From positions 1-31,346 of the IMG/VR virus record IMGVR_UViG_3300009506_000135: a stretch of DNA of 31,346 nt. One strand, given 5' to 3'. The number at the start of each line of letters is the position of its first letter. Position 1 is the first letter of the stretch. The notes beneath the pieces are model-generated. The model was given only the letters and a program-made list of their open reading frames with translations, had not been told where the DNA came from and searched no databases. Position numbers and translations under genes: made by a program. Source of the stretch: a virus. Positions 1 to 31,346 of this stretch are shown piece by piece.

Positions 1-1
1 C

Positions 2-241
2 ATAAGCGTATCAGAGAGAGAAGAGCTCGAGACGCTGTACTACGAGCTGCTGGAGGACTATGCTACGCACATGGACTTCGCAAGGGCGGTGGCTTCCATC
101 ACTGGTCAGGGAGTGTTCTCTGCAAACCAGTACATGGTAGAGCTCAAATGCGTGCGAAGGTTTCACGCCATGAGGTTGCTGAATGCACTTCGTGCGATCA
201 AACAACAAAAGGACGAGACAAATGACGATGACGAGAGATGA
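2..241 (+). CDS. Unknown protein, 5' truncated by window edge (79 residues visible)
   Basis: An open frame runs from base 2 to a TGA at 239-241 with no start inside the window that would include its opening residues, so the N terminus lies upstream. The visible 79 residues are charged and look helical: a Glu-rich opening, a central GQGVFSANQYMVELK stretch, then an Arg/Ala/Leu helix and a very acidic tail ending in DDDER. I do not recognise the family. The next gene starts 20 bases before this stop and its Shine-Dalgarno (AAAGGA, about 208-213) lies inside this coding sequence, which supports this frame as real and translationally linked to its neighbour. Confidence 0.6.
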   Translation: MSVSEREELETLYYELLEDYATHMDFARAVASITGQGVFSANQYMVELKCVRRFHAMRLLNALRAIKQQKDETNDDDER

Positions 242-494
242 GCTTCACCGGAAGTTGGTGGAGATATCGGACGATTGCAAAGACATCATATCGGTGCAGT
301 TTTACCAGCGCGGGAAGAAGCAGCTCATTGTTGTGATATACGAGATGCAGTACAAGAGCCTCGATAACGAACTAAGGTGCTATAGCAGCGACAGCATTAT
401 GAGGGTCCTCAACTTCTTCGATACCGAAGATCGAATCGGAATTGATATGAGTGGAGACAATAGAGAAACCGGTTTGAAGGAGCTGACGCAATGA
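222..494 (+). CDS. Unknown 90-aa protein
   Basis: Small mixed alpha/beta protein of unknown role. I chose ATG 222 over an upstream in-frame ATG at 183 because AAAGGA lies about 8 bases before it, while 183 has no ribosome binding site and would overlap the previous gene by 59 bases. The product opens MTMTRDELHRK, has a strand-like hydrophobic stretch (KKQLIVVIYEMQY, around residues 31-43) and an acidic C-terminal half. It overlaps the next gene by ATGA (491-494), so the two are probably co-translated. No family recognised. Position just upstream of the packaging genes suggests the end of a middle-gene cluster, but nothing in the sequence gives a function. Confidence 0.6.
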   Translation: MTMTRDELHRKLVEISDDCKDIISVQFYQRGKKQLIVVIYEMQYKSLDNELRCYSSDSIMRVLNFFDTEDRIGIDMSGDNRETGLKELTQ

Positions 495-673
495 TGGTAC
501 TGGACCAAGAGAAGTTCGACGAGTTCGTGGAGGGGTTCCTGAAGGTGACGAACCCGGATCCATTCGAGGTTGCGCTGGCTCTCGCGGAGCTGGCTGCAAG
601 CATCGGTCTGGAGTTCGACCCGGCAAACTACATCAACCGATATTACGAGGAGGTGAAAGATGGTGGTCATTGA
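491..673 (+). CDS. Unknown 60-aa acidic protein
   Basis: Starts in an ATGA overlap with the upstream stop. A second ATG at 494 is an alternative start. The product is acidic and helical (DQEKFDEFVEGFLKV then an Ala/Leu-rich EVALALAELAASIGLEF segment) and ends with a Tyr/Glu-rich tail. The last 14 bases overlap the next start at 660. No family recognised. Coupling at both ends and clean open frame support it as a real gene; function unknown. Confidence 0.55.
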   Translation: MMVLDQEKFDEFVEGFLKVTNPDPFEVALALAELAASIGLEFDPANYINRYYEEVKDGGH

Positions 674-857
674 ATATGCGCTGGTGGCGTACCTGTACAA
701 GAGCTGCGGTTGGCCCGGTGGATGCCTCAGCGACTACAGGGTCCTGTCGTACCACACGAGCGAGAAGAAGTGTGAGGAGGAGGAGTCAAGGCAGACAAAC
801 AGGGTGATGGTCGAGTATGAATGCATGCCTGTGTTCAGGGAAAAGCCAAAGCAATAA
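660..857 (+). CDS. Unknown 65-aa protein
   Basis: ATG 660 is preceded by GAGGAGGTG at about 647-655, a strong ribosome binding site. The product begins with a mildly hydrophobic stretch (MVVIEYALVAYLYKS) too short and polar to call a membrane segment, and has three cysteines near residues 16, 22 and 38, then a Glu/Arg-rich half. No family recognised. It is the last gene before the promoter that seems to drive the packaging genes, so it probably ends the preceding transcription unit. Confidence 0.55.
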   Translation: MVVIEYALVAYLYKSCGWPGGCLSDYRVLSYHTSEKKCEEEESRQTNRVMVEYECMPVFREKPKQ

Positions 858-865
858 TCAATTTG

Positions 866-874
866 TGCTATAAT
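866..874 (+). promoter_or_regulatory. Extended -10 promoter upstream of the terminase genes
   Basis: TGCTATAAT at 866-874 is a perfect TATAAT hexamer with the upstream TGn of an extended -10 element. No good -35 hexamer is visible at the expected spacing, which is typical of extended -10 promoters. Transcription would start near 881, about 23 bases before the small terminase ATG at 904. It sits in the 46-bp gap between two genes. Sequence match only; activity is inferred. Confidence 0.5.
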
Positions 875-903
875 CGCTGGTGATACCTTGAAAGGGGAGG
901 CAC

Positions 904-1383
904 ATGGCGACGAAGGCACTTACAGTCAAGCAAGAGAACTTCTGCATCGAGTACGTGAAGTGTGGCAATGCGAGCGAAGCATACCGCAGAGTGTATGATT
1001 CAAAAGGCAATATACACACAGTCAACAGGTCAGCACATGAGCTGATGCAAAACCCCGCCATCACCGCAAGAGTGGAAGAGCTGATGAAAGACTACGGTGC
1101 AAGCGCCGGCAGAGTCATCAAGCGACTCGTCCAAGGAATAGAATTCGACTTCCGCAAGCTGTACCGGGAAGATGGTACGCTGAAGAGGCCAGAAGAGCTT
1201 GACGACGATACCGCCAAGGCTGTCGTGGGAGTCAAGTACGATTCCGACGGGAACCTTGTCGAGTACAAGATCATCGATGTGAAAGGATGCGCCGAGCTCA
1301 TCGGTAAACACCTCAAGCTCTTCACAGACCGTGTCGAGCATGGACTGGATGACGAGCTCGCGGCATGGCTTCAGAAGAGATAG
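904..1383 (+). CDS. terS: Terminase small subunit
   Basis: DNA-packaging recognition subunit: binds the phage packaging site and delivers DNA to the large subunit. The 159-residue length and N-terminal signature (LTVKQENFCIEYVKCGNASE at residues 6-25, followed by AYRRVY) match the terminase_2 small-subunit family with its N-terminal helix-turn-helix. The C-terminal half (KIIDVKGCAELIGKHLKLF) matches the family's conserved tail region. ATG 904 follows AAAGGGGAGG at 891-900 and an extended -10 promoter. The gene overlaps the large terminase by 19 bases, the usual terS-terL order. Confidence is high for the family; the packaging mechanism (cos or pac) cannot be read here. Confidence 0.93.
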   Translation: MATKALTVKQENFCIEYVKCGNASEAYRRVYDSKGNIHTVNRSAHELMQNPAITARVEELMKDYGASAGRVIKRLVQGIEFDFRKLYREDGTLKRPEELDDDTAKAVVGVKYDSDGNLVEYKIIDVKGCAELIGKHLKLFTDRVEHGLDDELAAWLQKR

Positions 1384-2858
1384 ACTACCACTGGCAGTCA
1401 GAGTACCTCGCCGACATCCCGTTCGATACCTTCGCACGCCTGACGCTGCGAGAGCAGGCATACCTCTGCAAATCCACTTTCTCAAACTTCATACGATACG
1501 CCCTTCAGGCCGAGGCCCGTGACGCACAGCAGGCCCAGTTCATCTACGAGATCGACGACGCCTTGGCGACAGGGGAGACGCCGGACATCTCTGTCCGCTC
1601 GGGACACGGCACCGGCAAGACTACGATCCTCTCTTGGGCCATCCTGTACGTTGGCCTCGTCTTCGATGACGTCAAGATCCCGGTAACTGCCCCGGCCGCG
1701 GCACAGCTGGTCAACATGCTCATGCCTGAGGTAAAGAAGTGGCACAAGAAGATGCACCCGTACTTCGCACGCCTCATCGAGCCTCTCACAGAGGATGTGC
1801 GCTTCCACAACGGCAACAAGTGCTTCGCACGTACGGCTCGCAAGGAGAACACGGAGGCGCTCGCCGGTGTGCACGCGACGCTGGTCGTCTACATCATCGA
1901 CGAGGCATCGGGTGTCGATCAGAGGATCTTCGAGGTCATCGAGGGTGCTCTCACCGGCAACTACCTTCGCCTGATGGCATCCAACCCAACCAAGACAACT
2001 GGCACGTTCTACGACAGCCACAAACGCAACCGTAAGCACTACCGCACGGTGCACATGGACTCGGAGAAGAGCGCGAACGTAAAGAAGAGCTGGGTCAGGA
2101 TGATGGAGGACAAATACGGCCGCGATAGCAGCGTCTTCGCAGTGCGCGTCAAGGGTGAGTTCCCAGATACGACGACCGACGCCATCATACCCATGGCCAC
2201 CATCGAGGCAGCGACAGAGCGCGAACAGTACAACACCTTCGGCGCTGAGGTGTGGGGTGTCGACTATGCGGACGAGGGCGACGACCGCACCATCCTCGTT
2301 CGACGCAAGGGCAACTACTTCTACCAGAAGGACGAGTGCCCGGTAACGGGAGCGCACCGGCAGATCCAGACCGCGGCATGGCTCAACGTGGAGTTCCTGC
2401 GTGCACGTATCGCCGGCAGAGCTCCCCGCATGATCTTCGTGGACGCCATCGGGGAAGGGAGCGGACTTGTCTCTGCGCTACGCACCTACCCGGACATCCC
2501 GGTCATGCCCGTCAAGGGGTCCAACGCAGCCACCAACAGGGCTGTCTACTTCAACAAACGCACGGAGCTCTACTACCGGCTCAAGGAAGCTCTGGAGGAC
2601 GAGGGACGCATGTTCAACGATGACGAGGCTGTGGAAGAGTGTGCAGCCCAGCGCTTCGAGTTCTCACCACAAGGCCTGCTCAAGGCTATCCGCAAAGAGG
2701 TCATCAAGGACGAGCTGGGGAGATCCCCGGACATCTCGGACGCCATGGCCCTCACCTGTGAGACCAAATACCCTGCTGCAAGCCCGGACATCGATGAGCT
2801 CAACGACCCTGACTTCATGAGTCAGATGAACGCGAACGAGGCGCACCCATCATGGTAA
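1365..2858 (+). CDS. terL: Terminase large subunit
   Basis: Packaging motor ATPase and nuclease, 497 residues. Visible motifs: Walker A SGHGTGKTT (79-87), Walker B LVVYIIDE with the catalytic Glu at 180, and a coupling-type motif MASNPT (204-209). The RNase H-like nuclease half carries acidic residues in VWGVDYADEGDDRT (Asp 300), MIFVDAIGEG (Asp 360) and SPDISDA (Asp 456/459), the expected three clusters. The start at 1365 lies inside terS and has no strong ribosome binding site, so translation probably depends on coupling. The gene is intact and full length. It acts at the portal vertex together with the small subunit and the portal gene downstream. Confidence 0.96.
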   Translation: MASEEIDYHWQSEYLADIPFDTFARLTLREQAYLCKSTFSNFIRYALQAEARDAQQAQFIYEIDDALATGETPDISVRSGHGTGKTTILSWAILYVGLVFDDVKIPVTAPAAAQLVNMLMPEVKKWHKKMHPYFARLIEPLTEDVRFHNGNKCFARTARKENTEALAGVHATLVVYIIDEASGVDQRIFEVIEGALTGNYLRLMASNPTKTTGTFYDSHKRNRKHYRTVHMDSEKSANVKKSWVRMMEDKYGRDSSVFAVRVKGEFPDTTTDAIIPMATIEAATEREQYNTFGAEVWGVDYADEGDDRTILVRRKGNYFYQKDECPVTGAHRQIQTAAWLNVEFLRARIAGRAPRMIFVDAIGEGSGLVSALRTYPDIPVMPVKGSNAATNRAVYFNKRTELYYRLKEALEDEGRMFNDDEAVEECAAQRFEFSPQGLLKAIRKEVIKDELGRSPDISDAMALTCETKYPAASPDIDELNDPDFMSQMNANEAHPSW

Positions 2859-3142
2859 ACGGTAGAGAGATGAATTTCATACTGCTCCTCGCGGTATGCG
2901 ATAATGACATCTTCAAAGCTCTGGAGATAGCGCGAAAGCATAATGGGCTGAAGATCACAATGGCAGCGAAGACGGTGGAGCGCATCCTGATGGAGCTCCT
3001 GATGAACCTTGGATGGAGTGACGACAGGATTGTAGAGTCCATGTTCGACAAGCTGGGCAAGGAAGAGAAGAAGACGGCACGCAGACGTGTGACGCTGCTT
3101 CGACACAGATTAGAAAGGAGACACCTTGACGGACAAAGATAA
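2852..3142 (+). CDS. Unknown 96-aa protein between terL and portal
   Basis: Small basic helical protein of unknown function. ATG 2852 overlaps the terL stop; an in-frame ATG at 2870 is an alternative start, and neither has a strong ribosome binding site. The product has a hydrophobic opening (MNFILLLAVCDNDIFKALEIARKHNG), a segment that could be a helix-turn-helix (KTVERILMELLMNLGWSDDR) and a very basic C terminus rich in Arg and His. Its 3' end overlaps the portal start by 17 bases. A basic, possibly DNA-contacting protein in this slot could belong to packaging or to the portal vertex, but that is only positional inference. Confidence 0.65.
   Translation: MVNGREMNFILLLAVCDNDIFKALEIARKHNGLKITMAAKTVERILMELLMNLGWSDDRIVESMFDKLGKEEKKTARRRVTLLRHRLERRHLDGQR
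3114..3120 (+). promoter_or_regulatory. Ribosome binding site that fixes the portal TTG start
   Basis: AAAGGAG at 3114-3120, five bases before TTG 3126. No ATG in the portal frame lies near the N terminus, so this site decides the unusual TTG start. Confidence 0.75.
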
Positions 3143-4742
3143 GACGCAGATCCTCGCGCTCAGAGACGAGGCAAAGAAGGGATTCGATAAACACAGGACG
3201 GACTTCCAGACGCTGGAGTCAGGACTGCTGTCGATCATCGACGAGGGGAAGCGCACATCGCTGAAGCTCAGACGCAAATCAACACTCAATCCACAGCTGA
3301 TCAAACCAAAGGTGGACAGCGTGACGCGAGACATCATGAGATCGTTTTTCGGACAGGGGCAGCTCGCAGAGATCCAGCCTGAGAGCCCGGACGACGAAAG
3401 GGACGTGAAGATCTCAGAGATCCTGTCCATGGAGCTCAAGGACTTCTCCCGGGACGAGAAGCTGTACTTCCGGGTCAAGCCTATCATCAAGAACGCGCTT
3501 ACCTACGGAACCGTCGTGACGAAGGTATACTACGACACGAAGTCGGAGAAGGTCAAGGTAGAGAAGTGCCGGCTCAACGAGGTGTATCTCGACTCGAAGG
3601 CAGCAGGCCCGTTCGACATCAAGTACCTAGTGCACCGCATTGACTCCATGACCATCTCCGAACTCAAGTCGGCATATCCCAAGCACAAAGCGAAGATAGA
3701 CTGGACATCGTACGTCGGCGACACGCTCGAGGTGGCAAAGGACGAGCTCGAGGATGACGATATCGGTGACTACCAGCGCGTGGAGATCGTAGAGGTCTAC
3801 CGCCTCAAGGGCAAGAACTGGTACGTCTCAACGCTTATCGGTGACGAGTTCCTGAGAGACGACGTGCTGCTCAGGGACGGCCTTCCGTTCATCGTATCCC
3901 CGGTGGAGGAACAGTTCGTCCTGATGGATGAGACGCCTGTGCGTGCATATGGCGACCCGTTCATCGCGCCGCTCATCCCGATACAGGAGGAGTACGTCAT
4001 CAGGCGTAACCAGACCATCGACGCGATCGACCTTCAGCTCAACCCCCGGATCATCACCACCCCGCACAGCGGACTGCGTGACGAGGACCTGAACTCCAAC
4101 CGAAAGAAGCTCGTTGTCGACGAGATGGGCAACTTCGAGGTGCTGCCGGCACCGACCATCTCCGAAGCGCTGCTGGATACATCGCTGCTCGATCAGGAGG
4201 CAGAGGCGATCTCAGGCGTCTCCAAGTACAGCCAAGGCGTATCGACCGACCAGAACAAGTCCAAGACCAAGGGCGAGGCGATGATCCTCGACGCTCGCAG
4301 CTCTGCTGTGGTGGACGACCTGACCCGTGCGATCAACGAGACGTTCTTCAGACCGCTTATCGTACGCATCATCAACCTGACCTACAAGTACAAGCCTTCA
4401 GGCAACTTTGCCGGAACGGACAGGACAAAACCGCTTCGCCAGAAGATCATCATCGACGTCGGTATGGGCTCCTCCAACAAAGAGGTGCAGATCCAGAACG
4501 TCGACAGCGCCATCGAGACCATCACGGCTCGAATGGGAATGCTGCAGCCTATGGGCATGATGCCTGACGGTGCCACCCCCATCCCGAACGACAGGGTACC
4601 GATGTATGACGCCATCCTAGACGAGCTGGTCAAAGAGAAGCTCAAGCTCCTCGGCAAGAACAGCATCGTAGAGACGATGGAGGAACATGAAAAGATGCGC
4701 GAAGAAGCGCAATCCCAAACGCAAGGAGGAATTAACGTATGA
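3126..4742 (+). CDS. Portal protein (podovirus type), TTG start
   Basis: Forms the dodecameric ring at one capsid vertex through which DNA is packaged and ejected. The 538-residue length, position after terL, and composition fit podovirus portals: a basic N-terminal helical region, a wing/clip region around residues 100-290, a PLIPIQEEYVIRRNQTIDAI stem-like segment (about 279-298), a GVSKYSQGVSTDQNKSKTKG tract (about 364-383), the following INETFFRPLIVRIINL helix, and a Gln/Glu-rich C-terminal barrel-like tail. It starts at TTG 3126, set by AAAGGAG. Its stop overlaps the next ATG (ATGA, 4739-4742). I recognise the family pattern rather than a close named homologue. Confidence 0.88.
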   Translation: MTDKDKTQILALRDEAKKGFDKHRTDFQTLESGLLSIIDEGKRTSLKLRRKSTLNPQLIKPKVDSVTRDIMRSFFGQGQLAEIQPESPDDERDVKISEILSMELKDFSRDEKLYFRVKPIIKNALTYGTVVTKVYYDTKSEKVKVEKCRLNEVYLDSKAAGPFDIKYLVHRIDSMTISELKSAYPKHKAKIDWTSYVGDTLEVAKDELEDDDIGDYQRVEIVEVYRLKGKNWYVSTLIGDEFLRDDVLLRDGLPFIVSPVEEQFVLMDETPVRAYGDPFIAPLIPIQEEYVIRRNQTIDAIDLQLNPRIITTPHSGLRDEDLNSNRKKLVVDEMGNFEVLPAPTISEALLDTSLLDQEAEAISGVSKYSQGVSTDQNKSKTKGEAMILDARSSAVVDDLTRAINETFFRPLIVRIINLTYKYKPSGNFAGTDRTKPLRQKIIIDVGMGSSNKEVQIQNVDSAIETITARMGMLQPMGMMPDGATPIPNDRVPMYDAILDELVKEKLKLLGKNSIVETMEEHEKMREEAQSQTQGGINV

Positions 4743-5077
4743 TTGCACAACCCGAAAAAGACAATGTGGCCCTGATAGCAGAGGGGGCCGAGGACAAGAA
4801 GAAGCTGGCCGAGAAGATCATGCTGAAGGAGGCGTTCGCACACCTTACTGAGAGCGACGTCTGGAAGGTGATCGCCAACAACCTGAACAAGGAATACGAC
4901 AACAACATGAAGGTCACGTTCACTGCACAGTCCGAGCGAGAGATCGCATGGGCGGTACAGCGCAACGCCGGCCTGTCGTACGCCATCACCCTACCGGACA
5001 AGATCATGAAGGCGTTGGCCACAGAGATCGCTGATCTGGAAGGGCGAATCGCAGAAAAGGAGGACGCAAATGCTTAA
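4739..5077 (+). CDS. Unknown 112-aa helical protein downstream of portal
   Basis: Starts in an ATGA overlap with the portal stop, with AAGGAGG close upstream. The product is charged and mostly helical: Lys/Glu-rich first third, a middle with LTESDVWKVIANNLNKEYD, and a C-terminal coiled-coil-like helix (ATEIADLEGRIAEKED). No family recognised. It sits in a group of four small genes between portal and scaffold that are all coupled, which suggests head-assembly or minor capsid roles, but no function is visible. Confidence 0.7.
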   Translation: MIAQPEKDNVALIAEGAEDKKKLAEKIMLKEAFAHLTESDVWKVIANNLNKEYDNNMKVTFTAQSEREIAWAVQRNAGLSYAITLPDKIMKALATEIADLEGRIAEKEDANA

Positions 5078-5177
5078 GGCAAGCGGAAACACAATGATCA
5101 AGCCCTCTATCAGGGGCGCAAACGGCGGAGGCCGCGGACGCGGCGGCAAAGGTAACAAAAAAGGATGCAAGAAATGA
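5070..5177 (+). CDS. Tiny 35-aa Gly/Lys/Arg-rich basic protein
   Basis: A 35-codon gene, easily missed because of its size. ATG 5070 is preceded by a perfect AAGGAGG at 5057-5063 with six bases of spacing. It overlaps the upstream stop (5075-5077) and its own TGA (5175-5177) overlaps the next ATG in ATGA. The product has 10 glycines, 7 lysines and 3 arginines, no acidic residue, one Cys near the end, and an RGG-like core GGGRGRGGKG. Such composition fits a flexible nucleic-acid-binding peptide. Ribosome binding site and coupling at both ends support translation; function is inference. Confidence 0.7.
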   Translation: MLKASGNTMIKPSIRGANGGGRGRGGKGNKKGCKK

Positions 5178-5740
5178 AAAAGCTCTACTTCAAAGTCTCA
5201 CTGGTTGAGATCGTAGCCACCAAAGGTGAGTACGTGTACTTCAAGCGCTTCGGCGCCCCGGCAAACGAAGAGCCGGTACGCATGTTGAAAGAGGACTTCA
5301 ATGCACAATACACGGAGAAAAAAGACGAACCTGAGGTTGCTGATACACCGGAATCCGGTGAGATCCAAGCCATTGAGCCTGTACCGGCAGCTGCTGGTCC
5401 AGAGACAGCGTCGAATGAGCATCTGGAAGTGGGGGCTGGCTCAGAAGTGCTCGATATTCATCCACCGTCGGGACCTGAGCCTGAGGCAGCAGGTGATCCT
5501 GTGGAGGGTGAAGTCCAAGGCGAGGATGAGGAGGAGTTCAAGCCGCTCCCTATTCACCTCATTGCAGAGATCCGCGAAGTCGGGGCGCGTACAGGCGCTG
5601 AGGACCTGAGAACCCTGTGCAATCAGGCCAACATCGAGTACGAGAACCGTTCACAGGCTCTGAAGGCGCTGCGCGAACTGGCCGACCGGTCAGCAGAGTG
5701 GCTCGAGAAGCAGCCGATTGAAGAGGAGGAAGAGGCATGA
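5174..5740 (+). CDS. Unknown 188-aa protein with acidic, Pro-rich linker
   Basis: I chose ATG 5174 over the in-frame ATG at 5165 because AAAAAAGGA (5157-5165) gives correct spacing to 5174 and would sit directly against 5165. The N-terminal 50 residues look beta-rich (MKKLYFKVSLVEIVATKGEY). Residues about 50-120 are an acidic, Pro/Glu/Ala-rich disordered linker. The C-terminal 65 residues (PIHLIAEIREVGARTG onward) form a compact helical domain with a SQALKALRELA helix, reminiscent of SAP/HeH-type small helical folds, followed by an EEEEEA tail. It lies between portal and scaffold. No family assigned with confidence. Confidence 0.7.
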   Translation: MKKLYFKVSLVEIVATKGEYVYFKRFGAPANEEPVRMLKEDFNAQYTEKKDEPEVADTPESGEIQAIEPVPAAAGPETASNEHLEVGAGSEVLDIHPPSGPEPEAAGDPVEGEVQGEDEEEFKPLPIHLIAEIREVGARTGAEDLRTLCNQANIEYENRSQALKALRELADRSAEWLEKQPIEEEEEA

Positions 5741-6024
5741 AGAACAAAAGAATAGTCATGGGGATCGGTTCACGTTGCGTCGATAGTGCGGCCAAATCAG
5801 AGACGTGTGAGCGCGACCTGAAAGTTGACCTTAAGTGGGCTAAGCAGCGCCTGAAGGCGATCCGCAAGGCAGAGGAGGGCTTCAACGCTCTTCGCGCTGT
5901 CGGCGTTGATGCAATCGGGTGGGAAAAAGGTTTCACGATCATCGGAGAGCTGACCGTGATGAGAGACGAGGCTGAGGCCAGACTGGCCGAGCTCAGGAAA
6001 CAGATAAAAGCCAAAGGAGAATAA
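5737..6024 (+). CDS. Unknown 95-aa basic helical protein
   Basis: ATGA overlap with the upstream gene and a strong AGGAGGA site at about 5724-5730. The product is basic, with two cysteines in the first 25 residues, then two predicted long helices (LKWAKQRLKAIRKAEEGFN and RDEAEARLAELRKQIKAK) that could pair as a coiled-coil hairpin. It ends one base before the scaffold start. No family recognised. The position suggests a head-assembly accessory, but no function can be read. Confidence 0.65.
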   Translation: MKNKRIVMGIGSRCVDSAAKSETCERDLKVDLKWAKQRLKAIRKAEEGFNALRAVGVDAIGWEKGFTIIGELTVMRDEAEARLAELRKQIKAKGE

Positions 6025-6025
6025 G

Positions 6026-6517
6026 ATGGCAATGTCACCAGAAGAGATGGCTGCGATGCAGCAGCATTTGCAGGAACAAGGTGGGCAGGTCCCGGCATCA
6101 CAACAGATGCCAGACGCAAGCCCTCAGGAGCCGGACCCGGCACAGCTGGCAGAAGCAGAGCGGATCCTCGGGCTAGACGTGGTCAAGCAGCAGCTCGCAC
6201 AGATGCAGCAGGGCGCGATGCTTGAGAAGATCTCCGCGAAGTACCCTGACGTTCCGATGGATAAAGCCATGGAGGAGCTCGCCAAGTATGAAGAGAAGGA
6301 CCCGGCGATGGCTGCCAACATTCGCGGAAGCGAGGCAGGTCTCGAGATGTTCTTCAAGGGCCTGAACGCCGATGTGCGCCCTACCGCGAAGCCAGACGCG
6401 ATCACGGACAGCGGAGACAACGGCGGGGCTGAAGCACGCGATACAATCAAAGAAAGGCTCGACACCGGCAAAAAAGTAACGGATGTCCAGCTTGGAGAGT
6501 ACATTCTGGGCTCATAA
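6026..6517 (+). CDS. Probable capsid scaffolding protein
   Basis: 163 residues, directly upstream of the major capsid gene, the usual scaffold position. Composition fits scaffolds: Met/Gln/Glu/Ala-rich, helical, low in aromatics, with a Gln/Pro-rich disordered N-terminal region and helices around LAEAERILGLDVVKQQLAQM and MDKAMEELAKYEEKDPAMA. The C-terminal 60 residues are polar with a KKVTDVQLGEYILG end. AAAGGAGA just before ATG 6026 is a good ribosome binding site. No protease motif is visible, so a protease-scaffold fusion is unlikely. Assignment rests on position and composition, not on a recognised domain. Confidence 0.6.
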   Translation: MAMSPEEMAAMQQHLQEQGGQVPASQQMPDASPQEPDPAQLAEAERILGLDVVKQQLAQMQQGAMLEKISAKYPDVPMDKAMEELAKYEEKDPAMAANIRGSEAGLEMFFKGLNADVRPTAKPDAITDSGDNGGAEARDTIKERLDTGKKVTDVQLGEYILGS

Positions 6518-6527
6518 CGCGCCCAGA
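6505..6527 (+). terminator. Hairpin over the scaffold stop codon, possible weak terminator
   Basis: TCTGGGC (6505-6511) and GCCCAGA (6521-6527) form a perfect 7-bp stem with a 9-base loop containing the scaffold TAA. It is followed by TACATTTTGCCTATTGTTTT, which is T-rich but interrupted, so termination would be weak. It may separate scaffold from capsid expression or protect an mRNA end. Confidence 0.4.
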
Positions 6528-6600
6528 TACATTTTGCCTATTGTTTTAGCACCCTACTAATTGCGAAGATTAGGATGAAACTTTTTCATAAGGGGTTACC
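6528..6600 (+). promoter_or_regulatory. Leader of the major capsid gene, possible promoter and small hairpin
   Basis: This AT-rich gap is the longest in the window. It holds a perfect inverted repeat ATGAAA-CTT-TTTCAT (6575-6589), directly followed by the ribosome binding site AAGGGG (6590-6595) and ATG 6601. TTGCCT (6534-6539) and TACTAA (6555-6560) are 15 bases apart and could be a weak promoter. A separate signal for the most abundant structural protein is plausible, but the matches are poor. Confidence 0.35.
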
Positions 6601-7539
6601 ATGTTGACAGCAGCTAACAATACGGTGGCGCAGAAACCCTCGGTAGTCGACGCGATTATCAAGCAGGGTGTAGCGACAGCGCCAATTCTTCAAATGATCG
6701 GGACCGGCTCTATCGCAGCGCCGAATCACTCTTGGATCAACGACCGCTACCGCGATTCGCAGGACAATGCGAACCTCGAACTCTCAGACCTGAGCGAGAA
6801 CATCACGTCAACCAAAGCGAAGACGTCGAACAGCGCACAGATCATCATCAACGAAGTCGGTGTTACCCAGCGCCAGATGGCGATGTCCCAGTACGGTCCT
6901 AAAGAGTGGCCTTATCAGGTCGCAAAGATCGGTAAGGAACACCTGAAAGACATGGAGCACGCGATCCTTGGCCTCGGTCATGCCGGCGGCGTAGAATCTG
7001 CTCCGATCGAGATGACGGACGTCACACCGGGCCGCATGGCAGGTCTTTTCTACTTCGTCCCGGACGAGCAGAGGTACGTCCCGACGGGCGTTGATCCGTC
7101 AGATCCGCTGACGTTCGTCGACTTTACGTATGACCACCTCCATGAGTTCCTCGAGCCACTGTGGCTTCGCGGCGCCATGGAAGACGATACGTTCACGGTC
7201 CTGCTCGGCTCCACGCTGAAGCACAAGATCACGAACTGGACTATCGACCGCATCATCAAGAAGGCGTCCGGAGACAAGGTCTACGACCCGACCATCGACG
7301 AGATCGCGACGGACTTCGGTAACGTAAAGCTCCGCCTCCACCGTCACTTTGCCGGGTCCGCACTGAACGACAAACTGCTTGCAGGTAAGTTCGGTGAGGC
7401 TCGAGCAATGTACATCGACCGCACGGCTTTCAAAGAAGTTCCGACGTCCAAGACTGCACAGTTCGGCCGGTACTACACTGACTTCACCGTTGAGGTCAAG
7501 AACGGCGACATGTTCGCATCTGCTAAGGGCCTGAAGTAA
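6601..7539 (+). CDS. Major capsid protein, DUF5309/SU10-like
   Basis: 312 residues. The N-terminal pattern (VVDAIIKQGVATAPILQMIG, then SWINDRYRDSQDNANLE with the conserved Trp-x-x-Asp) and the following QIIINEVGVTQRQMAMSQYG region match the DUF5309 / SU10 major capsid family, an HK97-fold shell protein. The middle carries the long helix and loop (VAKIGKEHLKDMEHAILGLG) and the C-terminal part holds FGEARAMYIDRTAFKEVP and DFTVEVKNGDMFASAKGL, typical of the family's last strands. It has its own leader with hairpins. Length and order fit a capsid made without cleavage by a phage-encoded protease. Confidence 0.88.
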   Translation: MLTAANNTVAQKPSVVDAIIKQGVATAPILQMIGTGSIAAPNHSWINDRYRDSQDNANLELSDLSENITSTKAKTSNSAQIIINEVGVTQRQMAMSQYGPKEWPYQVAKIGKEHLKDMEHAILGLGHAGGVESAPIEMTDVTPGRMAGLFYFVPDEQRYVPTGVDPSDPLTFVDFTYDHLHEFLEPLWLRGAMEDDTFTVLLGSTLKHKITNWTIDRIIKKASGDKVYDPTIDEIATDFGNVKLRLHRHFAGSALNDKLLAGKFGEARAMYIDRTAFKEVPTSKTAQFGRYYTDFTVEVKNGDMFASAKGLK

Positions 7540-7540
7540 C

Positions 7541-7966
7541 ATGAACTTCTCCGACGCCAAGGGGCTGGTAGACAACCTCCTGAAGGGAGACGCCTCGAAC
7601 GCGTCGGAGCGGGTTGATGTGAACACCCTAACGCAGGCTATAAACGACGTGTCGCGAAGATGCTACCCGTCACCACTGATGTCGACATGGACCGGCGTGG
7701 AGACTGACGTCTTCCGTCGGATACCAAGCGTTGAGGATCCCGATACCGGAGAATGGATCCATCGTTACATCAAAAGACCGGATTTCACTGCTCTGGATGA
7801 AGATTCAGAGATGCCTGTCGATCCCGAACTCGAGATGGCCGTTGTTTACTTCCTGTGCAGCTTTTTCACTACACAGGATCCAGCGCGGTACGTCACGGCT
7901 GCAGAGGCGGTAATCAGTGCCTTCAAGACCAACGAGATCGACCCGAACGACTATTCAGACCAGTAA
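7541..7966 (+). CDS. Probable head-tail adaptor (connector) protein
   Basis: 141 residues, starting two bases after the capsid stop. The pattern fits podovirus/siphovirus adaptors that bind under the portal: an N-terminal helical pair with VDVNTLTQAINDVSRRCYPS, then a strand region with DVFRRIPSV and YIKRPDF, then an acidic 'SEMPVDPELEMAVVYFL' helix and an Asp-rich C-terminal tail. In this family an early gene after the capsid gene seals the portal and starts the tail. Ribosome binding is weak (GGG in the capsid 3' end), so coupling is likely. The assignment rests on pattern and order. Confidence 0.6.
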   Translation: MNFSDAKGLVDNLLKGDASNASERVDVNTLTQAINDVSRRCYPSPLMSTWTGVETDVFRRIPSVEDPDTGEWIHRYIKRPDFTALDEDSEMPVDPELEMAVVYFLCSFFTTQDPARYVTAAEAVISAFKTNEIDPNDYSDQ

Positions 7967-7976
7967 GGAGAACACC

Positions 7977-8525
7977 ATGGCACGCACATTCGGACATTCA
8001 TACCAGCGCCCGACAGAGGGCCTGATCAAAGGACACATGTACTTCGACGAGACCCTCGGATACCCGATCTTCTGGAACGGCTCAGGATACGTCACTGGTG
8101 CAGGAGCTGCAGTCGCAGCATACAGCGCACCGGCTGACCCGACCTCAGGCGTAGAGATCGATAACAGCTTTGACGACCCGGCAGCATTCACGGTCGCAGG
8201 CAAGTGTCTCAACACAATGGCAGGCCAGATCACCCTGCAGGCAACCGTTGACGACTCTGCTGTCGACTACGCTGAGATCGCGAACACGGGCATGACCGCA
8301 GCCAACGGAGAACACACCATCACGCTGCTCGCCAAGGTGCCGTTCACCGGCACTGTCGTGTTCACGTACAACGGTACGGATGACCCTGTCGAGATCGTCT
8401 TCGACAACGAGGTCAGCGCATCCGCCACGTTCACGCCGACGGCAACTTCGACTGTCGAGCACTATGCCCCGAAAGAGGCCAACAACCCGGTCACACTCAT
8501 CGGCGTCGGCATCACCCACGCATAA
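7977..8525 (+). CDS. Virion surface or fibre-like protein with a 'YFDETLGYPIFWNG' motif
   Basis: ATG 7977 is chosen over an in-frame ATG at 7917 inside the previous gene because AAGGAG (about 7965-7970) precedes it. The 182-residue product has an N-terminal motif RPTEGLIKGHMYFDETLGYP followed by IFWNGSGY, well known at the ends of phage head-fibre, decoration and tail-fibre proteins, where it forms a small beta repeat. The rest is beta-rich, Thr/Ala/Val-heavy and Asp-rich, with an Ig-like look (KVPFTGTVVFTYNGTDDPVEI). It is probably exposed on the virion. Whether it decorates the capsid or the tail cannot be decided. Confidence 0.6.
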   Translation: MARTFGHSYQRPTEGLIKGHMYFDETLGYPIFWNGSGYVTGAGAAVAAYSAPADPTSGVEIDNSFDDPAAFTVAGKCLNTMAGQITLQATVDDSAVDYAEIANTGMTAANGEHTITLLAKVPFTGTVVFTYNGTDDPVEIVFDNEVSASATFTPTATSTVEHYAPKEANNPVTLIGVGITHA

Positions 8526-8535
8526 GGGGTAACCC

Positions 8536-10131
8536 ATGGCGCTCGCATGGAATAAAGCGGTATCCGATACCGATGGAACTATCGGGGATACGCTCGCGTG
8601 CGGCTCCGAGGGCAACCTGCTCGACCAGACCACGTACGACGACCGGCAAGCCGGCGTCACCCTCACCAAGAAAGTCTACCTCACAAGCACGGCTGCAGTA
8701 TCAGACCAGACCGTCGGGCTCCCAGACGTCGGCTTCTATCAGACCTACCTCATCGAGTCATCAGGAGACTCGCAGATCGCGGCAGACCTGACAGGATCCG
8801 AGCGGAAGTACGGCGGTGCAATGACCGTTGTGTCCAATACGGGCACGATGGCGACTCTCAACAACGACCCGAACATCACCTTGGCGGTCAACGACTTTAT
8901 CCTATGGTGGGACGCCGGCGGGTTGGTCATCAAGGTCCAGATCACCTACGTACAGGACAACGGTAACGGGACAACTTCTGTCTGGTTCCCGAACTCGAGC
9001 GGCGACGTGTCCGGCGCAACAACGTGCCTTCTCCTCCCGGTTCCTCTGGCGGCGAGCACCCCAAAGAGCTTCTGGGTGCAGAGCATCGTCCCGGCACTGT
9101 CCTCGTTCGTCAACCAGCAGGAGATCATCCCGATGCTGGCCATCAGTTCTGGAGGCAACGAGCAGTGCAACATCGTCCGTGCACACATCGGCCAGTACTC
9201 GCTCGTCGGAGCGGTTAAACTCAGCCCGGGCAGAGTGGAAGAGGCGACGCTCAACAACCATGGCGACAACACCCCGTTCTATTTCACGATACCGGCCGGC
9301 GCGACCATCGCCGTCTTCGTCAATGCCAACATCAAGCTTCTGATCTACGACGCCAGCGAGGTGCTCTACCCGTACCAGATGAGGGCCGTCAAGCACGCCC
9401 CGTACATGCGATACGAGCGCTACATCGAGATCCAGAACCCCTCGCTCACCGATGCCGTCACGCTCTACGCTGTAGCGGTTCAGCAGGGAGGATACGATTT
9501 CTACTACGACGCCGGCCTCTTTTACCCTCTTCACATCACGCAGAGCATCTACTGGAAGCGGTTCAACATAGTCACCGCCCTGAAAGACAACGTGCTCAGG
9601 ACCGACAAGGGATCCGCCCTTGGTGTTGAGGATCTCGAGGAGAATATCCGCGACACGTCATACCTGTACGACCTCATGATGGGAAACGCGGAGAGAACGA
9701 AGCGGAAGTGGTATATCGACAGGTCGCAGGGGGGAGACTCTTCGAGCGCGACGCATATGCGTCTTGGCGCAAGGCTCGTCGGAAGGTTCAAGCTCTGCAT
9801 GGTGTGGTGGGACGGAAGCAACAAAGGCTACCGGGAGTACATCTTCGACGCTGGATACCCGGGAACGAATGTGACTGCGTTTGAACTAATCAACCAGATG
9901 ATCCTAGGGACGGACAACGCGAACCTAGCCCCGCTCACAGGGTACGAATACCTGCAGCTCTGGACAAACAGCGAGATAGACTCTTACAAGTACGAGCTCA
10001 CGCTGGAGCAGATCGGTGACGCATGGGACAAGGTAGCCGTCGCGACAAATCGATGGAAGTCGCAGGTGGATCAGGATGGTGTAGTCGGTGACGATGGAAC
10101 CATCTACGTGGCAAGCTGGCCACTTTCATAA
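8536..10131 (+). CDS. Large structural protein of unknown family (531 aa)
   Basis: Starts at ATG 8536 after CATAAGGGGTAACCC, a leader almost identical to that of the major capsid gene. The product is beta-rich with frequent Thr, Val, Tyr and Trp. Residues about 1-260 look like stacked beta domains (LPDVGFYQTYLIESSGDSQ; IPAGATIAVFVNANIKLLIY). The C-terminal half has several aromatic clusters (YDFYYDAGLFYPLHITQSIY; SFELINQ-like helices) and a final mixed alpha/beta segment. No family recognised. The position after the adaptor and before a tail-fibre-family gene suggests a tail or adsorption-apparatus component. Confidence 0.75.
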   Translation: MALAWNKAVSDTDGTIGDTLACGSEGNLLDQTTYDDRQAGVTLTKKVYLTSTAAVSDQTVGLPDVGFYQTYLIESSGDSQIAADLTGSERKYGGAMTVVSNTGTMATLNNDPNITLAVNDFILWWDAGGLVIKVQITYVQDNGNGTTSVWFPNSSGDVSGATTCLLLPVPLAASTPKSFWVQSIVPALSSFVNQQEIIPMLAISSGGNEQCNIVRAHIGQYSLVGAVKLSPGRVEEATLNNHGDNTPFYFTIPAGATIAVFVNANIKLLIYDASEVLYPYQMRAVKHAPYMRYERYIEIQNPSLTDAVTLYAVAVQQGGYDFYYDAGLFYPLHITQSIYWKRFNIVTALKDNVLRTDKGSALGVEDLEENIRDTSYLYDLMMGNAERTKRKWYIDRSQGGDSSSATHMRLGARLVGRFKLCMVWWDGSNKGYREYIFDAGYPGTNVTAFELINQMILGTDNANLAPLTGYEYLQLWTNSEIDSYKYELTLEQIGDAWDKVAVATNRWKSQVDQDGVVGDDGTIYVASWPLS

Positions 10132-10140
10132 GGAGGAAAC

Positions 10141-10509
10141 ATGTCTGCTAAATCTGACTATCTGGAGAACAAGGTCCTCCAAGACAACGTCGTCACTCCG
10201 AACGTCTACGTCGGGCTCTTCTCAACGGACCCCGGCGAGGATGCATCCGGTACTGAGCTGTCCAACTTGGGATACTCACGGCAGCTAGTAGCGTTCGGCA
10301 CCCCGTCTGGAGGCTCAACGTCCAACACCGCGGCTGTGACGTTCGGACCGGCTCAGGAGAACTGGTCGACAGCATCGTACATGGCTGTGTTCGACGCCGC
10401 ATCTGGCGGGAACATGCTCTACTATGGAGCCCTTGGCACAGCGAGGACTGCGCTGCAGTACGACTCGCTCGAGTTCGCGATAGGAGCTCTGGTAGTCGGG
10501 GAGACGTAA
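10141..10509 (+). CDS. Small tail-fibre-associated family protein
   Basis: 122 residues with a pattern I recognise from a widespread family of small phage tail-fibre/virion proteins. It opens MSAKSDYLENKVLQDNVV, has TPNVYVGLFSTDPGEDASG, then ELSNLGYSRQLVAFG, a Gly/Ser linker, VTFGPAQENWSTASYMAVFD, and a closing GNMLYYGALG segment. The ATG follows AAGGAGG. Family members lie among tail or adsorption genes and have a compact beta fold; the biochemical role is not established. The gene is intact and of normal length. Confidence 0.75.
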   Translation: MSAKSDYLENKVLQDNVVTPNVYVGLFSTDPGEDASGTELSNLGYSRQLVAFGTPSGGSTSNTAAVTFGPAQENWSTASYMAVFDAASGGNMLYYGALGTARTALQYDSLEFAIGALVVGET

Positions 10510-10513
10510 TCCC

Positions 10514-11740
10514 ATGGTTACACGGCCTACCGCACACGTTGCCACCTCCTACTGGACAAACGAGACATCCGCATACGACACGGACATCAACACGTTCGCG
10601 TACGGGCAGACAAAGAAGACAGAGGCCCTAGAGCTATACTCCTTTTCCACACTGACCGACTACGACCCAGACTCACTCGTGTTCTACATGCGCTGGGAAG
10701 TCGGTTCCCCGATGTTCTACAGCGGCAACGACACATGGTGGGTAGACTACTCCCCTGACGGAGGATCCAACTGGGTCCGAATGTTCAGCTTTACGGCCGT
10801 AAGCTACGTCACATCCGGGATCCTTACGTGGTCATACGCCCTCCCTAACACGATCGACTTCTCGCAGCTTCGTATCAAATACGGGATCACGGCCGTGTCC
10901 GGGGCGGACGACCTTTGGTGGCGCGTCTACGACACGAGGGTCGAGGCTGATCAGGCTCAGATAACGTGGGCTCTCGATGCGAACGTCGCCGGCGCCGCAA
11001 CGCTTACCGGTACGCTCACACAGAGAGGTCCTGCCACGTTCTCAGTAGCAGCTTCTGTTCAGGGTGCAGCCACATTCACCGGTGTTCCGTCTACCAGCCT
11101 TGGAATGGTCGCAGAGGCAATAGGCAGATCCTACTTCTACCTCCCCATGGCGTTCATGGTGGAGGGCATAGTAACCAATCAGGAGGACTTCGTGGACCCA
11201 CAGAACTGTACAGCGGCCGCACTCGCTGCGGACCCGGCATTCATGGAGGATCTGGTGGAGGCGGTGGTTGTAGACCCTGACTTCATCACGTCTCTCATAA
11301 ACAACGACAAGTTCACTCAGGCGGTGCTGTCGTCGTCGGCATTCATCAACAACATCGGACTGAACCCGCTCTTCGCGCAAAAGCTGATAGAGAACGGGGA
11401 GATCGTATACACTCTGACCCAGAACCCTGTCTACGTGGCGCAGCTCATGCAGGCGCTCCTGTCGACGTCAGAGGGTAGGGCTAAGTTCGCTTCGTACTTC
11501 GATGCAACTACCGCCGCGGCGTATGCATCACAGGCCCAGACAAGCCCGTTCATGCAGGGTGTGCTGCAGCACCTCAGGTACACGTTCGAGCTCGTGAGCG
11601 ACACAGGATCCGTAATAACGGAGGCGACGGCCACACTGCTGCCTGACGGCGTTACGTACGAGTTCGACTTTGACCCTGTCGTCACTGACGCCAACCCGCT
11701 CACGCTACTTCGCATAGGATTCGATTCGGTGGCACCATGA
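10514..11740 (+). CDS. Putative adhesin: N-terminal beta sandwich with DGGSNW motif and helical-repeat middle (408 aa)
   Basis: Three regions are visible. Residues 1-150 are a beta-rich domain with many aromatics (MRWEVGSPMFYSGNDTWWVD) and the motif YSPDGGSNW at about 78-86, ending in WWRVYDTRVEAD. Residues about 157-193 are Ala/Thr/Gly-rich with three similar short segments (AATLTG, ATFSVAA, AATFTG). Residues about 233-325 form a helical run where short units with an Asn/Asp-Pro-x-Phe/Tyr core recur (DPAFMEDLVEAV, DPDFITSLINN, NPLFAQKLIENG, NPVYVAQLMQALL). A C-terminal beta domain follows. The first domain resembles the gene at the window's right end. A receptor-binding or tail-appendage role is inferred. 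GGGGAG about 10 bases before ATG 10514 is the likely ribosome binding site. Confidence 0.72.
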   Translation: MVTRPTAHVATSYWTNETSAYDTDINTFAYGQTKKTEALELYSFSTLTDYDPDSLVFYMRWEVGSPMFYSGNDTWWVDYSPDGGSNWVRMFSFTAVSYVTSGILTWSYALPNTIDFSQLRIKYGITAVSGADDLWWRVYDTRVEADQAQITWALDANVAGAATLTGTLTQRGPATFSVAASVQGAATFTGVPSTSLGMVAEAIGRSYFYLPMAFMVEGIVTNQEDFVDPQNCTAAALAADPAFMEDLVEAVVVDPDFITSLINNDKFTQAVLSSSAFINNIGLNPLFAQKLIENGEIVYTLTQNPVYVAQLMQALLSTSEGRAKFASYFDATTAAAYASQAQTSPFMQGVLQHLRYTFELVSDTGSVITEATATLLPDGVTYEFDFDPVVTDANPLTLLRIGFDSVAP

Positions 11741-12480
11741 GCTGCATATACGGTAAGTCCCTGATCATCGACAAGCTGAAAGTGATGCTCGCCGCAGACG
11801 GCAGGATCCACACCGCATTCGAGAACAGCCTTACCACCGCTGTCGCGAAGATGTCTGTCGACATGTTTACCGACACTGACTCACCCTCGGACTTCAACAG
11901 GTACCTGTGGCCGCTGATATGGGACGAGGACACCTACATGGCCATCGGGCTATCCACCGATATGCTCGGGATATTCCAAGACACGCTGTCCGTGTTCCAT
12001 AATTATGGTGCACACTGGGTCCGGGACGGTGGGTACATGATTCAGGTCAGACACTGGGACCTGATGCCGTTCATGAGCAACTCAACGCTGAGAAACGACT
12101 ACGGAGCGCCCGGGACGTACATCAAGAACTGGGGTGTATTCTCTTACAGCCGGCAGTACGAGTTCAAACCAGACGAGATATACAGCTCAGAGTTCCAGAC
12201 GCGATACATCTCTGCAACGATAAACGAGGAGGCGGCGCCGGCGGTCGCGCCATACCTGAACCCTGCGACGTGGGAGACGTTTTACTTCGGTGTGGAGGGT
12301 ACTACGAACTATCCTGTAACCATCTACGCGAACATCCGTGTCGTTGACGACAACGATCAGGTGATGGACTCGGTATTGCTTACGACCAGAGCATCGGCCG
12401 CCACCGCGGAACTATGGCCCGGGCTGCTCGCTGACGCAGGACACATCGCTCCTTGGAGCGGATACTGGGAGGGCTTCTGA
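11737..12480 (+). CDS. Unknown 247-aa structural-region protein
   Basis: Starts in an ATGA overlap with the upstream stop. The product has a helical N-terminal third (SLIIDKLKVMLAADGRIHTA), then a mixed alpha/beta part rich in Tyr and Trp (YGAHWVRDGGYMIQVRHWD), and a C-terminal beta segment (TTNYPVTIYANIRVVDDNDQ) before a WPGLLADAGHIAPWSGYW tail. No family recognised. It is coupled on both sides to other unknown proteins, so it is likely part of one assembly with them, probably the tail or host-adsorption complex. Confidence 0.7.
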   Translation: MSCIYGKSLIIDKLKVMLAADGRIHTAFENSLTTAVAKMSVDMFTDTDSPSDFNRYLWPLIWDEDTYMAIGLSTDMLGIFQDTLSVFHNYGAHWVRDGGYMIQVRHWDLMPFMSNSTLRNDYGAPGTYIKNWGVFSYSRQYEFKPDEIYSSEFQTRYISATINEEAAPAVAPYLNPATWETFYFGVEGTTNYPVTIYANIRVVDDNDQVMDSVLLTTRASAATAELWPGLLADAGHIAPWSGYWEGF

Positions 12481-14699
12481 TGAACTTCATACAGGTAGAC
12501 AAAGACGGAAACGTCACAACGCCCCCAGAGATAGCTGCGATCTTCCCCAACCTGACCGTAAGCATCGACCCGTATATCGGCAAGGCCCGGATCAACTTCG
12601 GGCAGCAGAGCGTATCCACGAGGCTGTACGCGGCCGTCTCCGTCGAGGGTCCGCACGGGATCAGCTACAACCACTCCGTATACATCAACGGTACAGGTGT
12701 GCCGGCGAGCGTATACTACGACCCGGGAGCGCACTGCCTGAGCATCACGAGCCCACTATCGTCCGACATCGCTTTCATCAAGAGCCTTCCGATCCTAGAC
12801 TACGTGCAGTGCCTCATCGTTTCATTCCCTACTTGGCAGGCAGACTGGAGCTGGGCAGACCCGATCGGGTTCGTTGAGCAGCTTGCAGTGTCCGGTGTCC
12901 CGATATTCCCGAACCTGAAGCATGTCGAGATCACATCAGGATACACGGGCGCTGAAGACGAAGTGGTCACAATGAAAGCCGCCGACATGTTCAAGACATA
13001 CCTCAATGCCGACGACATTATCATGTGCGGTCAGGCCCTATCGGCTCCATGGAGGTCCATACTTGGAGTCAAGGGCCTCTGGAACCATATGCTCAATCAC
13101 CTTGGCAGCCCGTCAACACTAACGGACATCGACGAGTTCTCTGTCGGTGGGCTCATCCAGAAGATAGGGCCACGAAAGTACAGAGTCATAGAGAACGCAT
13201 CGAGCTCGTACCCATTCAGCGGAGCCTTCAACCGCAACTCTGAAAGGATATACATAGCCGAATTTGCATCGGTATCACAGTCTGCATACAAGGCGTTCAT
13301 GGACACGATTACCTCAAACGACACCATGGCCGTTTACCACGACATCATAGAAGGCAGGGGCAACTTCATTACCAACCAGTGGTCACCGGCGGCTAACTAC
13401 AATTCTCAGGTGCAGGCCATCACCGTGGACAGGCTCAAGATGACGCTCGACGTGGTCGACCAGTTCCCGTCTCTCACCGACGTCGTGAGCACGGATGTGT
13501 CGTACGAGGGCTATGCAGGATCCGCCACGGTCGACGTGTGGTACAACGGGGCCACAAACGAGATCGCCCTCGTCCACTACGCGAGTGCACCGCTTCTGGC
13601 TCATGAATTCAGGAAGGTAACTGAGTACATCGGTACCGACTACACTATGAACCAAGTGAATAATGCCGTGTGGACGAGGGCGCAGAATATCGAGCCGTAC
13701 TATGGGGAGTACCGGTGGATCATACCGTTCCTGTCCATGACCGAAAAGCTCTTCATTAAGACGGACAAGCCGCAGTGCCCCAGTGACCCGGATCTCGGTA
13801 CCGGCAACTACGACTACCGGTACATGGTATGGACCGAGGGCGCCGGGTTCGACCAGACAGCGTGCTCGACGTTCCTCACCACGTTCGACGTCGGGATCTT
13901 CATAATCTCAAGCGGGTTCGACTACACCGAGCTGACGCCATTCTACGCGAGCCACGTCTACTCTGTCTACAAGAAGACCGGCAGCGAGGATCTGAGCGCC
14001 CTTGGCGTCACCACGCTCAACTTCCCAAACCTGACCCTGATCGACTGTGCTTATACCGTGGCCGGCCTGTACGAGGACATCATAAACGAGGTCTACATCT
14101 GGACCCCGGAGTACCTCGATAACCAGATGTGGTCTTGGCACGCGAACTACAGAGCGAACGTCACGCGGGTTGCGGACGAGTTCACAATCGGTGGTGTTAT
14201 TTACGAGAAGCCGGAGAAGGCCCTAGAGCTCGGGGTAACCGTCAACCCGCTTCTGAGTGAAGACGACTTTCTTCTGCTCGCGCAGATGCACACGAGCGCC
14301 AAGCGGTACGCGCTCATGGAAACGGATCTGCCTGAAGATCTCGCCGTCCTGAACGGAATGCAGATCGAGGCGATCGTCGCCGGCAACGTGCAGGGATGCT
14401 ACATCTGGTGGGACACTCTCGACGACTACTGCCACTGCGTGTTCCCCAATTTTGGACCCACCCTACCGGGAGACATTTCTGGTATAGACAAAATAGTCCT
14501 TGTAACCGACAAGGCCGAGACGGTATCGTTTTATAAGAACACCGGAACGGACCTAACGGCGCATCTCCCGACCGTCCTGACCTACAGCTGGGTCGAGAAC
14601 GTTGACGGATCATTCACAGTGACGGTAACGTCTGGAGGCGATACGTGCACGCTACCGGTAACAACTCCATACGGGGACTACGTCGATGTACAGTATTGA
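12480..14699 (+). CDS. Unknown 739-aa structural-region protein with internal similarity
   Basis: ATG 12480 shares its A with the previous TGA and has GGGAGGG at about 12467-12473. An upstream in-frame ATG at 12453 is rejected for lack of a ribosome binding site. The protein is Tyr/Trp/Asp/Thr-rich with alternating alpha and beta segments. Two stretches look alike: FPNLKHVEITSGYTG (from residue 143) followed by DEFSVGGLI (218), and FPNLTLIDCAYTVAG (515) followed by DEFTIGGVI (566). FPNL/FPSL motifs also occur near residues 25 and 342. This suggests duplication of an LRR-like or alpha/beta unit. No signal peptide or enzyme motif is visible. Function is unknown; a tail-appendage role is inferred. 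Confidence 0.75.
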   Translation: MNFIQVDKDGNVTTPPEIAAIFPNLTVSIDPYIGKARINFGQQSVSTRLYAAVSVEGPHGISYNHSVYINGTGVPASVYYDPGAHCLSITSPLSSDIAFIKSLPILDYVQCLIVSFPTWQADWSWADPIGFVEQLAVSGVPIFPNLKHVEITSGYTGAEDEVVTMKAADMFKTYLNADDIIMCGQALSAPWRSILGVKGLWNHMLNHLGSPSTLTDIDEFSVGGLIQKIGPRKYRVIENASSSYPFSGAFNRNSERIYIAEFASVSQSAYKAFMDTITSNDTMAVYHDIIEGRGNFITNQWSPAANYNSQVQAITVDRLKMTLDVVDQFPSLTDVVSTDVSYEGYAGSATVDVWYNGATNEIALVHYASAPLLAHEFRKVTEYIGTDYTMNQVNNAVWTRAQNIEPYYGEYRWIIPFLSMTEKLFIKTDKPQCPSDPDLGTGNYDYRYMVWTEGAGFDQTACSTFLTTFDVGIFIISSGFDYTELTPFYASHVYSVYKKTGSEDLSALGVTTLNFPNLTLIDCAYTVAGLYEDIINEVYIWTPEYLDNQMWSWHANYRANVTRVADEFTIGGVIYEKPEKALELGVTVNPLLSEDDFLLLAQMHTSAKRYALMETDLPEDLAVLNGMQIEAIVAGNVQGCYIWWDTLDDYCHCVFPNFGPTLPGDISGIDKIVLVTDKAETVSFYKNTGTDLTAHLPTVLTYSWVENVDGSFTVTVTSGGDTCTLPVTTPYGDYVDVQY

Positions 14700-16296
14700 G
14701 AAGACCGGTTGCGAGATCATAGTAGCTGACGACTCGAGCGATCTTGTTATCGCCGTCGGTGTAGGAGGATCACCGATGGTCATTCCGGTCGGCGGATCTG
14801 GATCCGGCACATGGTCAGGTCACCATACCCCGGGATTCGGGAATGGGGCGTATGATGAGTGGAAGAGCGCCAACTTCAAGAGACCGGTCAAGAACCACTC
14901 CATTGGCGGGAAGGTCGCCGGCACAAAAGACCTGTCCTACATGGACCGGTTCGGCACCACATCTGTGCACCAGATCCCGGCGCTGCTCGATGTAGTAGGA
15001 TGGACGGTAAAGGACAAGGACATCACTTGGAGCATCGCGTCTCCATCATCAGACATGTATGCAGTGTTCACGAACGATACGATGGATGAGCGTGCACCAG
15101 TCGTCCTTGGAATCGACAACCAGAACATCGTTGCCAAGGAGATCGTCCCGGTACGGTTCTGGGGCATCGGGTCCACAAGGAGTGTAATGCCTGCCCTCAC
15201 CAAGAGCGGGAGCGTACACTTCTACAGCAGAACATCAGGGCGCCCGGACATCGTTAGAGACACAAACGCTGAGACTAGGTTCAATACGGTGCTGTCCGGT
15301 CTCGGGCTGCCGGCGGCCGATGCAGTCCCGATAGCAATAGTCCCTCTTGGCCTATACGAGAGCGACCACCCGGATCAGGACTTCGGTGTCATACTGAGTG
15401 GTGGCACGATGCTGCGGCCAGACTCCCCATACTTCGGAAACTACGACAGCATCGCGTACCTGACGGAAGGGGTCGTACGGTATAAGGACGGCGTCAAGCT
15501 GTCCCTGTCCCCGAATATCGTCTGGGACGGCTCGCACGACGTCATGATGCCACTGTACCGCAGCGAGCTGACGGGGACATCGGACATCTTCGAGATCTGG
15601 AGAAAGCCTCACGCGAGCAGCCCGAGAACTGTAGTCAACTATGCCGACGGGACATTCGAGCTCTTGGAGTCGTCGACAACACTCACCCCGTCCCGGGCTC
15701 CGTACGATATCATCTTCACGCCTTCGGCGATCTACGCTGTCTACAAGGGATACGAGCTGGAGCTTCTCCACGGTACCGGTCCGTCATCGGTTACCGGCAT
15801 AGTCAACTATGGAAGGTTTGCGTCTATCAACCATGAACTGATCGATGTGAACTACCCGGACACGATGGACCTCAGGACCATAGCTGACTTCGTGCAATGG
15901 CTTGACGACACATACACATTCACATCCGTCACATGCCAAGGCGTGTACAGCGGACAGTCAAACTGTATCGGCACCAACGGGATAGTGAGCTTCTCCGGTG
16001 CCATCGTCGACGACATACTCCTCATGCGTACCGATGGGACACTCACTTACGTAGACGGAACAGAGTTCACTCTCGGCAACTACGCGGACAACGATGCATG
16101 GTTCACCGCCTTCATGGGCATGACCGACGCACAGCACGGCAGCCACGTCATCAGGAAGACCGGTCAGAAGCTTGGGGAAGTTACGGCACAGAGGTTCTTC
16201 CGCTCTCTCGGATCGGCCGGGGCTACAGATCTCGACGTCTCATTCGGAGCGAGTGAGAACACCAAGGAGGATTTCTCATGGGCGGACCTGAGGTAA
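14686..16296 (+). CDS. Unknown 536-aa structural-region protein
   Basis: The start overlaps the previous gene by 14 bases, with a weak GGGGA site, so translational coupling is likely. The N-terminal 50 residues are small beta elements ending in a Gly-rich turn (VGVGGSPMVIPVGGSGSG). The rest is beta-rich with repeated Asp/Gly/Ser/Thr turns and aromatics (APVVLGIDNQNIVAKEIVPV; SLSPNIVWDGSHDVMMPLYR), resembling a multi-sheet adhesin or propeller-like fold without a recognisable signature. The C terminus has a RFFRSLGSAG segment. I see no catalytic motif. It follows the 739-aa protein in the same apparent operon. Confidence 0.72.
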   Translation: MYSIEKTGCEIIVADDSSDLVIAVGVGGSPMVIPVGGSGSGTWSGHHTPGFGNGAYDEWKSANFKRPVKNHSIGGKVAGTKDLSYMDRFGTTSVHQIPALLDVVGWTVKDKDITWSIASPSSDMYAVFTNDTMDERAPVVLGIDNQNIVAKEIVPVRFWGIGSTRSVMPALTKSGSVHFYSRTSGRPDIVRDTNAETRFNTVLSGLGLPAADAVPIAIVPLGLYESDHPDQDFGVILSGGTMLRPDSPYFGNYDSIAYLTEGVVRYKDGVKLSLSPNIVWDGSHDVMMPLYRSELTGTSDIFEIWRKPHASSPRTVVNYADGTFELLESSTTLTPSRAPYDIIFTPSAIYAVYKGYELELLHGTGPSSVTGIVNYGRFASINHELIDVNYPDTMDLRTIADFVQWLDDTYTFTSVTCQGVYSGQSNCIGTNGIVSFSGAIVDDILLMRTDGTLTYVDGTEFTLGNYADNDAWFTAFMGMTDAQHGSHVIRKTGQKLGEVTAQRFFRSLGSAGATDLDVSFGASENTKEDFSWADLR

Positions 16297-16331
16297 AACA
16301 GGTCTTCATTTCGCACTCCATTTCAGGATAA
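16278..16331 (+). CDS. Possible 17-aa micro-ORF
   Basis: ATG 16278 lies seven bases after a perfect AAGGAGG (16264-16270) inside the 3' end of the previous gene. It encodes MGGPEVKQVFISHSISG and stops at 16329-16331, ten bases before the next ATG. It may be a leader that couples translation into the repeat-protein gene, or the AAGGAGG may be chance from Lys-Glu-Asp codons. Existence is uncertain. Confidence 0.3.
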   Translation: MGGPEVKQVFISHSISG

Positions 16332-16340
16332 GGTTTTAGC

Positions 16341-18515
16341 ATGAACATGACCACTTTTACAGAGGTGCTGGACGAGGTCTTCAAGAGGATCTCCTTTGAT
16401 GCGGATTCGGTCTTTGCCAAGGCCGATGCGATGCTCAAGGAGTATCTCGACACCAACACCAAAATATCGGACAACGAAAAAGCCAAGGTCTACGGAAATT
16501 TCCTGCAGACGCTGCTGACGAATGCCACCGCTCAGGCCATCGCCGCGGCGCAGGATCTTGGCGGTAAAGGTGATCTCTACACGGCACAGGCCGCGACAGA
16601 GGGAGCGAACAAGCTGCTCGTCGAGGCTCAGGCTGCCACCGAGACCGTCCGCCCAGAACTTCTCCGCAAAGACATCGATCTAAGAACGCAAGAGGTCTAC
16701 CTCAAGATGGAAGAGATCAAGACTGAGCAGGCGAAGCTGGAGCTGATGGACGCGCAGATCGACGTGGAGCTTCAGAAGGTCGAGGTCGAGAAGCAGCAGG
16801 TCCTCCTTCTGCAGCAGCAGGTCCTTCTCGAGGCTGCGAAGATCCCGCTCATCGAGGCGCAGACCAGCCACGAGGGCAAGAAAGAGCTGTTCACGGAGGC
16901 ATCCACCGTTACGGAGTCCTACAAGTCTATGCTCATGCAAGCCCAAGCATCCCACGAGGCGATCAAGGAGAACCTCACCACCGCCATGGTCAGCACCGAG
17001 CAATACAGATCGGATCTCATGCAGGCGCAGGCTGCGACAGAGGCGTTCAAATCGGATCTCATGGCCGCGCAGGCTTCCCACGAGGCAGTCAAAGAGACGC
17101 TCACGTCAGCGATGGCGGTCACGGAGAACTACAAATCCATGCTCATGCAGGCTCAGGCCAGCCACGAGAACGTCAAGCAGAACCTCACTGTCGCCATGGT
17201 CACAACGGAACAATACAAATCCGACCTCATGGCCGCTCAGGCGAGCACGGAGGAGTTCAAGTCACAGCTCATGTCCGCTCAGGCAGATCACGAGCTCATC
17301 AAAGAGACACTCACTACGGCTCAGGCCGCTACAGAGGGAAGCCGCAAGCTGCTCCTCGATGCTCAGACATCACACGAAGGGGTGAAGGAAACGCTCACTG
17401 GATCCCAGAAGCTGCTCACAGACGCACAGACAACGCACGAGGCAGCGAAAGAGCTGCTCACAGGTGCACAGAAATCTCTCGTCGACGCTCAGGCAAGCCA
17501 CGAGGCCATCAAGGAGACTCTCACAACCGCTACAGCGACTACAGAGCAGTACAAGTCAATGCTTATGCAGGCGCAGGCGTCCCACGAGTCCATCAAAGAG
17601 AATCTCACGACGGCCATGGTTTCTACAGAGCAGTACAAGTCGGATCTCATGGCGGCTCAGGCATCTACCGAAGAGTTCAAATCACAGCTCATGTCGGCAC
17701 AGGCGAGCCACGAACTGGTCAAGCAGAACCTGACCACGGCCATGGTCACCACAGAATCATACAAATCATCCCTGATGCAGGCTCAGGCTTCACACGAAAA
17801 GGTGAAAGAGAATCTGACCATCGCAATGGTGACGACGGAACAGTACAAATCAGATCTGATGGCGGCGCAGGCGTCTACAGAGGAGTTCAAGTCAGACCTC
17901 ATGGCTGCTCAAGCCTCTCACGAGCTGGTCAAGGAAACACTGACCACCGCGATGGCGACGACGGAGCAGTACAAATCTCAACTCATGCAGGCACAGGCTT
18001 CGCACGAGGCGGTCAAGGAGAACCTGACCATTGCGATGGTGAGTACGGAACAGTACAAGTCCGACCTCATGCAGGCACAAGCCTCCACAGAGCAGTACAA
18101 GTCCGACCTTATGGCAGCTCAGGCATCCCACGAAGCAGTCAAGGAATCGCTGACTACCGCGATGGCCCTGACGGAGGGGAGCAAGAAGCTCCTCTTGGAT
18201 GCAGAGATCATCACCGAGGGCTTCAAGGGTACCCTCATGGATGCTCAGGCGTCACACGAAGCTATCAAAGAGACGCTCACCAGCGCTCAGAAGCTGCTCG
18301 TCGATGCCCAGACGCAGCATGAGGGCGTCAAGGAGCAGGTCACAACTGAGTCTATCGAGACCGAACGGGAACGGCAGATCCTCATGCGTGCACAGGCGGA
18401 TGCGGCAATCGCTCAGGCGTTTGCGGCCAACATTGCGAACCAGTCCCGGGAACGGGTGGCGCAGATCCACGCGGATGCACAGATCCGTGTGGCTGAAATC
18501 GAAACTGCAGTATAA
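16341..18515 (+). CDS. Long coiled-coil protein built from 14-residue repeats (724 aa)
   Basis: Residues 1-85 are a non-repeated helical head (VLDEVFKRISFDADSVFAKA). Residues 85-172 are Glu/Gln/Leu-rich coiled coil. Residues 173-683 are about 35 units of 14 residues plus three half units of 7, such as AQASHEAIKENLTT and AMVSTEQYKSDLMQ. Hydrophobic or small residues fall at unit positions 1, 5, 8 and 12, an a/d heptad pattern, so the region should be a continuous coiled coil of roughly 76 nm if straight. A 41-residue Ala/Gln-rich tail closes it. There is no signal peptide or membrane segment. AAGG (about 16330-16333) precedes ATG 16341. Lying among structural genes, it is likely a rod-like tail or fibre protein; an internal virion role is also possible. 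Confidence 0.8.
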   Translation: MNMTTFTEVLDEVFKRISFDADSVFAKADAMLKEYLDTNTKISDNEKAKVYGNFLQTLLTNATAQAIAAAQDLGGKGDLYTAQAATEGANKLLVEAQAATETVRPELLRKDIDLRTQEVYLKMEEIKTEQAKLELMDAQIDVELQKVEVEKQQVLLLQQQVLLEAAKIPLIEAQTSHEGKKELFTEASTVTESYKSMLMQAQASHEAIKENLTTAMVSTEQYRSDLMQAQAATEAFKSDLMAAQASHEAVKETLTSAMAVTENYKSMLMQAQASHENVKQNLTVAMVTTEQYKSDLMAAQASTEEFKSQLMSAQADHELIKETLTTAQAATEGSRKLLLDAQTSHEGVKETLTGSQKLLTDAQTTHEAAKELLTGAQKSLVDAQASHEAIKETLTTATATTEQYKSMLMQAQASHESIKENLTTAMVSTEQYKSDLMAAQASTEEFKSQLMSAQASHELVKQNLTTAMVTTESYKSSLMQAQASHEKVKENLTIAMVTTEQYKSDLMAAQASTEEFKSDLMAAQASHELVKETLTTAMATTEQYKSQLMQAQASHEAVKENLTIAMVSTEQYKSDLMQAQASTEQYKSDLMAAQASHEAVKESLTTAMALTEGSKKLLLDAEIITEGFKGTLMDAQASHEAIKETLTSAQKLLVDAQTQHEGVKEQVTTESIETERERQILMRAQADAAIAQAFAANIANQSRERVAQIHADAQIRVAEIETAV
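16857..18389 (+). repeat. 42-bp tandem coding repeats with a 210-bp higher-order period
   Basis: The DNA repeats with a 42-bp period that keeps the 14-residue protein unit. Units fall into three types: A (xxxSHE), B (AMVxTEQYKS) and C (AQASTExFKS). They are ordered A-B-A-B-C, giving 210-bp super-repeats at 16857-17066, 17067-17276, 17487-17696, 17697-17906 and 17907-18116. Two irregular spacer blocks (17277-17486 and 18117-18347) contain the three 21-bp half units. The repeats are coding and well diverged at DNA level. Confidence 0.85.
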
Positions 18516-18525
18516 GGAGAATGAT

Positions 18526-18972
18526 ATGACTACAGCAGCAGCAATGACGCTCCTCGGTAACGAGATCACTCAGGTTATCAAGGAGTACGACAACAGCCCT
18601 GAGGGCAAGGATACGTCCGGCACCCGCATCGCGCACGTACTGGACACGGTAACAGACGCAGAGAAGCTCTGGGCCATCAACGACTCGCTCGTATACGTAG
18701 CGCTTCAGGGATACCCGCGAGACCTGTTCGAGGATCAGGTCAGCGGCACGGCACCGAAGCTCTACGACTACGACGGGACGTACTATGTGCGCCGGCCGGC
18801 AGCTGCAACAGACACAGGTGACGACCTCGACATGTCCGAGGGTCTGGCGGAGGCGGTAGTCTACTACGCCCTGTACAAGCTCGACTCGTCTCAGATGGGG
18901 CACTACAAGAAGACATCAGAGAACATCCGGGCCTACCTCGCGGCTGAGAAGCACTTCGACGCCAACCCATAA
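18526..18972 (+). CDS. Unknown 148-aa protein
   Basis: ATG 18526 follows TAAGGAGA (18513-18520), with the TAA being the stop of the repeat-protein gene. A longer in-frame reading from 18199 is rejected because it overlaps the repeat gene by over 300 bases and has no ribosome binding site. The product has an N-terminal Thr/Ala helix (AAAMTLLGNEITQVIKEYD), a central Asp/Tyr-rich beta part (KLYDYDGTYYVRRPAAATD) and a C-terminal helical part (LAEAVVYYALYKLDSSQMGH). The shape resembles small tail-completion or adaptor proteins, but no family can be named. It is coupled by TAATG to the next gene. Confidence 0.7.
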   Translation: MTTAAAMTLLGNEITQVIKEYDNSPEGKDTSGTRIAHVLDTVTDAEKLWAINDSLVYVALQGYPRDLFEDQVSGTAPKLYDYDGTYYVRRPAAATDTGDDLDMSEGLAEAVVYYALYKLDSSQMGHYKKTSENIRAYLAAEKHFDANP

Positions 18973-20234
18973 TGGAAGACACGGGTAATTACAACCCGAT
19001 AAAGAACTGGAACTGGTTCGAAGAACAGGGTTTCATTCCTAAGGGCAAATTCCAGTGGCGGCAGATCGATTATCCAAACCCTCTGACCAAGGGAATGGAC
19101 CTCTACCATAGAAAGCTCGTCGCCGGGTTCGCCGATGACAGCTTCTCGGTAGAGGACTTCGATGGATTCGCCGGTGACGAGGAGGACGGAAACGCCCATT
19201 TGTACTCTCACCTCGTACGCGATGAACCTGACGCCCTCGCCGGCATCAAGGACTACAGCTCAGATCATCTTGACGAGCTGTCCTACCAACCCTCCTTGCG
19301 TCCTTACCGGACGGGCGGATGCAAACAGATCTGCCCCGACGATCCTATCGGCGCTCTCACTCTCAATTCGTCTCAATCAAAAATATTCGATGTCGGTGAT
19401 GGTGGGTACGGGGTTTGCCCGTTTCAGGATGGATCCGGTGGCGGATTCCTCATCTGGTACGACGGTGCCTATTATCTTTGGGATCTCGATACCGATACAA
19501 AGTCTCAGCTTTTTTCATCAGCAGTGCACCTAACGGAGTGCAGGCTATTCGGAGAGATCTGCGTTGGCAATGACTACGCGGGTAACGTATACCACGTTCA
19601 GCGTTCCGGGCTGACTCAGCTCACAGGGGCCAAGGGCAAAGGGTTTGGCCTAAGGAATGAATTTATCATAACCAGCGACGGCGTGACCACTCGCGCATTC
19701 GAGATCTCCACACACACTCAGGTCGCGTCAAGCACGTCGTCAATGTTCCCATGGTACGACACAGTCTACTTCGGACAGAACCACATAGGTGCAGACCTCA
19801 GGAAGATGTGGCACACGATCGACCTGCAGATAGCTCGCCTGAACTACGACAAAGACACCACTACATACAGCCTGTCTACCGCGGCAGGCGACGGCAGGTA
19901 CATCCATGGAACGTTCGGAAAGCTGATCACCCGGGACTGGATAAGAAAGAAGAAGTGCCCGACAGAGAAGACGTTCAAGAATGTAATGATGACGCTTCGA
20001 TACCCGTGTACGCACATCGCCGTGTCTCTGTCCAAGGAGCTCAAATCCACGAAAAACTGGAAGAGCTACAGGGCCAGCGGCATCACTTTCGACTACCGGA
20101 TAAACGAGATCATCAGGCTTGACATGATTAGAAGGATCTGCCATCTCGCGCAGTCAACATCGAACGCGTTCAATCCAACAACCAGAGTAAACACCAACAC
20201 CGTAACCCTCACGGCCGTCACCGCATCGTACTAA
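18972..20234 (+). CDS. Unknown 420-aa structural-region protein, beta-rich middle
   Basis: Starts at ATG 18972, sharing the A of the previous TAA (TAATG), with no clear ribosome binding site, so coupling is likely. Residues 1-110 are acidic and mixed. Residues about 115-260 show short beta segments with Gly/Asp turns (GGFLIWYDGAYYLWDLD; GNDYAGNVYHVQRSG; FGLRNEFIITSDG), reminiscent of propeller blades such as those in podovirus nozzle proteins. The basic C-terminal part (DWIRKKKCPTEKTFKNVMM) looks like a separate domain. The resemblance is only in general style, and no signature allows a firm call. It is the last gene before a promoter-like gap. Confidence 0.7.
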   Translation: MEDTGNYNPIKNWNWFEEQGFIPKGKFQWRQIDYPNPLTKGMDLYHRKLVAGFADDSFSVEDFDGFAGDEEDGNAHLYSHLVRDEPDALAGIKDYSSDHLDELSYQPSLRPYRTGGCKQICPDDPIGALTLNSSQSKIFDVGDGGYGVCPFQDGSGGGFLIWYDGAYYLWDLDTDTKSQLFSSAVHLTECRLFGEICVGNDYAGNVYHVQRSGLTQLTGAKGKGFGLRNEFIITSDGVTTRAFEISTHTQVASSTSSMFPWYDTVYFGQNHIGADLRKMWHTIDLQIARLNYDKDTTTYSLSTAAGDGRYIHGTFGKLITRDWIRKKKCPTEKTFKNVMMTLRYPCTHIAVSLSKELKSTKNWKSYRASGITFDYRINEIIRLDMIRRICHLAQSTSNAFNPTTRVNTNTVTLTAVTASY

Positions 20235-20242
20235 ACGGGTCT

Positions 20243-20281
20243 CCAAAAAGCGTTACAATTTTGGTAACGTGCAATTATAGA
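20243..20281 (+). promoter_or_regulatory. Promoter-like region with overlapping inverted repeats
   Basis: TTACAA (20253-20258) and TATAGA (20276-20281) are 17 bases apart, a plausible sigma70 promoter with 4 of 6 matches in each hexamer. CGTTAC (20251-20256) and GTAACG (20264-20269) form a perfect 6-bp inverted repeat over the -35 side. CCAAAA (20243-20248) and TTTTGG (20259-20264) form an alternative hairpin. The region lies in a 66-bp gap in front of the ejection-type genes. An operator or an RNA switch is possible. Confidence 0.45.
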
Positions 20282-20300
20282 AACCCTTGGAGGATCCATC

Positions 20301-21164
20301 ATGATAAACATCAATCTCACCGATCCAAAAAAGCCAGTCATCCCGTATAAAGAAGAGATGCTCGTCTCCCCTTATGCCAAGAACCCAGTGGCAGGCGGCA
20401 GGATCTATGGAACAGATCAGGTAGTGCCGGCGAAGCAGCCTCAGGCAGATCCTATGGCAGCTGTAAAGCAGTTCATGCCGACATTCACACCGACAACCGC
20501 ACGCGGGTACCAGCTCTACTACCAGCAAATGGGACGAGTCATGGACATGATGAACAACGAAAACAACAACAACACCGTCGCCCGGGGACAGGACATGCGG
20601 TATGCACAGACAGGAGCGCAGCTCAACCAGCAGGAGAGCCAGTTCCAGCGCTCACAGACACAGAACCAGAACCAGTTCCTGCAGACCCTCGGAGTCAACC
20701 GTGAACGCAACCAGCTTACAGCGGACAGGAACCGTGTTAATGATGAACGTCTCGAGCGAAGCTACCAAGTGCAGGTAGATAGAAACGACATGACGCGGGA
20801 AGAGAACATGCGTAAAGCGAGAGAGGACCGAATCAAGTCCGTATCGGATCCGGTGATGATGCAGGGGATCCAGCCGGCAGCGTACGATCACCTAGACGAA
20901 ACCGAGAAGAACTTCGCACGGCAGCAGTACATCGAAACAGGAGCATGGCCAGAGTACAAGCACACTCCGGGATTCTTTGGCGGATCATGGGAGCGCGTCA
21001 AGTCGACATCCGAGAATATGCAGGACACCTCCCCGTCAGAGGAGACAAATGTGACGCCCACGGGAGCGCCACAGCAGCGCCAGCAGCAGTACCCTGACGG
21101 TACACGCGCAACCAGCAACGGCAGACCCATCATCATGAGAAACGGACAGTGGGAGTATGAATAA
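20301..21164 (+). CDS. Gln/Asn/Arg-rich protein, probable internal virion (ejection) protein (287 aa)
   Basis: ATG 20301 follows TTGGAGG. The N-terminal 70 residues are Pro/Val-rich (LTDPKKPVIPYKEEMLVSPY). The middle third (about 75-175) is extremely rich in Gln, Asn, Arg and Glu (NNENNNNTVARGQ; RSQTQNQNQFLQ; RERNQLTADRNRVNDE) and looks like a long polar helix or coiled coil. The C-terminal part has PAAYDHLDETEKNFARQQYI and ends in a small beta element, RPIIMRNGQWEYE. There is no signal peptide. Its TAATG link to the giant polyvalent protein, and the resemblance in style to Gln-rich podovirus internal core proteins, suggest the two are co-packaged and ejected together. Family not recognised. 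Confidence 0.68.
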   Translation: MININLTDPKKPVIPYKEEMLVSPYAKNPVAGGRIYGTDQVVPAKQPQADPMAAVKQFMPTFTPTTARGYQLYYQQMGRVMDMMNNENNNNTVARGQDMRYAQTGAQLNQQESQFQRSQTQNQNQFLQTLGVNRERNQLTADRNRVNDERLERSYQVQVDRNDMTREENMRKAREDRIKSVSDPVMMQGIQPAAYDHLDETEKNFARQQYIETGAWPEYKHTPGFFGGSWERVKSTSENMQDTSPSEETNVTPTGAPQQRQQQYPDGTRATSNGRPIIMRNGQWEYE

Positions 21165-24100
21165 TGATCCAGCCAGACAAAGACAGCGTCGTCCTTCCAC
21201 CGAAGCAGGACGCGCTTGAACCAGACCCGCAATCGGTAGTCCTCCCAACCCAGAACCAAGACAACAAGACGCTGTATCCTAACGAATGGCGCATGCTGGG
21301 AGAGAAGCTAGGGATCATGAGCCCACAGCCAGACCTTGCCCAGCCGGTACAGACGTCGAAGCATGCTGTAGATACGAGCCTCAGAGGTGTGCCATCAGTA
21401 GAGGAGCAGGCGCTGCAGTACCCGGCAATCAGCCCTGAGATCGCCGCTGTCGGCATCGTACGCGCCATCAGTGGCGCGGGAATGGTTGGAATGTCCAAGG
21501 TGGCCCCAAGCGCTGCCAAGTCTCTCGCGCCTGATCTCGCCAAGACCGCAAGCACCAGACTCGGCCGGTTCGGGGCGGGTGTCGGCAACGCGGTAATGGG
21601 AAGGACAAAAGTTCCGCTCACTCTCGCTGATGCAGGCGCAAGAAACATGAAGACCGGCATGGCATTCTTCCAAGATTCGGTCATCGGCGACTTCGCCGCT
21701 CAGGCCGCGCTTGACTTCGTAGACACATTCATCTCCCCTGAGTGGGCGGCAGAGAATCCAAAGACGGCCGGTGGCATCCGCATCGCCGCGGCAATGATCG
21801 CCGGTGCATACGGGGGAAACAAGGCCAATCAGGCGTTCATGAGAGAGATCCAGTCCCCAGAGAACCTGAGCATGGCCACGCAGATGGGACGGGCCGGCCG
21901 GTCGGAGGACGAGATCGCAGACGCCATCTATGCCAACGTCACCGGGCAGAAGCCGAAGCCTGTCGTCACAGACCTTCCGAAGACAAAGCAGGACGCCCTG
22001 AACATCATCTTCCAGAAGGGGGCTGCGGACGACTGGAGATCCCTCACGACGGACGAGTTCTACGCCAAGTACCCGATGATGACACCGGGCAAGGAGTTCT
22101 CCATGAGCGGTGGCATCGGAGGTACTCTGTCCGGCGGCCTCGTCGGCATGGGCGCAGACTACCTCGACGACCAAGAACTGAACAGCCCTGAGATGTGGCT
22201 GGCCGGCGGCGTCGTCGGCGCGTACCTTGGCGCCAAGTACGGCGGGGGGAAGGGCGCGAAGTCATTCGTCGCATCCAAGGATACAGAGCCCGGAGCCATG
22301 TCGGACGTCTTCGACAGAAAAACAAGAAAGTGGATCCCGGATACCGGTGCAAAGATCAAGGACGTCATCGGACCCGATGACCCTGTACGCGCCAAGAAAG
22401 TCATCATGGAGAAATTCGGTGAGAGCGCTTGGAAGCGGTTCCTGAAATATCAGAACAAGCCGATCAGCATCTTCGCTGATGATCCTGAGACCGCGGCACA
22501 GAAGGCATTCTACAAAGAGATCGGATACAGCGCGACACCTAAGCTCGATGATGTGCTAGACCACCCTGCACTGTTCGAGGCGGAGCCGCAGCTGAGAGAT
22601 GTAAAGTTCCAGATCGACCCGGGATATGGACCTCGCAAGATGAGCGGCCGGGAAGCGAACTTCAACTCATACGAGAACCTGCTAACAGTCAGCAGCGACT
22701 TCCCGAACCTTTCAGAGCAGGATAAGTTGAGCACCATCCTCCACGAGGTGCAGCACTCAATTCAGGACGAGCACAAGTGGGCCATGGGCGGTTCGCCATT
22801 CGAGATCGATATTGAGGACCTTGGAGAGTTCGCAAGGAGAAACTACCCGCATGACGACCAGATCGCACAGTGGACAGACTACGTCGCCAAGATTAAAAAG
22901 AAGATTGAGCGCGGATACCCATTATCGCCGTCAGAAGCGGACACGTTCAGGGGGCTGGAGCAGGAGATAAACAATTGGGCGCAGCGCAACTTGGATCCTA
23001 GCATCGGGAGGGGGCGCTACAAGCTGTACAGGGCGTTCGGAGGTGAGCAGGAGTCCAGAGCAACCGAGGCTGCGCTCAAGCACCCAGACATGGACCCATG
23101 GTCTGCTCTCAGGGCTGAAGAGGGTGACGTGCCTGCCCCGATTACACGCCAGTGGGCAAGAGAAAGCGAGCCGTGGAACAAGGCCATCAGGGAAAGCACG
23201 CAGCAGGCACCGGAACAGGCTGACGATCTCACAAACGGATTCTACTCTCAGGCCAAGAGGGTGCTGAAAGAGTCCGGCGACCAGAAGTTCGCCAAGGACC
23301 AGATCATCAACTTCCTAAAGAAGCGCGGCGTAAAGGATGAGGAGATCAAGTGGGCCGGCATCGGAAAGTTCGTCGACAACATGGACGACGGATCCACCGC
23401 CACGGCAAAGCAGATCTCCGATGCTATGGAGCAGCCGCAAATCACTCAGAAGACAATGTCTGAAATAGGTGACATGGCGTGGAAAAACACCGATGGTGAC
23501 GACTGGACGCACTCTACAGGCGTCAAGATAATCAAGACGGTAGATAACGGTCCGGGATATCAGGGATGGCAGATACAGGAGCCCGATGGAAAGATCAGTG
23601 ATGAGATGTTCAACACCCCAGAGGCAGGCATGCAGGCCGTAGACAACATGATCAACGAGGGGTACATGGACAGCTACTCTAGGATCAAGTACAAGGGATA
23701 CTCGACCCCGGAGGGATGGAACTACAGGGAGACTCTTGATACCCTTGACTCCAGAACCCAAAAAGAGATCTCACTGCACAACAAATACCGGCAGGAATAC
23801 GATGACCTTATGGCCAAGAGAAAGCCAATACAGGACCAGATCAACTCACTGAACGATCAGGCAGACAAGCTCCGGGCAAAGATGTATTATGACGACGGAG
23901 AGTGGCACTTCCACCCTTCTGATAAGAAGGCCATGGATCGTATAAACGAACAGCTCGTACCGCTCAGGGACAAGGTCTTCCCATTCAATGAAAAGATCAG
24001 AGATCTTGAGAGAAAGTTCAGCTTTGACTACCCCGGGCGGTCAAAGGAAATGTATTCGTCACCGCACTGGGAAGACGACAACGTCTTGTACCATGTTCGC

Positions 24101-27100
24101 AAGCAGGACCTTCGCGTTGGCGGAAAGAATGCCCTGCTCGTAGACGAGATCCAATCCGACTGGCACCAGCAGGGGAGGAAACAGGGGTATGCACCAGCAT
24201 CAAACTCTCCAGAGGTCATGGCAGCAAAGAAACGTCTCGACGACTTTGACTCGACAATCATCCCAGATCTTCAGCAAAAAATGGATGACCTGCAGAAACC
24301 GATAAGGAAGCTGGTCTCCGGCAAAAGCAACCCTGAGCTCAAGTCTGCATATGAGGTCGCTGAAGACTTCATGAACTACTACAAGAACCCGGAGCTGATC
24401 GATGGTGAAATTGACTACCTGAAGAACAAGCGTGCAGCAGTCAAAGAGCTTCCGAAGATAGCCAAGAGAATGGACGAGATCGAGTCGATAGCAGAAAGAA
24501 AATACCTTCTAAAGCGCAAGCTGTATCAGGACGACTTTGGGTTCGTGGACAAACTTGGATTCGAGGACCCTGAACTCGCTCAGGAGTACTACTCTCTGTC
24601 CAGATCTTTGCGAGAGCTCCCGGACAAGACCATGCTCAAGGCGATAGACAGTAACCTAGAGTGGTACGAAGCATCAAAGAAGATGATCAAAGACAACGGC
24701 GACATGATCAAAAAAGCTGTCGACGCAAAAGAGGAGCTGTGGCAGGCAAAGCGCGACCGACAAGCGGCGTTAGAGATTGCAGACCCTAAGTACGCCGGGA
24801 AGGTACCAGACGCCCCGTACAGCAAGACGTGGAACGAAAAGGCAATGAAGGACGTCATCAATGAGGCCATCGACAACGGCTATGATAAGGTGGCATGGAC
24901 AACCGGCAAGGCGCAGTCAGACAGGTACAGCCTTGCGAAGCAGATAGACAGGCTAGATATCGGGTACAGCGAAGACGGGTACAAACTGTATGGCATGGTA
25001 GGAATGGAGCGGAAAGAGATCGCCAGAAACGTGCCGGAAGAAAAACTCGCTGACTACGTCGGCAAGGATGTGGCGAAGCGTATCGTTGAAGTCGTACAGA
25101 AAGAGGACGACCCGAACAAATGGTTCTTGGATGGTCTGGATCTTGAGGTCGGTGGCGAGGGCATGAAGGGGTTTTATGACGAAATGCTCCCCAAGTTCGT
25201 CAAGAAGTACCTCAAAAAGTACGGTGTAGAGCCTAAGCTGGAACCAATAGGTGACGCAGCAGAGCTCAAGCCGATAGTCGACAAGATCAACGGCGGAGCA
25301 GACCCGCTGACCCTCACGCAGAAAGAACAGGCAGCCATACAGAGAATAGCTGGGGCTTCAGACTTCGAAGGCGCAGCAACGCTCATGAACGAGAAACCAA
25401 GAAGCGAGTACTGGAAGGGAGCGCTGAACAGGCTATACGACGATGTCTCAAAGAAGAAGTCTGTGTGGACATTCGACATCACCGACGAGATGCGCCGGGA
25501 CATCGGATCCAAGGGTCAGCCGCTCTACAACCTGACCAAGGCGCCTCAGGGGGACACGACGGCATTCAACGCTCCCAAGGCGGCTCCTGATGCAGCGACG
25601 ATGGCATCAGAGTCTCTCCCGTCAACCGGTACGCTCCCGGGCCGGATCATCAAGCGCATGTCCCTCGACCAGCAGGCGGCATATCACGATGGTATCCAGA
25701 AGCTGATGTCCGAAGCGGATGGAACCGACTTTGCAATCAAGCAGGCAGGGCTTAAGCAGATCGACACGGTGCACGCGCCGTCGGAGTACCAAGGCCACAT
25801 CGGCGTGGGCGAGCAGACACGCATCGCATATGAGGTTGGCCCGGACGGCCGGGTCACCCCTGAGTTCAAGAACAAACTCCGACTCGCTGCAGCGATCAAG
25901 GGATACGTTCAGGATCAGGACGCTGTCGCGCTTCGACACTTCATCCCGGCAACCGCGGACGACTTCGACTCACTGTCCATCGACATGGGGCGCGTCATCA
26001 AAGACAACGAGATGAGGGCGATCGAATCTGCCCTCGTCGACGCCGGCTACAGCATGGATGACGTCGCAATGGTGTCTTCCAAGTACGGGGTGGATCTGCT
26101 GAATGTCTCTTTCGGAGGCATCGACCAGAAGCGGTTCAGCCATATTTTAGATATAATTGACGATGTTATCGACGGCGACGTCTACATGTACAAGAACGAC
26201 CTGCTGGAAGACGGGTACGTCGGAGGATTCGACGGATACAAGTCAGGTCAGAAAGCCTACAAGGAGGTTCTCAATGGCGCTTCAGATAAAAGATTCAACA
26301 TTGCAGACAGCGGAGAAGCACAACGCTGGGGGATCGACCATGATCTCATTGTCCAAAAAAGGAACGAAGTCCGGGAGTTCACAGACAAGTTCATCAACGA
26401 GCACAAACTCCCAAGAAAGTCCATCCGAGAAATCGGAGAAGAGTCCGACGCAGCCATAGCGGCAGCCGGCAAACAGCTCGACATCAACGATCACTCATTC
26501 AGAGCCCGTAAGCAGATCCGGGACTCCATGGTCGATGAGGTCGACTCCATCCTGAAGGGCGGCGACAGAGACGCCCGGGGATGGTACACTGCACGATACC
26601 AGACCGCGCTCGACGAGCTCGCAGCCGGCCAATTCCCAGAACTGAAAAACAAAGAGAGCCGGGACGCATTCACCGCGATCCTCGCCATCACATCAAACAG
26701 CGAAGACGTAACAGCGAACATGAAGCTGGCCGTCAAGGATTATCAGGAGTACCTGAAGACGGGTCGCTTTGACCAGATCATCCATAACGGGCAGCGAACT
26801 TCAGCGGCCAACAAGAACTTCAGCATCCTCCAGAAGCTCGTGGACGATAAGGGGCTCGAGGGCGCTGTGGACTGGCTCAACGAGTACGACACTGTCGGCA
26901 ACATCAGAAAGATGTCCGGAGAGAAGATGACCGGCTGGTTCAAGGACACGAGAGTCCCTAGGTCGACCATCTTCGGCAACAAGCTCGGAATGTTCTTCTC
27001 AAACCTCTCAGGGCACCCGAACAACCTTACCATGGACAGATGGTGGACACGGTCGTTCAACCGTTACCGCGGACAGATGTCTACGCTCACAGCAAGCGAC

Positions 27101-29809
27101 TCGCAGTACGACATCCTGAGAAAGGCCCTAGGCCGGCCAAAGATCAGCAAGTCGGCTCTCGATGATCAGGCAGAGCAGATCATCAAAGCCTACAACAAGA
27201 GATCAAAAGAGCTCACAGGCAACCAGTGGGATCTCCCGAGAAGCGAGGTGGAGCAGGCCGCCAACAACATCTTCAGCACGAACTCGGGGCTGCGCGACAC
27301 CCCGATGAACGCTGCCGACAGACGCTTCATGCAGCGAGTGGCAGCAGAGGCCGTAGTGGACCTGAAGAAGAAGGGCTACAGCGACCTTACCGTATCAGAC
27401 ATGCAGGCCATCCTGTGGTACGGCGAGAAGCGCAGAATGAGAGAGTTCGGGAGCAGGGCTCCCATCAGGGATATCGACTACGCCGATGCCGTCAATATCC
27501 TGTCGTCGAACCACCCAGAGGACATGGCAGAGGTCGGAGCGGACTACCTGAAGAGCCACATCCCGGGAGCCGACGAAAAAGGCGTCATGCAGATGCACGG
27601 CGGCGGCGCATGGCTCACCAAGAAGACGGAGGAGGGATCCGACGCGGTCATCAGGTCAATCGCCAAGCTGGGATGGAAGGCCGTCAACAAGATCACCGGC
27701 GGCGCTCTGGACAACGCCATCGCCAAGATGAAAGAGAGCGACTTCGTTGATCTCGTCACGGGTCACAAGATCCGCCTCAAGGATGACTACATGGACATCC
27801 GCGACAAGACGCTCATGGGAACGAATAGAACGGCAATGCGGATGGAGATGATGCACCACGAGCTCGCACAGCTCCCGAGCCAGACGCGAGAGGGCCTTCA
27901 GCGGTACCTCGAGGGCGAACCGGTAAAGCTGTCCAAATCGATGCAGCGCCTTGGCGACTACATGATCGAGCAAATCGACGAGGCAAGCAAGCAGCTGGTC
28001 AAGGATGGCCTGCTGTCTCAGGACACGTACGACAACTGGAAGGGAATGTACGTGCACCGCACATACGCTCCAAAGCTGTCCCAGCGGGTTAAGAACACGT
28101 TCTGGGGCAAGTCTGGATTCACGATCGACGAGATCAAGCGACGCGGCAAGGTATGGACAGGCGATGCGGACGAGTATGCGCTGTACGACAGCACCGGGAT
28201 CCTCGGCAAGCCGGGTGAGGGGTTCATCGAGGCCAAGGAGCTGCCGAACGGCAATTTCGAGTTCCGGCGGGACTGGACGTCAGCGGAGCGCGACGCGATG
28301 GGAGAGATCCGTGACGTCGCATACACCTACCCTGAAACGATGATGCGGATCTCGACGATGGCTGAACACTCCAAGCTGCTCAAGAGCATCCCGGAGAAAT
28401 ACCTAGTGCCAAAGAACACGAAGCTGACCGAGCTCGCCCTAGAGGAGAACGGATACAAGCTGCTCACGGGCGAGAAGTACGGAGTGCTCAACGGACGCTG
28501 GGTCTCAGCGGACATCGCAAACGACATCAACAACCTGTCGAACATGATGGTCGGAGGCGTAACGAACGGACCGTTCAAGGAGTTCCGCCAGTTCTGGAAT
28601 GACTACGTGCGCTCTCTGAAGAAGTCGCACACCGTCTTCAACCCACGCGCACACTTCAACAACTGGCACGGAAACATCGCCATGATCTACATGTCCGGTC
28701 TGGATCCGGTCAAGGCATACAAAGATGCGATCAAGGGTGTCGCGATCAAAGGAGACTTCGACAAGCTGATCGAGCTCCGCGCCAAGGACATCGTCGGCAC
28801 GATCTCCGGGACTGAGGCGACTGAGCTGCGACGGCTCGAGGCGAGCAAGGACCTGCTACTGTGGGAGGACGCTGCAGAGCTCGGGCTGTTCGGGCGGTCA
28901 AAGCTCAACGACACGCTGAACCAGTACATGACGCCACAGACGACAAGGATCGACGGCACCATGGAGAAGATCTCTGGGAAGTTCCAGAAGCTCTATCAGG
29001 CTGAGGATGATGCTATGCGATTCGCATCTCTCAAGCAGCTTACTGAAGGCGGGATGAGTATCGAGGACGCGGTCAAGAAGATCAACAACGACATCATCCC
29101 TGACTACACCAAGCCGATGAGCCGCGCCGGCGAATGGATGCGCCGAACCGGTACGGTACCGTTCATCGCGTGGACGTACTACTCAACACCGATGCTGATC
29201 AAGCAGGTAAGGGACCATCCTACGAGAGCGCTCGCTCTGATGGGTTCTCTATGGGCACTCAACTACTTCCAAGGGATCGAGGACGGAGAGGATATGCCAT
29301 ACCACGGGTACGGCATGGAAGGGAAGGCGGCAGCCGTCCCGGGCCTGTCCTCCGGAGACGAGAAGACCATGGTTCGCTACAGCAACACCATCCCGCACAT
29401 GCAGCTCACAGAGCCGGGAGAGACGCTGCGCGGTCTTGTCACCGGCGGTATTCCGCAGCAGATGATGTTCGCGGCGCCGTGGCTGACCGGAGACTCAGCC
29501 ATCAACCCGTACTTCATGCGTCCGGTTACATACCGCAAGGACGGCAAAGGGGTCTACGACAACGTCAAGTACGGCGTCCAGAACTTCCTGCCGACACCGG
29601 ACATTGCCGACAGCGCCTACAACCTGATCGAGTCGCTGATCATGACGCCTGAAACGCGCAGGACCAACCCCGTGATCAACCCGAAGACACCGACTCAGGA
29701 GATCCTCGGTATCATCCCGGGGATAAACGTTCGGACATACAGCAAATCACGGGCGCAGAAGAAAAACATGGAAGACGAGGTCAAGGAACTCCGCAAAAAA
29801 GCGAAATGA
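21164..29809 (+). CDS. Giant polyvalent virion protein (2881 aa) with zincin metallopeptidase motif and LPD-type domains
   Basis: Probably packaged and ejected with the genome. Order seen: Pro/Gln-rich start; Gly-rich hydrophobic segments (about 85-110, 200-220 and 310-365); LDDVLDHPALFEAEPQLRDV leading to HEVQH (527-531), an intact HExxH zincin motif, with GEQESR (Glu 628/630) as likely third ligand, as in polyvalent-protein zincins; NGFYSQAKR (about 693); SPHWEDDNVLYHVRK (about 966) and DEIQSDWHQQGRKQGY (about 993-1008); a long helical insertion to about 1220; WTTGKAQSDRY (about 1245); GQPLYN (about 1455); a second module with ILAITSNSEDVTANMKLA (about 1840) and HPNNLTMDRWWTRSF (about 1951); NPRAHFNNWHGN (about 2493); and an LPD38-like C-terminal region (about 2606-2833). 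The TAATG start is coupled to the Gln-rich gene. Domain names are from pattern memory; the frame is uninterrupted. Confidence 0.85.
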   Translation: MIQPDKDSVVLPPKQDALEPDPQSVVLPTQNQDNKTLYPNEWRMLGEKLGIMSPQPDLAQPVQTSKHAVDTSLRGVPSVEEQALQYPAISPEIAAVGIVRAISGAGMVGMSKVAPSAAKSLAPDLAKTASTRLGRFGAGVGNAVMGRTKVPLTLADAGARNMKTGMAFFQDSVIGDFAAQAALDFVDTFISPEWAAENPKTAGGIRIAAAMIAGAYGGNKANQAFMREIQSPENLSMATQMGRAGRSEDEIADAIYANVTGQKPKPVVTDLPKTKQDALNIIFQKGAADDWRSLTTDEFYAKYPMMTPGKEFSMSGGIGGTLSGGLVGMGADYLDDQELNSPEMWLAGGVVGAYLGAKYGGGKGAKSFVASKDTEPGAMSDVFDRKTRKWIPDTGAKIKDVIGPDDPVRAKKVIMEKFGESAWKRFLKYQNKPISIFADDPETAAQKAFYKEIGYSATPKLDDVLDHPALFEAEPQLRDVKFQIDPGYGPRKMSGREANFNSYENLLTVSSDFPNLSEQDKLSTILHEVQHSIQDEHKWAMGGSPFEIDIEDLGEFARRNYPHDDQIAQWTDYVAKIKKKIERGYPLSPSEADTFRGLEQEINNWAQRNLDPSIGRGRYKLYRAFGGEQESRATEAALKHPDMDPWSALRAEEGDVPAPITRQWARESEPWNKAIRESTQQAPEQADDLTNGFYSQAKRVLKESGDQKFAKDQIINFLKKRGVKDEEIKWAGIGKFVDNMDDGSTATAKQISDAMEQPQITQKTMSEIGDMAWKNTDGDDWTHSTGVKIIKTVDNGPGYQGWQIQEPDGKISDEMFNTPEAGMQAVDNMINEGYMDSYSRIKYKGYSTPEGWNYRETLDTLDSRTQKEISLHNKYRQEYDDLMAKRKPIQDQINSLNDQADKLRAKMYYDDGEWHFHPSDKKAMDRINEQLVPLRDKVFPFNEKIRDLERKFSFDYPGRSKEMYSSPHWEDDNVLYHVRKQDLRVGGKNALLVDEIQSDWHQQGRKQGYAPASNSPEVMAAKKRLDDFDSTIIPDLQQKMDDLQKPIRKLVSGKSNPELKSAYEVAEDFMNYYKNPELIDGEIDYLKNKRAAVKELPKIAKRMDEIESIAERKYLLKRKLYQDDFGFVDKLGFEDPELAQEYYSLSRSLRELPDKTMLKAIDSNLEWYEASKKMIKDNGDMIKKAVDAKEELWQAKRDRQAALEIADPKYAGKVPDAPYSKTWNEKAMKDVINEAIDNGYDKVAWTTGKAQSDRYSLAKQIDRLDIGYSEDGYKLYGMVGMERKEIARNVPEEKLADYVGKDVAKRIVEVVQKEDDPNKWFLDGLDLEVGGEGMKGFYDEMLPKFVKKYLKKYGVEPKLEPIGDAAELKPIVDKINGGADPLTLTQKEQAAIQRIAGASDFEGAATLMNEKPRSEYWKGALNRLYDDVSKKKSVWTFDITDEMRRDIGSKGQPLYNLTKAPQGDTTAFNAPKAAPDAATMASESLPSTGTLPGRIIKRMSLDQQAAYHDGIQKLMSEADGTDFAIKQAGLKQIDTVHAPSEYQGHIGVGEQTRIAYEVGPDGRVTPEFKNKLRLAAAIKGYVQDQDAVALRHFIPATADDFDSLSIDMGRVIKDNEMRAIESALVDAGYSMDDVAMVSSKYGVDLLNVSFGGIDQKRFSHILDIIDDVIDGDVYMYKNDLLEDGYVGGFDGYKSGQKAYKEVLNGASDKRFNIADSGEAQRWGIDHDLIVQKRNEVREFTDKFINEHKLPRKSIREIGEESDAAIAAAGKQLDINDHSFRARKQIRDSMVDEVDSILKGGDRDARGWYTARYQTALDELAAGQFPELKNKESRDAFTAILAITSNSEDVTANMKLAVKDYQEYLKTGRFDQIIHNGQRTSAANKNFSILQKLVDDKGLEGAVDWLNEYDTVGNIRKMSGEKMTGWFKDTRVPRSTIFGNKLGMFFSNLSGHPNNLTMDRWWTRSFNRYRGQMSTLTASDSQYDILRKALGRPKISKSALDDQAEQIIKAYNKRSKELTGNQWDLPRSEVEQAANNIFSTNSGLRDTPMNAADRRFMQRVAAEAVVDLKKKGYSDLTVSDMQAILWYGEKRRMREFGSRAPIRDIDYADAVNILSSNHPEDMAEVGADYLKSHIPGADEKGVMQMHGGGAWLTKKTEEGSDAVIRSIAKLGWKAVNKITGGALDNAIAKMKESDFVDLVTGHKIRLKDDYMDIRDKTLMGTNRTAMRMEMMHHELAQLPSQTREGLQRYLEGEPVKLSKSMQRLGDYMIEQIDEASKQLVKDGLLSQDTYDNWKGMYVHRTYAPKLSQRVKNTFWGKSGFTIDEIKRRGKVWTGDADEYALYDSTGILGKPGEGFIEAKELPNGNFEFRRDWTSAERDAMGEIRDVAYTYPETMMRISTMAEHSKLLKSIPEKYLVPKNTKLTELALEENGYKLLTGEKYGVLNGRWVSADIANDINNLSNMMVGGVTNGPFKEFRQFWNDYVRSLKKSHTVFNPRAHFNNWHGNIAMIYMSGLDPVKAYKDAIKGVAIKGDFDKLIELRAKDIVGTISGTEATELRRLEASKDLLLWEDAAELGLFGRSKLNDTLNQYMTPQTTRIDGTMEKISGKFQKLYQAEDDAMRFASLKQLTEGGMSIEDAVKKINNDIIPDYTKPMSRAGEWMRRTGTVPFIAWTYYSTPMLIKQVRDHPTRALALMGSLWALNYFQGIEDGEDMPYHGYGMEGKAAAVPGLSSGDEKTMVRYSNTIPHMQLTEPGETLRGLVTGGIPQQMMFAAPWLTGDSAINPYFMRPVTYRKDGKGVYDNVKYGVQNFLPTPDIADSAYNLIESLIMTPETRRTNPVINPKTPTQEILGIIPGINVRTYSKSRAQKKNMEDEVKELRKKAK

Positions 29810-29823
29810 GTCTTTGATTCGCG

Positions 29824-29857
29824 CCTCCACATAGGGCATCATGCATGGATGTGGAGG
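29824..29857 (+). promoter_or_regulatory. Hairpin that buries the ribosome binding site of the DUF1353 gene
   Basis: CCTCCACAT (29824-29832) and ATGTGGAGG (29849-29857) form a perfect 9-bp stem with a 16-base loop. The 3' arm contains the GGAGG ribosome binding site six bases before ATG 29864. There is no T tract, so a terminator is unlikely; translational control is inferred. Confidence 0.6.
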
Positions 29858-29863
29858 TGTGTA

Positions 29864-30298
29864 ATGGATAACATTCCTAAACGCGCCGGGTTCTACGATG
29901 AAGACGGATTCCCGTGCGCTTATGCAGACAGCAAACAGGTGACCGACGACCTGTACGCACTTGAGTGCGACCTGATCTACCGGTCAAAGAGTGGGACGAT
30001 TTACGTCATAAAAAAGGGGTTCGAGCACGACGGGGCGTCGAAGGCATTCCTCCGACACTTCGGAAGATACACGAACGCTGCGATCCTTCATGATGCTCTC
30101 TACGGATCAGAGATCGAGAGCAGATGGAAGGCCGACGCGCTCTTCCGGGAGGCCATGGAGGTCTCCGAAACAGAGTGGGGCCGGCGATGGACCTACTGGG
30201 CTGCCGTTCGGCTCGCCGGGTGGAAGGTCTGGTACTCCCACGACCGCCTTGGAATCGCAAAGGCAAGACAATACATCGAAAGGATTGAAGATGAATAA
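29864..30298 (+). CDS. DUF1353 family protein (144 aa)
   Basis: ATG 29864 is chosen over an in-frame ATG at 29849 because GGAGG (29853-29857) precedes it at normal spacing. The family pattern is clear: a strand-rich start, GTIYVIKKGFEHDGASKAFL (the conserved GF-x-x-D-G-A-S), then NAAILHDALYGSE (conserved HD and LY), RWKADALFREAME, and a C-terminal aromatic/Gly helix (YWAAVRLAGWKVWY). DUF1353 proteins are common in phage genomes near lysis or tail genes; their biochemistry is not established. The family identity is secure, the role is not. It overlaps the lipoprotein gene by 8 bases, and its ribosome binding site lies in a hairpin. Confidence 0.9.
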   Translation: MDNIPKRAGFYDEDGFPCAYADSKQVTDDLYALECDLIYRSKSGTIYVIKKGFEHDGASKAFLRHFGRYTNAAILHDALYGSEIESRWKADALFREAMEVSETEWGRRWTYWAAVRLAGWKVWYSHDRLGIAKARQYIERIEDE

Positions 30299-30563
30299 GA
30301 TCGTATTTCTCATCGCCGCAGTGGTGATGATGGCAGGATGCGCTGCCAAGGAAGATCGGCTAACGCTGTGCATCGGCGTAACGCAGGGAGAATGCCCTGA
30401 CGGCTTCCGTGAAGCTGATGGCGAAGTCGTCGCCCAGAAGATCGGAGGAGACCTCGGAGGCCAGCTGGCCGATGGAGTTCTGACGTGCTGGAACTATAGC
30501 GACGAGGAGAATCTAACCTGCCCGGACGGAACAGTCAAGCAGGTTATCGACATCATCAAGTAA
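30291..30563 (+). CDS. Small lipoprotein with two Cys-CPDG motifs (90 aa), possible outer-membrane spanin
   Basis: Residues 1-17 form a lipoprotein signal: a short positive start, hydrophobic FLIAAVVMMAG, and lipobox Cys17. The mature part has two related motifs: Cys27 with C35-P-D-G, and Cys66 with C77-P-D-G, so two disulfides are likely in the periplasm. The middle is Gly/Asp-rich. AAAGGA lies about six bases before ATG 30291, and the start overlaps the DUF1353 gene. A small lipoprotein next to a single-TM coiled-coil protein would fit an outer/inner spanin pair that fuses host membranes at lysis, but the Cys-rich body is unusual for a spanin. Alternatives are a superinfection-exclusion or other surface lipoprotein. 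Confidence 0.75.
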   Translation: MNKIVFLIAAVVMMAGCAAKEDRLTLCIGVTQGECPDGFREADGEVVAQKIGGDLGGQLADGVLTCWNYSDEENLTCPDGTVKQVIDIIK

Positions 30564-30566
30564 GGG

Positions 30567-30584
30567 ACCCGTCATGAGACGGGT
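30567..30584 (+). promoter_or_regulatory. Hairpin with the start codon of the next gene in its loop
   Basis: ACCCGTC (30567-30573) and GACGGGT (30578-30584) form a perfect 7-bp stem closed by the four-base loop ATGA, whose ATG (30574) is the start codon. The ribosome binding site AAGGGA (30562-30567) abuts the stem. The structure should restrict initiation. It recalls start-site structures that tune lambda holin expression, by analogy only. Confidence 0.6.
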
Positions 30585-30909
30585 ATGGGAGAGCGCCAAG
30601 AATAACCCGGGGAAGATGACCATCGTCGGGTTCCTTCTGGCCGTAATCACATTCCTCGGAGCGGACACCGTTACAGGACTTATAAACCAGTTCTTCCCAA
30701 CAAGGGATGAGCACAACAAGCTGGAGATGAGAGTCAACAGTCTCGAAGAGTGCAGGGACGACTTCAAGCACTACCGTGAAAAGGAAGAGGTTAGAGAGGC
30801 ACACATGTCGGACGAGTTTGGTGAGATCCTGAGCAGAATGGGAACCATCGAAGGAAAGACAGACACGCTCATCGAGATCATGAGAGAGCGCAACGCAAAG
30901 AAGAAATAA
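30574..30909 (+). CDS. Single-TM, coiled-coil protein (111 aa), holin- or inner-spanin-like
   Basis: A basic N terminus (MRRVWESAKNNPGK) is followed by one membrane segment (about residues 15-37, TIVGFLLAVITFLGADTV and on). The rest is a charged helical domain with coiled-coil character (NKLEMRVNSLEECRDDFKHY) and a Lys-rich tail. The positive-inside rule puts the N terminus in the cytoplasm and the helical domain in the periplasm, the topology of an inner-membrane spanin; a type III holin is the alternative. The lipoprotein gene just upstream fits the spanin idea. AAGGGA precedes ATG 30574, which lies in a hairpin loop. No endolysin is visible in the window. Confidence 0.7.
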   Translation: MRRVWESAKNNPGKMTIVGFLLAVITFLGADTVTGLINQFFPTRDEHNKLEMRVNSLEECRDDFKHYREKEEVREAHMSDEFGEILSRMGTIEGKTDTLIEIMRERNAKKK

Positions 30910-30912
30910 ACG

Positions 30913-31346
30913 ATGGCAATCGAGTACCTACGTCCATCTACCGGATCTGGAACATTTACCAACCCGGCAAATGCCTATGACGGAACGGACGCAGGCGACA
31001 ATAACACTTACGCAAACCTGTCTGCCGGCGACGCCAGCTACACATGGACAGGATTCCCATCAGCCGGTCAGACATACACAGCACTTACCCTGAATGTATC
31101 ATGGGAATTTGTCGGCAATCAGGTCGACGACACCGCATACATCTGGTACTCCATAGACGGAGGATCCAACTGGAATGATGTAGTGGCCAGCGGTGTGAAG
31201 TCAACCACTTCTAAGACGACAGTTCCCATCACGCTCTCAGCAGGTCAGGACCTTACGCTGCTGCAGGTTCAGGCCCACATGGAGAAGAACGGAGGACCGG
31301 ACTCAGGCACCGACCTTCGTATATGGGAGATCTGGACAGAGGGAAC
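30913..31346 (+). CDS. Adhesin-like protein, 3' truncated by window edge (144 residues visible)
   Basis: ATG 30913 opens a frame that runs to the end of the window without a stop. It begins three bases after the previous TAA with only a weak ribosome binding site (AAGAAGAAA). The visible part is a beta-rich domain: MAIEYLRPSTGSG, ANAYDGTDAGDNNTYA, a strand pair around YTALTLNVSWEFVG, then WYSIDGGSNW and a closing LRIWEIWTEG. The order and the DGGSNW motif match the N-terminal domain of the 408-aa protein at 10514, including an identical 18-base stretch. It is probably a receptor-binding or tail-appendage protein sharing a jelly-roll-like module. The full length is unknown. Confidence 0.65.
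   Translation, partial: MAIEYLRPSTGSGTFTNPANAYDGTDAGDNNTYANLSAGDASYTWTGFPSAGQTYTALTLNVSWEFVGNQVDDTAYIWYSIDGGSNWNDVVASGVKSTTSKTTVPITLSAGQDLTLLQVQAHMEKNGGPDSGTDLRIWEIWTEG

Follow-up and report, generated by a model that had tools for sequence, protein, structure and literature searches.

A 724-residue protein encoded by a virus is built largely from 14-residue helical units, which are arranged in an ordered super-repeat. The rod that they form most likely belongs to the virus tail, as either tube wall or fibre shaft, and most likely represents a known kind of phage tail component in a new and very long form. The whole virus record analysed (IMGVR_UViG_3300009506_000135; 31,346 bases) is referred to here as the window.

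Gene neighbourhood of the rod

All window open reading frames with any match correspond to genes of short-tailed phages, and several match nothing. The phage is most likely short-tailed and SU10/GP4-like. The bacteria that it infects are probably of the hydrothermal-vent type. The recognised genes around the rod are as follows.

3126..4742, plus strand: SU10-type portal protein (PF23899, E 1.2e-25)
6601..7539, plus strand: SU10-type major capsid protein (PF17236, E 1.7e-45)
7541..7966, plus strand: adaptor-fold protein 1, its gene immediately following that of the major capsid protein (hhalign against protein 2)
10141..10509, plus strand: homologue of the podophage GP4 fibre protein gp80 (PF23140, E 8.8e-31)
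16341..18515, plus strand: rod protein, 724 aa, whole gene (open reading frame and family alignment)
18526..18972, plus strand: adaptor-fold protein 2, encoded immediately after the rod protein (weak SU10_adaptor match)
18972..20234, plus strand: 420-aa protein following adaptor 2; only its gene order suggests a nozzle

The ATG of adaptor-fold protein 2 is preceded by AAGGAGA. The 420-aa protein has no Pfam, PHROG or PDB match. A 2881-aa protein (21164-29809) closes the structural cluster; it is probably a giant ejection protein, and a PHROG search with it gave no convincing match. No tail-tube, terminator or baseplate genes, the context expected of a tape measure, were recognised in the window. 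In several relatives (L029, L031, L053, L055 and others), two small genes of ~186 and ~202 aa lie directly upstream of the rod gene; the window lacks both.

The two adaptor-fold proteins, the first of 141 aa, are homologous to each other (hhalign 97%, E 2.9e-11; score 70.7 against a null of 11.8 ± 2.1), and phrog_9292 is weakly matched by both adaptor families. Such a pair is present in the window and relatives alike. In the literature examined, podophages with solved tails have one adaptor each. Judging from sequence, the rod could possibly form a tube between two adaptor rings, and a ring at either end would account for the conservation of the rod protein at its two ends. A more specific version, in which a tail tube between two paralogous adaptor rings takes its length from the number of heptads without a tape measure and the window version, with a 10-heptad super-repeat and about 75-95 nm, is the longest known, is unlikely in our estimate.

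Architecture of the rod protein

The rod gene encodes the following segments.

16341..16565, plus strand: N-terminal three-helix domain, aa 1-75, with the conserved motif NTKISDNEKAKVY (alignments and model helices)
16566..16856, plus strand: non-repeating helical stretch, aa 76-172
16857..17066, plus strand: block 1, A-B-A-B-C, aa 173-242
17067..17276, plus strand: block 2, A-B-A-B-C, aa 243-312
17277..17486, plus strand: spacer 1, aa 313-382, with half units SQKLLTD and AQKSLVD
17487..17696, plus strand: block 3, aa 383-452
17697..17906, plus strand: block 4, aa 453-522
17907..18116, plus strand: block 5, aa 523-592
18117..18347, plus strand: irregular repeat end, aa 593-669, 77 residues, with half unit AQKLLVD
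18348..18512, plus strand: helical C-terminal segment, aa 670-724, the last part of which is conserved in the family

Residues 173-669 (16857-18347) consist of 14-residue units. The identity is 0.58 at a lag of 70 residues, compared with 0.375 at a lag of 14. At a lag of five units it is 0.807, compared with 0.535 ± 0.042 in 20,000 shuffles of the unit order (shuffle maximum 0.70). When the units are clustered blind into four classes, one five-letter pattern emerges in all five blocks, save the first unit of block 1. The A-B-A-B-C order proposed in the preliminary description, with two blocks before a spacer and three after it, is thus borne out, with block starts at residues 173, 243, 383, 453, and 523. 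Spacer 1 is exactly 70 residues long, indicating that the 70-residue register is unbroken from residue 173 to 592. The three half units, SQKLLTD (355), AQKSLVD (376), and AQKLLVD (649), are found where described and keep the heptad phase. The proposed repeat span, 16857-18389, is correct at its start but not at its end: the repeat stops at 18347, and residues 670-683 belong to the C-terminal segment. Upstream of the repeat, the family motif KIPLIEAQT ends the stretch of residues 76-172 and runs into block 1.

AF2 predicts the window protein, as a monomer, to be all helix (pLDDT 61), and likewise the protein of the relative L055 (pLDDT about 70-88 in the rod). The helices of the N-terminal domain span residues 3-17, 24-38, and 44-73 of the window model. 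The same model breaks the helix, at low confidence, in spacer 1 (346-351), at the end of spacer 2 (663-671), and in a regular block (515-526). The break inside a regular block does not support the suggestion that the spacers serve as hinges or binding stations. The rod length of ~76 nm calculated earlier is arithmetically right (0.1485 nm × 511 = 75.9 nm). However, helix is also predicted at residues 83-178 and 672-723, and therefore the rod, if fully extended, would be closer to 95 nm.

Age of the repeat and selection

The five regular blocks share 71-86% amino-acid identity. Codon identity at shared residues is ~0.43, compared with 0.46 by chance, indicating that synonymous positions are at or near saturation, and dN/dS is at most 0.25 in every block pair. 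Near-saturated synonymous sites combined with this level of protein identity indicate that the pattern is old and is held by selection on the protein. Recent tandem duplication in the window rod is ruled out by the same saturation. The codons may have been driven apart to prevent recombination.

Length steps in the rod family

Orthologues were first reached via close relatives of the capsid gene, in the same gene place, and later scans added others. They lie in Campylobacterota prophages and in metagenome contigs. Where the host is known, it belongs to the Campylobacterota: a Sulfurimonas MAG, other genomes of that class, and a 2,101,285-base chromosome, whose prophage has a G+C content of 54%, compared with 56% in the window. 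The proteins are 241, 252, 265, 309, 310, 317, 328, 336, 343, 344, 409, 551, and, in the window, 724 aa long. The N-terminal domain (~75 aa) and the last ~45 aa are conserved in the family, and the rod between them is variable. Wherever the neighbourhood was examined, the rod gene lies directly upstream of an adaptor-fold gene.

Measured from anchor to anchor, the rods are 101 (three members), 157 (two members), 178, 192 (three members), 220, and 409 residues long, all of which are 3 mod 7. Two rods, of 196 residues in L031 and 609 in the window, are 0 mod 7 instead; in these, the anchors align less well. The naive probability of six distinct lengths falling in one residue class is 6e-5, a value that leaves out L031 and the window and is uncorrected for kinship. 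Between relatives, rod length thus varies almost only in whole heptads. These length differences, together with the all-helix predictions and purifying selection on the blocks, support the proposal, in the preliminary description, of a built helical rod of set length.

One relative contains a perfect 210-nt, 70-codon tandem copy inside its rod (L015:1030-2058, minus strand). The copy is likely a growth step of the rod, and it would be either a very recent step or an effect of assembly. Four rod proteins (L019, L066, L071, and L083) have a CKC motif in the last 25 residues, near the conserved C-terminal end, which is possibly an interchain disulphide site. The terminase large subunit of another relative (L004:488-2866) has 793 aa rather than about 472, with an intein-like insert directly after the Walker A motif (SGHG, followed by CFGIDTEIMLSDGS). 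The Sulfurimonas prophage of PMC11290706 was considered as a phage of the same kind and rejected because it has a tape measure protein and a baseplate.

Hydrophobic pattern of the rods

In the relatives, hydrophobic residues occupy heptad positions 2 and 4, and Met occupies position 5, so that hardly any 3.5-residue power remains and most of the signal lies in the first and third heptad harmonics. These harmonics are far above the shuffle null. The ratio k2/(k1+k3) is 0.06-0.13 in the relatives, 0.08 in LIT1 gp75, and 0.16 in the expanded N4-gp54 homologue of Alteromonas PT15-A5. The two seams of the relatives' rods are 154 degrees apart, which corresponds to a ring of about 14 helices (150 degrees for 12); 12-14 helices fit. 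A 7-residue beta-solenoid, considered for the h-x-h pattern of the relatives, is rejected because the model is helical throughout and Gly is almost lacking.

The window rod has a canonical a/d core at positions 4 (L / T,H) and 0 (Y,V,F,I / A), about 51 degrees apart, and a weak second seam with Met at position 5 and Ala at position 2. Taken alone, the a/d core predicts 2-4 strands. All 16 histidines of the rod fall at one heptad position, and all 11 tyrosines likewise at one. In 57 of 71 cases, the residue at position 1, which lies between the seams on their narrow side, is K or Q, a composition that would be compatible with a DNA channel.

The rod as a candidate tail tube

The tail tube of phage N4 is gp54 (PMC12633501; PDB 9lc0, 9yf4). 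DEV gp75 forms a dodecameric helical tube of ~330 Å, the N-terminal helix-turn-helix of which contacts the adaptor (PMC10925440). We consider it plausible, though short of probable, that the rod works like such an alpha-helical tail tube. The three-helix N-terminal domain would dock on the portal/adaptor vertex, the long rod of whole heptads would set a distance, and the conserved C-terminal helix would provide a second contact. Many copies of the rod side by side would form the tube, like the dodecameric N4 gp54 and DEV gp75, with a length of about 75-95 nm here compared with about 33 nm in DEV. The length of the rod, and hence that of the tail, would change as heptad multiples are duplicated in frame.

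PHROG_2050 is the N4 gp54 family (E 7e-114 for gp54 itself). It matches the N-terminal domains of L083, L071, and the window at E 0.0076, 0.021, and 0.09, respectively, which does not amount to a significant family match. In the window, ISDNEKAKVY lies in register over ITGGDYVKAY of phrog_2050, as read by eye. The N-domain profile scores 19.2 against that of gp54, with an hhalign probability of 5% and a column-shuffle null of 10.0 ± 2.1. This score is reached by none of 250 column shuffles and by 2 of 250 seven-column block shuffles (block null 12.1 ± 2.2). Probabilities from hhalign for the family against gp54 are 2-15%; hhalign of the whole rod is uninformative owing to coil bias. When the full gp54 profile is run against 1124 open reading frames, the rods of six relatives are the top six, a ranking to which coil bias contributes, and two of the six matches are clear (E 1.8e-6 and 1.7e-5). 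The window rod is not recovered by this profile among the 1124, the gp54 N-domain HMM alone fails to find the rod family, and a direct search of the genomes with phrog_2050 found nothing. Because the profile match is not significant and the gene position differs, the rod is not filed as a gp54 family member.

Other searches gave no close match. The window protein, the rods of two relatives, and one N-terminal domain yielded nothing significant by tblastn against 50,697 phages, and a PDB sequence search with the window protein yielded nothing. Foldseek searches of PDB and BFVD with the window and L055 models returned generic coiled coils only. Pfam Propep_M14 (E 5e-4) and PHROG 35819 and 5009 match inside the repeat and were set aside as coil noise. 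No virion structure for this Campylobacterota phage group was found in the literature. The earlier statement that no named family has this plan therefore holds for close sequence kinship, but a matching characterised kind probably exists, represented by N4 gp54 and DEV gp75.

Alternative functions

The a/d core and the 3.5-residue power of the window rod would suit a trimeric or dimeric coiled-coil shaft, either the proximal shaft of a long tail fibre or a neck whisker of the T4-fibritin type, the C-terminal end of which carries or binds a separate receptor-binding protein from a neighbouring gene. Fibre-like gene neighbours, including the GP4 gp80 homologue, are consistent with a shaft, and the long fibres of SU10 consist of trimeric proximal and distal proteins, with coiled-coil docking on the adaptor (PMC9509320). 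However, the rod protein has no receptor-binding or globular end domain, and a conserved C-terminal end with a variable shaft is the reverse of most receptor-binding fibres. In addition, the hydrophobic pattern of the relatives is not a/d, whereas the fibre-like coiled coil of a related Campylobacter phage is canonical (3.5 power 18.7, compared with 0.9 at 2.33). We regard the shaft as a serious alternative, though less likely than not.

A very long tail needle or plug of the P22 gp26 type, which would seal the tail and make contact with the outer membrane, is suggested by the PDB profile matches of the relatives: the best is to the gp26 coil (E 3e-4), with the tail tube 9d83 ranking lower (E 0.009). 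In addition, no other needle gene is recognised after the 420-aa gene. The gp26 match covers only the repeat coil of the relatives, which have no a/d core, and the window alone has no gp26 match at E ≤ 1. Moreover, the rod gene lies before the genes of adaptor 2 and the nozzle-like protein rather than downstream of the nozzle, and a needle of 75 nm on a short tail is implausible; we consider a needle very improbable. An analogy with the pilot protein H of phiX174, in which the rod would be packaged in the virion and, once ejected, would build an alpha-helical conduit for DNA through the envelope, is also improbable. Amide and guanidinium side chains line the helical tube that protein H forms (PMC7354561), and tblastn with the relative L055 reaches a DNA pilot protein of a microvirus in which a similar motif, KxPxLxEAQT..E, occurs, but the match (E 0.8) is not significant and phiX174 H has no such heptad signature. 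The rod gene also lies outside the presumed ejection-protein end of the cluster, the site of the 2881-aa protein. Repeats in a microvirus DNA pilot protein (L087:1060-1977; EEKRPALVEAQTKS) resemble the KIPLMEAQT..E motif of the rod family.

Comparison with known systems

In phages, a separate protein, the tape measure, usually determines how long the tail is. The rod is like the siphophage tape measure protein in that protein length could set tail length; unlike it, the rod would be the wall itself and not an inner ruler. Whole-heptad differences between rods would let the length of the tail, or of a fibre, be read off one gene, and the rod may reveal the means by which the length of a tail part is fixed in a short-tailed virus. 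With this rod, the alpha-helical tail tubes recently solved in Schitoviridae, or an equivalent fibre, would be known from phages of Campylobacterota as well.

The whiskers of T4, made of fibritin, are long segmented coiled-coil rods on the neck of a tailed phage. The resemblance of the rod protein to fibritin is a likeness only: PDB searches gave no fibritin match, and no end resembling the foldon was recognised. P22 gp26 is, like the rod, a podophage tail coiled coil of repeats, but no tip domain like that of gp26 is found. The long tail fibre proximal protein of SU10, gp12, belongs to a phage with related capsid, portal, and adaptor, and its coil is docked on the adaptor; unlike the rod protein, gp12 has a large non-coil part, and there is no sequence match.

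The candidate tail tube shares with N4 gp54 and DEV gp75 (Schitoviridae) a tail gene encoding a short helical N-terminal domain with an I-[ST]..Y motif. As in the gp54 homologues compared, a long helical rod of variable length follows (158 to 513 aa). Some of these homologues have 450-513 aa, and that of PT15-A5 has AQT-type heptads, as in the rod family. The rods of the relatives have the non-canonical heptad signature of several gp54 family members. A gp54-like tail protein of 509 aa from Alteromonas phage PT11-V19 (L101:1750-3279) has long internal repeats without the heptad signature. Unlike N4 gp54, which is encoded between the capsid and plug genes, the rod gene adjoins that of adaptor-fold protein 2. 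The window also differs in its a/d core, second adaptor, and possible nozzle: the 420-aa gene occupies the nozzle place of related phages, and the literature examined describes none for N4 or DEV. The window protein is longer than any gp54 homologue compared.
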